In this document: positions 1-64,000 of the stretch, one piece after another
Numbering within the stretch: position 1 is the stretch's first letter
How the letters are laid out: every line of letters begins with the position of its first letter
Origin: Thermoanaerobaculia bacterium
GTDB taxonomy: Bacteria; Acidobacteriota; Thermoanaerobaculia; Gp7-AA8
Assembly (NCBI GenBank): GCA_017883205.1
Contig: JADGNZ010000032.1
Span: 1-64,000 of the forward strand
Direction of reading: 5' to 3'
Length of the DNA: 64,000 nt
Notes under the pieces: generated by a model
The model's input: the letters and a program-made list of their open reading frames with translations, nothing else
Database searches by the model: none
What the model was told of the DNA's origin: nothing
Made by a program: the position numbers and the translations under genes

Positions 1-101
1 AACTCATCGAAGAGTTTACAAAGATTTTACAAAGATTAACAACGATTCCCACCAATTTTGTCACCACTGCCATCGAGATCGTCGCGAACGTTAGGAAAAG
101 T

Positions 102-277
102 GTCCTCAACTTTCATGACGAACGTCCTCAATTTTCAGGACGAACGTCCTCAACTTTCATGACGAACGTCCTCAATCTTCATGACGAACGTCCTCAATTT
201 TCATGACGAACGTCCTCAATCTTCATGACGAACGTCCTCAACTTTCAGGACACGCGTCCTCAAGATTCGGGAAAATT
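102..277. repeat. Tandem array of 22-bp hyphenated palindromes (8 units)
   Basis: Units begin at 102, 124, 146, 168, 190, 212, 234 and 256, so spacing is exactly 22 bp throughout. Each unit is an 18-base part resembling GTCCTCAAYTTTCAKGAC followed by GAAC. The ends of the 18-base part (GTCCT and AGGAC, or GTC and GAC in some copies) are inverted repeats around an A/T-rich centre. The last unit is degenerate, and weaker matches (GTCTTCAAC, GTCCTTCAG) continue to about 320. There are no unique spacers, so it is not a CRISPR array. Function is unknown; see the larger array at 27986-28474, which has the same spacing rule. Confidence 0.9.
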
Positions 278-333
278 TGCTCAATATCGGCGAGATTGTC
301 TTCAACGTCCTTCAGCTCCAAGTCACCTGCTTT

Positions 334-397
334 GATCCGCAGATGACGCCGATGAAAAGCATCGACATCTGCGTCTATCTGCGTCATCTGCGGATCA
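334..397. repeat. Inverted repeat, CGCAGATGA family
   Basis: The left arm GATCCGCAGATGACG pairs with the right arm CGTCATCTGCGGATC, with a partly paired centre of related words. The same words recur at 21368, 29734 and 55333. It sits immediately upstream of ribF, so it could end transcription entering from the left or shape the 5' leader of the ribF operon. Confidence 0.8.
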
Positions 398-452
398 CCG
401 CTCCCGAAACGGGTCACTGTCATGCGCGCATGCTTTAGACTCGCCGCGCCGC

Positions 453-1424
453 ATGCTCCTCATCAACGACCCACTTCGCCAGACCGATCTGCCGCGCGGC
501 TGCGTGGCCACCATCGGCAACTTCGATGGGATGCACATCGGGCATCAGGCCATCATTCGCGGCGTCGTCGCACGTGCACGCGAGACCGGACGGCCGTCCG
601 CGGTCATCACGTTTCATCCGCACCCGCTGTCGATCGTCGCGCCCGACCGCGTGCCGCCGCAGATTCTGACGCTGTCGCAGAAACACGAGCTGCTTCGCGA
701 CATGGGCGTCGACGCGCTTCTCGTGGTCCCGTTCACGCACGAGTTCTCTCGCTGGACGGCCGACCGCTTCATCGCCGAATTCCTTGTCGCGGCGCTGCAG
801 ATCACCGATGTCCGCATCGGACGCGACTTCTGCTTCGGCGCCGGACGCGAAGGGAATCTCGCCAAGCTGATGGCGGCCGGCGAGCGCTACGGCTTCGCCG
901 TTCAGGGCGTCGACGAAGTGAAGATCCGCGGGATTCGCGTTTCCAGCTCGATCGTTCGCGATGCCATCCGCAAAGGAACGATGCGCACGGTGGCGGCGGC
1001 GCTGGGCCGCACCTACTTCCTCGATGGCCGCGTCGCCACGGGCCGGCGGCTCGGGCGCAAGATCGGATTCCCAACCGTCAACGTCGATCCGTCGAACGAG
1101 CTGCATCCCGGCGGCGGCGTCTATGTCACGACGTCGCGTTTCGAGAGCTTCAGCCGCTCGTTCGAGAGCGTGACCAACGTCGGCGTCCGGCCGACACTCT
1201 ACGAAAACTACGCCATCACGATCGAGAGTCACATCTTCGATTTCGACTCCAACGTCTACGGCGACACCGTTCGCCTCTACTTCCACGAGCTGCTCCGCCG
1301 CGAGCAGCAGTTCCAGTCAGCGGTGGAGCTGACGAATCAGATCCGCATGGACATCGAGCGCTCGCGCCGCTACTTCCTCACCCATCACACGCGCTATGAC
1401 GAGGCTGGATACTCGTTTCCGTAA
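453..1424 (+). CDS. ribF: Bifunctional riboflavin kinase / FAD synthetase
   Basis: Converts riboflavin to FMN with ATP, then adenylates FMN to FAD; a cytoplasmic housekeeping enzyme. At 323 residues it has the usual family length. The N-terminal nucleotidyltransferase domain shows GNFDGMHIGH at residues 22-31, the nucleotide-binding motif of FAD synthetases. The region around residue 170 has SSSIVRDAIRKG, which corresponds to the family's SST-R motif. The C-terminal riboflavin kinase domain (about 185-315) carries GRKIGFPTVNV and GVRPTLYEN. The start at 453 is the first ATG that keeps the N-terminal strand; no good ribosome binding site is visible. It is followed after three bases by a membrane protein gene and then lptD, so it probably heads an operon. 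Confidence 0.96.
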   Translation: MLLINDPLRQTDLPRGCVATIGNFDGMHIGHQAIIRGVVARARETGRPSAVITFHPHPLSIVAPDRVPPQILTLSQKHELLRDMGVDALLVVPFTHEFSRWTADRFIAEFLVAALQITDVRIGRDFCFGAGREGNLAKLMAAGERYGFAVQGVDEVKIRGIRVSSSIVRDAIRKGTMRTVAAALGRTYFLDGRVATGRRLGRKIGFPTVNVDPSNELHPGGGVYVTTSRFESFSRSFESVTNVGVRPTLYENYAITIESHIFDFDSNVYGDTVRLYFHELLRREQQFQSAVELTNQIRMDIERSRRYFLTHHTRYDEAGYSFP

Positions 1425-1427
1425 ACC

Positions 1428-2324
1428 ATGTCCGATCCCGTTCTCTGCATCGTCGTCTACGCTGTTTTTCTGGCCGCCATGGTGGCCATGCACTTCTTCA
1501 AAACGCTCGACAGCGGCCTCGGGCCGGCGTGGCGCACCGCACTGGCGATGGGCATCGCGGTTGCGGCCGTGCTCTTCTTCGTGCGCGGTCTCTACCCGAT
1601 CGCAGGCGGCGTGGCCCTCACGCTGGCGGCGCTCTATGTCCGGCACACTGGTCAGGAGACCGAAGCGATCGACGGGATGATCGTCGGCAGTGCCATGGGC
1701 GCGTCAGCGGCCATCCCGCTGGTGATGACGGACGCGCCGGTGGCGCGGATGATGGCCGCGATGATGATGGCGGGCGCCGTGGCCGGTTACGGCATCACCT
1801 TCGCCGTTTTTCACGTCGCCGACAAGCGGAGGCAGATCGCCTTCGATGCCGCGACCGCGGCCGCAGCCATCATCGTGGCATGGTTGCTGTCGATCGCAGC
1901 CCGCTACCGGATTCCCGATCGCTATACGCTTCTCGCCGTCGCCGGCGCGCTGCCGGTCATCGTGATCGTCGCGGTTTTCCAGCAGTGGCCCGACGTTCGC
2001 GCCGAGTTGCGCCACGAAGCCTCGCTCGGATTCATGAGCGACCGCGACGTGCGCGCCACCGCGCATCCGCTGCTTCGGTTCGGCCGAGGGGGGTGGGCGG
2101 ACCGCAGGGCTCATCGTGAATTCGTGCGGCTCGCCAATCGCATCGCCCTTCGCAAACGGCAGCAGCGTGGCCGCACCGATGATGAAGCGCGTCTTTATCA
2201 GCTCGAGATCATCAAATTGCGCATGCAGATCCAGGAAATGAGCCGGATCGACCACGATGTGCTCTCAGCAAACGTCAGAGATGAAGTGTCGTCGGATACA
2301 ATGACGAAGACGCATGAGGGTTGA
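1428..2324 (+). CDS. Polytopic membrane protein of unknown function
   Basis: I do not recognise a family. The first two thirds of the 298 residues are hydrophobic, with about seven predicted membrane helices rich in Ala, Val, Ile and Met. The last third (from about residue 195) is a charged, Arg-rich soluble tail that looks helical. The gene begins three bases after the ribF stop and its end overlaps the lptD start, so the three genes are probably translated from one message. The position next to lptD hints at an envelope role, but nothing in the sequence shows one. Confidence 0.85.
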   Translation: MSDPVLCIVVYAVFLAAMVAMHFFKTLDSGLGPAWRTALAMGIAVAAVLFFVRGLYPIAGGVALTLAALYVRHTGQETEAIDGMIVGSAMGASAAIPLVMTDAPVARMMAAMMMAGAVAGYGITFAVFHVADKRRQIAFDAATAAAAIIVAWLLSIAARYRIPDRYTLLAVAGALPVIVIVAVFQQWPDVRAELRHEASLGFMSDRDVRATAHPLLRFGRGGWADRRAHREFVRLANRIALRKRQQRGRTDDEARLYQLEIIKLRMQIQEMSRIDHDVLSANVRDEVSSDTMTKTHEG

Positions 2325-4659
2325 GACCACCGCGCAACGCCAGGCCGCCTCACGCAGCACAACGCCACAATTGACGGCGCGCATCCTCGTCGCCGCACTC
2401 ACCCTCGCTGCCGCGCCTGCCGTCCTCTTCGCGCAGGTCAAGGACATGGGACCGGCCGGCCAGTACTACAACCAGCCGAAGCCGAAGTTCCGCGTCATGC
2501 CCGGTCTGAAAAAAAAGGGCGGCGATGTGAAGTTCTATGCAAAGGTGAACGAGCAGTTCGTCCGCGACGAGTACGCCATCCTCGACGGCGACGTCGTCAT
2601 CGAATATCAGGACGTCGTCATTCATGCCGACAAAGTGACGCTCAATTTCAAGACCAAAGATGTCGTGGCCGAGGGGCACGTCATCATGGATCAAGGGCCG
2701 ACGAGAATCACCGGCGATCACATCGTCTTCAATCTCGACTCGAAGACCGGTACGTTCTTCAACGCCACCGGCGCGATGCGGCCGGACATGTACTTCATCG
2801 GCGACAAGATCGAGCGGCTGTCCGAGGATCATTACCTGCTGACGAACGGGATGTTCACCTCCTGCGATCCCGACCATCCCTCGTGGTCCTTCCACGTCTC
2901 CAGTGCCGACATCACGCTCGACAACTACGCGCATCTGCGCAACGTCACCCTCCGCGCTCATGACATTCCGCTGATCTACGCACCGCGGCTCATCTGGCCG
3001 ACGAAGAGCGAGCGGTCGCAGGGACTGCTCATCCCGCGCGTCCTCATTTCGAAAACGTACGGCGACCGGCTGGAGATGGGCTACTTCATTCCGTTCGGAG
3101 ACGCCGCTGACGCCACGATCTACGCCGATCTCAACGACAAGGGTTACAACGGCATCGGCGTCAGCACGCGCTACCGGCCATCGGACGACGTGAAGCTCGG
3201 GGATCTCAGCGCCTACGTCGTCCACGACGTACAGGCCGGACGCAATCAGTGGAAGTACAAGTACCAGCACTCGCAGACCAATCTGCCCGGCGGCTTCCGC
3301 GGCGTCGTCGACATCGAAGACTTCTCGAACCTGGAGTTCTTCCGGCGCTACGACCGCGATCCGCGTCTGCACACACTCTCGCAGATCTACTCCTCGGCCT
3401 ATCTGACGAAGAATAGCAGCCGCTATTCGTTCAACTTCCTCACCGACCGCCGCGACATCCTGCTGAGCAACGTCGATCCGAACAATCCGCTTGCGCCCCC
3501 GCCGCGGCAGCGCTTCGAGCAACTCCCCACGATGCAGTTCCGGCTCTACCCGAACCGCATCGGCGAGTCGCCGTTCTATTACTCGCTCGAATCGTCGATG
3601 TCGCATCTGGCCACAAGCGGATTCGTCAACGGCCCGACCGCGAACTACTACCGCGCCGACGTCTTCCCGACGCTCTCGATGCAGCTCCGGACCCCGACGT
3701 GGTTGTCGATCCGACCGCAGGTCTCGGTGCGCGAGACGTACTACTCCGACTCGCTCGACGACGCCTCGGTTGCCAATCCGGGCGGCACACTCAACGCCGT
3801 CAACAACCCGATCGAGCGCTTTTACGCGCAGGGTCAGGTCGAAGTCGTCGGGCCGTCCGTCTCGAAAATCTTCAACAAGACCCTCGGCGGGTTCAGCAAG
3901 TTCAAGCACGTCATCGAGCCGCGCTTCCGTTATCTCTACACGACCGCCGTGAACGACCAGGAGCGCATCATCCGCTTCGATACGGTCGACTCGCCGTTCC
4001 TGCCGATCGTGAAGAACTCGGTCGAGTACTCGCTCACGCAACGGCTGATCGGACGTGAGACAGGTCCGAACGGCAACTCGCGCGAAGTGGCGTCGTTCTC
4101 GTTGACGCAGTCAGTCTCGCTCGGCAACGCCTTCACCAGCGCAACGGCGGGTGGACTGAACGGTTCGACCGTCCCGCAGACCGGAAAATTCACGCCGCTC
4201 GTCGCCAGCCTGCACGTGAATCCGTATTCGACGGTGACGCTCGACGCATCCGCAACCTTCGGCAACGTCTCGCACCAGCTCGATCAGAGCAGCCTCTCCG
4301 CGAACCTCGTCGGCACCGGAACCCGCGCCGACAAGTACCTGAGCTTCACCTGGTTCTCGTCCTACCAGCAACCGCCCGTGAACGGCGTCCCCGCCGGCGA
4401 CACCAGCTCGAGCCAGATCCGCCTCAACAGCGGCTCATCGTTGTTCAGCAACCACATCCGCGCCGACGCGCAGCTCAACTTCGACGCGAAGAAAGGCACC
4501 TTCCTCGAACAGCGCTACCTCCTCGGCGGCACCGCCTCCTGCTACGGCGTCGCACTCGAGTTCCGCCGCTACCTGGTCTTCGTCCCCGAAGAAAAAGCGG
4601 AATGGAGTTTAGGTCTCTCGATCTCGCTAAAGAACGTCGGCACGATCGGCACGCATTGA
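2314..4659 (+). CDS. lptD: LPS-assembly outer-membrane protein LptD (OstA)
   Basis: Outer-membrane beta-barrel that with the lipoprotein LptE inserts lipopolysaccharide into the outer leaflet. The 781 residues open with a signal peptide (hydrophobic stretch about 22-40, ending near LFAQ). An OstA/LptA-like jellyroll follows (about 70-165) with the alternating pattern DGDVVIEYQDVVIHADKV. The rest is a long Tyr/Phe-rich barrel region with SERSQGLLIPR near residue 230, typical of the family. The start ATG lies inside the end of the upstream gene (11-base overlap), which suggests translational coupling. Its presence shows that the organism is diderm and LPS-bearing. No lptE is evident beside it. 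Confidence 0.95.
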   Translation: MRVETTAQRQAASRSTTPQLTARILVAALTLAAAPAVLFAQVKDMGPAGQYYNQPKPKFRVMPGLKKKGGDVKFYAKVNEQFVRDEYAILDGDVVIEYQDVVIHADKVTLNFKTKDVVAEGHVIMDQGPTRITGDHIVFNLDSKTGTFFNATGAMRPDMYFIGDKIERLSEDHYLLTNGMFTSCDPDHPSWSFHVSSADITLDNYAHLRNVTLRAHDIPLIYAPRLIWPTKSERSQGLLIPRVLISKTYGDRLEMGYFIPFGDAADATIYADLNDKGYNGIGVSTRYRPSDDVKLGDLSAYVVHDVQAGRNQWKYKYQHSQTNLPGGFRGVVDIEDFSNLEFFRRYDRDPRLHTLSQIYSSAYLTKNSSRYSFNFLTDRRDILLSNVDPNNPLAPPPRQRFEQLPTMQFRLYPNRIGESPFYYSLESSMSHLATSGFVNGPTANYYRADVFPTLSMQLRTPTWLSIRPQVSVRETYYSDSLDDASVANPGGTLNAVNNPIERFYAQGQVEVVGPSVSKIFNKTLGGFSKFKHVIEPRFRYLYTTAVNDQERIIRFDTVDSPFLPIVKNSVEYSLTQRLIGRETGPNGNSREVASFSLTQSVSLGNAFTSATAGGLNGSTVPQTGKFTPLVASLHVNPYSTVTLDASATFGNVSHQLDQSSLSANLVGTGTRADKYLSFTWFSSYQQPPVNGVPAGDTSSSQIRLNSGSSLFSNHIRADAQLNFDAKKGTFLEQRYLLGGTASCYGVALEFRRYLVFVPEEKAEWSLGLSISLKNVGTIGTH

Positions 4660-5015
4660 CGCGTATTGCGGCGTGCGTGCTGTTGCTCGCCACGTTTGCC
4701 TGCAGCCGAGTCGAACAAGATCACACTCGCGACGAAGCCACGCTTCACACGCAACTCGCTTCGATGCGACGCGCCATCGCCGCGTACACGAAATCTCACG
4801 GTCGCGGCCCATCGGCGCTGCGCGAAGCGATGGCACACGTCCCGATCGATCCCATCACGCACTCCGCAACGACATGGCGCCTGACCACCGAGGAGACCGT
4901 GCCGGTGGACGACTTCACAACGCGCACCGCCGCCGCCAAACGGATCGAAATCCTCGAGATTCACAGCGGGGCGGCCGGGCGGGACGGGAAAGGGAAGCGG
5001 TATTCGGAATACTGA
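4656..5015 (+). CDS. Small lipoprotein with a GspG-like pseudopilin core
   Basis: I choose the TTG at 4656, whose last two bases are the first two of the lptD stop. This gives a clean lipoprotein signal, MTRIAACVLLLATFAC, with the lipidated cysteine at residue 16. The in-frame ATG at 4602 would add a charged stretch before the signal. The mature part (119 residues in all) has LASMRRAIAAYTKSHGRGP followed by VPIDPITHSATTWRL, the pattern of the soluble half of type II secretion pseudopilins (helix, then a loop ending in DPW-like residues). No N-terminal pilin helix is present, so it is not a pilin. A role with LptD is possible from position only. Confidence 0.8.
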   Translation: MTRIAACVLLLATFACSRVEQDHTRDEATLHTQLASMRRAIAAYTKSHGRGPSALREAMAHVPIDPITHSATTWRLTTEETVPVDDFTTRTAAAKRIEILEIHSGAAGRDGKGKRYSEY

Positions 5016-5019
5016 GTTG

Positions 5020-5238
5020 TCAGGCAACGACCAGACTGTGCTCGGCATGACGCAGCACAGCTTCGACCTGCTCCCGAGTTACACCGGGGAACCATTCGAG
5101 GAAGTCATCCACGCGGGCGCCGTCTTCGAGATTTGCAAACAGAGCCTGGACCGGAACCCGTGTGCCGGCGAAAACCCAAGCGCCGCTGACTTTTTCGGGC
5201 GTCCGCTCAACCGCCGAGCACGTGCTCCAATCAAGCAT
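5020..5238 (-). CDS. DUF433 family antitoxin-like protein
   Basis: This 72-residue protein matches the DUF433 pattern closely: ISGTRVPV-like GAWVFAGTRVPVQALFANLE, then FLEWFPGVTREQVEAVLRHAE. DUF433 proteins are winged-helix-like and often precede a DUF5615 PIN-fold toxin. Here the next sequence on the same strand is the end of a convergent lipoprotein gene, so the usual partner is missing. It may be an orphan antitoxin or a regulator in its own right. Confidence 0.85.
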   Translation of the reverse strand: MLDWSTCSAVERTPEKVSGAWVFAGTRVPVQALFANLEDGARVDDFLEWFPGVTREQVEAVLRHAEHSLVVA

Positions 5239-5315
5239 GCGAAAAGGCTAGCCGATGCAGCGCATGGCAGCAAGTTCGTAACGTGTCCAAGCCCGACCGT
5301 TACAATGGCCATCAC

Positions 5316-5642
5316 ATGAGCAGTCCAATGTCGAAGGAGATGGCTCAAGGGTGGATGAATGCCTGGCAATCCGTCGAAGATCGCCAGCGCCAGGAGCTTC
5401 GAAAAGAAACGTTCGAAGAGAAATTTGAGGCGCTAGCGTATCTGATGGAATCAGCCGGTCTTTTCGATCTTTCCCAGCTTGATCAAGAAGATCAGGAAGC
5501 GCGGGAGCGTTGGGCGCGCCTTCAGTCTCGAGAGTCACTGTTGTGTTCCCCCACCCCATCCACTACCCTCCCGCGATCGTGCCGAACGTCTACACATTCA
5601 AGGATTTCGAAGGGAGCAGCCATCGGATCCTCATCGATCTGA
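5316..5642 (+). CDS. Small conserved-looking protein, 3' end runs into the next gene
   Basis: I do not recognise a named family. The first 75 or so residues look real: acidic and helical, with KFEALAYLMESAGLFDLSQL and EARERWARLQSR. The last 35 residues (Ser/Thr/Arg-rich, after SLLC) are read out of frame from the start of the downstream methyltransferase gene and look like a run-on tail, as if an original stop codon was lost. The ATG at 5316 is preferred; another ATG lies at 5328. Total length is 108 residues. It points away from the DUF433 gene, so the two are divergent. Confidence 0.6.
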   Translation: MSSPMSKEMAQGWMNAWQSVEDRQRQELRKETFEEKFEALAYLMESAGLFDLSQLDQEDQEARERWARLQSRESLLCSPTPSTTLPRSCRTSTHSRISKGAAIGSSSI

Positions 5643-6253
5643 TTCGCCGCTTCGCGCCTCGCGGTGGAACTCTCCTCGACCTTGGCGCGGCTGGCGGCGA
5701 GCTCGGTTCGGCCGTGCGCGAGCAGTTCGATCAGACCATCGGCTTCGAGTACGACGCCGATCGGATCGGACAGCTTCGCAGCCGTTTCGATCAGATCGTC
5801 ATCGCCGATCTGGAGACGGTTCGAACCCTGCCATCGAACGTCAGCGCCATCGTTCTGGCCGACATCATCGAGCACCTGCGCAACTCGACGAACCTGCTGC
5901 GCATGGTCAAGCAGTCACTGACGAGCGACGGCGTCCTCTTCCTCTCCGTGCCGAACATCGCCAACATCACGGTCCGCCTCGGGTTGCTCTTCGGCGTGTT
6001 CGAATACCGCGACCGAGGAATTCTCGATTTCACGCATCTCCGGTTTTTCACCATGCGCACGATCCGCCGCGAGATCGAAAAGGCCGGCTTTCACATCGTG
6101 GCCATCCGCGGCTCGTCCGTGCCCATCCGCCTGATCATCGGCTGGATGCCGGACGTGCTGCTGCGCCTCGGCGAGCGCGTGCTGACCTGGATCACGCGCG
6201 TGTGGCGAGGACTGTTCGCGTATCAGATCATCCTGGTGGCGAAGGTGGGGTAA
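5510..6253 (+). CDS. Class I SAM-dependent methyltransferase
   Basis: A Rossmann-fold methyltransferase of the UbiE/COQ5-like type. Counting from the TTG at 5510, motif I is LLDLGAAGGELG at residues 55-66. An acidic residue at the end of strand 2 (GFEYDAD) and VLADIIEHL (motif IV) follow. The C-terminal third has hydrophobic stretches (LRLGERVLTWITRVWRGLF) that could touch the membrane. The start is uncertain: a GTG at 5579 giving VPNVYTFKDFEG would fit many relatives and would avoid most of the overlap with the upstream small gene. The substrate cannot be told. Confidence 0.85.
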   Translation: MGAPSVSRVTVVFPHPIHYPPAIVPNVYTFKDFEGSSHRILIDLIRRFAPRGGTLLDLGAAGGELGSAVREQFDQTIGFEYDADRIGQLRSRFDQIVIADLETVRTLPSNVSAIVLADIIEHLRNSTNLLRMVKQSLTSDGVLFLSVPNIANITVRLGLLFGVFEYRDRGILDFTHLRFFTMRTIRREIEKAGFHIVAIRGSSVPIRLIIGWMPDVLLRLGERVLTWITRVWRGLFAYQIILVAKVG

Positions 6254-6280
6254 CGCGCCAGGCTTCACACCCACACCACC

Positions 6281-6322
6281 GCCGGGCAGGGACGCCCGGC
6301 GGATGCAGGCAAGAAAGCCTGC
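6281..6322. terminator. Twin hairpins between convergent genes
   Basis: Two short perfect stems lie side by side: GCCGGGC/GCCCGGC (6281-6300) and GCAGGC/GCCTGC (6305-6322). They fill the gap between the methyltransferase (plus strand) and the YfhO-type gene (minus strand) and probably stop transcription from both sides. There is no strong U-tract. The words GGGACGCCCGGC recur in other hairpins of this window. Confidence 0.5.
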
Positions 6323-6323
6323 T

Positions 6324-8882
6324 CTACGCGCGGCTTCGCCGTTTCGCGCTCACGATGTCGAACACCGACAACACCGCCAGCAACACCGCCGCGATTCCTG
6401 CGACAAGCCACCATCCGCGTCCGAGGCGTCTCGTGAAGACGACGCGGTGATTGCCGGCCGGAACTGGGACGCCGGCGAAGAGGGCGTTGATCTCGACCGG
6501 TTTCACGACAGAGCCGTCGACCGTGACTTGCAGCTCCGGCGTCAGTTTCTCCGACGATGCCAGAAACGTTTTCGCCGGAGCGGCGACGTCGATGACCTGT
6601 TCGTTCGTCGCGTAGCTGCGTAGCGAAACGGCGGCATCGGAGGCTTCGACAGTCATTGGACGACGGTCCGTGACGATTGCTTCATCGGCGTAATCGATGT
6701 CCTTTGTGGCCAGCATCTGGTCCGCGCTCATGCGGCGCACGCGCGTGACGGCGTGGAAGCGCGGAACCTCGCCGACGTTGCGGAAGATGCGGCCGTCGGG
6801 CAGCTCGCGGTCGAAGATCAGCGGCGTCGTGACGCGGCCGTAGAACAACGGCGCGTCGCCGGCTACGTCTGTCGCGCCGGTCAAAACGCGCACGCGCACG
6901 CCGTTGGATGCGAGGCGCAGAACGACGGTCTCGCCGAGGCGGGCGTACGGGCGAAGCGGGATGTAGATCTTGTTGAGTGCGGCCATGTCGCCCGGCGTGA
7001 ACGAGCGGGCGTAGACGACGTTTGGTCCCTTGATGAGTGACACATTCAAAACCGGGTTACGGCCGAGGGCCGACTGAACCTCGACAGGAATCTCGATGGC
7101 GAAGAACGGCTCTTCGACGACCCGAACATGGCGTTGCATTACGCGCCCCGGCTCGAGGACGACTGCGGCGATCTCCTGTACGCCCGGCTTGGTGTACTTG
7201 AAGATCGTCCACTTCATGACATCGATCGTTCGCTGCTCGAGGAGGTAACGGATGCCGAGCATCGAAACGAGCGAATCGTTGAAGTCGAACTTGAGGCTGT
7301 TGAAGTTGATGACGGTCGATCCCGTCAGCGCCGAGCTCGGATCGATCCGTTCGAGCAGGCGCCGGTAACTCGCCTCGGATGAGAAGTGGCTGCGCACGTC
7401 TTCGAGGTGATAGAGCTCAGAACTGTTGGGCCAGAGATCGTCGAAGAAGGGGGCGATGCGAAACGGCTTCGGCTGCGACTGCAGAAAGGCGATCGTCGGC
7501 GTGCTCGGCGGGGAGGCCACCGCGGGATCGAGATAGGGATAGAAGCGGCCGGCGAAGACCGCAAGATCGGCCGCGCAGGCGACGGCGAGCAGCATCGCGA
7601 TCGCGTTGCGGAACCGGCCGCGTGCGACGAGCGCGGCGCCGGCGGCCGCAAGGTACGACGTGGCGATGGGCAGAATCATCTGGATGCGCGTCAGCGGAGA
7701 GAATTTGAATCCCGGCAGCATCGCCACGATCTTCGCCACCGGCATGAAGCCGAACATCGCCGCGAGCATCACGGCGAGCATGGCAAACCAGAACCAGCGC
7801 GATCGGGCGCGCCGGTTGACGAAGGCGATGAGAATCAGCGGAAGCGCGACGATACCGGCGTAGACCGTTGCCTCGATGTAGTTGTTGAGCACGCCGAGTG
7901 TGCGGTCACCGCGCCAGTCGTGAAGTGCCCAGTTGCCCAGGTGGTCGGGATTGAGAAAGAGAAAGAAGTGGTGGAGCGGAAAGACATGTTCGGCCGCCGC
8001 GTTGGCGCGCGAAACGAGATAACCGCTGCGCTGCACGAGTTGCGCGAGCGGGATGAACGACGGCGTGGCGATGGCGATGCCGAGGATGGTTGCGATCGTG
8101 GCGATGAGGATGACGATCGGGAGTCGGTAGTCGGGGGTCGGGGGTCGGAGCGTTGCCTCGCTCTGGAGTTTTCTCCGACTCCCGATCCCCGACACCCGGC
8201 TCCCGATCAGAATGAACAGGAAATACGCCACAGCCGCGTACGCGCCGTACGCCATCGCTGCCGGAAACGCGGAGAGCGCGTAGCAAAACGCGACGAGACC
8301 GATGGCCCATGCCGGGGTCCGCTTGCCCCGCGCCGTGCGTAGCGCGATCCAGAGCAAGGCGGGATAGAGCGGCGCAGCGTTCGTCACGTGCCACCACCAG
8401 CGCACGGCAATCGGTCCCGCGGCGGCGAAGAGAATCGCACCGATGGCGGCGCCGCGTTTGCCGAGGCGCTCCTCGCGCAACCAGAGATAGGCCAGCCAGA
8501 ATCCGACGTTGAGCTTCAGCAGGATGATGCCGGTGTAGACCCACGGCAGCGGCAGGAGCAGCGCCGGAAGGAAACTGAACGGCGCAAGGAGCGTCGAGCC
8601 GAATCCCGGTACGCCCGATCCGATGAACGGATTCCAGTGAAAGGCGTGCCAGTCCGTTTTGATCAGCGAGAGGACCGTGTAGTAAGCGGTGGGCGGATCG
8701 TTGATGAGCGAGTTCTGCACATCGATCGGGCGCATCACGCTCTTCCACGGCTCGAAGTTGTAGAAGACGTCATTCGGCGACGCAATCCGCCCCATGAACA
8801 GCGTCGGAAAGAAGAAAACGACGTGATAGACCGCGAGCGCGATGAGGGCGATGCGGTGTTTTCGAAGAATGCGCAAGGTCAA
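6324..8882 (-). CDS. YfhO-type polytopic membrane protein
   Basis: About 852 residues. The N-terminal half has roughly a dozen membrane helices, with HVVFFFPTLFMGRIASPNDV, the NPFIGSGVPGFGS loop and TRIQMILPIATSYLAAAG, as in YfhO proteins (GT-C-like glycosyltransferase fold, linked in Firmicutes to glycosylation of wall or membrane polymers). The C-terminal half is a periplasmic beta-rich domain that ends in a final helix (WWLVAGIAAVLLAVLSVF) and a basic tail. The reading frame is open further upstream to 9158, but that part is repeat-derived and overlaps the divergent gene. I place the start at TTG 8882 or 8876, just before LTLRILRKHRIAL. A 94-bp palindromic repeat (8115-8208) is inserted in frame in the loop after AAVAYFLFILI. 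Confidence 0.85.
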   Translation of the reverse strand: MTLRILRKHRIALIALAVYHVVFFFPTLFMGRIASPNDVFYNFEPWKSVMRPIDVQNSLINDPPTAYYTVLSLIKTDWHAFHWNPFIGSGVPGFGSTLLAPFSFLPALLLPLPWVYTGIILLKLNVGFWLAYLWLREERLGKRGAAIGAILFAAAGPIAVRWWWHVTNAAPLYPALLWIALRTARGKRTPAWAIGLVAFCYALSAFPAAMAYGAYAAVAYFLFILIGSRVSGIGSRRKLQSEATLRPPTPDYRLPIVILIATIATILGIAIATPSFIPLAQLVQRSGYLVSRANAAAEHVFPLHHFFLFLNPDHLGNWALHDWRGDRTLGVLNNYIEATVYAGIVALPLILIAFVNRRARSRWFWFAMLAVMLAAMFGFMPVAKIVAMLPGFKFSPLTRIQMILPIATSYLAAAGAALVARGRFRNAIAMLLAVACAADLAVFAGRFYPYLDPAVASPPSTPTIAFLQSQPKPFRIAPFFDDLWPNSSELYHLEDVRSHFSSEASYRRLLERIDPSSALTGSTVINFNSLKFDFNDSLVSMLGIRYLLEQRTIDVMKWTIFKYTKPGVQEIAAVVLEPGRVMQRHVRVVEEPFFAIEIPVEVQSALGRNPVLNVSLIKGPNVVYARSFTPGDMAALNKIYIPLRPYARLGETVVLRLASNGVRVRVLTGATDVAGDAPLFYGRVTTPLIFDRELPDGRIFRNVGEVPRFHAVTRVRRMSADQMLATKDIDYADEAIVTDRRPMTVEASDAAVSLRSYATNEQVIDVAAPAKTFLASSEKLTPELQVTVDGSVVKPVEINALFAGVPVPAGNHRVVFTRRLGRGWWLVAGIAAVLLAVLSVFDIVSAKRRSRA
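8115..8208. repeat. GGGTGTC-family inverted repeat inside a coding region
   Basis: The left arm (8115-8149) and right arm (8174-8208) match at 30 of 35 positions as inverted repeats. Each arm is built from 7-base words such as GGGAGTC, GGGGGTC and GGGTGTC. The element keeps the reading frame open and is translated as about 30 residues (IGSRVSGIGSRRK ... PPTPDYRLPIV) between two membrane helices. Related elements are intergenic at 62042 and 62226 and overlap the hutI start at 11761. Confidence 0.85.
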
Positions 8883-8895
8883 GTCGAAGTCTACC

Positions 8896-8961
8896 GTTTC
8901 ACGCGGAGACGCGGGGGACGCGGGATGGATACCTCCGCGTTCTCCGCGTCTCCGCGTGAAC
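8896..8961. repeat. Inverted repeat, ACGCGGAG family
   Basis: The left arm GTTTCACGCGGAGACGCGG is answered by CCGCGTCTCCGCGTGAAC-like words on the right, each arm being two or three copies of an 8-9-base ACGCGGAG word. It lies between the divergent YfhO-type and dehydrogenase genes. Copies of the same family occur at 19787 and 27908. Confidence 0.8.
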
Positions 8962-9012
8962 CGTCTCTCGTCCGCCCTCGACACGCGCGTCAGGATAGAG
9001 TTACTCCCGACC

Positions 9013-9936
9013 ATGAAGCGCCTCCTCATCGCCGCCGACGTCGACCGATCTCTCCTCACGCGCGCGCACGCCGACGGCCGCTTTGCGATTGTCGATCGTC
9101 CCGTCAAGACGGAAGACGAGCTCGTGTCGATCGTCCGCGACTGCGAGATTCTCGTCACGCGCTCCTACAACCGCGTCTCGAAGCGCGTGATCAACGCGGC
9201 GCCAACGCTCGAGCTGATCGCCCAGGGCACGAGCGGCACCGACAACATCGACATCGACGCGGCACGAGCGCGCGGCATCGCCGTCATCAACATGCCGGGC
9301 GAGAACGCCAACGCCGTCGCCGAGCTCGTGATCGCGTTCATGATCTCGCTCACGCGCACGTTGCCCGCGTACGACCGCGAGATGCGCGCCGGCATCTGGG
9401 GCCGCGACGACTGCGCCACGCGCCACGAGCTTCGCCACCACCGCCTCGGCATCATCGGACTCGGCCAGGTCGGGATGCGCGTGTCGCGGCTCGCCGCTGC
9501 GTTTGGAATGCGCGTCACCGCGTTCGATCCGTACATCACGGACGACGATTTCACGCAGCGCGGCGCGATGCGCGCAAGCACTCTCGATGTGCTGCTGCGC
9601 GAGAGCGACATCGTCACGCTGCACGTCCCGTTCACGGCCGAAACGCGCGGCATGATCGGCGCAAGCGAGATCGCTTCGATGCCGCGCGGCGCGATCGTGA
9701 TCAATGCTGCGCGCGGCGAAGTGCTCGACGCCGACGCCGCGCTCGCCGCCCTGGCCCGCAACGACCTCGGCGGGCTGGCACTCGACGTCTATGATCCCGA
9801 GCCGCCCACCCGCACATGGCCCGACGATCCCCGCCTCATCCTCACCCCGCACATCGCCGGCTGCACGACCGAGGCAAAGAGCGCGATCGGCGCGAAACTG
9901 TACGAGAAGATCTGCGCGCACTACGCCGCGCGATGA
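9013..9936 (+). CDS. D-isomer 2-hydroxyacid dehydrogenase (phosphoglycerate dehydrogenase-like)
   Basis: An NAD-dependent oxidoreductase of 307 residues with all family landmarks. They are GLGQVG for NAD at 149-154, the acidic residue that follows it in AFDPY, catalytic Arg234 (NAARGEVLD), Glu263 (DPEPP) and His280 (LTPHIAGCT). The length fits a short SerA-type enzyme without the C-terminal ACT domain, so 3-phosphoglycerate oxidation in serine synthesis is likely, but related 2-hydroxyacids cannot be excluded. The frame is open back to 8842, but that part crosses a repeat; the ATG at 9013 starts the expected first beta strand. Confidence 0.93.
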   Translation: MKRLLIAADVDRSLLTRAHADGRFAIVDRPVKTEDELVSIVRDCEILVTRSYNRVSKRVINAAPTLELIAQGTSGTDNIDIDAARARGIAVINMPGENANAVAELVIAFMISLTRTLPAYDREMRAGIWGRDDCATRHELRHHRLGIIGLGQVGMRVSRLAAAFGMRVTAFDPYITDDDFTQRGAMRASTLDVLLRESDIVTLHVPFTAETRGMIGASEIASMPRGAIVINAARGEVLDADAALAALARNDLGGLALDVYDPEPPTRTWPDDPRLILTPHIAGCTTEAKSAIGAKLYEKICAHYAAR

Positions 9937-9957
9937 TTGTGAGAAGATCGCTCACCA

Positions 9958-10344
9958 ATGTTTTGCCCTGAGTGCCAGAGCGAATACCGCGAAGGGATCA
10001 CGCACTGTTCCGATTGCGATGCCCACCTTGTCGCCGATCTTTCGGAGCAAGTGCCCGAACACCTCGGCAATCTTTTGCCGCTGGCCGAGGAGAGGTCGTC
10101 GGAGCTCGTGGCGGAGCTGCTCGACCGGCTCGAGAAAGCGGACATTCCGTACGCCATCGAAGCGGGAACGGCACTGGCGATGCTGACCAGTGACGAAATC
10201 GTCCTCGATAAGCCCGACCCGTGGGAAGCGCGCGTTTGGATTCCAGCGTCTTTTGGAGAACGCGGCACAGGCATACTGGCCGAGGTCGATGAGCAGTTCG
10301 GCCGGCGCCGCGCCGGGATTCGACAGGCGCCGCGGCCGCTGTAG
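9958..10344 (+). CDS. Zinc-ribbon protein with a DUF2007-like domain
   Basis: Starts with a CPEC/CSDC zinc ribbon (Cys3, Cys6, Cys17, Cys20). After a linker comes an alpha/beta domain in which LVAELLDRLEKADIPYAIE precedes a strand ending VWIPASF, resembling the DUF2007 fold. The 128-residue protein is soluble. It follows the dehydrogenase by 21 bases and may be co-transcribed. Function is unknown; a sensing or protein-binding role is a guess. Confidence 0.8.
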   Translation: MFCPECQSEYREGITHCSDCDAHLVADLSEQVPEHLGNLLPLAEERSSELVAELLDRLEKADIPYAIEAGTALAMLTSDEIVLDKPDPWEARVWIPASFGERGTGILAEVDEQFGRRRAGIRQAPRPL

Positions 10345-10380
10345 GAGATCGTAAGCACGTGCCCCCTCATCCGCCTTCGG

Positions 10381-10500
10381 CACCTTCTCCCCCACTGAAA
10401 AGCGTGGGGGAGAAGGCGCTCGATTGACGAGTTGAGCGAGAAGGGTCGATTCGGGGTCAGTGAGAAGGCTTGATTCGGGTCAGCGAGAAGCGACCAAGAA
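10381..10500. terminator. Hairpin plus short direct repeats between convergent genes
   Basis: CCTTCTCCCCCAC (about 10382-10394) pairs with GTGGGGGAGAAGG (10404-10416) to give a strong stem, and the preceding bases (CCCCTCATCCGCCTTCGG) resemble a repeat seen in many bacteria. After it come two and a half direct copies of a 23-24-base unit beginning GCGAGAAG at 10436, 10460 and 10483. The region separates the zinc-ribbon gene from the end of hutI, so it probably terminates both. Confidence 0.6.
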
Positions 10501-10516
10501 CCGAGTGACGTGCAGG

Positions 10517-11818
10517 CTAGACGACCCACACACCATCGCGCATCACGCGCGTGACCAGGTTCACGCCGAAGTGGTAGACGAGATGGAGGTAGTTCGGCGC
10601 GTCCAGCAGCACGAGATCGGCGCGCTTGCCCGCTTCGATCGAACCGATCTCGTGCGCGAGCCGCAGTGAGCTGGCGCCGTTGAGCGTGGCCGCGGTCAGC
10701 GATTCTTCGACAGTCATCTTCATCTGCAGCGTGGCCAACTGCATCACCATCGGCATCGACTCGGTCATCGACGTGCCGGGATTGCAGTCGGTGGAGAGGG
10801 AGACGATGGCATCGGCGTCGATCAGTTTGCGCGCGGGCGCGTAGCGGTCGGACATCAGAAAAAAACTCGTCGCTGGCAGGAGGTTGGCCACGGTATTCGA
10901 TGCCGCAAGAGCGGCGATACCGGCGTCGGAGACGTGCATCAGATGGTCGGCCGAGGCGCAGCCCAGGGCAGCGGAGAGCGAGGCGCCATCAGTGTCGGAG
11001 AGCTCGTCCGCATGCAGCCGCGGGAAGAGGCCAAGGGCCGCGCCTGCGCGCAGTACTGCGTCGCCCTCTTCGACCGTGAAGACACCGCGCTCAACGAACG
11101 CATCGCAGAAGACCGCCAGCTTCTCGTCGGCAACCGCGGGAAGAATCTCGCCGATGATCATCGACACATATCCGCGCCTTGCCGCCGCACTCGACCGTCC
11201 CTCGGGCGGAAAATCGTGCGCGGCGAGACAGGTGGGTACAAGACGAACGAGCGAATCCGCGCTCGCACCGCGGATGGCCCGCAGTTGCTTGAGCTCCCCT
11301 TCCACGCTCAATCCGTACCCGCTCTTCGCCTCGGCGGTTGTCGTTCCGTAGCGCGCCATCGTGCGCGTGCGCGCGAGGATGTTCTCGGTCAGCTCCTCCT
11401 GCGATGCGCGGCGTGTCGCGTGTACCGACGAGGCGATGCCGCCTCCGCTCGCGGCGATCTTTTCGTATGTTTCCCCCTGCAACCGCCGGTTGAACTCCGT
11501 CTCGCGAAAACCGGCGAAGGGAATGTGCGTGTGCGAGTCGACGAAGCCAGGAACGGCCGTGGCGCCGCGTGCATCGAAGTCCTCATCGATGATGCCGCGA
11601 AGATCGGGATCGAGATCGGATTCGCGTCCGACAAACGCGAAACGGCGGTCGCGAATCACGATGACGGCGTCATCAAAAACCGCGACCTTGCGCATGGACT
11701 CGCCGCGCGCGGGAACAAAGCCGAGTGGCGTGGCGATCTGCGAGAGATTGCGGATGAGGAGGTTGGGGGAGTGGGGGGTGGGGGGTGGGGGGTGGGAGAT
11801 CTGAGGAGACAGTTTCAT
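10517..11818 (-). CDS. hutI: Imidazolonepropionase
   Basis: Third step of histidine breakdown: hydrolyses 4-imidazolone-5-propionate to N-formimino-glutamate. An amidohydrolase-fold enzyme of 433 residues with the metal-binding pair His96 and His98 in FVDSHTHIPF, then LVPTCLAAHDFPPE, RLHADEL and STDCNPGTSM in order, all hutI landmarks. The N-terminus is odd. The only available start is ATG 11818, and codons 8-19 (SHPPPPTPHSPN) come from a GGGGGTG-word repeat; the family sequence begins at LLIRNLSQI. No hutH, hutU or hutG is in view, so the pathway genes are scattered. Confidence 0.93.
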   Translation of the reverse strand: MKLSPQISHPPPPTPHSPNLLIRNLSQIATPLGFVPARGESMRKVAVFDDAVIVIRDRRFAFVGRESDLDPDLRGIIDEDFDARGATAVPGFVDSHTHIPFAGFRETEFNRRLQGETYEKIAASGGGIASSVHATRRASQEELTENILARTRTMARYGTTTAEAKSGYGLSVEGELKQLRAIRGASADSLVRLVPTCLAAHDFPPEGRSSAAARRGYVSMIIGEILPAVADEKLAVFCDAFVERGVFTVEEGDAVLRAGAALGLFPRLHADELSDTDGASLSAALGCASADHLMHVSDAGIAALAASNTVANLLPATSFFLMSDRYAPARKLIDADAIVSLSTDCNPGTSMTESMPMVMQLATLQMKMTVEESLTAATLNGASSLRLAHEIGSIEAGKRADLVLLDAPNYLHLVYHFGVNLVTRVMRDGVWVV

Positions 11819-11911
11819 GACGCGGGAGTGGCTTGTTGTGTGTCGGGGAGCTTAGCAGGCGACGCGTGCTTCATTCGATCTACGACACCCCACCCCCTAC
11901 ACCCTACTCCC
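11761..11911. repeat. GGGGGTG-word inverted repeat spanning the hutI start
   Basis: The left arm (11761-11800) is a run of GGGGGTG words inside the first codons of hutI. The right arm (about 11885-11911, CACCCCACCCCCTACACCCT) lies upstream of hutI and reaches the stop codon of the neighbouring DivIVA gene. If transcribed, the arms would fold around the hutI translation start. It belongs to the same 7-base-word family as 8115-8208. Confidence 0.65.
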
Positions 11912-12401
11912 GCGCCCGGAACATCGCCGTGATGGGCTGCTCGTTCGCTTCCTGTTCGGCGTCGAGCATCACCAGTTGCTGCATCGTATCGAGCATCGAC
12001 TGCAGCTTGTTTCGATTGCCGCGGCGCTCGATCTTGAGATCCTGAATGGCGCGCTCCAGGTCGCCGACGCGCGACATGGCCTGCGACGTCAGCCGGTCGG
12101 AGAGGAGCTCGGCATCCTTCACGATCAGCTCAGCTTCCTTGTGCGCGTTTGCCTTCAGATCCTCGGAGACCTTCTGCGCGGAAAGCAGCGTGTCTTTGAG
12201 GATGCGCTCGCGGGCGTTGTGCTCATCGAGCTCGTCGCGCAGCATGGAGTTCTCGCGCGAGAGGCGGTCCACGTCCCGGATCAGCCCTTCGATCTCCTCG
12301 GCGATCAGATGGAGATACCCGCGCACTTCATCGACGTTGTAGCCCTTGAAGACGCGCGCGAACGTCTGTTTCTGAATATCGAGCGGTGTAAGACCTTGCA
12401 T
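11904..12401 (-). CDS. DivIVA-domain protein
   Basis: A coiled-coil protein of 165 residues. The N-terminus MQGLTPLDIQKQTFARVFKG followed by YNVDEVRGYL is the DivIVA lipid-binding domain signature, including the F and R/K residues that insert into curved membrane. The rest is a long coiled coil (about 30-145). DivIVA proteins mark cell poles and division sites or organise wall synthesis. The stop codon lies inside a repeat arm. It precedes hutI on the same strand, with about 85 bases of repeat between them. Confidence 0.9.
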   Translation of the reverse strand: MQGLTPLDIQKQTFARVFKGYNVDEVRGYLHLIAEEIEGLIRDVDRLSRENSMLRDELDEHNARERILKDTLLSAQKVSEDLKANAHKEAELIVKDAELLSDRLTSQAMSRVGDLERAIQDLKIERRGNRNKLQSMLDTMQQLVMLDAEQEANEQPITAMFRARE

Positions 12402-12483
12402 CGACCCCTCCCGTCACGCCCGGAATTATAGCGCGTCGATCTTATGGTATAAAAGCATAAATCAGAGTTCGGAGGGCCTCACC
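12402..12483. promoter_or_regulatory. Divergent promoter region
   Basis: The minus strand carries a perfect TATAAT at 12430-12425, 24 bases before the DivIVA start, but no convincing -35 box. The plus strand has TATGGTATAAAAG (about 12443-12455) before a GGAGGG ribosome site (12471-12476) of the exported protein gene. Both are weak predictions from base composition alone. Confidence 0.35.
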
Positions 12484-13971
12484 ATGAAGTGGCTTCCAAT
12501 CCTTCTGCTCGTCGCCGCCAGCGCATCCGCCGCTTCACCGACGTCGATCAACAACGATGACTCCTGTGACGTGAGGGTCGGCCCGGCAGCCACTCTGCTC
12601 TTGCCGTACTTCGAAGTCGACATCCTCGGCAACTCCGGGCAGACAACGCTCTTCACGGTTGTCAACGTCACACGCTATCCGCAGATCGCTCACGTCACAC
12701 TCTGGACCGACTGGGCCTATCCGGTCCTGACGTTCAACTTGTACCTGACCGGCTATGACGTGCAGGCCATCAACCTGGCCGATATCCTGGGCCGCGGCAT
12801 CATCGCTCCACCGAGCGGCACCAGCTCGACGACGACACCGGGCTCGCTGTCGGCGAGCACCAACCCCAACCTTCGATCACCTCTTGATTGCGCAAGCCTT
12901 CCGGGAGCGTTGACGCAGACCATCCTCGCCGCAGTTCGCACTGCATTTACGGTGGGCCTGTCTACCGAAGCGCACTGTCTCGTCGGACCCACAAACGCGT
13001 TCGTCGGGAACACGCACTTTAACGCGATCGGATACGCGACCATCGACGTCGTTGCGAGCTGCACCCCCCGCGATCCCACCGATCCGCTCTACTACACGAA
13101 TGACCTCCTCTTCGACAACGTCCTGATCGGCGACTATCAGCAGATCGGGCCGTACCCCTCCGGCCTGCCTCAGAGTGGGTTCGACGCGGCAGGCAATCCA
13201 ATGGTTCACATTCGGGCCGTGCCCGAGGGCGGGGGCGCCGGATCGAACGTCGCAACTGACCTGCCGTACACGTTCTATGACCGGTACACGCAGGGTATCA
13301 GGCGGACGTTCGACCGTCGCCAGCCGTTACCGTCCACATTCGCGGCCCGCTTCATCCAAGGGGGCCCCGCGGAGTTTGCGACGAACTTCACGATCTGGAG
13401 GGAAGGCGTGACCGGATCGGGTGCGTCGTGCGCTTCGTACCGCAATAACGCAGTAATCAATACCGGCACCGACGAGTTCGTCCGCTTTGACGAGCACGAC
13501 AACCCATTCATAGTCAGAAACTGTGAATTCGAAGATTGCGGTCAAGAGCGGACGCTGCCGGCAACTTCCTCGCAAAACAGCGCCAGCGCCAACTTTCCGA
13601 TAATGAGCAGCGCCGACATCGGTGGTTGGTTGTACCTCAACCTCAACAACGGCGGCTCCTCCAGCTACTCGGTCACGAGTCACCCCAGTGAAACGACCAC
13701 CCCTGGCCCTTTTTCAACGCCCTTTGGAAACCCGCGCGCGAGCCAGAACTGGGTGACAGTGACGATGTTCGGCAACGTCGGCCCCAATCGGATGACAGCC
13801 GAGTTTGACGCGTCCCCGCTTGGCAACGGGTGCTCTCCCGCCGCAGCCACGACCGACTCGGGCGTTCCGATCGGCCCCTCCGGCGGCGTCTTCCTCTGCC
13901 CGCCCGGAACGACGCTCACGGATGGAACAACGGCACTCTGCAAGGGCACGAACGTCAATCCGACGCCCTGA
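12484..13971 (+). CDS. Exported protein of unknown function
   Basis: The signal peptide is clear (MKWLPILLLVAASASAAS, cleavage near residue 17). The 495-residue mature protein is rich in Ser, Thr, Asn and Pro with several Cys, and looks beta-rich. Its beginning (TLLLPYFEVDILGNSGQTTLF then TVVNVTRYPQIAHVTLWTDW) suggests an immunoglobulin-like or beta-sandwich start. I do not recognise a family. A GGAGGG site seven bases upstream supports the start. It is transcribed divergently from the DivIVA gene. Confidence 0.85.
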   Translation: MKWLPILLLVAASASAASPTSINNDDSCDVRVGPAATLLLPYFEVDILGNSGQTTLFTVVNVTRYPQIAHVTLWTDWAYPVLTFNLYLTGYDVQAINLADILGRGIIAPPSGTSSTTTPGSLSASTNPNLRSPLDCASLPGALTQTILAAVRTAFTVGLSTEAHCLVGPTNAFVGNTHFNAIGYATIDVVASCTPRDPTDPLYYTNDLLFDNVLIGDYQQIGPYPSGLPQSGFDAAGNPMVHIRAVPEGGGAGSNVATDLPYTFYDRYTQGIRRTFDRRQPLPSTFAARFIQGGPAEFATNFTIWREGVTGSGASCASYRNNAVINTGTDEFVRFDEHDNPFIVRNCEFEDCGQERTLPATSSQNSASANFPIMSSADIGGWLYLNLNNGGSSSYSVTSHPSETTTPGPFSTPFGNPRASQNWVTVTMFGNVGPNRMTAEFDASPLGNGCSPAAATTDSGVPIGPSGGVFLCPPGTTLTDGTTALCKGTNVNPTP

Positions 13972-13982
13972 CGAACGAACGA

Positions 13983-14312
13983 TCAGTGCACGATCATCGC
14001 GGTGAAGAGATACGAGAGCACTCCGCGGAGGATGTAGATCGCCAGCAGAAGCAGAAGCGGCGACCAGTCGATGCCGCCCATCTTGTGCGGCGGCACGAGA
14101 CGGCGGAACGGACGCAGGAACGGGCTGGTCATGCGCGTGAAGATGTCGTTGAGCTGATTGAGAATCACGTAGGCGCTCTTGTAGCGCCATCGGAACGACG
14201 TCTGCGACGCGAAGAAGAGAACCCAGGAGAGGATCACCCACACCAGGACGATCCACTGGATCACCTCCAGAACGATCATCAACGCGTCGTAGAACACCAC
14301 CAGGATTCCCAT
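13983..14312 (-). CDS. yggT: YggT/YlmG family membrane protein
   Basis: 109 residues with two hydrophobic segments (about 3-35 and 85-108) around a conserved loop with NQLNDIFTRMTSPFLRPFRR and PPHKMGGIDWSPLLLLL, the YggT signature. The family is linked to osmotic tolerance, cell division and, in plastids, nucleoid distribution. The start codon directly follows the yggS stop, the usual yggS-yggT pairing. It ends the zinc-ribbon/rnhA/yggS/yggT operon. Confidence 0.92.
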   Translation of the reverse strand: MGILVVFYDALMIVLEVIQWIVLVWVILSWVLFFASQTSFRWRYKSAYVILNQLNDIFTRMTSPFLRPFRRLVPPHKMGGIDWSPLLLLLAIYILRGVLSYLFTAMIVH

Positions 14313-14972
14313 CTATCCTCGGCTCCCGAAGATCGCGCGGCCAACGCGGACCATTGTCGATCCTTCCTCGATCGCTGCTTCGAAGTCTTCGCTCATCCCC
14401 ATCGACAGTTCCTTCAAACCGAGCGCATCGCGTATCGACCGCAGCTCCCGGAAGTATGGACGCGACTCGTCCGGAGTGCCAACCGGTGGGATGGCCATGA
14501 GTCCGATGAGCCGGAGCGGCGCCAACCCGGCAACCTGCTTCGCGACCGCATCGACATCGCCGCGGCCGAGGCCACTCTTCTGCGGCTCATCGCCGATGTT
14601 GACCTGCAACATCACATCGATCGTCTTCCCCTGACCCTCAGCCGCGCGGGCGAGCTTTTCGGCGAGATCGAGCGAGTCGACCGCCTCGATGACGTCGAAC
14701 AACCTCACGGCGTCTTTTGCCTTGTTCGTTTGCAGATGACCGATGAGGTGCCATCGCACGCTGCCGCGCACCAGCGGCTTCTTGTCGCGCGCTTCCTGAA
14801 CGCGGTTCTCGCCGATTTCGGTGATGCCTGCGGCAATGGCCTCGTCGACGAATTCGGCCGGGAAAGTCTTCGACACGGCAACGAGCATGACATCCTCGCG
14901 TGCGCGTCCGGCGCGAACGCATGCTCGCGCGATGCGCTCTTCGACGGCGGCGATGTTGTCACGAATCGACAC
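14313..14972 (-). CDS. yggS: Pyridoxal-phosphate homeostasis protein YggS
   Basis: A PLP-binding TIM-barrel protein without catalytic activity that controls the PLP supply. Lys35 in VAVSKTFP is the PLP Schiff-base residue. GENRVQEA, WHLIGHLQTNKAK and LSMGMSEDFEAAIEEGST are all family-specific. The length of 219 is normal. It overlaps the end of the RNase H gene by 14 bases and abuts yggT, so the group is one transcription unit. Confidence 0.95.
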   Translation of the reverse strand: MSIRDNIAAVEERIARACVRAGRAREDVMLVAVSKTFPAEFVDEAIAAGITEIGENRVQEARDKKPLVRGSVRWHLIGHLQTNKAKDAVRLFDVIEAVDSLDLAEKLARAAEGQGKTIDVMLQVNIGDEPQKSGLGRGDVDAVAKQVAGLAPLRLIGLMAIPPVGTPDESRPYFRELRSIRDALGLKELSMGMSEDFEAAIEEGSTMVRVGRAIFGSRG

Positions 14973-15402
14973 GGCGTCTCTCGATCCACCGATCGTTGGG
15001 CGTGCGCTCGGGACGGTCGAGCGCGGCGTTGGCCAGCCTGTCGGCGTCTTTGTTGCCGGCGCGCAGCGTGTGGCGAATTTTGAATTTGGGAAAGCGCCGC
15101 GTCATCGATTTCGCGCGCTCGTACAGTGGCACGAGGTTGGGATGCTTGACGCGGTACTTGCCAAGCATCTGCTGCACGAGGAGGAGCGAGTCGGAGACGA
15201 TTTCGACGTCGGTCGCGCCTTCCACATGCGCGGTCGACAGCGCCTCGAGGAGACCGGCGTACTCGGCCACGTTGTTCGTCGTCGTGCCCAGAAAGCCGGA
15301 GATCTCGATGATCTCGCTGTCGTCCCTGCGCATGTAGACGCCGAAGGAAGCGGGGCCGGGATTGCCGCGGCAGGCGCCGTCGACGAAAGCGATGATCTTC
15401 AG
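14959..15402 (-). CDS. Ribonuclease HI-family protein
   Basis: An RNase H fold: strand 1 with Asp8 in AFVDGACRGNPGPASFG, Glu47 in NNVAEYAGL, Asp71 in EIVSDSLLL and Asp121 in GNKDADRLAN are the four metal-binding acids. The first ATG in frame (15333) would remove the Asp8 strand, so translation must start earlier. The best candidate is a CTG at 15402 that overlaps the TGA stop of the upstream gene in the sequence CTGA, which gives 147 residues. It probably removes RNA from RNA-DNA hybrids. The middle gene of the zinc-ribbon/rnhA/yggS/yggT operon. Confidence 0.85.
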   Translation of the reverse strand: MKIIAFVDGACRGNPGPASFGVYMRRDDSEIIEISGFLGTTTNNVAEYAGLLEALSTAHVEGATDVEIVSDSLLLVQQMLGKYRVKHPNLVPLYERAKSMTRRFPKFKIRHTLRAGNKDADRLANAALDRPERTPNDRWIERRRVDS

Positions 15403-16121
15403 GATGGGGGAGTCTCCAGATAGAGGATGCGGCTGCAGCCTTCGCAGTGAACGAGATCGCCGCGCTTGAGCTGTTGCAGCACGGCCGGGCGGACGCGCGT
15501 GCGGCAGCCGTTGCAGGAGTCGGCGACGACCCGCGCGATGGCGACGCCCTGACGCTGTTTGAAGATGCGGTGGAACTCGCGGCTCAGGCGCTCGGGGAGC
15601 GACGCCTCGATCTTCGCGGCGCGGGCCTGGAGCTGCCCGACCTCCTTGCGAAGATCGCCGAGGGAGTGTTGCCAGGCTTCGTGCTCAGCATCCCAGCGGG
15701 ACTTGAGCTCGACGCTGCCCGCGGCCAGATCATCGTTCTGCTTCTGCAGGCCGTCGACGTCCGCCATCGACTTGAGCGTCGAGTCTTCGAGCTCTTTGAC
15801 CTGCTTGCGCGTGGCGTCGATCTCTTTCCAGGCTGCCGCGTACTGCTGCTGGTTTTTCACCAGCATGAGCTGCCCTTGATACTTCTTGAGGAGCTCTTGT
15901 TGATCGGACAACTCGCCGTCGACGCGCCGCCGTTCGCGGGAATGCTGCTCGATCTGCTGCTGCAGCTTCTCCATCTCGGCATTCACGCTCTGCCACTCGC
16001 GATCGACGGCCGCGAAGGATTCCGGCTTGTTCGTCAGTTGTTTTTCGCGGTCTCCGAGCGCCGACAGGACTGTTTGCAACTCCCAAAGTTTTTCAACGTC
16101 CGGATTCAACCAGGCCTCCAA
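15399..16121 (-). CDS. Coiled-coil protein with C4 zinc ribbon (former DUF164)
   Basis: 240 residues: a long antiparallel coiled coil (about 20-180) followed by a zinc ribbon with Cys203, Cys206, Cys226 and Cys229 (CNGCRTRVRP and CEGCSRILY). This is the zf-RING_7/DUF164 family, often called a nucleic-acid-binding or chaperone-like protein. It is first in the operon with RNase H, whose start overlaps its stop. The ribbon and RNase H pairing supports a nucleic-acid role but does not prove it. Confidence 0.9.
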   Translation of the reverse strand: MEAWLNPDVEKLWELQTVLSALGDREKQLTNKPESFAAVDREWQSVNAEMEKLQQQIEQHSRERRRVDGELSDQQELLKKYQGQLMLVKNQQQYAAAWKEIDATRKQVKELEDSTLKSMADVDGLQKQNDDLAAGSVELKSRWDAEHEAWQHSLGDLRKEVGQLQARAAKIEASLPERLSREFHRIFKQRQGVAIARVVADSCNGCRTRVRPAVLQQLKRGDLVHCEGCSRILYLETPPS

Positions 16122-16126
16122 AAACG

Positions 16127-16154
16127 AAAAAGGCGTTCCGGTGATGGAACGCCT
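16127..16154 (-). terminator. Intrinsic terminator downstream of the tRNA
   Basis: On the minus strand AGGCGTTCC, a six-base loop, GGAACGCCT and then TTTTTCGTTTTT form a classical Rho-independent terminator. It lies between the tRNA gene and the start of the zinc-ribbon operon, so it would end the tRNA transcript. Confidence 0.85.
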
Positions 16155-16295
16155 GTGCGGTAAGAAATTGCCCGGCCGGCCGCTCGAGCATCGTCAGGAG
16201 CGCCGGCAAGGAGAGAGCGAGCGATCCTCCGGCAGTTCCGCGCCGGCAGTGAAGTCGATCGTTCGTCATATTCAGGATGTCAAGCATCAGTTTCC

Positions 16296-16371
16296 TGGTG
16301 GGTCCACCAGGATTCGAACCTGGGACCTGCCGGTTATGAGCCGGTAGCTCTAACCGCTGAGCTATGGACCC
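16296..16371 (-). tRNA. tRNA with CAU anticodon (elongator Met or Ile2)
   Basis: The minus strand folds as a full cloverleaf of 76 bases: acceptor stem GGGTCCA/TGGACCC, D loop AGCTCAGCGGTTAGAGCT, anticodon stem ACCGG/CCGG around loop CTCATAA, and T arm with GGTTCGAATCC. The 3' CCA is encoded. The anticodon CAU with a non-initiator acceptor end means either elongator methionine or the isoleucine tRNA whose C34 is changed to lysidine; I cannot decide which. Confidence 0.95.
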
Positions 16372-16414
16372 GGACGGGCGATTCTAACAAAAGGGAGTGC
16401 GGAGTCGAGGGTTT

Positions 16415-16481
16415 TAATGAAGAGTGCAGGACGAAGAGTGAAGAATGAAAGGAAGGAGGGTTACTTCCTTCCACTCTTCAT
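16415..16481. repeat. GAAGAGT-word inverted repeat after the LysM gene
   Basis: The left arm is a run of 7-base words (GAAGAGT, GCAGGAC, GAAGAGT, GAAGAAT, GAAAGGA), and the right arm CTTCCTTCCACTCTTCAT answers it. On the minus strand it begins at the stop codon of the LysM gene and probably acts as its terminator. A close relative (GAAGGAT words) lies at 61015. Confidence 0.75.
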
Positions 16482-17698
16482 CGTATTTCGACGCGGTCCC
16501 CGATCTTCATCGAGTAGCGCATGGCCACGATCTTTCCGGTGGACGTGTGCGTGTTCGTGGTCAGAATGCCAACCTCGCCGAGGACCTGGCGCGGCTGGCC
16601 GGGCGCGACCTCCTCGGTGTAGACCGTGAGGAAATCGCCGGGCTGGAGCTGATCGGCCTGGCCGAGGTTCACTTCCACGAGCAGTCCTTCGCCGAGAGCG
16701 GCATCCCACCCGCCCTGCGCGCCGACGATGTAGCCGTTCTTCTTGTTGCTGGAGTTGTCGCAGAACGCAGGCATGTCGGGGATCCGCGCCAGCGGAATCG
16801 GAATCTGCGGCAGCGCCTTGAGGTGCGTACCGACCGGAACTTCGGTGCACGACTGCGTGATGAGACCGCGCGCCTGACGTTCGTCGGCACAGAGAATCTT
16901 TACCTGACCGCAATAAAGGTACTCGCGCCCGACGACCTGCGTGCGCTTGCCGGGATGGCTGATTAGACGGCCGACATCCACGAGAATGTAGGTTTCACCC
17001 GCCACCAGTCCGCTGGCCGTGCCGCCTTTGATGATGACGAGGTCACCAACCCCTCCGCTGATGACCTGCTCCACGGCACCCGGCGCATAGCGCACCTCAG
17101 CGTCTTCGAACGCCAGGATCGCGTTCGGCATCCTCTCACCGTCTTCGCCGATGTAGCCATAACAATAGACGTCGGCGTCCGTGCCGAGCGGCACCGGGTT
17201 CCGGCTGCCGCCAGCGGCGTCGGCCGCGGTGATATAGCCATCACCCGCCGCCAACGTGTTGCTTGCCGTTGTGTCATTCGTCGTCGAAGGAACGGATTCG
17301 GGCATCAGCGCTGGTGGTGGCGGGAGTGTCGAATCATGACCGCCCGTCTGCGCGTTAGAGATCTGCTGCGCGGTCTCAGAGTCGATCAGCAGCACGTCGC
17401 CGGGATAGATCCAGTGCGCATCGGTGATCCAGGTGTTGCCTTCCCAGAGCTGCGGCCACATGTAGGCGTTCTTGAAGAATTGCTCCGCCAGACTCCAGAG
17501 CGTGTCGCCGCGCTTGATCGTGTAGGTCTTCGCTCCAGCGGGCCAGGTGGCGGGATCAGGAGAGTTGTACGCCGTCCAATGGTCGCCTACGCGATGGAGA
17601 TCGCGCGGCGCGTGCGATGAGGACTTCTTCGGCGCCCCGAAAATCGGGATAGCGACCGCAAGCAGGAGAACGGGAACCACCCTACGCACACTGACCAT
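16478..17698 (-). CDS. Exported LysM-domain protein
   Basis: 406 residues with a signal peptide (1-22). One LysM peptidoglycan-binding domain lies at about 59-105 (YTIKRGDTLWSLAEQFF ... IYPGDVLLI). A low-complexity linker and a long C-terminal part with several beta-rich segments (GDLVIIKGG, AGETYILVD, GDFLTVYTEEV) follow. The C-terminal pattern resembles the SAF-like repeats of large LysM proteins in Acidobacteriota. No catalytic motif is visible, so it is probably a wall-binding structural or scaffold protein. The neighbouring lytic transglycosylase fits a cell-wall setting. Confidence 0.88.
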   Translation of the reverse strand: MVSVRRVVPVLLLAVAIPIFGAPKKSSSHAPRDLHRVGDHWTAYNSPDPATWPAGAKTYTIKRGDTLWSLAEQFFKNAYMWPQLWEGNTWITDAHWIYPGDVLLIDSETAQQISNAQTGGHDSTLPPPPALMPESVPSTTNDTTASNTLAAGDGYITAADAAGGSRNPVPLGTDADVYCYGYIGEDGERMPNAILAFEDAEVRYAPGAVEQVISGGVGDLVIIKGGTASGLVAGETYILVDVGRLISHPGKRTQVVGREYLYCGQVKILCADERQARGLITQSCTEVPVGTHLKALPQIPIPLARIPDMPAFCDNSSNKKNGYIVGAQGGWDAALGEGLLVEVNLGQADQLQPGDFLTVYTEEVAPGQPRQVLGEVGILTTNTHTSTGKIVAMRYSMKIGDRVEIR

Positions 17699-17823
17699 TT
17701 TCCCCTCCCAAGGTTGTCGAGGTCGGCGAAAACGTTATCCCAACAAGCCGAAGCGGTCAAGTTTCGGAGGGGATGGGGGTTAGGGCCGCGGCCGCGAGGT
17801 TGCGGGGTTCTCGGGGTCTCACA

Positions 17824-18738
17824 TCACCGCAGCGTCATCACCTCGGCCATCGCTCCCCCGCCGTGCTGGTCGTCGAACTGCTTGATCTCCTGCTTCCGCT
17901 TCTCGTACCGCGTCATCACCCGCTTTACATACGAGCGGGTCTCGCGGAATGGGGGCACGCCGTTGTAGCGGCGGACGTTCCCCTCGCCGGCGTTGTAGGC
18001 AGCGAGCGTCTTGCTGAGATTGCCGTCGAAACGCTGGTTGAGGTAGCGAAGGTATTTCGCTCCGGCGTCGACATTTTGTTCGGCGTTGTACAGGTTTGTC
18101 GCTCCCATCCAGCGCCCCGTCCTCGGCATGAGCTGCATCAGCCCGCGCGCTCCGACGCCCGATCGGGCGTGCGTTTGGAAGCTCGACTCCGTCTCAACCA
18201 CCGCAGCTACCAGCGCCGGGTCGACGTCGTACTTCTGCGCCTTGTCGTGAATGATGTCGCCGAACGGAACCGCATTGGCGAAGAACTCTTTGCGAATCGC
18301 CACGTTGATGCGCTGCATCTCGCTGTGAAACGGATCGGACGGCTGGCTGGCGGCCGTCATTCCCGGCTTTGAGAGCTCGGGCAGCCACGATTCGTTGAAA
18401 AGGTTGTTTCGGTGAGAGACGAGACTGTTGGGGAGGCTTCGGGAGAGTTTGAAGAAGGAGTTGCCGGCAAAGTCGTCGCCGAGGTTTGCGAGGACCGTCG
18501 TATGCGATCCTTTTTGCTCGACGATCTTGACCGCGTCCAGATCTTTGAGCACGAGGAAATGGACCCCCTGGAACGCCTCGGTCACGCCACCCACCGACAG
18601 AGCCGCGCCGACGGCGAGAGTGGCAGCGGCCCGTCCTCCGATCCAGCGCAGCAGGCGATGGGACTGCGCTTTCCGCCGCAGGGTCGCCGAACGAGTGGAC
18701 AGAGATTCCGTGAGCGACTGCGGTTTCCTCGGCATCAT
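17824..18738 (-). CDS. Lytic transglycosylase (SLT domain)
   Basis: 304 residues with one N-terminal membrane anchor (about 35-55) and a soluble lysozyme-like domain from about 160. The catalytic Glu184 is in ALVAAVVETESSFQTHA, followed by the family motifs GVGARGLMQLMP and LAAYNAGEGNVRRY. It cleaves peptidoglycan glycan strands with formation of 1,6-anhydro ends. The ribosome site GAGGGAGG precedes the start. An inverted repeat TTATTCG/CGAATAA at 18749-18767 lies just upstream and could be an operator. Confidence 0.93.
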   Translation of the reverse strand: MMPRKPQSLTESLSTRSATLRRKAQSHRLLRWIGGRAAATLAVGAALSVGGVTEAFQGVHFLVLKDLDAVKIVEQKGSHTTVLANLGDDFAGNSFFKLSRSLPNSLVSHRNNLFNESWLPELSKPGMTAASQPSDPFHSEMQRINVAIRKEFFANAVPFGDIIHDKAQKYDVDPALVAAVVETESSFQTHARSGVGARGLMQLMPRTGRWMGATNLYNAEQNVDAGAKYLRYLNQRFDGNLSKTLAAYNAGEGNVRRYNGVPPFRETRSYVKRVMTRYEKRKQEIKQFDDQHGGGAMAEVMTLR

Positions 18739-18872
18739 CCTCCCTCAGTTATTCGCACTACGAATAATAGCGTTCTTGAAGCGCAAGTAACTGGGTGAGT
18801 GTGAAGGTTTATGCCGTCAATCGGCAAGCTCAACCTTGCTGAAGAAGGCTCAAGTCGCTGCGAGTACGAGGT

Positions 18873-19424
18873 TTACTCGCCAAACACCAGAGCTGAAAAC
18901 TTTTCGATGCGGCAGTCTTTCGACCGCCAGGCATTGCGCGGCAACCCGGCTTTGAGGCAGGTCTGGTTGAGAAACGTCTCCAGGTCCCAGCGATATTCGC
19001 TGGCAACTTGAGGCAGCAGCAGTCCCGCATTGCGGCCCTGGCTCATGATCAAACCGTCCCTGCCGACAACGATCTCCTCGACATTCGTAACCACTTCGAC
19101 CGGCCCCATGACCGAAATCTCCAGATGGAGTTGTTCGAGCTCTCCGGGATGAAGCGGAGGAAATCGGGGATCGCGGAAGGCGGCTGCGATCGCGCTCGAC
19201 GCCACCGCCCGATAGAGCGGATGGACCGCCTGGATCGAGCCGATGCACCCGCGCAAGTCGCCATCCAACGTGTTGAGTGTGACGAAAGCGCCGGCGGGCT
19301 GGAGGAGCACCTCGACGAAGTCTTCCGCTCTCCACTCGCGAGCCTGCCCCTCGAAGACGGACGCGATCGATTGTCGCGCAATGACGAGGAGCGTGTGGCG
19401 GTGATCGTCGTTGAGCTCGAACAT
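18873..19424 (-). CDS. AMMECR1-domain protein (AmmeMemoRadiSam protein A)
   Basis: 183 residues matching AMMECR1: GAFVTLNTLDGDLRGCIGSI with the conserved LRGCIG box, then VASSAIAAAFRDPRFPPL, and a C-terminal RDGLIMSQGRNAGLLLPQV. The family often travels with a Memo protein and a radical SAM enzyme, neither of which is here; its biochemical role is unsettled. The frame is open to 19691, but the ATG at 19424 begins the true domain and lies two bases after the stop of the upstream gene. Confidence 0.92.
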   Translation of the reverse strand: MFELNDDHRHTLLVIARQSIASVFEGQAREWRAEDFVEVLLQPAGAFVTLNTLDGDLRGCIGSIQAVHPLYRAVASSAIAAAFRDPRFPPLHPGELEQLHLEISVMGPVEVVTNVEEIVVGRDGLIMSQGRNAGLLLPQVASEYRWDLETFLNQTCLKAGLPRNAWRSKDCRIEKFSALVFGE

Positions 19425-19426
19425 AG

Positions 19427-19723
19427 TCAGGGAACACGCGCCGATCGGATCAGCATCAGGTTGCGGATGTAGACGATCAGTGCCGGAGCCTGACCGAGAA
19501 TGATGACGGGATCGCGGCGTGCCACCCCATAAATCGTCAGGAGCAGGCCGCCGCAGATCGACAGGTACCAGAAGGCGACCGGCACATGACTTATCTTCCG
19601 CCGCTCCGACGCGATCCATTGCACGATGAACCGCGCCGCGAAAAGCGCCTGCGCGATGAACCCGAATGCAGCCAGCAGATCCCAGTGCCATGTGCGGGGA
19701 TCGAATGAAAGCGGGAAGTGCAT
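19427..19723 (-). CDS. Lipid-A-disaccharide synthase N-terminal domain protein
   Basis: A small membrane protein of 98 residues with three helices and the LAB_N signature: FGFIAQALFAARFIVQWIAS, then SHVPVAFWYLSICGGLLLTIY and LGQAPALIVYIRNLMLI. These proteins resemble SWEET-like half transporters and are usually next to a GT2 glycosyltransferase of the dolichol-phosphate-mannose type, as here (19879-20598). A role in lipid-linked sugar handling, for example aminosugar addition to lipid A, is likely by context. Upstream readable sequence to 19864 is repeat-derived. Confidence 0.9.
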   Translation of the reverse strand: MHFPLSFDPRTWHWDLLAAFGFIAQALFAARFIVQWIASERRKISHVPVAFWYLSICGGLLLTIYGVARRDPVIILGQAPALIVYIRNLMLIRSARVP

Positions 19724-19786
19724 TGGGTGCAGTTTACGCGGTCGGGGTGTCGCGCGGTTTCGTCCGGTTTGCTGGACAGAAAAGCA

Positions 19787-19858
19787 TCTCACGCGGGGGC
19801 GCGGAGATGCGGAGGGTTTCTCTGCGGCCTCCGCGGCTCCGCGTGAAACGCCTTTGAC
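19787..19858. repeat. Inverted repeat, ACGCGGAG family
   Basis: The left arm TCTCACGCGGGGGCGCGGAG and right arm CTCCGCGGCTCCGCGTGAAA form a long imperfect hairpin. The right end CTCCGCGTGAAACGCCTTTG matches, in reverse complement, the element at 27908 over some 22 bases. It lies between the GT2 and LAB_N genes of one operon. Confidence 0.8.
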
Positions 19859-19878
19859 TCTCACCTCGCGATCGCAAC

Positions 19879-20598
19879 CTACTCCTCCCGCACCTCGTAC
19901 CGCAGCACGCGCTTCGACATCCAGCGCACTGCCATGCAGTCGGCGAGGCCGCGGAAGGCGCGGTTCATCGCGCCGTACTTGGAGACGCCGAACTGCCGGG
20001 CGCGGTGGTTGACCGGCATCTCCACCACCTTGTAGCCCTGCATACGAACGAGCGTCGGCAGGAAGCGATGCATGCCCGTGTGAAGACGGACGCGGTCAAT
20101 CGCCTCGCGTTTGATCAACTTCAGCGAGCAGCCCGTATCCGTAATGTGATCGTTGGTGATCCAGTTGCGGACGCCGTTGCCGATCTTCGACTGCATCTTC
20201 CGCGACCACGTGTCGTGCCGGTTCACGCGGACGCCGATGACCATGTCGGCGGCACTCTCCTCGATCTTGCGCATCATGGCCGGAATGTCCGCCGGATCGT
20301 TCTGCAGATCGGCGTCGAGCGACACGACATACGTGCCGCGCGCGGCGCGCCATGCCGCATCGAGCGCGGCCGTCTGGCCGCTGTTCTTCGTGAACGTCAG
20401 AACGCGCAGTCCGGGATGCTTCGCCTTGCTCTCCTGCAACACTTCCAGGCTGCAATCGGTCGAGCCGTCATCGACAGCTACGACTTCGTAGGACCATGGC
20501 GACTTATCCAACGCCTTCGCGATCTCGTCGAGAAGGATCGGGATATTTTCTTCCTCGTTGTAGACAGGAAAGACGACAGAAAGGTCGGGAGACGCCAT
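19879..20598 (-). CDS. Family 2 glycosyltransferase (dolichyl-phosphate-mannose synthase type)
   Basis: 239 residues: LSVVFPVYNEEENIPILL at the N-terminus, VVAVDDGSTDCSLEVL, the metal-binding VSLDADLQNDP and the acceptor-side motif HRARQFGVSKYGAMNR. It lacks the two C-terminal membrane helices of ArnC-type enzymes. It transfers a sugar from a nucleotide donor to a polyprenyl phosphate, probably at the inner face of the membrane. Its ATG overlaps the tatD stop (ATGA), and the LAB_N gene follows, a known pairing. Confidence 0.93.
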   Translation of the reverse strand: MASPDLSVVFPVYNEEENIPILLDEIAKALDKSPWSYEVVAVDDGSTDCSLEVLQESKAKHPGLRVLTFTKNSGQTAALDAAWRAARGTYVVSLDADLQNDPADIPAMMRKIEESAADMVIGVRVNRHDTWSRKMQSKIGNGVRNWITNDHITDTGCSLKLIKREAIDRVRLHTGMHRFLPTLVRMQGYKVVEMPVNHRARQFGVSKYGAMNRAFRGLADCMAVRWMSKRVLRYEVREE

Positions 20599-21356
20599 CA
20601 GCGGGGCAGTGTAACGCCGAAGACCCTCTCGAAATTTGCCGTCGTCTGTGCGGCGGCCTCGTCGATCGGAATGCCCCACAACGTCGCCAGCAGCTCCGCC
20701 ACTTTGACGACATACGCCGGCTCGTTATCGCGTCCGCGGAACGGCACCGGCGCGAGATACGGCGTGTCGGTCTCGATCAGCACGCGGTCGTGCGGCAACG
20801 CCTTCGCGCAGGCACGCAGCGACTCGGCGCTGCGAAACGTGACGATGCCCGAGAACGAGATGAAGTAGCCGGCGTCGATGAATGTGCGCGCCACATCCTC
20901 CGACTCGGTGAACGAGTGAAGGATGCCGCGGGCTCCCGCTTTGGTCAGAATCGACACCATGTCGTCTGTCGACTCGCGGTTGTGCACGATGATCGGCTTG
21001 TTGACCCGCTTCGCCAGATCGAGGTGCCGCTCGAAGACGGCGATCTGCGTCTCGCGCGCCGAGTGCATGTAGTGATAGTCCAGTCCGCACTCGCCGATCG
21101 CGACAACGCGCGGCTCGCCGGCCAACCGCTCGATCTCCGCGAATGCCGCATCATCGCAGTCCTTCGCCTCATGCGGATGAAAACCGACAGCAGCCCAGAC
21201 ATCGTCGTGACGCTGCGCCACCGCAAGCGCTTGCGGAGCATCCGAAAGCTTCGTGCCCGGGACGACGAATCCACGCACGCCCCCCGCACGCGCACGAGCA
21301 AGGTTGCCCTCGGCGTCCGACATCGTGAGATGGCAATGGGAGTCTGTGAAAATCAT
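20598..21356 (-). CDS. tatD: TatD-family metal-dependent DNase
   Basis: 252 residues: the metal-binding DSHCHL pair at the N-terminus, VGFHPHEA, AIGECGLDYHYMHS, PIIVHNRES, GILHSFT and IETDTPYLAPVPFRG give every TatD landmark. It is a TIM-barrel phosphoesterase with DNase and D-aminoacyl-tRNA-type activities reported in the family. Its stop overlaps the start of the GT2 gene, so the two are co-transcribed. Confidence 0.95.
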   Translation of the reverse strand: MIFTDSHCHLTMSDAEGNLARARAGGVRGFVVPGTKLSDAPQALAVAQRHDDVWAAVGFHPHEAKDCDDAAFAEIERLAGEPRVVAIGECGLDYHYMHSARETQIAVFERHLDLAKRVNKPIIVHNRESTDDMVSILTKAGARGILHSFTESEDVARTFIDAGYFISFSGIVTFRSAESLRACAKALPHDRVLIETDTPYLAPVPFRGRDNEPAYVVKVAELLATLWGIPIDEAAAQTTANFERVFGVTLPR

Positions 21357-21367
21357 GGTTCTTCTTT

Positions 21368-21397
21368 ATCCGCAGATGACGCAGATGGACGCAGATA
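21368..21397. repeat. Single arm of the CGCAGATGA repeat
   Basis: ATCCGCAGATGACGCAGATG followed by GACGCAGATA is three copies of a 9-10-base CGCAGAT word. No full second arm is present. It lies in the 50-base gap between the thiolase gene end and tatD. Confidence 0.75.
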
Positions 21398-21406
21398 GGA
21401 AGCGGA

Positions 21407-22597
21407 TCAGCATTTCTCAACCAGCATAGAGATCCCCATCCCCCCGCTGATGCACAATGTCGCCAGACCAAGCCGCTTCTCTCGTGATGAAAGAGCGTGG
21501 ACAAGCGTCGTGATGATGCGCGCGCCCGTTGCTCCGATTGGATGTCCGAGGGAGATCGCGCCGCCGTGGACGTTCACCTTGTCGCGATCGAGGTGAAGCT
21601 CGCGGTCGCACGCCAGCACCTGCGCGGCGAATGCTTCGTTCAGCTCGATGAGGTCGATCTCCGACAGCGCGATTCCGGTCTCCGCGAGCAGCTTCTTCGT
21701 CGCAGGGACGGGGCCGATGCCCATCACCTTCGGATCGACGCCTGCTTGCGCGTAGCCGATGATGCGCGCCATCGGCGTCAACCCGTGGCGCTTCACCGCC
21801 TCCGCAGACGCGACAAGCATCGATGACGCGCCATCCGTGACGCCCGATGAATTGCCGGCGTGCACCGTCCCGTTCTTGCGGAACACGGGAGGGAGTTTGG
21901 CGAGCGACCCGAGGTCGGCGTCGATGCGCGGATGCTCATCGCGGTCGATGACGACATCGCCCTTCCTGCCAGCGACCGTGACAGGCACGATCTCATCGCG
22001 AAACCGGCCTTCGTTCCACGCGACGCCGGCACGGCGCTGCGTCTCGACGGCATAAGCGTCTTGTTCCTCGCGCGAAATCTCATAGCGGTCTGCGAGCGTC
22101 TCGGCGGTCGCGCCCATCAGCTCATCGGCCAGCGGACACATGAACCCGTCGCGGTACATCCCATCAACGACCTCGGCATCCCCCATCCGATAGCCCCAGC
22201 GAAAACGCGGCAACATATATGGCGTGTTCGACATCGATTCGGTACCGCCGGCCAGAACGATGCTGGCGTGGCCGAGGCGGATCTGATCGGCAGCGTTCAT
22301 GATGGCGCGCAGGCCCGAGCCGCATGCCTGGTTGACCGTGTAGGCCGGCGTCTCATGCGCGAGGCCGCTCTTGATGGCGATCTGCCGCGCCGGATTCGGC
22401 CCCACTCCCCCCTGGCGTGCGTTGCCGAAGATCACTTCGTCGACGGCGGCAGGATCGACGCCGCTGCGCTCCAGCGTGGCTCTGGCGCTCGCGATCCCCA
22501 ACTGTACGGCGGTGAGCGATGACAGACCGCCGCCGAACTTTCCAATCGGCGTGCGGACGGCGGCGAGCAGATAAATCGTTTCGTTCAGTTTCGGCAT
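21407..22597 (-). CDS. Acetyl-CoA acetyltransferase (thiolase)
   Basis: 396 residues of the thiolase fold with nucleophile Cys92 ([13 protein letters not shown]), His352 ([13 protein letters not shown]) and Cys382 ([13 protein letters not shown]). The length and the MSNTPY...R motif fit degradative or biosynthetic acetoacetyl-CoA thiolases. It condenses two acetyl-CoA or cleaves 3-ketoacyl-CoA; the chain length cannot be told. The start overlaps the end of the upstream peptidase gene by 13 bases. Confidence 0.95.
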
Positions 22598-23592
22598 AGC
22601 GCTTGGACCGTTTCGACGTAGGTCTCTATCGAGTCCAACAACTCCTTCTTCCCGATCTTCTCATTTGCGCCGTGCGCATCGAGGATCGATCCCGGTCCGA
22701 ACAGCAGCGGCTTCCCGAGCGCGCCGAGGTGCGGCACATCGCTATTGAATGCCACGACGGCCGATTTTGCGCCATCGGGCACCGTCATGAACTGTGGCGG
22801 GTTGCCGCGCGACACGGTGATCGTGCCGCCGTGCCGCGTAACGATCGTCTGCAGCTTCGCCTGAACGATCGCCGGATCCGTGACGGTGCGGAAGATCATC
22901 TGGCACTCCGCTTCCGCCGGAATCACGTTCGGCTTCTCCCCGCCGCGCACGACGCCGACGTTCACGGTCGTGACGCCGAGATCATCGTCGACGCCCCAGT
23001 TCGTGGCATTGATCTCCACGATCCCCGCGACCATCTTGTTGATCGCAGAGTCGCCAAGCTCGGGATATGCGGAGTGAGCAGCGATGCCATCGAAGCGCAC
23101 GAAGCAGGTCAGCGCTCCTTTCGAAGCGCGCGCAAAGGTCGATTGCGTCGGCTCGCCGACGAGGACGTATTCGGATCCGAGACCCGCAAACTCCTGGTTG
23201 GCCATCTTCGCGCCGATCGAGTCGGTCTCCTCACCGACGACGAAGAGGAATCCGAAGTCGTTCATCCCGCTTGCTCGCAGCCGCTCCCCCGCCGCGATCA
23301 TCGCCGCGATGATGCCCTTGGTATCGCACGCACCGCGCCCGTAGAGCGCGTCATCATCCTCAGATGCTCCGAACCACGGCGGCACGGTATCGATGTGGGA
23401 GTTGAGCACGACGCGCGGCATTCCGCCCGCAGCGGCGTAAAGGTTGAAGCGGCGCTCGCTCACATCTTGTGTGCGGCACGCGTAGCCGAGGGCACTCAAC
23501 TCATCACGAAGAAAAACAGCGGCATCGAATTCATCATCAGTCGGCGACGGGATATCAATCAGCCGCTTCGCAAAGGCAATGGTGTCGAACAT
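22585..23592 (-). CDS. M20-family zinc peptidase / deacylase (ArgE/DapE type)
   Basis: 335 residues with the M20 zinc ligands in order: His66 (NSHIDTVPPW), Asp90 (GRGACDTKG) and the Glu121-Glu122 pair (VVGEETDSIG). A lid domain includes AHSAYPELGDSAI. The type is that of acetylornithine deacetylase or succinyl-diaminopimelate desuccinylase; the substrate is not decidable here and no arginine or lysine genes are adjacent. The following thiolase gene overlaps its end. Confidence 0.93.
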   Translation of the reverse strand: MFDTIAFAKRLIDIPSPTDDEFDAAVFLRDELSALGYACRTQDVSERRFNLYAAAGGMPRVVLNSHIDTVPPWFGASEDDDALYGRGACDTKGIIAAMIAAGERLRASGMNDFGFLFVVGEETDSIGAKMANQEFAGLGSEYVLVGEPTQSTFARASKGALTCFVRFDGIAAHSAYPELGDSAINKMVAGIVEINATNWGVDDDLGVTTVNVGVVRGGEKPNVIPAEAECQMIFRTVTDPAIVQAKLQTIVTRHGGTITVSRGNPPQFMTVPDGAKSAVVAFNSDVPHLGALGKPLLFGPGSILDAHGANEKIGKKELLDSIETYVETVQALCRN

Positions 23593-23627
23593 GGGCGCGG
23601 CGGATTGTATCGGGCATAGCGCAAGGA

Positions 23628-23733
23628 TTTCGCGCGAAGCGCTTTGGACTGCGGCAGCGCCAGCTGCCGCTTTCGACTACGTGATTCAAAGCGGTGGCTG
23701 GCGCCACCGCAGTCCAAAGCGCTTCGCGCGAAA
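23628..23733. repeat. Long perfect-ended palindrome
   Basis: The outer arms (23628-23654 and 23707-23733) are a perfect 27-bp inverted repeat that begins TTTCGCGCGAAGCGCTTTGG. The inner part (CAGCGCCAGCTGCCGCTTT and AAAGCGGTGGCTGGCGCCAC) continues the pairing with few mismatches, leaving a loop of about 12 bases. It fills the gap between the kinase gene end and the M20 peptidase start. It probably works as a terminator or is a mobile palindromic element. Confidence 0.9.
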
Positions 23734-23752
23734 CATCAAATCCACGCCAGAC

Positions 23753-25519
23753 CTACGGCCGTTGCCAGCGCCGTACGCGCCCACGATCGCGCTGCGGAAC
23801 GTCGCGCCGAAGCTCGCCGAACATCCCGGGGAACGTCTCGCGCATGCGCATGAGATCGGGATCACGCGGCCAGCGCTGCCAGACCTCGGCGCTGAGGCGA
23901 TCAACTTCCGCCTTGTCATGCGTTGCGATGGCCAAGCCGAGGTGCGTTAGCTGCTCCTCGCGCGCGCCGAGACGATCCGTGTCGTCGAGCGCTTTCTGAA
24001 GTTCCTTGCTCGCGTAGTCGAGGTTTCGATTGAAAAGGGCAATCTCACCCATTCGGAAATGCGCCTTCGCGTAGTGAGGGTCCTGCTGAAGAACGCGATG
24101 CAGCGTCTTCCGCGCTTCCATCGGATCGCCATCCAGAACCTGCTTCATGGCATTGGCGTAGAGCGCATCCGCTCCCGGCGCTGACTCCGGCTCAGCCGTC
24201 GATGCCGTTGGCACGGCGGTAGTCTCCGTCTCCGCGGCCGTATCGGTGGTCTGCGTCGTCGATACCTTCCCGACCGGGCTGGCCGTCGTGGTCGTGTTCG
24301 TCGTCTCTTCGACCGTTGCGTCGGAAGGCGCGGTTACGGACACCGCGGTCGACGACTGCGGTGCGGACGTTTGCGGCGGCACGACCGATTGCGATGCCGT
24401 GACTTTCGGTTCCGATCGATGCGTTGCCCACACGCCCGCCACCGCAGCGAGGACGATCACCATCACCACGATGACAGCGGCCAGCGCGCCGCGGCGTTTC
24501 GGCTTCGCCGGAGGTTGCGGAGCGGCTAGTTCCTGCACGGTCTGGGCTTGCGGTCCCGTGCGAATCGTCGGATCCGCGGTCTGTACTTGCGGGCCAGTGC
24601 GAATCGTCGGGGCCACCGACGCTGTTGGTGCTGCGGTGACGACCACCGTTGGTGCCGCGGATTGCGGCGACGTGTACGGCACCGTGCCGGCGCGGCCTAG
24701 TTGTGTGTCGAGCGCGGTCACCAGCTCCGCAGCCGTGTATCGCTCGCCCGGATTCTTGCGCAGCGAACGATCGATGATCGCCTTCAACCCCGGCGAGACT
24801 CCCGGGTTGACGGCGGCGGCATCCATCGGTTCATCGCGGATGATCTGCGTCATCGTCTCCGTGATCGTTTCGCCTTCGAACGGCTTGCGCCCCGTGGCCA
24901 TCTCGTACAACACGACGCCGAGGGAGAAGACATCGGTGCGGCCGTCGAAGGTCTTGCCCAGCGCCTGCTCGGGCGACATGTAGTGGACGGTGCCGAGGAT
25001 CATGCCCTGCTGCGTGACGAAGGTCTCTGGCGATGCTCCCGGCGCGCCGACCTGCTTGGCGATTCCGAAGTCGAGGACCTTCACGCGATTGCCGGCCACG
25101 ATGATGTTGTCGGGCTTGATGTCCCTGTGAACGATGCCCTTCGCATGCGCTTCATCAAGCGCGTCAGCCACCGCGCGGGCGATGCGGCAGATCTCCGCCT
25201 CGGCCAGCCCGCCGCGCTTGATCACTTTCGTCAGCGAATCGCCTTCGACGAACTCTTCAACGATGAAGATGTGGTCGCCATCCTGCTCGATCGAATGGAT
25301 CGTGGCGATCGATGGATGGTAGAGCTGGGCTGCTGTGCGCGCTTCCCGTTTGAGCCGCGACGTCGCCTCGGCATCAGCGACGAAGCTCGGCGGTAGCACC
25401 TTGATTGCCACCACCCGTCCGAGCCGCGAATCCTCGGCGCGCCAGACTTCGCCCATCCCGCCGGCGCCTACGCGGTTGATGAGACGGTACGGTCCGAGCA
25501 ACTGGTCGGGGGAAAGCAC
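23753..25519 (-). CDS. Transmembrane serine/threonine protein kinase with TPR tail
   Basis: From GTG 25519 (588 residues) the kinase domain starts at once: glycine loop VGAGGMGEVW (17-26), Lys40 (VVAIKVL), HRD at 131-133, DFG at 150-152 and GTVHYMSPEQ as activation-loop end. A Pro/Thr/Gln-rich linker with two copies of TIRTGPQ precedes one membrane helix (AAVIVVMVIVLAAVAGVWA). After a Thr/Val-rich stretch, the external part has TPR-like helices (AKAHFRMGEIALFNRNLDYA). Longer starts (to 25807) would overlap the divergent gene. This PknB-like layout occurs in numbers in Acidobacteriota. Two zinc-ribbon membrane genes diverge from it. Confidence 0.93.
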   Translation of the reverse strand: MLSPDQLLGPYRLINRVGAGGMGEVWRAEDSRLGRVVAIKVLPPSFVADAEATSRLKREARTAAQLYHPSIATIHSIEQDGDHIFIVEEFVEGDSLTKVIKRGGLAEAEICRIARAVADALDEAHAKGIVHRDIKPDNIIVAGNRVKVLDFGIAKQVGAPGASPETFVTQQGMILGTVHYMSPEQALGKTFDGRTDVFSLGVVLYEMATGRKPFEGETITETMTQIIRDEPMDAAAVNPGVSPGLKAIIDRSLRKNPGERYTAAELVTALDTQLGRAGTVPYTSPQSAAPTVVVTAAPTASVAPTIRTGPQVQTADPTIRTGPQAQTVQELAAPQPPAKPKRRGALAAVIVVMVIVLAAVAGVWATHRSEPKVTASQSVVPPQTSAPQSSTAVSVTAPSDATVEETTNTTTTASPVGKVSTTQTTDTAAETETTAVPTASTAEPESAPGADALYANAMKQVLDGDPMEARKTLHRVLQQDPHYAKAHFRMGEIALFNRNLDYASKELQKALDDTDRLGAREEQLTHLGLAIATHDKAEVDRLSAEVWQRWPRDPDLMRMRETFPGMFGELRRDVPQRDRGRVRRWQRP

Positions 25520-25573
25520 GTGCGCATTGTACCGGTACGGCGGTTGCAGCAGAGCTGCGAAGAAGAAAGAGTT

Positions 25574-26464
25574 ATGTCTGAACGAAAACCGTGTGTCCGT
25601 TGCGAGCGTCCGATCGATTCCTCTGCCCGCTCGTGTGTTTATTGCGGTTGGGACCAGGCCATGCCCCGTCCCGCCGAGACGGCCACACAACCGATCGCCA
25701 ACCCGTACACGCCTCCTCCCGATACCCGGACTCGCAACCGTCTCCTCGGCGCGGCGGCATTCGTCGTGCTCGTGATCCTGGCGTTCTTCATCGGATCGCT
25801 CCTTCACCGCTCCGAAGGCAATGAGGCAGGCGGCGCCTCCGAGAAGACGTCGAATCCGTCACTGCAGGCTGCCGCCGGATCGTCGTCACGCACGACGGTC
25901 AGGCTCGTGCCGGTCGATGGAACCAGCCCTTTGCAGGAACAGCCACCAGTCACAAGTGCGCCCGCGCAACCAGCGAGTGCGGGCAGCGCCGAAATCAACG
26001 GCGAGCGCACCGACGCCACCGCGCTGCCGTCCCGGGCGTACTCGGTCGCCGTCGAGCGTGCGCGGGCGGAGCAGGAGAAACGCCCGAATGCCGTCATCGT
26101 CGATCCTCGCACGATTGCCGGCGGCGTTGAAGCAGCACTTGCGCATCACGCCGCATCAACGGATACACAACCCGCAGATGCGCAACTCGCAGAAGCCACT
26201 CCGCCGCAGACGTCTCGCACGCAGCCGGTTCCCGTGTATCAACCCGTTCCCGATATGCAGGTCTATCGCCCGGAGAATGCGCGGCTGATCCTGACCGTCG
26301 GTTCGGAAGGACGCGTACAAGGCATCAACGTCGCTGAGTCGATCCCCGGCGAGATGCCGCGGCTCATCGCCGCCGTGCAGAACTGGCGCTTCCGTCCGGC
26401 AACCGAAAACGGCCATCCCGTGACATCGAGGTTCGCTGTCGATATAACGGTGCGGCCGCGATGA
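25574..26464 (+). CDS. Zinc-ribbon membrane protein with TonB-like C-terminal domain
   Basis: 296 residues: a zinc ribbon (Cys7, Cys10, Cys21, Cys24), one membrane helix (LLGAAAFVVLVILAFFIGSLL), a long disordered Ala/Pro/Thr linker and a C-terminal domain (about 225-296). The last part, ARLILTVGSEGRVQGINVAES ending WRFRPATENGHPVTSRFAVDI, follows the TonB C-terminal pattern. The ATG at 25574 has the purine-rich AGAAGAAAGAG before it. Ribbon inside and TonB-like domain outside suggest a signal or force link across the membrane, which is inference. It diverges from the kinase gene and overlaps the next gene by four bases. Confidence 0.85.
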   Translation: MSERKPCVRCERPIDSSARSCVYCGWDQAMPRPAETATQPIANPYTPPPDTRTRNRLLGAAAFVVLVILAFFIGSLLHRSEGNEAGGASEKTSNPSLQAAAGSSSRTTVRLVPVDGTSPLQEQPPVTSAPAQPASAGSAEINGERTDATALPSRAYSVAVERARAEQEKRPNAVIVDPRTIAGGVEAALAHHAASTDTQPADAQLAEATPPQTSRTQPVPVYQPVPDMQVYRPENARLILTVGSEGRVQGINVAESIPGEMPRLIAAVQNWRFRPATENGHPVTSRFAVDITVRPR

Positions 26465-27042
26465 CTGCCGATCCGCGAAACGCCGCTACTGACCGCATCG
26501 TCTGTGCCGCCTGCCGGCGCGAGATCGATGCCGTGGCCCGGATCTGCCCCTATTGCGGCGCCGATCCGCGCACGGGCGCGAAGCCGGTCGACACGCAGGC
26601 GATGCTCAACGAAGTCTTCCATCCCCGCGAGACCTCGGCATCCGAAACCGTCGTCGAGTTCGCCCGGCACCGACAAGGCATCGTCGTCGCCCTCGGCGTC
26701 GTTCTCGTCATCCTCCTCCTGGCCGGCCTCCACGAATATGTGACCAGACGCAACGCCCGCGACGTCTCCGCCGCCGCCGCCATCCCCCTCACCGAAGTCA
26801 CCGACCTAACCGACCAGCAGGACGAAAACAAACCCCTCCCGATGCCCGACCTCAAATACGCCTTCGACGGCCACCCCCAAACAATGCGAACGTTCGTCAC
26901 CGAGCCCGGCGCAGTCACGCCACCCGAAGTGCTCGCCGCGCAGCAAGCCGCCGCGCAACAAGCGGCAGCACAAAAGGCCGGACAACCGCCTGCCGCGCCC
27001 AAACCGCTTCCTGCGCAACCACCGCGTCCCGGCACGCACTAA
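26461..27042 (+). CDS. Zinc-ribbon single-pass membrane protein
   Basis: 193 residues: a zinc ribbon (Cys15, Cys18, Cys29, Cys32; IVCAACRREI and ICPYCGADP), one membrane helix (IVVALGVVLVILLLAGL) and an external tail that ends in Ala/Gln and Pro repeats (AAQQAAAQQAAAQKAG). It starts on the ATGA overlap with the previous gene, and the two share the ribbon-helix plan, so they may be old duplicates. Function unknown; membership in a kinase-linked signalling group is a reasonable guess. Confidence 0.8.
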   Translation: MTADPRNAATDRIVCAACRREIDAVARICPYCGADPRTGAKPVDTQAMLNEVFHPRETSASETVVEFARHRQGIVVALGVVLVILLLAGLHEYVTRRNARDVSAAAAIPLTEVTDLTDQQDENKPLPMPDLKYAFDGHPQTMRTFVTEPGAVTPPEVLAAQQAAAQQAAAQKAGQPPAAPKPLPAQPPRPGTH

Positions 27043-27118
27043 CTCGCACCTCTCGAACCCCTATCCGTCACCTCCAATCGAGCGCGGAAGGCCGGATGAG
27101 CGCGGCGCGGTGGGCTGA

Positions 27119-27265
27119 CGGCGGCGGGACGCCGCCGGGCCAGCCGCCGAGACGGCAGCGTTCCGTCCGCATAGTGGCCAACGCGCGCCAAATGACCAAC
27201 CCGCCGCAGCTGGCCAGCGGAACGCGGGCGTCCCGCCGGCTGGCTCGTAGGCGTCTCGCCTGCGG
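27119..27265. repeat. Mosaic of GGCGGGACGCC-type hairpins
   Basis: GGCGGCGGGACGCCGCC (27120-27136) is a short palindrome. Further right GCGGGCGTCCCGCCGGCTGGC and GTAGGCGTCTCGCCTGC are related words, and the two halves pair partly with each other (GCGTTCCG against CGGAACGC). It separates the zinc-ribbon genes from the TPR gene. Similar words appear at 6281 and 28678. Confidence 0.6.
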
Positions 27266-27304
27266 ACTGTGCAAATCACGCGATCTGAGTAGACTCCCAA
27301 CACC

Positions 27305-27904
27305 ATGCTTCAAATCATCATCATCGTCGCCGCCGTGATCCTCATCGGATGGCTCGCCGCCTGGATGCTCGCGCAGAAGCCGGTCACCAACGCCCAGCAA
27401 CTCATCCAGCAACACCGCTACGCAGATGCCATCACCGCCGCGAAGGACGATCCTCTCCACCGCGCTGAAGCACTCAAACTCCTCGGCCGCTTCGACGAGG
27501 CGATCGCGGCCTATCGTCAGTCAAACGACCCCGCCGCCCGCGAAGGCATCGCCCTCTCCCTCGCCCACCTCGGCCGCGACCTCAACGAAGCCAAACGCCT
27601 GATGGAAGAAACGATCGCCCTCCACCCCCAGATCATGGAGTTCCAGGCCCTCGGCCTCGCCTACATCCAACTGAAACGCGGCCAGCGCGACGACGCCCTC
27701 CGCATCTACAACGACAACCTCGAGCTGCTGGAGACGAGATTCCGCGACGACTACACCGACCCCGATCCGCTGCTCGCCGAAACGCTGGTCCTGTTCGCCG
27801 CGCTATCGGAGGCCTCCGGCGATGCCGCGCGAGCAAGCGCACTCCGCGCAAAGGCCGCCCAATGGGCGCCGGGAAGCGTGTGGAGCGGAATGGTTTCCGC
27901 GTAG
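27305..27904 (+). CDS. Membrane-anchored TPR-like protein
   Basis: 199 residues: an N-terminal membrane helix (IIIIVAAVILIGWLAAWML) and then helical pairs of TPR type (YADAITAAKDDPLHRAEALK, GRFDEAIAAYRQSNDPAARE, MEFQALGLAYIQLKRGQRDD). No enzyme motif is visible. The last 180 bases have a diverged, broken copy at 29806-29976. It follows the kinase/zinc-ribbon group on the same strand as the ribbon genes. Confidence 0.85.
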   Translation: MLQIIIIVAAVILIGWLAAWMLAQKPVTNAQQLIQQHRYADAITAAKDDPLHRAEALKLLGRFDEAIAAYRQSNDPAAREGIALSLAHLGRDLNEAKRLMEETIALHPQIMEFQALGLAYIQLKRGQRDDALRIYNDNLELLETRFRDDYTDPDPLLAETLVLFAALSEASGDAARASALRAKAAQWAPGSVWSGMVSA

Positions 27905-27907
27905 AGA

Positions 27908-27950
27908 GTCAAAGACGTTTCACGCGGAGAAGCGGAGCCCGCAGAGAAAC
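27908..27950. repeat. Single arm of the ACGCGGAG repeat
   Basis: GTCAAAGACGTTTCACGCGG followed by AGAAGCGGAG matches the reverse complement of the right end of the element at 19837-19858. It begins four bases after the TPR gene stop and has no second arm, because the 21-22-bp array starts soon after. Confidence 0.75.
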
Positions 27951-27985
27951 CCTTCGCATCGTTCATGCGCAGCGAAGAATGCGTT

Positions 27986-28474
27986 GCGAACGATCTTCGA
28001 CGCGTGGTGAATGATCTTCCAGGCGTGGTGAAACAATCTTCGAGGCGCAGTGAACGATCTTCTAGGCGTAGTGAACGGATTTTCTAAGCGAAGTGAACGG
28101 ATCTCCACCGCGAAGTGAACGGATCTTCACCGCGAAGTGAGCGATCTTCACCGCGCGGTAAATAGATCTTCACCGTGAAGTGAGCAGTCTTCACCGCGAA
28201 GTGAACGGATCTCCACCGCGAAGTGAGCGATCTTCACCGCGCAGTGAACGATCTTCACCGCGTAGTGAACGATCTTCACTGTGTAGTGAACGATCTTCAC
28301 TGCGCATCGAAGAATCGTGGATGCACATCATCAATTTGACGCTACGTATCATCAGATCGACGATACACATCGTCGAATCTACGATCGGTATCGTCATCTC
28401 GATGATGCGTAGCGTCAAATTGACGATGTGTACCGTTGATTAATGACTGCGCATCGTCGAATCGACGATACGCC
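27986..28474. repeat. Phased array of 23 units of 21-22 bp, each a short palindrome
   Basis: Unit starts are 27986, 28007, 28028, 28050, 28071, 28093, 28115, 28137, 28158, 28180, 28201, 28223, 28244, 28265, 28286, 28307, 28328, 28349, 28370, 28391, 28412, 28433 and 28454; spacing is always 21 or 22. The first fifteen units are GTGAACGATCTTCAC-like (arms GTGAA and TTCAC) plus a six-base spacer such as CGCGAA or CGCGTA. The last eight have other palindromes, for example TCGTCGAATCGACGA and GCGTCAAATTGACG, with spacers such as TACACA or TGCGTA. The phase is unbroken across the change. No start codons or ribosome sites make it look coding, and there are no unique spacers. Confidence 0.92.
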
Positions 28475-29024
28475 TAGAAAGAGTCGTCGGTCCGAATCCA
28501 AAAAACCGAACGAACGAGCCTCAGAATCACCCTGAGTCACCAGAAATGGTGACTATCTCGCACCGTCACGACCTTCTGTTGCACCGCTGGAACCCTTTGC
28601 CTGGTCGCGGCGTCCCAATCAATCGGTCGATCGATGACCTCGCTCGGCAGCGCCTCGCTGACGAGATGCCGAGAAGGCCGCGGTCGAGACGCCCCGTCGC
28701 AAGGAGTGCGGTCGTCTCGACCGCGGGCACTCGGGCGTCTCGCCCGAGTGCGGTCAGGGCGGCGGTCGAAATTCGTCGACGTTCTTGCTTGCGCGCAAAC
28801 TCACAGACCCGCCCTGGATGCGCAGCGAAACAGCCTCCGATACTCGTCGCTTCGTTACCCTAAGTAACCTTGCTCGACCGAGCTCGTCTAAGTAATAGGT
28901 CTCATCGATGAACCTCGCCGTCAGCGCGTAGCTGCCGGCGTACAGAGCTGGCTCGAATTGACTAAACCGCTAACCCACGCGGTATACAGAGAGAGTCTGT
29001 CCCGCGTGGTTTCGAGGAATCACC
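28475..29024. other. Non-coding gap with strong hairpins
   Basis: 550 bases without a convincing gene. CCGCGGTCGAGAC (28678-28690) pairs perfectly with GTCTCGACCGCGG (28714-28726). Directly after comes GCACTCGGGCG, a TCT loop and CGCCCGAGTGC (28727-28751), an 11-bp perfect stem. Both contain the GAGACGCC/GGGCGTCTCGCC words of the mosaic repeats. A frame at 28546-28863 is open across the hairpins but has no protein character. The last 80 bases lead to the next gene with GAGGAAT as a modest ribosome site. Confidence 0.7.
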
Positions 29025-29672
29025 ATGCGAAAAACGAGTAAGGGCGCTGCAAAACCATCCAAAACCACTACTGCCGCACCGCAGGCTGCTGGACCGATCG
29101 ATGACGTCGCCACCCAGGTCATGGCCCTGATCGATCAGATTGAAGCTCTCGTCCCCGGCTTCCTGCCGCACGACACGAATGACGCCAAGCGCGTGGCCAA
29201 CGTGGCGCGCTTTGGCAAGGATCTCATCCCACAGATCATCGCCACCGTGATCGCTCTCCCGCAGGTCGGAGGGGTAAACATCTTCGACGTCGAGGAGGGG
29301 AAAGCCGACCTGGCGTTCGAGGTCTCCATGCAACCGGTCGCGCAGCGTCTGGCATCGCTGCTCGATGGCGTCACATTCACCATCGACAGCCGCGTCGCGA
29401 AATCCTCCGGACGGGCGTTGTCGATGTTTGCCTGGGCGAAAAAACACGCGAGAACCCCCGAGGGGGTGGCATTGCGTCCGTATGTGGATGAAATGACACG
29501 AACGATGAAGAAGACCTTGAACCGGCGTAAAGCAGTCCACCCCCCGACGCCGGCACCGGCAGGCGCGCAAGGCTTTCTCGCGCCGAAACTCGCCGAAGCC
29601 GCCGCAACGGCCACCGACGACGACCTCCCGGACGATTTCCGCAAGGCGCTCGAAGAGGCCGTGAAGGACTGA
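29025..29672 (+). CDS. Hypothetical soluble protein
   Basis: 215 residues, not recognised. A basic Ser/Thr/Lys start (RKTSKGAAKPSKTTT) precedes a helical middle (ATQVMALIDQIEALVPGFLP, GKDLIPQIIATVIALP). A region with EEGKADLAFEVSMQPVAQRL and an acidic C-terminus (TDDDLPDDFRKALEEAVKD) follow. There is no signal peptide or membrane segment. It has a weak GAGGAAT ribosome site and a strong terminator right after, so it is a single-gene unit. It sits between the TPR gene and the broken copy of its 3' end, perhaps carried in with the array. Confidence 0.75.
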   Translation: MRKTSKGAAKPSKTTTAAPQAAGPIDDVATQVMALIDQIEALVPGFLPHDTNDAKRVANVARFGKDLIPQIIATVIALPQVGGVNIFDVEEGKADLAFEVSMQPVAQRLASLLDGVTFTIDSRVAKSSGRALSMFAWAKKHARTPEGVALRPYVDEMTRTMKKTLNRRKAVHPPTPAPAGAQGFLAPKLAEAAATATDDDLPDDFRKALEEAVKD

Positions 29673-29680
29673 CCCCGCGC

Positions 29681-29719
29681 CGCCCCCCGCGCGACCTCGC
29701 GCGGGGGGCGGTGTTTTGG
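29681..29719 (+). terminator. Strong GC-rich terminator
   Basis: CGCCCCCCGCGCG (29681-29693), loop ACCT, CGCGCGGGGGGCG (29698-29710), then GTGTTTTGG. The 13-bp perfect stem followed by four T ends the gene at 29025-29672. Confidence 0.85.
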
Positions 29720-29733
29720 TGGTCGGTACTCCC

Positions 29734-29756
29734 GATCTGCGTCATCTGCGGATCAG
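29734..29756. repeat. Short arm of the CGCAGATGA repeat
   Basis: GATCTGCGTCATCTGCGGAT is the same arm as the right arm at 380-397 and 55382-55401. It lies 50 bases before the broken TPR copy. Confidence 0.75.
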
Positions 29757-29805
29757 GCTTTGTACGCAGATCACGAGCGCGAACGGCGGCGCGATTTGGC
29801 CAAGT

Positions 29806-29976
29806 CGTCACCGACAACCTTGATCTCCTCGAAACCAGATTCTGCGACGACTACACCGACCCGGATCCACTCCTCATCGAGACGCTCGCGATGTTCGCCT
29901 CCCTATCGGAAGACCGCCCGCGATGCTCCGCGCGCGAAGGTGGCGGAATGGGCGCCGGGAAGTGTGTGGAGCGCCC
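29806..29976 (+). pseudogene. Broken duplicate of the TPR gene 3' end
   Basis: The bases encode TDNLDLLETRFCDDYTDPDP then LLIETLAMFASLSED, nearly the same as DNLELLETRFRDDYTDPDPL and LAETLVLFAALSE in the gene at 27305-27904. A net deletion then shifts the frame; the rest, APRAKVAEWAPGSVWS, continues the match to AKAAQWAPGSVWS in another frame. There is no start codon or upstream part of the gene. It is a remnant of a duplication whose other copy is intact 1.9 kb upstream. DNA identity is visibly high over most of 170 bases. Confidence 0.85.
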
Positions 29977-30070
29977 ACTTACCGCTCTCGCCCCTGCGCT
30001 AGTTTCAAGAAACATGGCGCACTACCAGGGATTTTTTTCGCTGTGGCCGTCAAATTCCACGGAGGTAGCG

Positions 30071-31096
30071 ATGAAGCGAACAATCCTTATAGCTACAGCG
30101 ATTCTAGGTCTGTGCTTAGTACGCAGTGCATATGCCCAGACCAACACCTTGAAGATTGATCTCGCGCAGGACAAGAGTACCAAGCAGGTCGTCGCAGAGG
30201 GGACATATCAAATTGACGTTGTCAATCAAATGCCTGGAGCGGACTACGGCCGGTCCGTGGACATCAAAGAAATCGAGATCGATCCGATCGACCTTGCCGC
30301 CGTGACGCCTAAGACTGCCGAGAAGGGAAAGGCCGACAAGATGCTCGATCAGGTTAATCGCATGCTCGATTTGCAACAGACGTGCGACACGCCGGTTGAC
30401 GATGAGAAGAAATTTGCCGATGCGTTGAAGGCTGCGAAGGACGAAAAGGAGGTCGCCGCAGCATTTGCTACCAAGATAATTCCTTGCCTTGCCGAGACCC
30501 GCGCGTTGATCACCGCAACGACCTATCACTTCGACCAGCCCGCAACTGTCAAACGCGGTCAGCAATTGGTTGTCACAATTACCCGTGGCGACCAGACCTG
30601 GACTGCCACTTACGTCACTGCAGGCCGTGGATCTTTCCGGACAAGCTACGGATTCTCATTCCTCCCGAGCCGCGACCGCGAGTACTTTAGTTACGAACTG
30701 GGATCTGCCGACAACATCGTCGATGACAAGAAATACGAGATTCGGCGAAAGCGTGGCAATTCTCACAAGGCCGGATTTGTACCGACCGTCAACTTCTCGT
30801 GGTACCCCGGCTGGCGATCGAAGGGCGAAAACGTGTCCTCAAGCCCGATCGTTGGATTGGGTTTCGACTTCGCAAATCCCGTGGTCCTGGCTGGATGGTC
30901 GTTCACCTACAATCAGAACCTGACTCTGTCGTTCGGTGCGGCCGCACAAAAGCAAAAGCGCCTCGTTGGCCAATACTCTCCAGGGCAGCGGGTCAAGGAC
31001 AATCTGGATAGCACTGCACTGACGGACGATACCTACGCGCCCAATTTCTTTGTCAGTATCAGCATCCGCTCACTGGTCAATCCATTCTCGAAGTAG
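30071..31096 (+). CDS. Exported protein of unknown function
   Basis: 341 residues with a signal peptide (MKRTILIATAILGLCLVRSAYAQ). GGAGGT lies five bases before the ATG at 30071, which fixes this start even though the frame is open to 29711. The middle is helical and Lys-rich (KTAEKGKADKMLDQVNRMLDL). The C-terminal 150 residues alternate polar and aromatic residues (FVPTVNFSWYPGW, VLAGWSFTYNQNLTLSFGAA) and end in IRSLVNPFSK, like a small outer-membrane barrel. Base use is slightly less GC-rich than in neighbours. I do not recognise the family. Confidence 0.85.
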   Translation: MKRTILIATAILGLCLVRSAYAQTNTLKIDLAQDKSTKQVVAEGTYQIDVVNQMPGADYGRSVDIKEIEIDPIDLAAVTPKTAEKGKADKMLDQVNRMLDLQQTCDTPVDDEKKFADALKAAKDEKEVAAAFATKIIPCLAETRALITATTYHFDQPATVKRGQQLVVTITRGDQTWTATYVTAGRGSFRTSYGFSFLPSRDREYFSYELGSADNIVDDKKYEIRRKRGNSHKAGFVPTVNFSWYPGWRSKGENVSSSPIVGLGFDFANPVVLAGWSFTYNQNLTLSFGAAAQKQKRLVGQYSPGQRVKDNLDSTALTDDTYAPNFFVSISIRSLVNPFSK

Positions 31097-31109
31097 AAAC
31101 AGGCCCGCG

Positions 31110-31141
31110 TTGCCACCGGTCGTTATCTCTGACGGCCGGTG
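31110..31141. terminator. Bidirectional hairpin between convergent genes
   Basis: GCCACCGGTCG, a ten-base loop and CGGCCGGTGGC form an 11-bp stem with one wobble pair. It lies between the end of the exported protein gene and the end of the serine hydrolase gene and probably stops both transcripts. Confidence 0.7.
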
Positions 31142-31159
31142 GCTCGCTCGGACGCACCC

Positions 31160-32125
31160 CTAAAGACCGAAACGATGAAACTCCCCCCTAATCCTCTGCA
31201 TCGCAACCGGGGCGGCGCATGGATGAACGCGATTCGTCAGCAGCACCATGATCCGGTCGCGCTCTGGTTCGATCCAGACTGATGTTCCCGTGAAGCCGGT
31301 GTGGCCGTAGGCGCGGTCGGTCAACATGGAGGTGGCGAGGCTGCCGGTGGGTTTCTGCCATCCGAGGCCGCGCGCGTCTTCGCGGTTGGGGGTGAGGTTG
31401 GAGGTGGCTTCGTCGACGAGGGCGCGAGGCAGCAGTTCGGCGTTTGTCCACGATTGGGCGAGGCGGAAGATGGCACGGGCGGTGGCGAAGAGGCCGGCGT
31501 TGCCGGCGGTGCCGCCGGCGAAGTGGGAGTTGCCGTCGTGCGTTTCGCCCCAGATCAAGCCATCGCGGCGGGCGACGAGGTCCGGTCGATTAGCCATCTT
31601 TGCTTCGTAGCGCTGGCCCCACTCCGTCGCGGCGATTCGTGGGCGCTGCGATGGCGGCGGGTTGAACATCGCGTCGCGCTCGATGCCGAGGGGGGCGAGG
31701 ATTCTTTCGCGCGCAAGGGAGACGAAGTTAGGGAGCATTGACCAGAGGAGCACGAAGTTCAGGTCGGAGTAGATGACCTTCGTGCCCGGCTCGTACTCCG
31801 GGCCGTGATCGCGGATCGCGTCGAGGTAGTTGTCGTAGAGATACAACGGGAGCCAGGCGCGCATGCCCGAGGTGTGCGTGAGAAGACTGCGAACGTAGGG
31901 ATCGAGATCGAGCAACAGCAGCGCGAGCGTGGTCGTGATGAGCGGCTTGGTGATCGAGGCGCAGTCGTACAGCGTATCGAGCGTGGCCGGGATGCGCATC
32001 GGCACTGCGACCGCGTGGCCGAGGGCGTTCTCGCGCTCGATGCCGCGCGAGGAGCCGATCGCGTAGACCGCGCCGGGGAAACTGCCCACGTCGATCTCGC
32101 GCTGCAGAAAATCGTCGAGCGTCAT
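31160..32125 (-). CDS. Beta-lactamase-family serine hydrolase
   Basis: 321 residues from ATG 32125 (MTLDDFLQREIDVGSFPGAV). The class C-type motifs are SITK (nucleophile Ser and Lys), YSDLN for the Tyr-x-Asn box and HTGFTG in place of the KTG box, as in esterases and D-aminopeptidases of the family (Pfam Beta-lactamase). There is no signal peptide, so it is probably cytoplasmic and not an antibiotic resistance enzyme. The sequence between SITK and the next segment (LALLLLDLDPYVRSLLTHTSG) looks shorter than in relatives, as if about 20 residues were missing. Confidence 0.88.
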   Translation of the reverse strand: MTLDDFLQREIDVGSFPGAVYAIGSSRGIERENALGHAVAVPMRIPATLDTLYDCASITKPLITTTLALLLLDLDPYVRSLLTHTSGMRAWLPLYLYDNYLDAIRDHGPEYEPGTKVIYSDLNFVLLWSMLPNFVSLARERILAPLGIERDAMFNPPPSQRPRIAATEWGQRYEAKMANRPDLVARRDGLIWGETHDGNSHFAGGTAGNAGLFATARAIFRLAQSWTNAELLPRALVDEATSNLTPNREDARGLGWQKPTGSLATSMLTDRAYGHTGFTGTSVWIEPERDRIMVLLTNRVHPCAAPVAMQRIRGEFHRFGL

Positions 32126-32315
32126 CGCGACGCCATTGTATGAGCCATGGCCCGGGCCGCACATGCACAGGAACGATTGCGCCACGCCTCTGTCAACCGC
32201 GAATATCCCTTTGCCTTGATGGGTTTACGAGCAGGCAATTCACACCCATCCGCGCCTCGGGATTGCTGCTACCATCCGGCGCGTTCAAATCGATCCGTCA
32301 GGTGCTTTCCATTCA

Positions 32316-35300
32316 ATGTTTCGTCTCGACAAGTTAGAAATTCACGGCTTCAAATCGTTCTACGACCCGGCGCATCTCGCCTTCCCCGCTCCGATGACGG
32401 CCGTCGTCGGGCCCAACGGCTGCGGCAAGTCGAATATCTGCGACGCCATCATCTGGGTCCTGGGCGAGAACCGCGCCTCCCACATTCGTGGCGAGACGAT
32501 GGACGACGTCATCTTCCAGGGCTCGGCGCGCCGCCGCCCGCTCTCGATGGGCGAAGTCACGCTCACGCTGGCGACGGTCAATGGCGATACCGACCATCCT
32601 GCCTCCGACGACGGCCGCATCACGATCAACCGCCGCGTCTTCCGCACCGGCGAGTCGGAGTTCCGCCTCAACGGCAAACGCGTCCGACTCAAAGACATCT
32701 CCGACATCCTCATGGATACCGGACTGGGCATCCGCAATTACTCGGTGATGGAGCAGGGAAAGATCGATCTGATCCTCTCCAACAAGCCGCAGGACCGCCG
32801 CAAGCTGATCGAGGAAGCGGCCGGAATCACGAAGTACAAAACGAAGCGCCGCGCCGCGGAGCTGAAGCTGGAAGAGACGCAGCAGAACCTTCTGCGCATC
32901 GATGACACACTTTCCGAGGTCACACGCAATCTCAATTCGCTCAAACGGCAGGCGGGCAAAGCGCGCCGGCACAAAGAGCTGAGCGAGCAACTCTCCACGG
33001 CGAAACGCGCGCTGTACAAAGGCCGCATCGTCGCAGCGCAGGCGGAACAGGCGGCAGCCGAGGAAGGGATGGCTGCGGCGCAGTTGAGCGAGTCGGAGCT
33101 GGCTGCACAACTGGCAGCAGACGAAGCGGAGCTCGCCGAGAACCGCACGACGCTGACGTCGCGCTCGTCGCACGCATCGCATGTGCGCGAGGAGATGGCG
33201 TCGCTCTCCGGCGACGTGGAGCGCCTTCGCTCGTTCCTCCAGCAATCCGAAACGAACCTCGGCGACCTGGTTCAACGCAGCGAGAACGCGCAGACGCAGA
33301 TCGCGCAACTGGAGACAGAAGCGGCCGAACAGCAGGCGCTGCTCGACGAGCGCGCGCAGGCCCTCGAAGTCGCGCGCGGCGAGCGCAATGCTCTTCGCGA
33401 GATCGCCGAGCAGACGGAGAAAGACCGGCAGGAACGCTCCGACGAAGTGCGCCGCCACGAAAAGGCGCTGGCCGATGCGCGCGAGGTATTGATGCGCACC
33501 ATCGCCAGGATCTCCGAGGCGCGCAATCAACTGCATCAGATCGAAGTCGCCGTCGAGAAGTGCGAGTTCTACCTCGGCAAGTTGAGCGAGTCGGCGCGCA
33601 AGGCGACGGAGAGCCGCGATGGCGCCCTGACGCTGAGCGCCGATTGGGATCAACGCGTGCAGGAGGCCGAGGCCGCGCTCGAAACTGCTCGTCAGACGGC
33701 GCACGAGGCCATCTCACGCACCGATGAGCTGACCCTTCGCCGCAACGAGCTGCGCGATACACTCGCCGGAACACGCGACCGCGTCTCGCAGATGACGTAC
33801 AAGCTCGACTCGCTGCGAACGCTGCTCGTGTCGCTGGAGTCGCAGGACGAAGATGTCCGCCGGGCCATTCTGGAGTTGATCCCGAACGCGACGCCGGCTG
33901 CCGAGGCGGTGCGCGCAACAGAAGGATTCGAAGCTGCGCTCGACACGCTGCTGCGCGATGTCTCGAAGGCGGTCGTCGTCGAAGATGCCCGCACGGTCAT
34001 CGACGCCATCAGCCGGCTTCGTGAGCGCGGCGCCGGACGCGGCGCCTTCATCACGCTCGACTTCGTTGCATCAGGCGAAGGCGGACGACGCGGCGACGCC
34101 AAGTATGCGGTCGTCGGCGAAGGCGAGATCGCGGACGCCGTGCGCCGCGCGATGCCCGAGGCGTACATCGTCGGCTCGCTCGGCGAAGCGCTCGACCGCG
34201 CGGAAGAGCGGCCCAGCGCGACCTTCGTCACGCTGGAAGGCGACGTCGTTCGCGGACCGCTCGTCATCGGCGGCAAGTCCGCGAATGCAGTTCCCGGCGT
34301 CTTCTCGCTGAAGCGCGAGCTGTCGGATCTCGAAACGCTCCTCGGAACGGAAGAGACGCGCGCCAGCGGCATCGCCGGAGACTTGCAGAGAATCGAAGAT
34401 GATGTGCGCAGCGCCGATGACGCGCGCATCCTCGCCGAGGAGCGGGCGCGTGCCGCGGATCAGGAGCTGCGCGAACGGCGTGGCAACCGCGAGCGCGCCA
34501 AACAGGAGCTCGACCGGTTCGAGCGCGACCTCGCGGTGGCATCCGAGGAGCAAACGCTCTACCTCGAAGAAAAGGAGCAGCTCATCGCGCGCAAGAACGC
34601 CGCGATCGAGGAGCTGCGCCAGCTCGAACAGCAGGAAGCGGAGTGCCAGGAGCAGATCCGCCAGCACGAGGAACAGCTCGCGATGCTGCGCTCAACGTTC
34701 GAGGCGGTGACGGAGGCGGCGTCGAAGGCGCGCGTCGATGTCGAGGCCGCGGCAGGGAACGTCAACGCCATCCAGCGCGAGCACGAGAACCTCTCCCGCA
34801 TCGTCATCTCCCTCGGCGCCCGCGCCACGAGCCTGCTGCAGGAGATCGAGTCGCTCGCCCGCAAGCGTCAGGAGACGGAAGCGGCGGTGGAAAGCTCGCG
34901 CAGCCAGCTCGATGAATCGCTCCGGAAGCTACACGATCTCAGCGAAGTACGCGTGGAGATCGAAGCGGAAGTGGCCGATCTGCAGGTGCGCGTGCAGGAG
35001 TTGGAGACGCGCGCGGTGGCTTCGCGCGAGCAGTGGAACACGGCCAAGGATTCGCTGTTCGAGTCCGAGCGGCGAAGCGACCGCGCGACTGCGGCATTCG
35101 ACCTGCTGCGCGAACAGATCTCGCTCGATCTGCATGCGGGCATCGATGCACTGGCCGAGGTGGAACCGCCGTCCGATGATGAAGGGCGCGCGGCGCTGGA
35201 AGCGGAAGTGGCAAAACTCACCGATCAGATCGAGAAGGTCGGACCGGTCAACGTGCTGGCGATCGACGAGCATCAGGAGCTCGAGGGGCGCGAGTCGTTC

Positions 35301-35843
35301 CTGCGCACGCAGCGCGACGATCTCGTGCAGGCGATCGAGTCGCTGCGCAGCACAATCCGCAAGATCAACCTCACCTCGCGCGAGCTTTTCCGCGACGCGT
35401 TCCATGCCGTCAACGAATACTTCACGGAGATCTTCATCTCGCTCTTCGGAGGCGGCACGGCCCGCATGCAGTTGCTCGACGAAGAAGACGTGCTCGAAAG
35501 CGGCATCGAGCTGGTGGCACAGCCGCCGGGCAAGAAGAATCAATCGATCGCGTTGCTCTCGGGCGGCGAACGCGCTTTGACCGCGCTGGCGCTCCTCTTC
35601 GCCATCTTCCGCTACAAGCCATCGCCGTTCTGCATCCTCGACGAGGTCGACGCGCCGCTCGATGAGATCAACAACGAGCGCTTCGTCCGCCTGGTGCGCG
35701 ACATGTCCCGCGACACGCAGTTCATCGTGATCACGCACAGCCGCCGCACGATGGAAGCCGCCGACGTGCTCTACGGCGTGACGATGGAAGAAGCGGGCTG
35801 CTCGCGACTGGTGTCGGTGAATTTCGCGGAGGTTGAGGCGTAG
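32316..35843 (+). CDS. smc: Chromosome segregation protein SMC
   Basis: 1175 residues, the usual length. An N-terminal Walker A (GPNGCGKSN, from residue 32) and KSFYDP head start are followed by a coiled coil to about 490. The hinge domain is about 510-650, the returning coiled coil runs to about 1010, and the C-terminal head carries LLSGGERALTALALLFAIF (signature) and FCILDEVDAPLDEIN (Walker B). It forms the condensin-like dimer with ScpA and ScpB that organises the nucleoid. It stands alone; scpA and scpB are not in view. Confidence 0.97.
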   Translation: MFRLDKLEIHGFKSFYDPAHLAFPAPMTAVVGPNGCGKSNICDAIIWVLGENRASHIRGETMDDVIFQGSARRRPLSMGEVTLTLATVNGDTDHPASDDGRITINRRVFRTGESEFRLNGKRVRLKDISDILMDTGLGIRNYSVMEQGKIDLILSNKPQDRRKLIEEAAGITKYKTKRRAAELKLEETQQNLLRIDDTLSEVTRNLNSLKRQAGKARRHKELSEQLSTAKRALYKGRIVAAQAEQAAAEEGMAAAQLSESELAAQLAADEAELAENRTTLTSRSSHASHVREEMASLSGDVERLRSFLQQSETNLGDLVQRSENAQTQIAQLETEAAEQQALLDERAQALEVARGERNALREIAEQTEKDRQERSDEVRRHEKALADAREVLMRTIARISEARNQLHQIEVAVEKCEFYLGKLSESARKATESRDGALTLSADWDQRVQEAEAALETARQTAHEAISRTDELTLRRNELRDTLAGTRDRVSQMTYKLDSLRTLLVSLESQDEDVRRAILELIPNATPAAEAVRATEGFEAALDTLLRDVSKAVVVEDARTVIDAISRLRERGAGRGAFITLDFVASGEGGRRGDAKYAVVGEGEIADAVRRAMPEAYIVGSLGEALDRAEERPSATFVTLEGDVVRGPLVIGGKSANAVPGVFSLKRELSDLETLLGTEETRASGIAGDLQRIEDDVRSADDARILAEERARAADQELRERRGNRERAKQELDRFERDLAVASEEQTLYLEEKEQLIARKNAAIEELRQLEQQEAECQEQIRQHEEQLAMLRSTFEAVTEAASKARVDVEAAAGNVNAIQREHENLSRIVISLGARATSLLQEIESLARKRQETEAAVESSRSQLDESLRKLHDLSEVRVEIEAEVADLQVRVQELETRAVASREQWNTAKDSLFESERRSDRATAAFDLLREQISLDLHAGIDALAEVEPPSDDEGRAALEAEVAKLTDQIEKVGPVNVLAIDEHQELEGRESFLRTQRDDLVQAIESLRSTIRKINLTSRELFRDAFHAVNEYFTEIFISLFGGGTARMQLLDEEDVLESGIELVAQPPGKKNQSIALLSGGERALTALALLFAIFRYKPSPFCILDEVDAPLDEINNERFVRLVRDMSRDTQFIVITHSRRTMEAADVLYGVTMEEAGCSRLVSVNFAEVEA

Positions 35844-35882
35844 GGTTTTCATCCGCAGATTAGCATTAGCGGATTCAATCCC

Positions 35883-36455
35883 TTACGAAGCAGACCCGTC
35901 GATCCAGAGCGCACCAAGCTCAATCTGGACAGCTTCGAACGGCTCCGCGCGCACGATGTCGTCGCCACCGTAGATTCCGGCAGGAATCCATCGCCCGTTT
36001 TCCAGGCGCAACACTTCAAGCGTCCTGGCGGCCGGGTCGACCAGCCACGCGTGCAAGACACCGATCTCCGCATACATGGGCAATTTCTTCAACCGGTCGA
36101 AGCGCGCCGTGCTCGGTGATTGCACTTCACAAACCCAATCGGGAGCAACGTCAATCGTGGCGGAGGTGGGGATGGCGGTTAGATGTTCACGGCGCCAGCC
36201 GGCGATGTCGGGAACAAAACCGTGTCCTCCAACATGCGACTCCGGTTCGATGATGATCCACCAACCGCCTGGACCTCCACGTCCCCGCTGGAACCAGGCG
36301 TTCAGATCACCGCCTAGAACCGAGCTGACGTTCATATGCCGAGGTGCGGGCCGCGGGGATGTATACAACTCCCCATCGATCAACTCGGCGATGAGATGAT
36401 CTGGAACCTTCAACAGATCCTCATATGTTGCGTCCCGGAGTGCCAGTTCCGTCAT
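35883..36455 (-). CDS. Uma2-family (DUF820) endonuclease-like protein
   Basis: 190 residues, restriction-endonuclease-like fold of the Uma2 family. It shows YEDLLKVPDHLIAELIDGEL (Glu), FVPDIAGWRREHL (Asp), PDWVCEVQSPSTARFDRLKK (Glu-x-Gln, then basic), followed by YAEIGVLHAWLVDP. The D...E-x-Q/K core suggests nuclease ability, but cellular roles are unknown. A near-equal-length paralogue lies 85 bases upstream. The ATG at 36455 begins the family sequence. Confidence 0.9.
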   Translation of the reverse strand: MTELALRDATYEDLLKVPDHLIAELIDGELYTSPRPAPRHMNVSSVLGGDLNAWFQRGRGGPGGWWIIIEPESHVGGHGFVPDIAGWRREHLTAIPTSATIDVAPDWVCEVQSPSTARFDRLKKLPMYAEIGVLHAWLVDPAARTLEVLRLENGRWIPAGIYGGDDIVRAEPFEAVQIELGALWIDGSAS

Positions 36456-36540
36456 GGCGAAAGGATACCTCGGCGTCATAGCCCATGAGTAGTCTCGACG
36501 ATGATTGATCCGAAAGCCTCCGATATCGATGTCGGCGACC

Positions 36541-37113
36541 CTACTTCGCGGCAGGCTCAATCCACAGCCTGGAGAGTGCAAGCTCGAATTCTTCGAATGG
36601 CTCGATGCGAACTACATCATCTCCGCCGTAGTTGCCTGCAAGAACCCATCTGCCGCTCTCGAGCCGATAAACTTCGATTAACTGAGCGATCGGATCGACA
36701 ATCCAAACGTGCTGAACGCCATGCTTGGCATATAGCGGGCGTTTCTTTACTCGATCGACAAAACCGGAGCTCGGCGATTGCACTTCACAACACCAATCCG
36801 GAGCGAACTCGAAAGCTGGTGCATCCGGATAGACCGGCACTCGCTCGCGCCGCCAACCGGCGATATCGGGTACGAGCGCGTTGCCGGCAAGGTGCAACTC
36901 GGGTTGATTGACTATCCACCAGCCATCTGGTCCTCTATCGTCGCTGTCGAAGAAGTTGCTTAGCGTCGCGCCGAGGACCGAGTTCGCACGAGCACATCTC
37001 GAACCGGGGCGTGGCGACGTATACAACTCTCCATCGATCAACTCAGCGACGAGGTGATCGGGAATCTTGAGCAGGTCCTCATAGGTTGCGTGCCGGAGTG
37101 CCAGTTCCGTCAT
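36541..37113 (-). CDS. Uma2-family (DUF820) endonuclease-like protein, paralogue
   Basis: 190 residues, closely similar to the next gene (MTELALRHATYEDLLKIPDH, LVPDIAGWRRERV, PDWCCEVQSPSSGFVDRVKK, AKHGVQHVWIVDP). The two arose by tandem duplication; the loop after SPRP differs most. Uma2 genes often come in clusters. Same strand and close spacing suggest co-transcription, with this one first. Confidence 0.9.
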   Translation of the reverse strand: MTELALRHATYEDLLKIPDHLVAELIDGELYTSPRPGSRCARANSVLGATLSNFFDSDDRGPDGWWIVNQPELHLAGNALVPDIAGWRRERVPVYPDAPAFEFAPDWCCEVQSPSSGFVDRVKKRPLYAKHGVQHVWIVDPIAQLIEVYRLESGRWVLAGNYGGDDVVRIEPFEEFELALSRLWIEPAAK

Positions 37114-37220
37114 GTGGAAATGATACCCCGGGCTAATCCACCGTCGAAAATGTTGAAGCAGACGAAGTCGGCAATAATGCCTCGGCGTAACTTTAACTCC
37201 CGTCGCCGGTCAAAGTAGAG

Positions 37221-38786
37221 ATGAATCGTGCCGTCGCCGCCTGTTTCGCTCTCCTCCTCTGCGGCTGCGCGACGACTCCTCGCAACGCAGTGCGTGTCGA
37301 TGTCGAAGAGCAGCCTGCAACGCGGCACTGGCGGGTTCACTACGAGTTTCCGCGTCCTGTCTCCGAGGTCTCCTTCCCGAAGACGCGCGCTCCGTTTCGC
37401 AGCACTCGCTGGACGATCGTCGAGCCGGCAGACGCCACGTGGAATTCGCTGGGGAATCACGACACCATCGTCTTCCGCAGCCCGACCACGCACACCACAG
37501 TCGAGTTTGCGGATGACTTCTCGGAGCGCGAGAAGGACTATCTGCTGAACGTCGCCTTCACCGACGGAAGCAGCCTCCTGTACACGGGTCATCTACGCGT
37601 CAGCGACGAGCCGCACACCTGGCAGTTTCACACGACCGCGAACCGGACCATTCGCACTCCCGATCGAAGCGCAACCGGTTCCCTGGCATGGTCGTCGACC
37701 GAGGAGACACACGTTTATTTCGGCTCGATCGCGCCGGTCAGTACTCCGCGCATGACGCTCATCGTCGATCCTGGTCTGCCTCCCTGGATCGCGAAGCAAC
37801 TGCGCGAGCGCGTCCCGCCGATGTTCGACTACTTCGCCGCGAAAATGAGCACCGATCTCGGCTTCCGGCCGCTCGTCCTTCTTTCGTACGGCGGCCCGGT
37901 TTCTTCCGGCTTTTCGTTCAAAGGCAGCACGGTGCGCGGTCTCGTCCAACTCGATGTCTCCGGTTCAAGCTGGACGAAGGAATCCGCGGAAGGCGCCGAG
38001 GAGTGGTACCGGCACGTCGCGCACGAGGTGTTTCATCTTTGGGAGAGTCAGCGATTCCTCAAGGATGACCGCTCCGAATGGTTGGGCGAATCGACTGCCG
38101 AGTACGCGTCGATGATGGCGTTCCATGATCTCGGCGGAGGCGGTGAACAACTGATTCATCGCCGCGTGGTCGAAGCGGCAAACGATTGCATCATGACGAT
38201 CGGCGACACATCGCTCTCGACGGCCAGCGATCAGGGGCGCTTCCGGAATGTCTACAGTTGCGGGCTGGTCACCCAGTGGATCGCCGCCGCGAGAACGGGC
38301 AACGCATGGCGACTCTTCCGGAAGACGTTCGACAGGCCCGTGCCCTACACGACCGCCGACTACCTGTCATCGCTGCGCGCAATGACATCGTCTCCCGAAG
38401 CGGTCGAACAACTCGTGTCGGGACACACCGGCCGCGCCGATCTCTTCCTCGCCGAGCAATTGCGCACCTCGGGAATCGCGGTGCAACTGGTGAGCGCCGA
38501 CCAGGCAACGGCAACGCAGGCTGTGTTGCGCAAAGCGCTGAGTGCCGTCGTCACACGGTGCACTTGCCGGATAGAGCTCGAACCGCTCTGCTCCGGCGGA
38601 GCTGGCATCGAGACGGTCGACGGAATCAGTGCCCGCTTCAAGCCTGGGGCCGCGCTCGCACGCGTGATGAAATCAAGTGAACTGGGTGACGTATTCAACG
38701 TGAATGGGACACCGATGCAGTGCTCGAAAGGCGATCTCGATAGCCACTTCAGGCAACTGTTGCGGATCGATGAAGCAACTCCCTGA
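37221..38786 (+). CDS. Lipoprotein metallopeptidase, M61-like
   Basis: 521 residues. The lipobox ALLLCGC places the lipid on Cys16. The middle has an HExxH zinc site (His268-Glu269-x-x-His272 in HVAHEVFHLWE) and WLGESTAEYAS 18 residues on, giving Glu290 as the third ligand; this gluzincin spacing and the surrounding sequence resemble M61 glycyl aminopeptidases. The N-terminal 180 residues look beta-rich, as in that family. The C-terminus has a degenerate PDZ-like part (IELEPLCSGGAGIETVDGI). Probably attached to the inner or outer membrane facing the periplasm. Confidence 0.85.
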   Translation: MNRAVAACFALLLCGCATTPRNAVRVDVEEQPATRHWRVHYEFPRPVSEVSFPKTRAPFRSTRWTIVEPADATWNSLGNHDTIVFRSPTTHTTVEFADDFSEREKDYLLNVAFTDGSSLLYTGHLRVSDEPHTWQFHTTANRTIRTPDRSATGSLAWSSTEETHVYFGSIAPVSTPRMTLIVDPGLPPWIAKQLRERVPPMFDYFAAKMSTDLGFRPLVLLSYGGPVSSGFSFKGSTVRGLVQLDVSGSSWTKESAEGAEEWYRHVAHEVFHLWESQRFLKDDRSEWLGESTAEYASMMAFHDLGGGGEQLIHRRVVEAANDCIMTIGDTSLSTASDQGRFRNVYSCGLVTQWIAAARTGNAWRLFRKTFDRPVPYTTADYLSSLRAMTSSPEAVEQLVSGHTGRADLFLAEQLRTSGIAVQLVSADQATATQAVLRKALSAVVTRCTCRIELEPLCSGGAGIETVDGISARFKPGAALARVMKSSELGDVFNVNGTPMQCSKGDLDSHFRQLLRIDEATP

Positions 38787-38792
38787 ATATGC

Positions 38793-40571
38793 CTAATCCT
38801 CCCCCTGCTTCGGATGCAGGACCGTGATGCGGCCGTCGGTCTTGGGCGCGATCGGCTGCGGCATGGTCTTGATGGCGTCGACGAGCAGGTCGCGGATCGG
38901 GCGGGAGTAGTCGGTGGTCTTCAGCGCGGCGGGGATTTGCTTCATCACCGCGTCGAGACCCTCGCCGCCGGTGACGAGGAAGTCGATCATGGCGACACGG
39001 TAGGTTGCATTCGGATCGAGCGGTTGGCCGTTTGCCAGCATCACCTCGGTCAAACGGTGTCGTTGCGGGCCTGGCTTATCGGCATCGAGCGCTTCATCGT
39101 ATGTATAGCGGATTCCGCTGGCCTGCAGGATTCCGCGTCCGCCGCCGATTACCGTCATGTCCAGCATCTGGCGGATTTGCGCGCCGGTCATCGTCACGAT
39201 CGCCGGGAAGTTGTCGAAGGGCGCGACGTCGAACATGTTCGCATAGATGAGCGCGCCAGCAGGCAGGTCGGTGCGTATGCCGCCGGAGTTCATCACGGCG
39301 ATGTCGGTCTTCATGTACGCGCGCATCGCGTCGGTGAGCAGATCGCCGAGGGGGGACTCGCCGGAGTAGGCGCGCTTGAAGCGTTCGGTCGTTCGGATGC
39401 CGATGTCCTGGTTGCGCTTCGCGGCGATCTGATCGAGATAGGGCTTCAGCGTGTCGCGGAGTCCCGCTAACTCGGTCACGGGGCTCCCTTCGAACACGCG
39501 CGGCACGAGGGCCGCGCCTGCCGGGGCTTTCTTCGGGTCGCACGTTTCCGTGTGCTCGTAGACCTGCGCGCAAACCATCGTCAGAGGCGCCATCTCCGTT
39601 CGCGTGACCTTGTGGCTGGCCACATCGACGGTCATGTCCAGCATCGAGAACTCGCGGCCGAACGGCGCCGGCTGGAGAGCGGCAACATCGTTGATGTAGT
39701 GCCGCATCTGCGAGTGCGTGTGACCGGCGAAGTAGGCATCGATCGTTCCACTTGGTAGCGCGTTCAGGAATTGCATCGCTTCCTGATCGGACTCGCAGCT
39801 CGACGGATCCGCGGGATTCGTATCGATATTCTTGCAGCGGCCGCCCATGTGCGCGATCACGATCACGGCATCGGCGCCCGCGGCGCGCAACTCCTTCGCA
39901 GCGCTCACCGTCGCTGCGATCGGATCGCCGAAGCGCAACGTGGTCACGTTCGCCGACATCGTGACGTTCGGGGTGTCGGGCGTGGAGAGGCCGATGATTC
40001 CGATTTTCGCGCCGCCGGCGTTGACGATGGTGTAGCGCTTCGCCCACGACGGTGTCTTGCCCGTCGCCGTCTCCGTGAGGTTGGCCGAAAGAAACGGGAA
40101 CTCTGCCGCCGTCGCGTTCTTCTTGAGCGCACCGAGGGGATCCTGGCCGGGAAGACGGGCCACGGAATCGGGACCGACAGGACCGTAATCAAATTCGTGG
40201 TTCCCGACCGCGGCGGCGCTGTAGCCGAGGGCGTTGTACCCTTTGATGACCGGCTCCCCTTCGAAGAGATTCGACTCGATCGTGCCCTGGAACAGATCGC
40301 CCGAGTCGACGACGATGACTCGTCCCTCATGACTGGCGCGCAGATTCTGAAGATATCCGCCCATTAGAGCCAGGCCGCCGTAGGGAGGAGCGGTTCGCGA
40401 ATCGTGATGGCTGTCGTACCAACCATGACGATCGGTCGTCGAAACGATGATGACGTGAACGGGCCGGGCCGATTGGGCTGCAGGTTGTGCGATCGGGACC
40501 TGGGCGATCGGGGCCTGCGGCGCGGTCGCACACGCGGCGAGGAACAGAATGAGGAAGGAAAGCCGTTTCAT
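38793..40571 (-). CDS. 5'-nucleotidase / UDP-sugar hydrolase-type lipoprotein
   Basis: 592 residues with lipobox LAAC (Cys14). The N-terminal calcineurin-like domain shows Asp47 and His49 (TTDRHGWYD), Asp89 and Asp92 (VVDSGDLFQG), GNHEFDYG at 123-130, VIVIAHMGG and FAGHTHSQM. The C-terminal 5'-nucleotidase domain shows NSGGIRTDLPAG and the substrate-binding stretch GRGILQASGIRYTYD. It dephosphorylates nucleotides in the periplasm for salvage. The ATG at 40571 is preferred to an in-frame TTG nine bases earlier. Its gene is convergent with the M61-like gene. Confidence 0.95.
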   Translation of the reverse strand: MKRLSFLILFLAACATAPQAPIAQVPIAQPAAQSARPVHVIIVSTTDRHGWYDSHHDSRTAPPYGGLALMGGYLQNLRASHEGRVIVVDSGDLFQGTIESNLFEGEPVIKGYNALGYSAAAVGNHEFDYGPVGPDSVARLPGQDPLGALKKNATAAEFPFLSANLTETATGKTPSWAKRYTIVNAGGAKIGIIGLSTPDTPNVTMSANVTTLRFGDPIAATVSAAKELRAAGADAVIVIAHMGGRCKNIDTNPADPSSCESDQEAMQFLNALPSGTIDAYFAGHTHSQMRHYINDVAALQPAPFGREFSMLDMTVDVASHKVTRTEMAPLTMVCAQVYEHTETCDPKKAPAGAALVPRVFEGSPVTELAGLRDTLKPYLDQIAAKRNQDIGIRTTERFKRAYSGESPLGDLLTDAMRAYMKTDIAVMNSGGIRTDLPAGALIYANMFDVAPFDNFPAIVTMTGAQIRQMLDMTVIGGGRGILQASGIRYTYDEALDADKPGPQRHRLTEVMLANGQPLDPNATYRVAMIDFLVTGGEGLDAVMKQIPAALKTTDYSRPIRDLLVDAIKTMPQPIAPKTDGRITVLHPKQGED

Positions 40572-40646
40572 GGGGCGCAAGTATAGGAGCGCGTTGTACC
40601 GTTACGCTTCTCGACGTGTTGCATGCTCATTCAAAACAAACGCACG

Positions 40647-40997
40647 ATGCTCTACCAGACCCTCGCGACCGCGGTCGCCATCATCCACTTCGCGTTCATC
40701 GTCTTCGTCGTGCTCGGCGGGTTTCTCGTGCTGCGCTGGCCGGTGCTGAAGTGGGTTCATCTGCCGGCGGCGATCTGGGGAGCGGTGATCGAGATCGGCG
40801 GATTCGTCTGTCCGCTCACGGACATCGAGAATGCGTTTCTGCGCAGAGCAGGCGCCGCTGGGTATGATGACGGCTTCATCGCCCATCATCTTTTCGGCGT
40901 GATCTACCCCCAGGGCCTTACACGCGGGATGGAATTCGCCATCGCCGTATTCGTCATCGTGGTCAACACCGCGGTTTATAGGAAAGTGTTTCACTGA
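40647..40997 (+). CDS. DUF2784 family membrane protein
   Basis: 116 residues from the ATG at 40647 with helices LATAVAIIHFAFIVFVVLGGF, the second around AAIWGAVIEIGGFVCPLT and a last one (FAIAVFVIVVNTAVYR). CPLTDIENAFLRRAG and HHLFGVIYP match DUF2784. Function unknown. An alternative start at 40623 would add eight residues. The following helicase gene starts at the next base after its stop. Confidence 0.9.
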   Translation: MLYQTLATAVAIIHFAFIVFVVLGGFLVLRWPVLKWVHLPAAIWGAVIEIGGFVCPLTDIENAFLRRAGAAGYDDGFIAHHLFGVIYPQGLTRGMEFAIAVFVIVVNTAVYRKVFH

Positions 40998-42200
40998 ATG
41001 GTCTCTTTAGCGATCCCGCAACATCCGGTCTCACTGACCGACAAGCCTTTCTCCTCCCTCGGCCTCAGCGCGCCGATTCTCGACATCATCACGAAGATCG
41101 GATTTCAGAATCCGACACCGATCCAGGCCGCGGCCATCCCGCTCGCGCTGGAGGGACGTGACGTCATCGGGCTCGCACAGACCGGTTCCGGCAAGACCGC
41201 GGCCTTCTCGCTGCCGTTGGCCGAGCGCCTCACGCATGGCCGCGGCGTGCGCGGCCTGATCCTCTCGCCCACGCGCGAGATCGCCCTGCAGACGAAGGCG
41301 TTCCTCGATGTCTTCGGCGTCAACCACGAGCTCAAGACTGCCTGCGTGATCGGCGGCGTGAAGATGCAGCCGCAAACGGACGCGCTGCGCAACGAGCCCG
41401 ACATCATCGTAGCCACGCCGGGGCGTCTCCTCGATCACGTCCGCCAGCGTCACGTGAAACTCGACGCCATCGAAGAACTGGTCCTCGACGAAGCCGATCA
41501 CATGCTCGACCTCGGCTTTCTCCCGCAGATCCGCGACCTTCTGCGCCTCCTGCCCCGCGACCGCCACACGATGATGTTCTCGGCCACGATGCCCGACTCG
41601 ATCGAGATGATCGCCAAGGACTTCATGCGCGATCCAGTGCGCATCGACATCACACCCGAGGGCGGCGCGGCGGAAGGCATCACGCACCGGCTCTACCTGG
41701 TCAAAGAGGAAGACAAGCGGAACTGCCTGATCACCCTGCTCACCGAGGAGTTGGGAACAACGCTCGTGTTCGTGCGGAGGAAGATCGACGCCGAGTGGCT
41801 GTACCACATCCTCGAGCGGCGCGGCCATCCGGTGTCGCGCATTCATGCCGATCGCTCGCAAGGCCGCCGCACCGAAGCACTGGCAGGATTCCGCAAGGGG
41901 CAGCACCGCATCCTCGTGGCCACCGACATCGCCGGCCGCGGCATCGACGTCCCCGGCATCGAGCACGTCATCAACTTCGACATCCCCGAGAACGTCGACG
42001 ACTACGTCCACCGCGCCGGCCGCACCGCCCGCGGAGCAGCGCTGGGAATCGTGTCAACGATCGTTTCGTGGCAGGACGTCCCAATGGTCCGCCAGATCGA
42101 AGAGATCCTCGGCGAGAAGATTCCGCGCTGCACCGCGCCAGGAATCGAGCCGTGGGTCGAGACGGAAAAGGCGCCGTCGAGGACGAGGAGAAGGGTGTAG
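40998..42200 (+). CDS. DEAD-box RNA helicase
   Basis: 400 residues, the compact RhlE-like type. It has the Q-motif phenylalanine and Gln (GFQNPTPIQ), AQTGSGKT (60-67), PTREIALQ, TPGRLLDH, DEAD (164-167), SAT (195-197), then domain 2 with TLVFVRRK, ATDIAGRGIDVP and HRAGRTAR. It unwinds short RNA duplexes with ATP, in ribosome assembly or RNA decay. The C-terminal tail is short and basic (APSRTRRRV). It is probably co-transcribed with the DUF2784 gene. Confidence 0.96.
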   Translation: MVSLAIPQHPVSLTDKPFSSLGLSAPILDIITKIGFQNPTPIQAAAIPLALEGRDVIGLAQTGSGKTAAFSLPLAERLTHGRGVRGLILSPTREIALQTKAFLDVFGVNHELKTACVIGGVKMQPQTDALRNEPDIIVATPGRLLDHVRQRHVKLDAIEELVLDEADHMLDLGFLPQIRDLLRLLPRDRHTMMFSATMPDSIEMIAKDFMRDPVRIDITPEGGAAEGITHRLYLVKEEDKRNCLITLLTEELGTTLVFVRRKIDAEWLYHILERRGHPVSRIHADRSQGRRTEALAGFRKGQHRILVATDIAGRGIDVPGIEHVINFDIPENVDDYVHRAGRTARGAALGIVSTIVSWQDVPMVRQIEEILGEKIPRCTAPGIEPWVETEKAPSRTRRRV

Positions 42201-42234
42201 TCAGTCCTCCGAAGGCGAGTAGAATAACGGCGAT

Positions 42235-42678
42235 ATGGCCGAAGATCGTTCGATCGTCGATTTCGTCGTCGAGAAGCCCGGGCTTGGGATACGGCTCCTC
42301 GTCGAAGCGCGAAATACTCCTGCACCCTCTCGCGAGTGGGCGGCGCGTTTTCTGCGCAATATCTTCGAGCACGACCAGATACCGCAGGCTGAGTATTTTC
42401 TGTTGGCGTTGCGGGACCATCTTTATCTCTGGCACCGGCCAATGCGCGAGCCCGGGAATCCCGACTTTGAGGCTGACACCGCGACGGAACTTCGGCCTTA
42501 TCTGTCGAGGCTTAATCGACCGCTTGATACGCTCTACAAGAGCAGCTTTGAGCTATTGATTCAGGCTTGGCTGGGCGAGCTCGTGGACGGCACCCTGCCG
42601 GAATCAGAATGGCTGGTGAAGTCCGGACTCGCCGCCGCGGTTCGCGACGGCTCCATTCGATTGAATCTCGCCGCGTGA
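42235..42678 (+). CDS. Nuclease-fold-like protein, first gene of a two-gene module
   Basis: 147 residues. The pattern GIRLLVEARNTPAPSREWAA followed by QAEYFLLALRDHLYLW resembles PD-(D/E)xK-like proteins of type I restriction R-subunit kind, in which E-x-K sits where VEAR is found here and an alpha/beta core ends in YFLL-x-x-RD-x-x-YLW. A helical C-terminus follows. The lysine is replaced by Arg, so activity is uncertain. Its stop overlaps the start of a PIN-like gene (GTGA), so the two are made together. Confidence 0.7.
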   Translation: MAEDRSIVDFVVEKPGLGIRLLVEARNTPAPSREWAARFLRNIFEHDQIPQAEYFLLALRDHLYLWHRPMREPGNPDFEADTATELRPYLSRLNRPLDTLYKSSFELLIQAWLGELVDGTLPESEWLVKSGLAAAVRDGSIRLNLAA

Positions 42679-43292
42679 TCGTCTACGTCGAAACAAACTT
42701 TCTCCTCGAGCTCGCATACCTGCAGGAGAGATGCGACAGCTGCCAGTTGATCCTCGATTTCGCAAAGGCTCGAACGATCACTCTGGCGTTGCCGGCTTTC
42801 TCTGCCGCGGAAGCACGCGCCACCTGGCATCGCCGGGGATCCGAGCGCCGGGAGTTCCAGGCCTCGCTTCAGAGGCACATCCGAGAGATTTCACGCTCCG
42901 AGCCATTTCGCGGATTGAGCGAGCAATCCCACGATGTCGTTACTGCTCTTGTCGCGGGTGGTCAGGAAGCGAGGGCTCGACTCGAATCGGCAATACAAAC
43001 CGTGGAAGAACATGGCCTCACGATTCCTCTGACTGGTGAAGTCATCCGGATGGCGCGGGGGCTTGAGCTCACCTATTCACTGTCATCGCAGGATGCTCTC
43101 GTTCTCGCTTCGGTACGGTCGCACGCTGAGAAGAGCGTCGAACAGAAATGCTTCATCAGCCAGGATCTCAGAGCGTTTGAAGAACCGGCCGTGTCCGGCG
43201 AGATCTCCGGCGTCGGATGCAAGTTCGTCTCGAACTTCACGGATGCTGTCGGCTACATCAAGAGTGCGCTCCGACCGCCGAAGCCATCCTAG
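42675..43292 (+). CDS. PIN-like domain protein, second gene of the module
   Basis: 205 residues from GTG 42675, which overlaps the upstream stop. The four acidic positions of the PIN fold can be placed: Glu6 in IVYVETNFLLELA (usually Asp), Glu46 in FSAAEARA, Asp140 in LSSQDALVLASV and Asp164 in FISQDLRAF. PIN proteins are metal-dependent RNases and often toxins. The domain is longer than VapC toxins (about 130 residues) because of a helical insert at about 55-115. The partner upstream is not a known antitoxin. Function is inference. Confidence 0.75.
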   Translation: MIVYVETNFLLELAYLQERCDSCQLILDFAKARTITLALPAFSAAEARATWHRRGSERREFQASLQRHIREISRSEPFRGLSEQSHDVVTALVAGGQEARARLESAIQTVEEHGLTIPLTGEVIRMARGLELTYSLSSQDALVLASVRSHAEKSVEQKCFISQDLRAFEEPAVSGEISGVGCKFVSNFTDAVGYIKSALRPPKPS

Positions 43293-43307
43293 CGCGAAAC
43301 GCCTGAC

Positions 43308-44435
43308 TTACCCCGCCCGCTCCATCGCCTTCCTCGCGTACATCGCGCGGTCGGCGGTGCTGATGGTTTCGTCGAGTTGATCGGCGTGCTGGAAGGCGGC
43401 GGCACCCCATGAGACCGTGAGCGTCGTGCCGCTCGGGGTGGTGATGGCGCGGTCGAGATCGGCGAAGCGTTGCGTGACGAGGTCGAGTGACAGTTGGGGC
43501 ATCACGACGAGTAACTCATCACCGCCCCAGCGGAAGAAAAGATCGCCGGTGCGGACGCGGGTGCGGATGGCGTTGGCGACGGCGCGGATCGCTTCGTCAC
43601 CGGCAGCGTGCCCTTCGCGGTCGTTGATTCTCTTGAGATGGTCGACATCGACCATCACCACGGTGCCGCTCATCTCGCGCGGCATGGCGTGAAAGGCGTG
43701 GCGGGACAGCGCGGCGGTGAGCGGATCGGTATTCGCTTTGATGGCCAGTTGGTCGCGGGCCACTTGCAAGGCGGCGACGGCATCAGTCAGCTCGCGGTGG
43801 GCGAAGTCGGCTGCGATCAACACCATGCTGAAACCGAGGAGCACCGAGGCGAGAAGATCGGCCAGCGATGAGGAGTCGAGATAGGGAACCGTGATTCCGT
43901 TGCGCGCCATCGCGTAGAGAGGAATGTAGGCGGCGTAGAGGATCGCCATCAGAGCGAGCGAGATCCGCATCATCTGCCAGCCTACGGTCCGCGGCGTGAT
44001 GCGGCCGATGAGGACGAAACAGAGGATGGCCACGACGCTGACGATGCCCGCCTCGATCATGAAGAGCGCGCCGAACTCGGGCGCGGCGATGACGATCAGG
44101 ATCGCTACGGCCAGCGCCGTCGGCGTGGCGTAGCCGAGGAGCTTGAGCGGAAAGGGAGCGTCGACGAGATCGCGGCAGCCGGCAAACAGGAGCGCGAGAA
44201 AAACCCATTGCGCGAGGATGTAGACCAGCCACCAGGGCCACGGATGCGTCGTGGCGATGTAGACGCGCACAGCCACGATGGCGCAGAACATCGCCACGAA
44301 CGCCAGCGCCCAGCGCTTCACGTACGTCCAGCCGAACGTCCGCGCGATCTGCCCGAGAACGAGCGCGAGCAGCAGCGTCCCGATCGCCTGGAACGTCACG
44401 GCGACAGGCGAGAAATCGAGTACCGGCGAGGACAT
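43308..44435 (-). CDS. Membrane GGDEF-domain diguanylate cyclase
   Basis: 375 residues: seven or so hydrophobic helices (1-205), a short coiled linker and a GGDEF domain. NTDPLTAALSRHAF begins the domain, VVMVDVDHLKRINDREGHAAGD holds the metal and substrate residues, and the signature is RWGGDELLVV, where GGDEL is an accepted active variant. It makes cyclic di-GMP from two GTP. No upstream RxxD inhibitory site is clear. The membrane part may sense a signal. The frame can start at a TTG at 44471, but ATG 44435 precedes the first helix directly. Confidence 0.92.
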   Translation of the reverse strand: MSSPVLDFSPVAVTFQAIGTLLLALVLGQIARTFGWTYVKRWALAFVAMFCAIVAVRVYIATTHPWPWWLVYILAQWVFLALLFAGCRDLVDAPFPLKLLGYATPTALAVAILIVIAAPEFGALFMIEAGIVSVVAILCFVLIGRITPRTVGWQMMRISLALMAILYAAYIPLYAMARNGITVPYLDSSSLADLLASVLLGFSMVLIAADFAHRELTDAVAALQVARDQLAIKANTDPLTAALSRHAFHAMPREMSGTVVMVDVDHLKRINDREGHAAGDEAIRAVANAIRTRVRTGDLFFRWGGDELLVVMPQLSLDLVTQRFADLDRAITTPSGTTLTVSWGAAAFQHADQLDETISTADRAMYARKAMERAG

Positions 44436-44471
44436 TTGATCTGAGAAACCGAATGTCGAGTGTAACGACAA

Positions 44472-44759
44472 TCACTCATCGCTCATAGTGAACCCAGTCA
44501 CCCCGATCGGCACAACCCTCTCTTTTGGCGTGGCGCCGCGCTGGCGGCTGGCATCGATCTTTGTTTCGCCGGCTGGAGCGACAGGCGTGACGCGCGTCGT
44601 CATCTGGGCGCGGGCGCTGGCGAGGTAGACCTTGACGCCCTTTTCCGCGTAGATGCGCTCGATCTCGGCCTCGTCGGCGTCGATGACGATGTAGTCATCG
44701 ACGCGGCTGGAGTAGATCGCGAACTTGCCATTCGCCTGCTTGTCGATGCGCCAGGACAT
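44472..44759 (-). CDS. Small hypothetical protein
   Basis: 95 residues, not recognised. It starts SWRIDKQANGKFAIYSSRVD, has a beta-alpha-beta feel (DYIVIDADEAEIERIYAEKG, VKVYLASARAQ) and ends in a basic, Pro/Val-containing tail. The ATG at 44759 is chosen because upstream frame sequence is Arg-rich and unlike protein. It lies 36 bases ahead of the GGDEF gene on the same strand. Confidence 0.65.
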   Translation of the reverse strand: MSWRIDKQANGKFAIYSSRVDDYIVIDADEAEIERIYAEKGVKVYLASARAQMTTRVTPVAPAGETKIDASRQRGATPKERVVPIGVTGFTMSDE

Positions 44760-45124
44760 GGTGAATAGAGTAGCGGATCGACGGCCACGATCGTGACCGG
44801 CTCGTCGATGGGTTACTGCGCGATCTCTGTCGCCTGACGCTATTGCGGCTCGCAAGCCGCGCCGGATACGAATTCCGGCGCGGCTTGCTCGAATCGATGA
44901 ACGCTCACGTCGATAGGTACTGGTCAAACGAGTCTGAGGAACAAGGCTGGTCGACACTGGCGCGTTTTTGGCTGCCGAACGCTCTAGCGGACACCCTCCA
45001 TTGGCTCAGCACCACCCAGCACGATTGACACGGACGGTGGAAGGGGTCATCGCAGGCGTCTCGCGAACCGACAAACGCCGCCTCACCGCCGTATGAACTA
45101 GTGGCACGTCCTCAGGAGGATCCC
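44760..45124. other. Divergent gap with a perfect 15-bp hairpin
   Basis: 365 bases between divergent genes. GCAAGCCGCGCCGGA (44852-44866), a seven-base loop and TCCGGCGCGGCTTGC (44874-44888) form a perfect stem. An open frame of 61 codons (44843-45028) crosses it and is not convincing. Near the right end lies the ribosome site of the propeller gene. I see no clear promoter. Confidence 0.65.
45114..45119 (+). promoter_or_regulatory. Ribosome binding site that selects a TTG start
   Basis: A full AGGAGG stands five bases before TTG 45125. The reading frame is open to 45101, but only the TTG start gives both this spacing and a clean signal peptide. Confidence 0.85.
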
Positions 45125-46444
45125 TTGAAACTATCGCGCTTCGCGCTCACCGTCCTCGTCTGCCTCACGCTGCGCTCCGCCCCTCGAGCATTCGCACAGT
45201 TCTCGCAGCAGGGGCCGAAGTTAGTGGCTACGGACGTGTTGGGTCTGGCCCAACAAGGCTTTTCCGTGTCCCTCTCCGGCGATGGCAATACCGCCATTGT
45301 CGGATGTGTCAACGACAACCTTGGCCATGGGGCGGCCTCGATCTGGATCCGGAGTGGAGGGCTGTGGACCCAGCAAGGACCGAAGCTGGTCGGCTCGGGA
45401 GCTGTAGATAACGCAGAGCAGGGCATTTCGGTCGCTTTATCCTCTGACGGCAATACTGCCATCGTCGGGGGGCTCAACGACAATAGTGGCGTCGGGGCTG
45501 TCTGGGTCTGGACGAGGAACGGAGGAGAGTGGACGCAGCAGGGCACCAAGCTGGTAGGTTCGGGCGCACTTGGACCTGCTAACCAGGGCACTTCGGTGGC
45601 GCTCTCCGCTGATGGAAACACGGCCATCATCGGCGGCGCGAACGACAACAGTAGCGGCAGCGTCGTCGTTAACGCCTATGGAGCGGCGTGGGTCTGGACG
45701 CGGAGCGGTGGGGTCTGGAACCAACAAGGCAGCAAGTTGGTTGGATCAGGCGCTATTGGATACGCTCGACAAGGCGGTTCCGTGTCCATTTCCGCCGACG
45801 GCAATACAGCCATTGTGGGCGGGCCCGTCGACAACATTGACCGCAACCTTCTCTACCCTGCTGGCACCGGCGCCGCGTGGATCTGGACGAGGAGCGCTGG
45901 AGTCTGGGCTCAGCAGGGGCCAAAGCTGGTCGGCGCGGGGGCCGTGGGTAACGCTGAGCAAGGCGTCTCCGTGTCCCTTTCTGCCGACGGCAATACGGCC
46001 ATCGTCGGCGGGGACAACGACAACAATCTCTTCGACTACGAAGGCACTGGCGCAGCTTGGATCTGGACGAGAAGCGAAGGAGTCTGGACCCAACAGGGCC
46101 CGAAGCTGGTCGGCGCCGGCGCCGTCGGCCACGCTGGTCAAGGTGGCTCGGTTTGCATCTCCGCCGATGGCAACAAAGCCATCGTTGCAGGATATGGAGA
46201 CGACCATGACGTCGGGGCTGGTTGGATCTGGATACGAAGCAAAGGAGATTGGATCCAACAGGGACCGAAGCTGGTCGGCTCGGGGAACGTGGGACCGGCT
46301 TTAGAAGGACTCGTGTCCCTCTCCGGCGATGGCAGGACGGCCATCCTCGGAGGACCCCACGACAACAATGTAGGTGCCGCCTGGATCTTCACCGCAGCGG
46401 CCGAGGGCCCGACGCCGCAGCGTCGGCACGCCGTCGGACACTAG
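45125..46444 (+). CDS. Exported seven-repeat beta-propeller protein
   Basis: 439 residues: signal peptide (MKLSRFALTVLVCLTLRSAP to about 25), then seven repeats of 53-61 residues. Each reads W-x-QQGPKLVG(S/A)GAVG, then QG-x-SV(S/A)LS-x-DGNTAIVGG-x-NDN, then GAAWIWTRSGGV. Seven copies fit one seven-bladed propeller like FG-GAP proteins, with DGNTAIVG as the inner strand. The repeats are also similar in DNA, a sign of recent expansion. The last blade ends in a short basic tail instead of a sorting signal. Ligand unknown. Confidence 0.88.
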   Translation: MKLSRFALTVLVCLTLRSAPRAFAQFSQQGPKLVATDVLGLAQQGFSVSLSGDGNTAIVGCVNDNLGHGAASIWIRSGGLWTQQGPKLVGSGAVDNAEQGISVALSSDGNTAIVGGLNDNSGVGAVWVWTRNGGEWTQQGTKLVGSGALGPANQGTSVALSADGNTAIIGGANDNSSGSVVVNAYGAAWVWTRSGGVWNQQGSKLVGSGAIGYARQGGSVSISADGNTAIVGGPVDNIDRNLLYPAGTGAAWIWTRSAGVWAQQGPKLVGAGAVGNAEQGVSVSLSADGNTAIVGGDNDNNLFDYEGTGAAWIWTRSEGVWTQQGPKLVGAGAVGHAGQGGSVCISADGNKAIVAGYGDDHDVGAGWIWIRSKGDWIQQGPKLVGSGNVGPALEGLVSLSGDGRTAILGGPHDNNVGAAWIFTAAAEGPTPQRRHAVGH

Positions 46445-46473
46445 TCGCGGAATCAATAGGAACACCCTCTTGG

Positions 46474-49400
46474 TCACGGCAGTTGGATCGTCGTAGTCTC
46501 TCCTGCCACGATCACGACCGGCACGGTGCGCACGACGCTGCCACTGTTGTCGAGCACGGACAAAAGGTAGGACCCGGGCGGCATCGTCGGATAGGGTCCG
46601 TTGATTCCTTGGCGTACGGGACCGGGAAGGCGCGTGCCGAGCTGGTCCAGACGAACCTGCTGTGCGCTCTTCGCATCGATGATCAGTTGTCCGCCGTGCA
46701 CGAGGGTGAGTTGCACGTCGGCCGGCGGGGTAGTGAAGTTGGTGGTCTTGCCAACGTAGAAACGGGCGAACGTCAACGCGATGTAACTGCCCGGCTTCAA
46801 CCAGGCCTTGAGGACGCCGTTTTCCACGCGTTGCGCCTGAGATGGATTCGCATGTTGGTCGGTAGTGACCATGACCGAAGCGTCGACGGGTGCTCCCGTG
46901 ACGGAGTCAGTGACATGAAATGTCACGGCCGGCGCCTGCTCCAGCCGGACCTCGACTTCCGGTGCGCTGCCGCCCGATACGGTGACCTGTTGCGTGGCCG
47001 CGGAGTAGGGCTCGCGTGTCGCGCGCACCTCGTAGATCGCGTCGACGAGGGCATCGATCGCAAAGTGACCCTCCGAATCGGTTGTGGCCGATCCGGTGGC
47101 CGGCACGGTACGTGAGAAAACCATCACCTGGGCGTTCGCCAACGGAGCCCCCGTAGCGGCATCAACGACATGACCGCGAAGCATCGCGCCTCGGATGTCG
47201 ACGTCGAATGTGGCGCTGCTGCTGGCGGTGTACGTTGTCAGGTAGGCGAGATTCTGACCATTGATGTGAACGTTGTAATCGCCCGGCGCCTGCAGCGTGA
47301 TTGCGTAACTACCATCCGCCGAGATCATTCCGCTGCCACCGATCTGTCCCATTTGGACACCCGGTACACTCGCATTCTTCTGCGCCGTTTGCGGCGTTGG
47401 AGAGAACATGATGCTGCCCATCGAAACGGCCACGCCCGCATGCGTCACGTGACCGCTGATGGTGATGCCTTCGTTGAAATCGAGCTCGACCGGCGGTGCT
47501 GCGCCATTCTCAACGACGATGGTTTTCGGAAGCGCCATCCGGTTCCTTCCTGCCGTTGACAGCATCGCGGCCACGCGGATACTGCCATCCGGCATGCCGT
47601 GCAGCGCGAAGTTGCCTGCAGAATCGACAGGAGTCTGATTGCGTGACGTGCCTCCGGAGGCCACCACGACGACCTGAGCCAAATCCTCGGGCGACAGACC
47701 AGTCACGCGCCCCGTGATCGTGGCACCATTGTCGAGCGCGAACGTGAGCGGCTGACTCTGCGGAACGGTAACGTCGTTCGCATCCCCACTGACGTAGCCC
47801 TCTTTCCGCGCCGTAACGCGGTAGGTCCCGGTGGCGAGGCCCTGCATGACGAAGCTGCCGTCGAGATCCGTCTGCACCATGTTGCTCGGCCCGCTGCGAT
47901 CACCTGTGATCGCAACGTTGGCGCCGGGAATGTTGTGACCGGCACGGTCGGTAACGCGACCTCGAATCTCGGCACCATGGTCGAGCTCCACGTCGAGACG
48001 CAGATCCTTCCCCGCCGTGACCTCGACTGTCTTATGCAGGACGATGAATCCCGTCCTCTGAAATTGCAGCGTGCGCTCCCCTTCCGCAACCCCGTCGACG
48101 GTGTAGTTCCCGTCCGCGTCGGTCGTCGTACCGCCGAAGAACGGCATCCGGTTCGCGGTGACCGATACCTGCGCTCCGGCCACCGGCGCGCCAGCCGACG
48201 TGACCCGCCCGGTGATGCTCGCACCGCGATCGAGCTGCACGTCGATTCCACTTACCGTCTTTCCCTCCTCGGGTGTGATATCGCTTCGCGTGGCCGTGAC
48301 ATAGCCTGTGGCAGTGACGGCGATCTGCGTCGTCCCCGGTGGGACGTTGTCGATCGCGTAGCTGCCGTCGTCCGCGTGGACCTGTTGCGGCGTCGGACCA
48401 GGTCCCAGCCTGGCGCCGCGCGAAGGAACTGAGACCGTAAAGTCGGTCACCGGCTGCTTCGTCCCGCGGTCGACCACGCGCCCCTCGATGCGCGCACCGT
48501 GCGGCATGGTGATCGTCACATTCTTCGCCGGTGCCGTGACCGGAACGGGAGCCGACGTCATGTGCCTATCGGACGAGAGCGCCGTGAGGGTTGTGGCTCC
48601 GGCGGCGATTCCGACGATCGTGAAGGAGCCGTCCGAATCGGTGGTTGCATTTCGCGGCGCGATCGGAGAGCGCGGCATCTCGACGATTGCGCCGGCGACA
48701 GGCGTTCCGTCCGCGTGAACAACGCGCCCGCTGATCGTGACACCGCGATCGACCTCGACGACGACCGGCTCCGAGCGCGCGGTCAGTTCAACGCTGGGAA
48801 CACGTTTCGGCGCGACCTCGTCGCCTGTCACGAAGACGGCGTGAGGGCCCTCGGATGTCCGGAAGATGACCGAGCCATCAGCACCCGTGCGGCGGCAATC
48901 GGGACGCGTCGGATCATCACACTCCGCGGGAAAGAGAAAGCCCTGCTGCGCGGTTTGACGCGGTCGGGTCCTGTCGCCCGTGCGGGTCAGACTGACGTAG
49001 GCGTGTGCAACCGGTTGATGCTGCCGGTCCAACACGCGAACCGGAATCGTGAATCCGCGCACCAGGGTGATGACGATGTCGTTTCGCGTTTCGCCGGGCT
49101 GCCACTTGCGCGCTTCCAGCATCCCGCCCGCGTAGCCGTGTTTCATCGCGTAAATCGGCAACGCAAACGGCGTCGCCGAGGTCACCACGCGAATCGCGAA
49201 CTCGCCTGCGGCATTCGTGAGGGTGCTCGGCCGCCGCGCACCGGAGCTTACGGGCGAGCTCACCATTGCGCCGGCAACCGGCTTCTTCTCTTCGTCGACC
49301 ACTCGCCCGCGCGCGTGTGCAACCGGCAGCGCAGTAAACGCGCGCGTCGTTACATGCGGCACCAGGACCGCGGCGGACGCGATCCCGTACGAAGGATGCA

Positions 49401-50382
49401 TCCCTTCGATCTGATAGGAGCGCGCGAGGAGCGGACCAAAGGTGAATCTGCCCTTCGCGTCGCTGACCGCAGTCGTAGGAAACGAGTCGGCGCTTTCGGT
49501 CAATGACATCCGCGCGCCCGCCACCGCTGCGCCGGTCACGGAGTCGCGTACAGTGCCCGTGAACGTCTCGCCCTTGCTCAGACGAATCTCGACAGCACCA
49601 GCTTTCGCCGGTCGGGAAGCCGAACCGATCTCGTTTCCACGCACCGCCGTCAGCGACTGCCACCCCTGAGGCGCATGCGCGACGACGAAGGTGCCATCGT
49701 CCGCCGATTCCGCAAGCGGCCAGCCGTTAATGGAGACGATCGCGTGCGGCACCGGTCCCGCGGTGTTGACGACCTTGCCGCTAACGGTCACACCACTGGA
49801 AAGTTTGATCTCGTGGGCCGACGAGACCGCGCCGTTCATGTCGCGGCGCACTCCAGCCGCAAAGTCGGGATGGACGACGTAGACGGAGCCGATGCCGAAG
49901 ACCGGAGTCTCGCCGGCGGTGTCTGTCTTTCTCACCTCGCTCCCGGAGAGGATGTTCGCGTTCGCGACCGGTTTGCCGCCGCTCGTCACGCGAATCTTCG
50001 CTACCGGTTGTGCGGCGAGCTGAATGACGCCGATGTCGTCGCCGTCGACGGTGGCGATGGTGGTGGGTGGGTGATCGGATGCCTCGATCTCGAGATCGAC
50101 CGCCGGCGACGACTTCAGGTCGATCGTGAACGAGCCGCTATCCGACGATTTGGCCGTTGCGCCCGGGTCGCGATCGGCCTTCCCCGCCATGAGGCGCGCG
50201 CGCAGAGCGGCGGAGCTCTCCGAGGCGAAGGCACGGATCGTGGCACCGGCGACCGGTTTCCCATCCATGTCGATGATCGTGCCGGTAATCGCGGCGTGGG
50301 CAACGGTCGATGAAGACGTGACGAAAAGAGCGGCGAGAGCGAAGCGTACGAGTTTGCGCATACCAATCAGACGAATGATCAT
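46474..50382 (-). CDS. Very large exported carboxypeptidase-regulatory-repeat protein
   Basis: 1302 residues, signal peptide at the start (KLVRFALAALFVTSSSTVAHA). About fourteen prealbumin-like CarboxypepD_reg units follow, each around 80 residues and marked by I-x-GRVVD-x-x-G-x-PVAGA-x-V, then a G-x-F-x-I/V-x-G(L/V) strand and a Y-x-V/I-x-A strand. No peptidase, receptor or anchor domain is seen. It is probably a surface or periplasmic binding protein. The first ATG (50382) overlaps the ankyrin gene stop (ATGA); an ATG at 50361 is also possible. The two genes are likely one operon. Confidence 0.9.
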   Translation of the reverse strand: MIIRLIGMRKLVRFALAALFVTSSSTVAHAAITGTIIDMDGKPVAGATIRAFASESSAALRARLMAGKADRDPGATAKSSDSGSFTIDLKSSPAVDLEIEASDHPPTTIATVDGDDIGVIQLAAQPVAKIRVTSGGKPVANANILSGSEVRKTDTAGETPVFGIGSVYVVHPDFAAGVRRDMNGAVSSAHEIKLSSGVTVSGKVVNTAGPVPHAIVSINGWPLAESADDGTFVVAHAPQGWQSLTAVRGNEIGSASRPAKAGAVEIRLSKGETFTGTVRDSVTGAAVAGARMSLTESADSFPTTAVSDAKGRFTFGPLLARSYQIEGMHPSYGIASAAVLVPHVTTRAFTALPVAHARGRVVDEEKKPVAGAMVSSPVSSGARRPSTLTNAAGEFAIRVVTSATPFALPIYAMKHGYAGGMLEARKWQPGETRNDIVITLVRGFTIPVRVLDRQHQPVAHAYVSLTRTGDRTRPRQTAQQGFLFPAECDDPTRPDCRRTGADGSVIFRTSEGPHAVFVTGDEVAPKRVPSVELTARSEPVVVEVDRGVTISGRVVHADGTPVAGAIVEMPRSPIAPRNATTDSDGSFTIVGIAAGATTLTALSSDRHMTSAPVPVTAPAKNVTITMPHGARIEGRVVDRGTKQPVTDFTVSVPSRGARLGPGPTPQQVHADDGSYAIDNVPPGTTQIAVTATGYVTATRSDITPEEGKTVSGIDVQLDRGASITGRVTSAGAPVAGAQVSVTANRMPFFGGTTTDADGNYTVDGVAEGERTLQFQRTGFIVLHKTVEVTAGKDLRLDVELDHGAEIRGRVTDRAGHNIPGANVAITGDRSGPSNMVQTDLDGSFVMQGLATGTYRVTARKEGYVSGDANDVTVPQSQPLTFALDNGATITGRVTGLSPEDLAQVVVVASGGTSRNQTPVDSAGNFALHGMPDGSIRVAAMLSTAGRNRMALPKTIVVENGAAPPVELDFNEGITISGHVTHAGVAVSMGSIMFSPTPQTAQKNASVPGVQMGQIGGSGMISADGSYAITLQAPGDYNVHINGQNLAYLTTYTASSSATFDVDIRGAMLRGHVVDAATGAPLANAQVMVFSRTVPATGSATTDSEGHFAIDALVDAIYEVRATREPYSAATQQVTVSGGSAPEVEVRLEQAPAVTFHVTDSVTGAPVDASVMVTTDQHANPSQAQRVENGVLKAWLKPGSYIALTFARFYVGKTTNFTTPPADVQLTLVHGGQLIIDAKSAQQVRLDQLGTRLPGPVRQGINGPYPTMPPGSYLLSVLDNSGSVVRTVPVVIVAGETTTIQLP

Positions 50383-51023
50383 GAAAGAAGTTCCACGATG
50401 GCGGTATGTCCTTGCGCGGCGGCTAGGTCGGCGGGCGTTTTGCCGTCGTCGCCGGTGGCGCGCGAGTCGGCTCCGGAGGCCAGAAGAAGTTCGAGCATCA
50501 CATCGTCTCCATGTTGGGCGGCTGTGTGAAGGGCCGTGTATCCCATCTGCTGCCGCGCGTTCACATCGGCTCCGTGGTCGATGAGTAGTTTCATGACAGA
50601 GGCATCGCGCACCGCGGCCGCCGCGTGGACCGGTGCGACGCGGAACGCGTTGCGAGCCGCAGCGTTGACGTTGGCGCCTCGCTCGATCAGCGTTCGCGCC
50701 AGCTCGGGGTGACGGAAAAAGACGGCCAAGCCGACGGCCGGGAAGCCATCGTCAGAGTAGGAATCGAGCAGCGCAGGATTCGCGTCCAGCATTTGGGCTG
50801 CCAGTTCGGCGCGCCCTAGCGCACACGCTTCGCCGAACGTGAGCGTGGCGCCGCGGTCGAGGAAGAGTTGCGCCAGCTCTGCATGCCCGTTGTAGGCCGC
50901 GAAGAGAATCGGCGTGATGTCGTTCTGCCGGGCACCGAGGAGCGCAGGATCGGCGTCGAGGAGCCGTGCCACCGCCGCGGCATCGCTGTCGCGGATGGCG
51001 TCGAAGAGCTCTTTCTCTTGCAT
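50379..51023 (-). CDS. Ankyrin-repeat protein
   Basis: 214 residues from MQEKELFDAIRDSD. Four to six ankyrin units are visible: ITPILFAAYNGHAELAQLFL, DGFPAVGLAVFFRHPELART, APVHAAAAVRDASVMKLLID, GYTALHTAAQHGDDVMLELL and KTPADLAAAQGHTAIVELL. No signal peptide, so it is cytoplasmic and probably binds a protein. It lies directly upstream of, and overlaps, the large exported repeat protein gene. Confidence 0.93.
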   Translation of the reverse strand: MQEKELFDAIRDSDAAAVARLLDADPALLGARQNDITPILFAAYNGHAELAQLFLDRGATLTFGEACALGRAELAAQMLDANPALLDSYSDDGFPAVGLAVFFRHPELARTLIERGANVNAAARNAFRVAPVHAAAAVRDASVMKLLIDHGADVNARQQMGYTALHTAAQHGDDVMLELLLASGADSRATGDDGKTPADLAAAQGHTAIVELLS

Positions 51024-51161
51024 GAAGTGAAATCGTAATCCACGCCGGGGAGAGAACAAGCGCCTTTAAGGCCTTTTTTTCGCCATTTTCTCCACCATTT
51101 GCAGACTCTTGTATTTCCAGCAGGCCGTGCAGCGACAATCACGGCACGGAGCTTGATCTGA

Positions 51162-51341
51162 ATGAGTGCGATGGACACGAGGAAATGCGAGATCTGCGGC
51201 CATTCGCGCGCGGCGCATGTCGACGGCGCCCACTGCTCGCTTTGCCGCTGCAACTCAAAGCGCACGGTAGCGATGCAGGAGTCGCTCGCCTTCCGAAGCT
51301 CCCTCCCGGTGCGCACCGCCGGAATCGGCAGGAAGCGATAA
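51162..51341 (+). CDS. 59-residue zinc-finger-like protein
   Basis: MSAMDTRKCEICGHSRAAHV then DGAHCSLCRC forms a compact Cys/His site (Cys9, Cys12, His14, His19, Cys25, Cys28, Cys30), followed by a basic tail ending GIGRKR. Codon use matches neighbours. It begins at ATG 51162 (or 51171) without a strong ribosome site. Its size and Cys spacing suggest a zinc-binding protein; nothing more can be said. Confidence 0.6.
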   Translation: MSAMDTRKCEICGHSRAAHVDGAHCSLCRCNSKRTVAMQESLAFRSSLPVRTAGIGRKR

Positions 51342-51387
51342 TGGAAGCGCAGGATTACTTCACCTGATCCCGCCGTTGCAAATTGTC

Positions 51388-51606
51388 ATGAGCGAAAAGA
51401 CCGCGAAAGTCTCGAAGACCGTCACCGTGTCTGAACGCAACCTACAAAGCGCCGCGCTCCGTCTGTTCCCGAAAAACAACAAGCTCGTCTCCCCCGAGGT
51501 CGATTACCTCCGCCGCGTACTCGGCGAACGAGCCACGCAACAGCAGATCGACGAAAAGGTCCAGCAGGTGCGCAAGCTCCCCTGGTCCGAAATCGTGCAC
51601 GAATGA
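51388..51606 (+). CDS. Small hypothetical protein
   Basis: 72 residues beginning MSEKTAKVSKTVTVSERNLQ, then SAALRLFPKNNKLVSPEVDY and VLGERATQQQIDEKVQQVRK. Mostly helical and charged, with no domain that I recognise. Its last bases overlap the next small gene (ATGA), so both are probably translated from one message starting with the zinc-finger-like gene. Confidence 0.6.
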   Translation: MSEKTAKVSKTVTVSERNLQSAALRLFPKNNKLVSPEVDYLRRVLGERATQQQIDEKVQQVRKLPWSEIVHE

Positions 51607-51761
51607 AGAACGAGGAAACGGCCTCTGCCGAGAATCGCGGATCGGGTGTCGACACCGGCCAACGGTGCGCCTTCGACAACGAAGCGCCCGTACGTCCTGA
51701 AATCCGCGCCGCCTTCGAGCCTACCTGCTGCGGCTCGGGCTGCGTGGATTGTCCATTTTGA
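51603..51761 (+). CDS. 52-residue Cys-rich protein with a CCGSGC-x-x-C tail
   Basis: Starts on the ATGA overlap with the previous gene. The first 30 residues are polar; the end reads PTCCGSGCVDCPF. This Cys-Cys-Gly-x-Gly-Cys-x-x-Cys-Pro motif resembles the metal-binding tail of DUF5522 and oxidoreductase-like small proteins. The stop is six bases before a long palindrome. Function unknown, perhaps metal binding. Confidence 0.65.
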   Translation: MKNEETASAENRGSGVDTGQRCAFDNEAPVRPEIRAAFEPTCCGSGCVDCPF

Positions 51762-51766
51762 TTTGA

Positions 51767-51834
<68 letters not shown>

Positions 51835-51838
51835 GGTT

Positions 51839-52899
<1,061 letters not shown>

Positions 52900-52903
<4 letters not shown>

Positions 52904-54198
52904 TTTCGTCGGACGAGAAGGTACAACGGGACCGTGAGAATGAGCACGCCGAGGGCGTAGAGCGAGTTGCGCGTGTCGCTGATGACGGCGCCGATCAGAA
53001 ACGCGATCGAGGCGAGGAAAGCCAGACCGGTCGTGAATGGATGACCGATCGCGCGAAAGGGGCGCGGCTCGTCCGGCGCGCTGCGGCGCATAGCAAAGAG
53101 CGACGCGAACGAAAGCGCGTAGTTGGCCACGAAGAAGAACGCCAGAATCGCGATCACCTGCTCGAACTTGCCTGAGATCACGAACACGGCAGCGAGGATG
53201 CTGCTGAACAGCAACGCGATGTCCGGCGTCCCCCCCTTATTCACCTCGGCGGCGCCACGCCAGAAGAGTTTGTCGCGGCTCATGGCGAAGAGCACGCGCG
53301 GCGCGATCAGCACGTTCGAATTCACCGCGCTGATGAGCGAGACGATCATGATGACGCGAACGATGGTGTCGCCGTACGCGCCGAACAGATGCTGCGCCAC
53401 GACCCCTGCGGCGAGCTTCTGTCCTGCCAGACTGCCGAGCGGCACGACGCGGAGGAAGGCGATATTGACGAGCAGATAGATCGCCATGACCGCGAATACG
53501 CCGCCGAACATCGCCCGCGGAATGTTGCGGCCGGAGTCCTTCACCTCTTCGGAAAAATAGATCACCGCCGTCCATCCGTCGTAGGTGTAGATGACGGCCT
53601 GCAAAGCGAGGATGAAGGCGATGGCGAGGGATCCTTCGTGATCCGCTTCGATGAGCGATGCCGTCGGATGCCGCGTGCCGAGGTAGAAGCAGGCCGCGAT
53701 GAGAAAGAGGAAGGCCAGCGCTTTCAAAAGGCTCGTCGCATCCTGCGTCCAGCCACCCCAGCGGACGCCGAACCATTGGATCAACGTGAGGATGGCGATG
53801 ACGGTGAGCGCAGTCGGCTCGATGCCTCGCAATGCGGGAAACAGGACGAGCGCGTACTCGCCGACGACGATGGAGACAGCAGCAGTCGTGCCGCAGGTCG
53901 AGATCCAGTCGCTCCAGCCGACGACGAGACCGGCGTAATCGCCGAGCGCGCGCCGGACGAAAACGTATTGCCCGCCAGATTCCGGCACGAGCGTGCCCAG
54001 CTCGGCCAGCGCGTTCGCCCCAAGAATCGCGTAGAGGCCGCCGATAACCCAGACGGAAAGGAACGGCCAGAAGGAAGGGAGCTGCGTAGCGATGTCGCCG
54101 GGCGTGCGGAGAATCCCCGCACCGATCATGTTGCCCACCGTGACGGCGAGCCCGAACGTCACGCCGAGGACGGTGAGAAGTTTCGCGCGCGGTGGCAA
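52900..54198 (-). CDS. APC-family amino acid permease
   Basis: 432 residues with twelve or so membrane helices. Helix 1 carries TVGNMIGAGILRTPGDIA, the broken substrate-binding GxG motif of the APC superfamily, and LAELGTLVPESGGQYVFVRR follows. Helix 6 reads VIYTYDGWTAVIYFSEEVKD, typical of cationic or neutral amino acid exchangers (LAT-like). It is probably an inner-membrane importer. It is first in a two-gene operon with the Rieske oxygenase. Confidence 0.94.
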
Positions 54199-54230
54199 GG
54201 CGGGGGAAGTGTAACGTGCTGGTGCGGTCG

Positions 54231-54333
54231 CGGGGCTGGGCTACTGGGCTGCTGGGTTGCTGAGTTGCTCCGAGACCGCAGTTAGTCTGCAACTCCGCTT
54301 TGGAACATAGCAACCTTGCAACCCAGCAACCCG
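54231..54333. repeat. CTGGGTTG-word inverted repeat
   Basis: The left arm (54231-54270) is a run of 8-base words CTGGGCTA, CTGGGCTG, CTGGGTTG, CTGAGTTG. The right arm (54305-54333) has CAACCTTGCAACCCAGCAAC. The middle GCAGTTAGTCTGC is another small inverted repeat. It lies upstream of the permease gene and downstream of the NGP-repeat gene, both on the minus strand. Confidence 0.75.
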
Positions 54334-54343
54334 CGACACAAAC

Positions 54344-55264
54344 TCAGTCCGCTTCCTTCACCGCCACCGGGCCGTTGTGCGTCGACAGGGACACGGCGCG
54401 CGTGCCGGAGCCGAGCTCGATGCGGCGTGGCCAGCGCGGGCCGAAATCGTCGTCATCGACGTTGCTCGCGTACGCTTTCTTCGCGGCCGCACAGCCGGCG
54501 GCACGGCAGGTCACGGGCGAGTTGCCATCGGTCTCGACGAGCACGCCCGAGCGATAGCCGCTGGGGAGCTTGAGCGACATAGGGCCGTTCTCCGTCGAGG
54601 CGTCCAGGCTGCCGGCGACCCAGGAGCCACCCGATAACTTCACCGAGATCGGACCGTTGGTCGCACGCAGCTTCACATTGCCGGAGTCGCCGGCGAAGGA
54701 GATCGGCCCGTTCTGCGTGTTGATGTCGAGCGTGCCCGACGAGGCCTTCACCGCGATCGGACCGTTGAGCGCGTGGGCGGTGATCGCGCCATCGACGCCG
54801 TCGATCGAGATTGGCCCGTTGCTCGCGTCCAGGTCGAGCGCAGCACCTCGGGGCGCAAAAACGAGGAAGTAGATGATGCTGCTGCTGTCCGTCTCGCCGC
54901 GATCGGTACTCACTTCATTGCCGCTGACGTTCACGCGCAGGTCGTTCACACTCCCAAGCGCCGACGCTTTGCACGCCTTCACGACGAAACTCGATGTGCT
55001 CGATGCGAGAACGCGAATCGAACCGTTGCGATCGCTGCTCACCTTGAGCGAGCGCATACTGCCAACCGGAACATTCTCTTCGACGACCGGAACGTCGCGC
55101 CCGTTGTAGCGGACGTGAATCGCGCTGCAGTCGCGCACGTCCTCCCAGTCATCGGTCGAGACCGAGAGTCCGTGGTTCGAGTAGGTGGTGTGCGATGAAT
55201 GCGAGACGGCAGCAAGGGGCAGAGTGAGGGCGATGAGGGCGGGCAGAAAAGCGAGTCGGCGCAT
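54344..55264 (-). CDS. Exported DUF4097-like NGP-repeat protein
   Basis: 306 residues, signal peptide (RRLAFLPALIALTLPLAAVS). The C-terminal two thirds form a repetitive right-handed beta structure with six copies of NGP(I/M/V)(S/A), about 20-25 residues apart (SNGPISIDGV, LNGPIAVKAS, QNGPISFAGD, TNGPISVKL, ENGPMSLKL, HNGPVAVKE). This resembles DUF4097 adhesin-like proteins. Two Cys pairs may form disulfides. Probably periplasmic or on the surface. Confidence 0.87.
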   Translation of the reverse strand: MRRLAFLPALIALTLPLAAVSHSSHTTYSNHGLSVSTDDWEDVRDCSAIHVRYNGRDVPVVEENVPVGSMRSLKVSSDRNGSIRVLASSTSSFVVKACKASALGSVNDLRVNVSGNEVSTDRGETDSSSIIYFLVFAPRGAALDLDASNGPISIDGVDGAITAHALNGPIAVKASSGTLDINTQNGPISFAGDSGNVKLRATNGPISVKLSGGSWVAGSLDASTENGPMSLKLPSGYRSGVLVETDGNSPVTCRAAGCAAAKKAYASNVDDDDFGPRWPRRIELGSGTRAVSLSTHNGPVAVKEAD

Positions 55265-55332
55265 GGTAATCCTCCGTTCTGGTGGGTTGGACGACGGGCT
55301 TGCCCAAAAGTTAGCTTGCGATTCGGAGACCT

Positions 55333-55401
55333 TATCCGCAGATGACGCAGATGCGACTCAGATAGAAGCGCCGTATCTGTCATCTGCGTCATCTGCGGAT
55401 C
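55333..55401. repeat. Inverted repeat, CGCAGATGA family
   Basis: TATCCGCAGATGACGCAGATG and CATCTGCGTCATCTGCGGAT pair as a 20-bp stem around a 30-base centre that also contains ATAGAAGCG and CGTATCTGT. It sits between divergent genes, 16 bases before the methyltransferase start. Confidence 0.8.
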
Positions 55402-55416
55402 GTACAATCCCTCTTC

Positions 55417-56388
55417 ATGCCGGGCTTTCTCAAACGCGTTGCGCGCCGTCTTCCGCTTCTTCGCGATCTTCATCGCTACATCGTCGCGCTCGAAGCCGAG
55501 CGCGATCAGTTGCGGGCCGATCTGGCGCACTGGAAGACGTGGATGTCGCCGGGACACTTCTACTCGCCCATTCCATCGCTCGACGAAATCCGGTCACGCG
55601 AGTCCGAGATCTTCGCGCCTGCGCCGCCTGCCCTGCCGGGCGTTGATCTGCGCGCAAAGGATCAGGTGGCACTCGTGCGCGAGCTGGCCGCGTTCTATCC
55701 TGATCTTCCTTTCCCCCGCCAACAATCTCCCGCCACCCGCTACTGGTTCGAGAATTGGGCGTTTTCGTACTCGGATGCGATCTTTCTCTATTCGATGCTC
55801 CGCCATCTTCACCCACATCGCGTCATCGAAGTTGGCTCCGGCTTTTCCTCGGCGGCGATGCTCGACACCGCCGACCGCTGGTTGCCGGACACGTCGTTCA
55901 CCTTCATCGATCCCGACACCGCGACGCTCGACGCACTCCTGCGGCCGGGCGACCGCGAACGCGTGACGATCCTCCCGCTGCGCCTCCAGGATGTTCCTCT
56001 GACCACATTCGACGCGCTGTCCGCGAACGACGTCCTTTTCGTCGACTCGACGCACGTCTCGAAGACTGGCAGCGACGTCAACCGCATCCTCTTCGACATC
56101 CTCCCCCGCCTCGCCTCCGGCGTGTACATCCACTTCCACGACGTCTTCTATCCGTTCGAGTACCCGAAGGAGTGGGTCTACGAAGGCCGGGCATGGAACG
56201 AGGACTACATCCTGCGCGCCTTCCTCGAGTTCAACGACTCCTTCGAGATCGTCCTCTTCGGCACGTGGCTGGCGCGCTTCCACCGCGACCTACTCGACGA
56301 GCAGATGCCACTGACGCGCGAGAATCCCGGCGGGAGTTTGTGGGTGAAGAAGACTGCCGCTGGCGCGGCGTTGCCGGTTGTCGGTTGA
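55417..56388 (+). CDS. Class I SAM-dependent methyltransferase
   Basis: 323 residues. A helical N-terminal part (1-100) precedes a Rossmann domain with RVIEVGSGFSSAAMLD (motif I, about 139-154), FTFIDPDTATLDAL (acidic end of strand 2), VLFVDSTHVSKTGSDV and the HFHDVFYPFEYP segment. The DSTHVSK pattern with a nearby His/Asp is seen in cephalosporin-hydroxylase-like and glycan methyltransferases. The last codons (LPVVG and the TGA) come from the repeat that follows. Substrate unknown. Confidence 0.87.
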   Translation: MPGFLKRVARRLPLLRDLHRYIVALEAERDQLRADLAHWKTWMSPGHFYSPIPSLDEIRSRESEIFAPAPPALPGVDLRAKDQVALVRELAAFYPDLPFPRQQSPATRYWFENWAFSYSDAIFLYSMLRHLHPHRVIEVGSGFSSAAMLDTADRWLPDTSFTFIDPDTATLDALLRPGDRERVTILPLRLQDVPLTTFDALSANDVLFVDSTHVSKTGSDVNRILFDILPRLASGVYIHFHDVFYPFEYPKEWVYEGRAWNEDYILRAFLEFNDSFEIVLFGTWLARFHRDLLDEQMPLTRENPGGSLWVKKTAAGAALPVVG

Positions 56389-56475
56389 TTGCGCCTTCGC
56401 GTGTTGTCAAAACCTCGAACACGCCACCGCAATCAACCGATAGTCAACGGACAACCGACAACGCGCCGAAGGCGC
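56369..56475. repeat. GTTGTCG-word inverted repeat with a UUCG hairpin
   Basis: The left arm (CGTTGCCGGTTGTCGGTTGA) forms the last codons and stop of the methyltransferase gene. The right arm, read on the minus strand, is GTTGTCGGTTGTCCGTTGAC, again 7-base words. At 56463-56475 the minus strand gives GCGCCTTCGGCGC, a stem with the very stable UUCG loop, just after the OmpA stop, which probably ends that transcript. Confidence 0.7.
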
Positions 56476-56477
56476 AA

Positions 56478-58358
56478 TTATTGTGTAATCACCAGCTCCA
56501 CTCTTCGGTTCTGCTGCCTTCCCGCGGCGGTCTTGTTCGTCACGATCGGAGACTCTTCGCCTTTGCCGCTGGCGCTGATGTGATCCTCGGGGATGCCGGC
56601 GGACACGAGATAGTCGCGCACGGCTGCGGCACGTTTCTCGGACAGAGCCTGATTCGTGTCCGTTCCGCCGACGTTGTCCGTGTGACCTTCAACGGCGATC
56701 TTCAGCGACGGATCGGCGGCAATCTGCGCGGCGATCCGTTTGAGCGTCGCCTTCGCGCCCGGTTTGAGCGCGGTCTTCCCGGTGTCGAAGAGGATCCCTC
56801 CGTTCAGCGTGACGATGAGCCCTCGGGGTTCGCTCCGCGTGGCCGCGATCCGATTCAGCTCGTTCTGAATCCGCAGCCTTCTGGCCTCGGCATCACGCTC
56901 GGCGAGCTCTTTCCTCGTTTCCTCGAGCTGACTCTGCGCCTGTTGCGCCGCGGCCTGCGCCTGCTGCGCGGCCACCTGGGCCTGCTGCGCCTGCGCGTTC
57001 GCCTGCTGTGCTTGGGCGTTGGCCGTCTGCGCCTCGGCCTGTGCGGCTTGCGCCTGCTGGGTCGCGTTCTCCGCCTGCTGTCTCAGCGCGGCGGCTTCCG
57101 CGTCCGTCTGCTTCCGGCGCGCTTCCGCGGCGGCGATCGCCTGCTGTTGTTGATCCGCGAGTTGCTTGCGCGTCTCGGCCTCGCGCTCCAGCGACTGACG
57201 CAGCAGATCGAGTTGCTGCTGCCGGGCGAGGATGTCCGCCTGGCGTTGCGAAAGGACGTCCGGAGGAAGTGTTCCGGCCTGCTGCGATGCCGTGAGATCC
57301 GTATGCAGCCGGTTGATCTCCGCCTGCATCGCCTCGGCGTTGGCGCGCTCGCGCTCCTGAATCGTTCGCAGCGCCAGTTGCTGATCCTCGATCTGCCGGC
57401 GCATGGCATCGACGTCCGACGGACTTGATGTGGCGATCGATCCCTCGTATTTGCTGTAGGTCTCATCGAGCTGGCGCTCGGCGGCGATACGCGCCTGACG
57501 GTCGGATTCGATCCTCGCCTCGGCCGCGCGCCGGTTCTCATCGACCTGCTGGCGGAGCCGTTCCAGCTCCGCCGACTGCGCCTGGCGATTGGCTTGTTCC
57601 GCTGCAAGCTGCTGTTGCATCGCAGCCGTGCGCCGCTCCGCCTCTTCACGCTGCGCGCGGTCGGCGGCGGCCTGCCGCTCGCTGATCTGCTGCGCGAGGC
57701 GCGTCCGGTCGAGCTGAACCGACGGGAGCACCTTGCTCGATTGCGCCAGCCGCGCAAGGTAGAACGCTCGGCGTCCGATCATCTCCGCGCGGAATGCGAG
57801 ATCGTTCGCGGGCTCGCTCTCACGCGTGTGTCGCGAGACGCGTTTGGCACTGTCGATGTACTCCTCGGCGATCTTGACGTCGTTGTCGGGAACCATGTCA
57901 GCGCCCGCAACCTTGGCCTGATCGACCGCGAACTGTGCCGCCGCGATTTGTTCCTTCGTGGTCCCGCCGCGATGGAACTCGATTATCGGCGACTCTTCGG
58001 GAAGCAGAATCACGTTCGACGTGCCGCCGAACCGGCTGATGTCGCTCTGCAGACCGTGAATCGCGGTGTTCGTGCTCAGCCAGCGCGCTTTGGCCGCCGC
58101 AGCCTGCGCCTCCGCCGTCGCCTCGATCGCGCTCATTTGCGCCTGCCCCCGAACCGCGGGCTTCGACGAATTCCAGTTCTGCTCTGCGAACCGCGCTCGG
58201 TAGACCGCATCGTCGTAAAGAGTCTTGGCAAATGCAGCCGCACCCGCGGTATCTGCCGCAGCCAGTGCCTGTTGTGCCCGGTTCAGGTCGTTTGCCGGTT
58301 GAGCCACCAGTGCCGTCGCGACCAACACAGCGAGCACGGCCGTTCGTAATGCGTACAT
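56478..58358 (-). CDS. Exported OmpA-family protein with long coiled coil
   Basis: 626 residues. GAGGAGGG stands three bases before ATG 58358, which selects this start over one 18 bases upstream. Signal peptide to about residue 20; a helical N-terminal part (DLNRAQQALAAADTAGAAAF, as in DUF4398 proteins); a very long Gln/Ala/Glu coiled coil (about 200-490) with AQAQQANAQAQQAQVAAQQA; then a C-terminal OmpA domain (GILFDTGKTALKPGAKATL, VEGHTDNVGGTDTNQALSEK, RAAAVRDYL, NRRVELVI). The OmpA domain binds diaminopimelate in peptidoglycan; the coiled coil could span the periplasm. Confidence 0.92.
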   Translation of the reverse strand: MYALRTAVLAVLVATALVAQPANDLNRAQQALAAADTAGAAAFAKTLYDDAVYRARFAEQNWNSSKPAVRGQAQMSAIEATAEAQAAAAKARWLSTNTAIHGLQSDISRFGGTSNVILLPEESPIIEFHRGGTTKEQIAAAQFAVDQAKVAGADMVPDNDVKIAEEYIDSAKRVSRHTRESEPANDLAFRAEMIGRRAFYLARLAQSSKVLPSVQLDRTRLAQQISERQAAADRAQREEAERRTAAMQQQLAAEQANRQAQSAELERLRQQVDENRRAAEARIESDRQARIAAERQLDETYSKYEGSIATSSPSDVDAMRRQIEDQQLALRTIQERERANAEAMQAEINRLHTDLTASQQAGTLPPDVLSQRQADILARQQQLDLLRQSLEREAETRKQLADQQQQAIAAAEARRKQTDAEAAALRQQAENATQQAQAAQAEAQTANAQAQQANAQAQQAQVAAQQAQAAAQQAQSQLEETRKELAERDAEARRLRIQNELNRIAATRSEPRGLIVTLNGGILFDTGKTALKPGAKATLKRIAAQIAADPSLKIAVEGHTDNVGGTDTNQALSEKRAAAVRDYLVSAGIPEDHISASGKGEESPIVTNKTAAGRQQNRRVELVITQ

Positions 58359-58415
58359 GATCCCTCCTCGTTTCAAGGAGGGGAGTGCAAGTGTGATGCG
58401 CAGAAGGCTTTGGCG

Positions 58416-59126
58416 CTATCCGCCGAGGTACGCCTTCTTGATCCGATCGCTCGAAAGCAGCGCTTTCGTCTCGTCGGCCAGCACGATGCGGCCCGTCTCC
58501 ATCACGTAGCCGCGGTGGGCGGTGACGAGGGCCATGTGGGCGTTCTGCTCGACGAGGAGGATCGTCGTTCCTTCCGCGTTGATCTCTTTGATCACGCGAA
58601 AGATCGTCTGCACCATCTGCGGGGCCAGGCCGAGGGAGGGCTCGTCGAGGAGGAGGACCTGGGGCTTCGACATCAGCGCGCGCGAGATTGCCAGCATCTG
58701 CTGCTCGCCGCCCGACAGCGTTCCCGCGCTTTGCTTGATCCGCTCTTTGAGCACGGGGAAGAGCGTGAAGATCCGGTCGTACTCCGACTGCTTGATCTTG
58801 TCTTTGCGCAGATACGCGCCGAGCTCCAGGTTGTCGTTCACCGTCAAGTTCGCGAAGATCCCGCGCCCCTCGGGCACATGCGATACGCCCATCGCTGTGA
58901 TCACATGCGGCTTCGTGCCGGTGATGGTGCGGCCGTCGTACGTCACTTCGCCGGCCTTCGGCTTGAGCAGTCCGGAGATCGTGCGCAGGGTCGTCGTCTT
59001 GCCGGCGCCGTTCGCACCGATGAGCGTCACGATCTCGCCCTTGCGGACTTCGAGATCGATGCCACGCAGCGCCCGAACGTTGCCGTAAAACACCTCGAGG
59101 TTGTGAACGCTGAGGAGTGCGGTCAT
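58416..59126 (-). CDS. livF: Branched-chain amino acid ABC transporter ATP-binding protein LivF
   Basis: 236 residues: Walker A GANGAGKT (37-44), signature LSGGEQQMLAISRAL, Walker B VLLLDEPSLGLAP and the LivF-like C-terminus VLADETKALLSSDRIKKAYLGG. With LivG it powers uptake of leucine, isoleucine, valine or related amino acids. It is last in the operon; its ATG overlaps the livG stop (ATGA). Confidence 0.96.
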   Translation of the reverse strand: MTALLSVHNLEVFYGNVRALRGIDLEVRKGEIVTLIGANGAGKTTTLRTISGLLKPKAGEVTYDGRTITGTKPHVITAMGVSHVPEGRGIFANLTVNDNLELGAYLRKDKIKQSEYDRIFTLFPVLKERIKQSAGTLSGGEQQMLAISRALMSKPQVLLLDEPSLGLAPQMVQTIFRVIKEINAEGTTILLVEQNAHMALVTAHRGYVMETGRIVLADETKALLSSDRIKKAYLGG

Positions 59127-59917
59127 AGGCCGGCCGCCTCCGCCGGTTCGCCGAGGTACGCTTCGATCACGACCGGATTCGCGCGAACCTCGGCGGCACT
59201 TCCCTGCGCGATCGTCTTGCCGAAGCTGAGGACGATGATCCGCTCGCAGATGCCCATCACCAGTTCCATGTTGTGCTCGATGACGAGGATGGCGATGTTG
59301 AAACGGTCGCGGATATCGTGAATGGTCTGCATCAGATCGCGTGTCTCGCGGTCGTTCAGGCCCGCGGCTGGCTCGTCCAGCAGGAGCAGCTTGGGACGGG
59401 CTGACAACGCGCGCGCGATCTCGAGACGCCGTTGATCCCCATACGGCAGGTTCTTCGCGTAGTAGCCGGCTCTTGCCTCGAGCCCGAAGATCTGCAGCAG
59501 TTCCATAGCTTCGCGATCGGCGAGCTCCTCGGCGTCATGAAACCGATTCGTTTTCAGGACCGCCGCGCTTGTCGAGTATTTGTAGTGGATGTGGCCACCG
59601 ATCTTCACGTTGTCGAGCACCGAGAGCTCTTTGAAGAGCCGGATGTTCTGAAACGTGCGGGCAACGCCGAGCGCGGTGATCTGGTATGGCTTGAATTCGT
59701 GCGTCGATACGCCGCCGACGAAGATCTCACCCTCGGTGGGCTTGTAGACGCCGGTGAGCATGTTGAAGACCGTCGTCTTGCCCGCGCCGTTCGGACCGAT
59801 CAGTCCAACCAGCTCGTGCGGCTGGATGGCCAGATTGAAATGCGACACAGCCGTCAGACCACCGAAGCGGATGGTCACGTCGCGTGCGTCGAGCAGAGTG
59901 TTTCCGTTTGCCATCAC
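59123..59917 (-). CDS. livG: Branched-chain amino acid ABC transporter ATP-binding protein LivG
   Basis: 264 residues: GPNGAGKTTVFNMLTG Walker A, the LivG-type insertion FKPYQITALGVARTFQNIRL, signature LPYGDQRRLEIARAL and Walker B LLLLDEPAAGLN. It forms the ATPase dimer with LivF. It overlaps livM and livF by four bases on either side. Confidence 0.96.
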   Translation of the reverse strand: MMANGNTLLDARDVTIRFGGLTAVSHFNLAIQPHELVGLIGPNGAGKTTVFNMLTGVYKPTEGEIFVGGVSTHEFKPYQITALGVARTFQNIRLFKELSVLDNVKIGGHIHYKYSTSAAVLKTNRFHDAEELADREAMELLQIFGLEARAGYYAKNLPYGDQRRLEIARALSARPKLLLLDEPAAGLNDRETRDLMQTIHDIRDRFNIAILVIEHNMELVMGICERIIVLSFGKTIAQGSAAEVRANPVVIEAYLGEPAEAAGL

Positions 59918-61002
59918 TGAATGGGCGGTGCCGCGTCGCCGTTCACCTTGCCGTTTGCATCACCTGCATCGGGAGTGACATCCGTCTTCTTGCGCCTTCC
60001 GAATATCTGCCACAGTTCGCGGCGCCCGAAGAGCCCCTGAGGCCGCGTCAGCATCAGCACGATCAGCATGATCGAGTAGATGACCATGCGCGGATCGCGT
60101 CCGCCCGGCATGTAGTCCTTCACCGAGCGAAGTCCCTCGGGGAGGAACGTGAGGATGACCGCCGCAACGACGGAGCCCGAGATCGATCCGAGCCCGCCGA
60201 GAACGACCATGGCCACGACCTCGAATGACTTCACGAACATAAACATCTGCGGGTTGAGATACATCATGTAATGCGCGTAAAGCCCGCCCGCGACTCCGGC
60301 CATGAACGAGCCGATCACGAACGCCTTGACCTTGTATTTCGTCGTATCGACACCCATCGCCTCGGCGGCGATCTGGTCCTCGCGCACCGCCAGGAACGCG
60401 CGTCCTACCGACGACTGCACAAGCCGCCACGAGATGACGATCGTCAGTCCGGCCACGAGGAAGACCCAGAAGAAGTTGCTCCAGTGAGGGATGCCGCTGA
60501 AACCGCGCGCGGCACCGATCGTGTCGATGTTCAGGATGAGAACGCGGATGATCTCGCCGAATCCAAGCGTGACGATGGCGAGGTAGTCACCGCGCAACCG
60601 CAGCGACGGCAAGCCGACGAGGTAGCCGGCCAGCGCCGCCAGGAGTCCACCCGCCAGCACCGCGATGACCAGGTAGACGTTCTGCATCACGAACTGCCCC
60701 GTCCCCGCCGGCATTTTGTCCAGCCGCGGAGCGAAGTGGTAGTAGGTCAGGTAGGCGGAAAAGTACGCACCGATCGCCATGAAGCCGGCGTGCCCGAGGG
60801 AGAACTGACCGGCGTGTCCGTTGATGATGTTGAGCGAGACCGCCAGCGTGATGTTGATCCCCATGATCACGAGGATCCGGTTGTAGTAGGCGATGCCCGC
60901 GATAGGGATGGCTTCCAGCCCGTAGGAGAGGCCGATCAGCACCGCGACGAAGCCGGAGAGGAGAAGGAAGTCGCGGAGCCACCAGGGGAGGGACGTTTTC
61001 AC
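59914..61002 (-). CDS. livM: Branched-chain amino acid ABC transporter permease LivM
   Basis: 362 residues with about ten helices: NRILVIMGINITLAVSLNII and NGHAGQFSLGHAGFMAIGAY are LivM signatures, and the EAA-like loop is REDQIAAEAMGVDTTKYKVK. A charged tail extends past the last helix (about 315-362). Inner-membrane half of the channel with LivH. Its start is followed upstream by a 109-base gap that contains a palindromic repeat, unlike the tight livM-livG-livF joints. Confidence 0.95.
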   Translation of the reverse strand: MKTSLPWWLRDFLLLSGFVAVLIGLSYGLEAIPIAGIAYYNRILVIMGINITLAVSLNIINGHAGQFSLGHAGFMAIGAYFSAYLTYYHFAPRLDKMPAGTGQFVMQNVYLVIAVLAGGLLAALAGYLVGLPSLRLRGDYLAIVTLGFGEIIRVLILNIDTIGAARGFSGIPHWSNFFWVFLVAGLTIVISWRLVQSSVGRAFLAVREDQIAAEAMGVDTTKYKVKAFVIGSFMAGVAGGLYAHYMMYLNPQMFMFVKSFEVVAMVVLGGLGSISGSVVAAVILTFLPEGLRSVKDYMPGGRDPRMVIYSIMLIVLMLTRPQGLFGRRELWQIFGRRKKTDVTPDAGDANGKVNGDAAPPIQ

Positions 61003-61014
61003 GCCGCGATCCCC

Positions 61015-61110
61015 TTGAAGGATGAAGAATGAAGGATGAAGGATGAACGGCCGGAACCCAACCTGTCCGTCCTCACTTCATCCCTCATCCTTCTGCCTTC
61101 AGCCTTCATC
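61015..61110. repeat. GAAGGAT-word inverted repeat in the liv operon
   Basis: The left arm is GAAGGAT, GAAGAAT, GAAGGAT, GAAGGAT, GAA in strict 7-base phase (61017-61047). The right arm (61075-61110) is CTTCATCCCTCATCCTTCTG and CTTCAGCCTTCAT. It fills the gap between livH and livM, so it lies inside a transcribed operon. Confidence 0.85.
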
Positions 61111-61111
61111 G

Positions 61112-62026
61112 TCACACTTTCTCCGCCTGGTACTTGCCGAAGAGTCCCGACGGACGGAAGAGCAGGATGGCGATGAGGATGATGAAGGCGATGGCGTCGC
61201 GGTAGTTCGAGAAGTGGCTTCCGCCGACGAAGGACTCGATGATGCCGATGATCAACCCTCCGATCACCGCGCCCGGCACGTTGCCGATGCCGCCAAGGAC
61301 GGCGGCGATGAAGGCTTTGAGTCCGGGCATGATGCCCATCAGCGGATCGATCTTCGGGTACGACAAGCCATAGAGAATGCCAGCCACTGCCGCGAGCATC
61401 GAGCCGATGATGAAGGTCATCGAGATGATGCGGTCGGTCGGGATGCCCATCAGCGAGGCGGTCTCGAAGTTGAACGAGACGGCGCGCATGGCCCGGCCGA
61501 ATTTCGTTCCGTAGATGATGTACTGCAGGAGGCCCATGAAGATGACGGCGACTACGAGCACGATCATCTGGTAGTTCGTCGTCGTCACGCCGCCGAAGCT
61601 GATGAGGTGCTTCTCCACGAGCGTGGGGAAGAACTTGGGGTCCGCACCGAAGACGAACTGACCGCCGTACTCGAGCAGGAACGAGACGCCGATGGCCGTG
61701 ATCAGCGATGCGATGCGCGGCGCGCTGCGCAGCGGCCTGTACGCGATACGCTCGTTGAGAAAACCGAACAGACCGCAGACGACCATCGCCACGAGCATGA
61801 CCAGCCCGGCGTAGACCCAGCCGAGCGGCCCGCCATGCGTCTGGAGATGCCGTCCGGCGAAGCCGCCCGCGTAGAAACCGACGAAGGCGCCGAGCATGAA
61901 GACGTCGCCGTGAGCGAAGTTGATGAGCTTCAGGATGCCGTACACCATCGTGTAACCGAGGGCGATCAGCGCGTAGATCGCGCCGACGGCAATTCCGTTG
62001 AGCAGATTCTGGAGGATCTCCTGCAT
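61112..62026 (-). CDS. livH: Branched-chain amino acid ABC transporter permease LivH
   Basis: 304 residues with about eight helices: MQEILQNLLNGIAVGAIYAL then IALGYTMVYGILKLINFAHG and DVFMLGAFVG are the LivH start, and GRAMRAVSFNFETASLMGIP is the cytoplasmic coupling loop. Usual length. It pairs with LivM. It is second in the operon after livK. Confidence 0.96.
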   Translation of the reverse strand: MQEILQNLLNGIAVGAIYALIALGYTMVYGILKLINFAHGDVFMLGAFVGFYAGGFAGRHLQTHGGPLGWVYAGLVMLVAMVVCGLFGFLNERIAYRPLRSAPRIASLITAIGVSFLLEYGGQFVFGADPKFFPTLVEKHLISFGGVTTTNYQMIVLVVAVIFMGLLQYIIYGTKFGRAMRAVSFNFETASLMGIPTDRIISMTFIIGSMLAAVAGILYGLSYPKIDPLMGIMPGLKAFIAAVLGGIGNVPGAVIGGLIIGIIESFVGGSHFSNYRDAIAFIILIAILLFRPSGLFGKYQAEKV

Positions 62027-62041
62027 TCAGTGGCCGCTATG

Positions 62042-62111
62042 GTGTCGGGTGTCGGGTGTCGGGTGTCGGGTGTCGGGTGTCGGGTGTCGGGTGTCGGGTG
62101 TCGGGTGTCGG
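62042..62111. repeat. Ten perfect tandem copies of GTGTCGG
   Basis: Seventy bases of exact heptamer repeat begin 15 bases upstream of the livH start on the minus strand. Exact copies and a short unit make length changes by slippage likely. It is the simplest member of the GGGTGTC word family (8115, 11761, 62226). Confidence 0.95.
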
Positions 62112-62225
62112 GTGTCGGCGAGACGGTAACCGAAATCTGACTGACGTCAAGACTTGTACTCGTCGTTACGAAAAAAGATCCGGCGAACGCTACCCGCCGG
62201 ACCGTGTCCTGTAAAGATAAAGTTT

Positions 62226-62368
62226 GGTGTCGGTGTGGGGGGGTGGGGAGTCGGGTGTGGGGAGTCGGAGAAGAAGCGGCGATGTTGTCACGCTGCCGCC
62301 GGCGGGTTGCGGGAGGCGGAAGCCGGAGAAATCTCCGACCCCCGACTCCCGAAAACCGACTCCCTACT
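62226..62368. repeat. GGGAGTC-word inverted repeat after livK
   Basis: The left arm (about 62226-62272) has words GTGTCGG, TGGGGAGTCGGG and TGTGGGGAGTCGGAG. The right arm (about 62335-62366) reads TCCGACCCCCGACTCCCGAA then AACCGACTCCCTA. Between them is GC-rich sequence. On the minus strand the element starts at the end of livK and could weaken read-through into livHMGF. Confidence 0.75.
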
Positions 62369-63617
62369 TATTCGTCGCCGTCGCCGGTGCTGCTGCCGCG
62401 GGCGCCGCGCCGGTGTTCATCTCGACTTTGCCGCCCGTGGCGGGGTCGATCGTCGCTGCCAGAGTGAGCTGGCCGTTCTTGATCTCCTCGATGACGAGCT
62501 TCTTGCCCATGGCGTTGCGCTCCGGGCCGATCGTGATCGTGCCGGTGACGCCGGTGAGGCCTTTGGTCTGGGCGATGGCATCACGGAGCGACGGACCGTC
62601 GAGCTTCGAGGCGCGCTTCATGGCATCAGCAAGGGTCTTCATGTCGTCGTAGCCGAGTGCTGCCAGCGCATCGGGGGTCTGGCCGTAGCGCTCCTTGTAC
62701 TTCTGCACGAAGTTAGCGACGACCGGCGCAGGGTCGGCGTAGAAGTAGTGGTTCGTGTAGAAGGAGCCCTCGAGGGCCTTTCCGCCGATCTCGATCAGCT
62801 TGGGTGACTCCCAGCCGTCGCCGCCGAGAAGCGGGCAGGTGATGCCGAGGTCGCGAGCCTGGATGGCGATCTGACCGATGTCGGTGTAGTAGCCGGGGAC
62901 GTAGAGCAGCGAGGGGTTGGTCGCTTTGATCGCGGTGAGCTGCGAGCGGAAATCGCTGTCGCCGTTCGCATAGCTCTGCGTGCCGGCGATCTTGCCGCCG
63001 AGCGCCGTGAACTTGGCCGTGAAGACTTTGCCCAGTCCCTGCGAGTAGTCGCTCTTGACGTCGGTGAGCATGGCCACGTTCTTCGGCTTGTTGTTCGCGG
63101 TGGCCCACTGATCGGCGAAGACAGCCTGGTACTCGCCCTGATAGCTGTCGGTGAAGCAGATGCGGAAGATGTAGTCGCCCTTGCGGGTGACTTCGTCGTT
63201 GGTCGACGATGGCGTGATCATCGGCACCTTGTTCGACTGGCAGATCGGAGCCGCAGCGATGGAGGCGGAGGACGCCACTTCGCCGAGGATGGCCAGGACG
63301 TTGTTCTGTGAGATCAGCTTGGTGACGGCGTTGGCCGCCTCTTCCTGCTTGGACTGATCGTCCTCGCTGAGGACTTTGATCTTGCGTCCGTTGATGCCGC
63401 CGGCGGCGTTGATCTCGTCGGCAGCCATCATGATGCCGTTGTGCGTCGACTGGCCGAACGTGGCCTGAGCTCCGGTCATCGAGCCATACTCGCCGATGAG
63501 GATGTCGCCGCTACCAGCCGCAGTGGTGGTGTTCCCGCCGTTTTCCTTCGGCGGACAGCCGAGCAGTCCGAACGACAGCACGGCGAGGGAAATGAGAATC
63601 AGTGTGTTCTTGCGCAT
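62364..63617 (-). CDS. livK: Branched-chain amino acid ABC transporter substrate-binding lipoprotein
   Basis: 417 residues. Lipobox SFGLLGC with the lipidated Cys at residue 21, then a Leu/Ile/Val-binding-type periplasmic fold (ILIGEYGSMTGAQATFGQST, VLSEDDQSKQEEAANAVTKL, VPMITPSSTNDEVTR, SLLYVPGYYTDIGQIAIQAR, TKGLTGVTGTITIGPERNAM). It ends in a Pro/Ala/Thr tail. GAGGAGACC precedes ATG 63617. A gap of 337 bases with two repeats separates it from livH, a common place to lower expression of downstream genes relative to the binding protein. Confidence 0.95.
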   Translation of the reverse strand: MRKNTLILISLAVLSFGLLGCPPKENGGNTTTAAGSGDILIGEYGSMTGAQATFGQSTHNGIMMAADEINAAGGINGRKIKVLSEDDQSKQEEAANAVTKLISQNNVLAILGEVASSASIAAAPICQSNKVPMITPSSTNDEVTRKGDYIFRICFTDSYQGEYQAVFADQWATANNKPKNVAMLTDVKSDYSQGLGKVFTAKFTALGGKIAGTQSYANGDSDFRSQLTAIKATNPSLLYVPGYYTDIGQIAIQARDLGITCPLLGGDGWESPKLIEIGGKALEGSFYTNHYFYADPAPVVANFVQKYKERYGQTPDALAALGYDDMKTLADAMKRASKLDGPSLRDAIAQTKGLTGVTGTITIGPERNAMGKKLVIEEIKNGQLTLAATIDPATGGKVEMNTGAAPAAAAPATATNK

Positions 63618-63827
63618 AGGTCTCCTCTTCAAAGAGTTGCGGATTGTACAGCAGGCGGGAATGGTGCCAGCCTGTCGGCGACAAGCCTCGGCTGGCCGAT
63701 GACAGACCCGGCCTGAACAATCACAGACCACGGCCCGACAAAGTCAGGCCGTGGCTGGAGATCGACAGCCAAAGCTCGTCGAAGACAGGCCGTAGCCTGC
63801 GAACGGCTGGTCAGGGGCGAGTCGGGA
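63618..63827. other. Repeat-rich leader region of livK
   Basis: CCACGGCC (63728-63735) pairs with GGCCGTGG (63747-63754). The region has several related words (GACAGGCCGTAGCCTGC, GACAAGCCTCGGCTGGCC, GACAGACCCGGCCTG), so it is a cluster of short GACAGGCC-type hairpins. It separates the livK start from the end of the next gene. No promoter is obvious. Confidence 0.6.
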
Positions 63828-64000
63828 TCAACACGGCGGTGTCGTGGCGCAGTAACTGGCCGGGCTTGGTGAGCTGGCGTTCGGATTCCAGAGCGCTCTC
63901 ACCGCAGCATAAACAGGGTTCGACGTGTAGAGACACTGCACCGGGTAGGTCACATTTGGGCCGACCGTGCCGCCGCTGCCATCCGTGGGAGCATTGGGGT
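63828..64000 (-). CDS. 3' end of a secreted protein gene (cut by the window edge)
   Basis: The minus strand reads PNAPTDGSGGTVGPNVTYPV, then QCLYTSNPVYAAVRALWNPN and SPASYCATTPPC before a TGA. The Gly/Ser/Thr/Asn/Pro content, two visible Cys-containing ends and lack of stops look like the C-terminus of an exported protein, similar in style to the exported protein at 12484-13971. Only 57 codons are visible, so the call rests on composition. Confidence 0.55.
   Translation of the reverse strand, partial: PNAPTDGSGGTVGPNVTYPVQCLYTSNPVYAAVRALWNPNASSPSPASYCATTPPC

Follow-up and report, generated by a model that had tools for sequence, protein, structure and literature searches.

What is the nature of an uninterrupted row of short, partly palindromic units in the genome of a Thermoanaerobaculia bacterium, and what could bind there? 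The row lies in the window, i.e., the whole 64,000-nucleotide stretch of DNA analysed here, which belongs to a genome (G000) of 6.37 Mb in 105 contigs from the same genus as the Thermoanaerobaculia MAG Chersky.31_28 (G002). The array, its period and palindromes, its linkage to a gene, the shared inheritance of the two, dispersed copies and two sites of absence were all computed directly, and together they allow an answer of graded strength.

Anatomy of the Array

The array falls into two parts (Table 1). TRF resolved a 21-bp unit with 15.1 copies in the 5′ part and a different 21-bp unit with about 8 copies in the 3′ part, and the autocorrelation reached 0.58 (lag 21) and 0.34 (lag 22), compared with 0.18–0.26 for the other lags from 8 to 23. 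Both analyses confirm what had been noticed by eye, namely that 23 units follow one another without a break. Within the 5′ part, nine unit intervals measure 21 bp and six measure 22 bp. The further claim of the sequence-only reading that each unit is a hyphenated palindrome of 14–16 bases holds for the last two thirds of the array, where palindromes are clear, and fails for the first third, where they are weak; indeed, the first six or so units are poor because no palindrome is centred before 28122. As a whole, the array contains 21 distinct palindromes (6-base arms, at least five pairs) compared with 11.5 ± 2.7 and a maximum of 20 in 300 dinucleotide shuffles, and upon permutation of unit columns the 5′ part just passes (p = 0.050), with p = 0.005 for the 3′ part. 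Clear palindrome centres lie about 10.5 bp apart, two per unit (e.g., 28240.5, 28251.0, 28261.5, and 28272.0), which is an automatic consequence of a palindromic unit being repeated in tandem.

Table 1. Positions of the array and associated features in the window (the tandem array is assigned the strand of the gene that follows it)
Feature	Position	Strand	Remarks
Tandem array	27986..28474	+	23 units of 21–22 bp, palindromic mainly from about 28113 on
5′ sub-array	27981..28304	+	Unit GCGTAGTGAACGATCTTCACC, half-sites GTGAA/TTCAC
3′ sub-array	28303..28472	+	Unit ATCGTCAAATTGACGATACGT, half-sites ATCGTC/GACGAT
Conserved non-repeat tail/leader	28475..28678	+	Common to four sister arrays of the window genome, 78–82% identity (C73: 113 bases only)
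First promoter-like motif	28589..28614	+	GGAAC-N17-CGTC (predicted from sequence)
Second promoter-like motif	28864..28888	+	GTAAC-N16-CGTC (predicted), within the leader of the linked gene
Linked orphan gene	29025..29672	+	215 aa, member of a multi-copy family
Segment missing at the matching site of same-genus genome G001	27950..31172	+	Approximate limits

A translated repeat gene, which had been named as the finding that would speak against a binding site, is ruled out by the mixture of 21- and 22-bp intervals and by the lack of any ORF of at least 60 aa spanning the array. The array also does not have the form of a CRISPR array, as the units are imperfect, 21 bp long and separated by short gaps, in place of identical repeats with unique spacers; a Pfam scan identified none of five neighbouring window proteins as a Cas protein.

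Other repeats were seen in the window. The 3′ end of the TPR gene (27709–27888) is repeated with 74% identity at 29809–29973, downstream of the orphan gene, such that the two copies bracket array and gene. A second 22-bp array of unrelated sequence (unit GTCCTCAATTTTCATGACGAAC, palindrome p = 0.055) is located at 94–305 and ends 148 bp before an ORF at 453–1421. At 62041–62118, the heptad GGTGTCG is present in eleven copies with 100% matching.

The Arrays Precede Members of an Orphan Gene Family

A profile search detected the family of the linked gene in 5 of 148 genomes of the class, with at least 20 copies each in the window genome and in G002 (the best 20 were scored per genome). A further survey, in which seven candidates were scored per genome and which is a poor test of absence, found it in 3 of 396 genomes. 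In a search of genome contigs, the only relatives reported were two copies in Chersky.31_28, both of which have a 21-bp palindromic array upstream; the duplicated unit in this MAG comprises 1.24 kb with 93% identity and starts within about 10 bp of the array. Some contigs end at or near family genes (C9:2, C100:2, and C82:2 in G000; C168:107 and C216:245 in G002), so assembly breaks at such genes may have led to underestimated copy numbers.

Of 52 listed family places, 40 were examined (20/20 in G000, 13/20 in G002, 2/2 in G001, 1/1 in G016, and 4/9 in G009), the other 12 belonging to G002 (seven) and G009 (five); five of the 40 had less than 100 bp of upstream DNA. Among the 35 copies with readable upstream DNA, 29 possess an array of 21-bp period within 650 bp upstream, compared with about 3% expected by chance from the sampled array density. 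Two copies (L133 and L136) have an array only at 0.8 and 1.2 kb upstream, and four genes (the second and third copies at L021, L104, and L132) lack an array of their own. Sampling turned up another two family genes, L116 and L188, with arrays 0.5 and 0.8 kb upstream. This linkage to a single gene family (29/35) argues against the idea that the arrays are selfish non-coding satellites riding with a spreading gene family and serving no cellular purpose, an explanation to which we give only a small probability.

The linked protein itself yielded nothing convincing in Pfam, NCBIfam, PHROGs, PADLOC, and PDB sequences, and it matched no DNA-binding family, no transposase profile, and no recognised replication initiator or partition protein. 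Weak single matches, among them IcmG/DotF in NCBIfam (E 0.012), MtaB (0.017), GlnD (0.021), and WHIM1 (0.065) in Pfam, and a PHROGs endolysin (0.043), are not convincing. None of 28 stretches in a viral contig scan is a relative, and the window protein had no match in plasmids (tblastn). An AlphaFold2 model built from three sequences is largely helical and unreliable (pLDDT 40.6). When 22 family members are aligned, P44 is the sole invariant residue, and A125 and L132 are nearly so. A family of small hypothetical proteins pointed to WP_100922920.1, a protein annotated as hypothetical on the Thiodictyon plasmid pTs417. It aligned with the family profile over 133 columns (hhalign probability 92%, E 5.5e-7) and, judging from this profile alignment, is likely a distant homologue of the linked protein; its gene has no 21-bp array nearby in a stretch of 8.2 kb.

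Form of the Sites

In 31 gene-linked sub-arrays, which had been preselected by a period filter of 20.4–22.4 bp (or multiples), unit length averaged 20.96 bp over 443 intervals, with 371 intervals of exactly 21 bp and 432 within 20–22 bp. This mean is two turns of B-DNA. The proposed two-turn register is thus supported, also by a sample taken without a period filter (see below), in which 21 of 23 arrays had a period of 21, 22, or 42 bp. In a unit-level test that did not include L122, L133, and L136, palindromes were significant (p < 0.05) in 24 of the 31 gene-linked sub-arrays (29 loci) as opposed to 7 of 18 solo arrays, i.e., arrays without a family gene. The seven gene-linked exceptions are the second part of L018, L021, L116, L131, L135, L138, and L140. 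An earlier consensus-level test (gene-linked 18/31, solo 2/16 at p < 0.05) was replaced since the unit-level test is more sensitive for both groups. The 11 solo arrays without a significant palindrome, which would be in line with satellites, retained the period, and the period is therefore not dependent on the palindrome.

Conservation within the unit is most readily apparent in the L103 family (7 copies; 104 gap-free units, 88 of them distinct). Its site, TGAGTACnGACTCA, is a 14-bp dyad with arms conserved to 88–100%, a centre conserved to 51–95%, and spacer columns to 42–79%. A strongly conserved dyad next to a free spacer is what dimeric binding proteins would suit, and in this one family the suggestion made at the outset has gained support. 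Consensus arms were also better conserved than the rest of the unit in 22 of 23 sub-arrays tested (out of 31, gapped units being left out), and this concentration of conservation in the dyad argues against satellites lacking a purpose.

Palindromes may also be kept because the arrays act as RNA, folding into a series of small hairpins or a single long one that protein or RNA recognises. Folding of the window segment is far stronger than that of shuffled sequences (z about −10 for either strand), as expected of palindromic repeats; an Rfam scan of the window returned a tRNA alone and no match to the array. Six pairs of the L103 unit were counted, including one in the spacer: 523 cells contain the consensus pair, 5 another standard pair, and 96 are broken; five two-sided changes against 96 broken cells, together with a centre that is conserved as well, speak against a stem in RNA, whereas the excess of G–T (36) over A–C (23) mismatches in gene sense in this family would be in its favour. 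The same is true for 39 of 4,040 paired cells that changed on both sides with the pair being kept, counted over 26 sub-arrays (5 of 31 were dropped for a palindrome score below 0.6). Over the same sub-arrays, stem mismatches in gene sense amount to 109 G–T and 169 A–C, and there is no overall G–U excess in this orientation; the surplus of A–C would become a G–U excess if the antisense strand were the RNA. A–C exceeds G–T in 14 sub-arrays and the reverse is found in 7, with L134, L108, and L105 weighing most. A period at two turns of DNA and the location of the array upstream of the promoter-like motif, where this motif is present, are further points against RNA. We read the sites, on the strength of these base changes, as double-stranded elements with a two-fold axis that are kept for their sequence; for arrays acting as RNA this leaves a very slight residual probability.

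Array and Gene Diverge Together

The units of different paralogues are mostly unrelated in sequence (e.g., GAACTATTTAGTTC, GATCTC..GAGAT, ATCTA..TAGAT, and GGATGCGCATCC). When 27 gene-linked arrays were compared in 351 pairs, 24 pairs had similar arrays, 23 of them at a protein identity of at least 56% and one at 30%. Every pair above 69% protein identity has similar arrays, and nine pairs between 56 and 69% are dissimilar. Similar genes are thus accompanied by similar arrays and distant genes are not, from which it follows that gene and array are largely inherited together. In three between-species pairs, picked because their arrays are alike, identity was 80, 70, and 77% for the array, 56, 58, and 71% for the leader, and 77, 74, and 85% for the gene. 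In all three, conservation is higher in the array than in the leader, which is not what a purposeless satellite would lead one to expect, and array identity comes close to that of the gene.

A Promoter-Like Motif Between Array and Gene

Of 25 leaders from G000 and G002, 18 contain a motif of the form GNAAC-N16/17-CGTC between array and gene, and none of seven leaders from G001, G009, and G016 does. It is presumably a promoter of the ECF-sigma type. A stricter form occurs four times in 557 kb, two of these within family leaders. Among the seven G000 and G002 leaders without a match, six (L110, L121, L122, L126, L128, and L134) contain close variants by eye, which were not counted, and that of L135 has an N13 match only. 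The distance from array to motif ranges from 10 to 223 bp, and is 391 bp for the second motif of the window; such variability argues against a promoter contact in fixed phase. As the array lies upstream of the motif where the motif is present, it is probably not part of the leader transcript.

This arrangement would also be compatible with arrays that serve as upstream regulatory sites for one or several unlinked regulators, the linked genes being targets and the solo arrays decoys or remnants. The promoter-like motif after the array in 18 of the 25 leaders and the lack of a known DNA-binding domain in the linked protein both fit. However, a single regulator needs a common site, whereas the units of the paralogue groups are unrelated, and in G001, G009, and G016 arrays precede the gene even though the motif is found in 0/7 leaders. 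We therefore regard unlinked regulators as unlikely.

Arrays Are Dispersed in the Genome and Follow the Gene Family Across Relatives

Using blastn, four sister arrays that also share the conserved tail were found in the window genome, on contigs C82, C54, C73, and C2. Those on C54 and C73 (L019 and L020; palindrome p = 0.40 and 0.78) retain array and tail, and no family gene was detected by profile within the fetched stretches. Blastn of the window array gave no match in plasmids and, with the array plus its tail as query and up to 11 candidates scored each, none in 59 relatives; gene family and arrays in relatives were reached by a protein-based search instead.

A sample of 557 kb, consisting of the window and 25 stretches of contigs C2, C73, C82, and C54, was analysed with TRF (score ≥150, length ≥120, ≥3.5 copies, no period filter) and contained 23 arrays. 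With the window left aside, 18 arrays of period 21, 22, or 42 bp remained in 493 kb, some of them being neighbouring parts of one array. The sampled density in the window genome is about 35 arrays of 21–22-bp period per Mb, and their sequences are mostly unrelated. Another 160 kb from eight other contigs, examined with a looser filter, contained five arrays, with periods of 21, 42, 42, 43, and 73 bp. Most sampled arrays are solo; in the 557-kb sample only the window array and L116 adjoin a detected family gene. Related 21-bp arrays are dispersed over L055:18105–18647, L120:15887–16470, L068:11121–11494, and L059:8936–9084, with no family gene in those stretches; of three tested arrays of this group only L068 is significantly palindromic, and the group possibly represents a second class with the same period.

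With the TRF filter of the 557-kb sample, same-genus G002 yielded five arrays in 199 kb, all of 21–22 bp, and G009 two in 160 kb, both of 21 bp. No 21–22-bp array was found in 152 kb of same-genus G001 (one of 24 bp) and in 80 kb of G016 (one of 91 bp). Seven relatives without a family match, six of the same family and one of the same order, contained no 21–22-bp array in 376 kb, where single arrays of 7 and 18 bp were seen, compared with about 13 arrays expected at the rate of the window genome. Array density thus follows the gene family across the sampled genomes. This is an association and not independent evidence because the array-bearing genomes are closely related.

The general picture that emerged from the search of this and related genomes is that the window array is not unique but belongs to a large class of gene-linked arrays that appear to be mobile. 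Random positions without conservation, the other outcome that had been named as adverse, were not what we found: the arrays occur at many places among ordinary genes, yet they are conserved and gene-linked. Dispersed solo copies and ordinary neighbour genes are, on the other hand, features that satellites would share.

Copies and Sites of Absence

The L103 array is present in six full-length copies in the window genome, one of them gene-linked and five without the gene. These copies have unique flanks in common, about 100 bp before and 60–130 bp after the array. A weak match to the family profile (E 0.006) lies 2.2 kb from the copy on C35. In neither G001 nor G002 does the corresponding site carry the C82 copy (L119); the flanks there come within 15 and 5 bp of each other, and by eye a TCACGC repeat borders the insert. 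Absence from the matching site of two relatives suggests, from sequence comparison, that this array has moved; such a site would also be expected of satellites. Two solo copies of the same family, L223 on C1 and L224 on C35, share downstream sequence with an inverted repeat (TTAGCCCGCTTTCTCACACTT / AAGTGTGTGAGAAA, by eye) that is reminiscent of a recombination site or terminator.

At the site of the window array, G001 lacks about 3.2 kb, and its TPR and serine hydrolase genes are only about 94 bp apart. Taken alone, this absence could be a loss in G001. In G002, an array, a leader, and the start of a family gene follow this TPR gene at a distance of 1.6 kb, close to the end of a contig. Downstream of the window array come two promoter-like leaders, of which the first has no gene and the second has the linked gene, showing that the locus has been rearranged.

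Comparison With Known Systems

No description of a comparable gene-linked palindrome array system was found in the open-licence literature, an absence that is not proof. Iterons and partition (centromere) sites consist of tandem protein-binding units in helix register beside a gene whose product may bind them. The arrays studied here resemble them in that tandem units in helical register lie next to a gene. They differ in that many sequence-unrelated array families are found per genome, most sampled arrays are without a family gene, the linked protein matches none of the respective binding families, and the gene-linked units are palindromic.

REP/REPIN elements and their RAYT genes, as far as described in the parts of PMC3116915 drawn on here, are likewise palindromic extragenic repeats in groups, tied to a gene and with dispersed copies that lack it. 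Dispersal of this type is seen in the L103 family with its six full-length copies, one gene-linked. However, the linked protein has no match to the tyrosine transposase, and the units are 21 bp long and form arrays of about 7–27 units, whereas tandem arrays of REPIN groups GI–GIII are spaced 72 and 112 bp (PMC3116915, same parts).

Non-coding bacterial satellites are another relative: dispersed intergenic tandem-repeat families of related sequence that are considered mobile (PMC6749651). In the parts of this 2019 survey used here, only Leptospira interrogans and Methanocella conradii are named for transposed non-coding families, with repeats above 30 nt, and these parts report neither linkage to a gene family nor a two-turn period, both of which characterise the arrays described here. 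Bacteria reach at most 23.0 arrays per Mb in Table 1 of the survey, and archaea up to 89; compared with 23.0, and under different detection rules, about 35 non-coding arrays per Mb in the window genome is high for a bacterium (PMC6749651).

A Proposed Docking Site Within a Putative Gene–Array Cassette

The arrays fit double-stranded sites for dimers, two turns apart, better than coding repeats or a drifting satellite and probably also better than RNA hairpins. Given these sequence comparisons, we lean towards the view that the array is a long site at which a dimeric DNA-binding protein docks cooperatively, set within an apparently mobile, diversifying gene–array cassette. Each 21-bp unit would be a dyad site for a two-fold symmetric (dimeric) protein and, with all sites on the same side of the helix, the protein could load cooperatively along about 500 bp. 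The putative cassette would consist of the array, a promoter-like leader, and the gene for an orphan helical protein; it appears to be mobile and has been amplified in two genomes, to 20 or more gene copies each, with each paralogue group having its own array sequence and solo arrays having spread to other sites. Protein binding of the arrays, the identity of the binder, and any effect on promoter or nucleoid are points that we infer. Solo arrays without a clear palindrome, the sister arrays on C54 and C73 that are in the same state, and a linked protein without a recognised DNA-binding fold stand against a docking site.

Our first candidate for the binder, about which we nevertheless remain doubtful, is the protein encoded by the linked gene, which would then regulate its own promoter and bind, perhaps bridge, the solo arrays of its group. 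Somewhat more speculative still is the picture of a genus harbouring self-spreading, mutually distinct protein–array pairs, in which each orphan helical protein would be specific to its own two-turn dyad arrays, at its promoter and at solo sites across the chromosome, and the resulting network of protein–DNA clusters would shape the nucleoid or its expression.

If the pairs bind as proposed, single genomes of these bacteria would contain a natural set of many distinct protein–DNA array pairs. The multi-copy gene family to which they are tied is unstudied and has a likely gammaproteobacterial homologue. If true, this would allow one to test how new DNA-binding specificities evolve in bacteria alongside matching arrays of sites, and what role long cooperative arrays may have outside plasmid partition.
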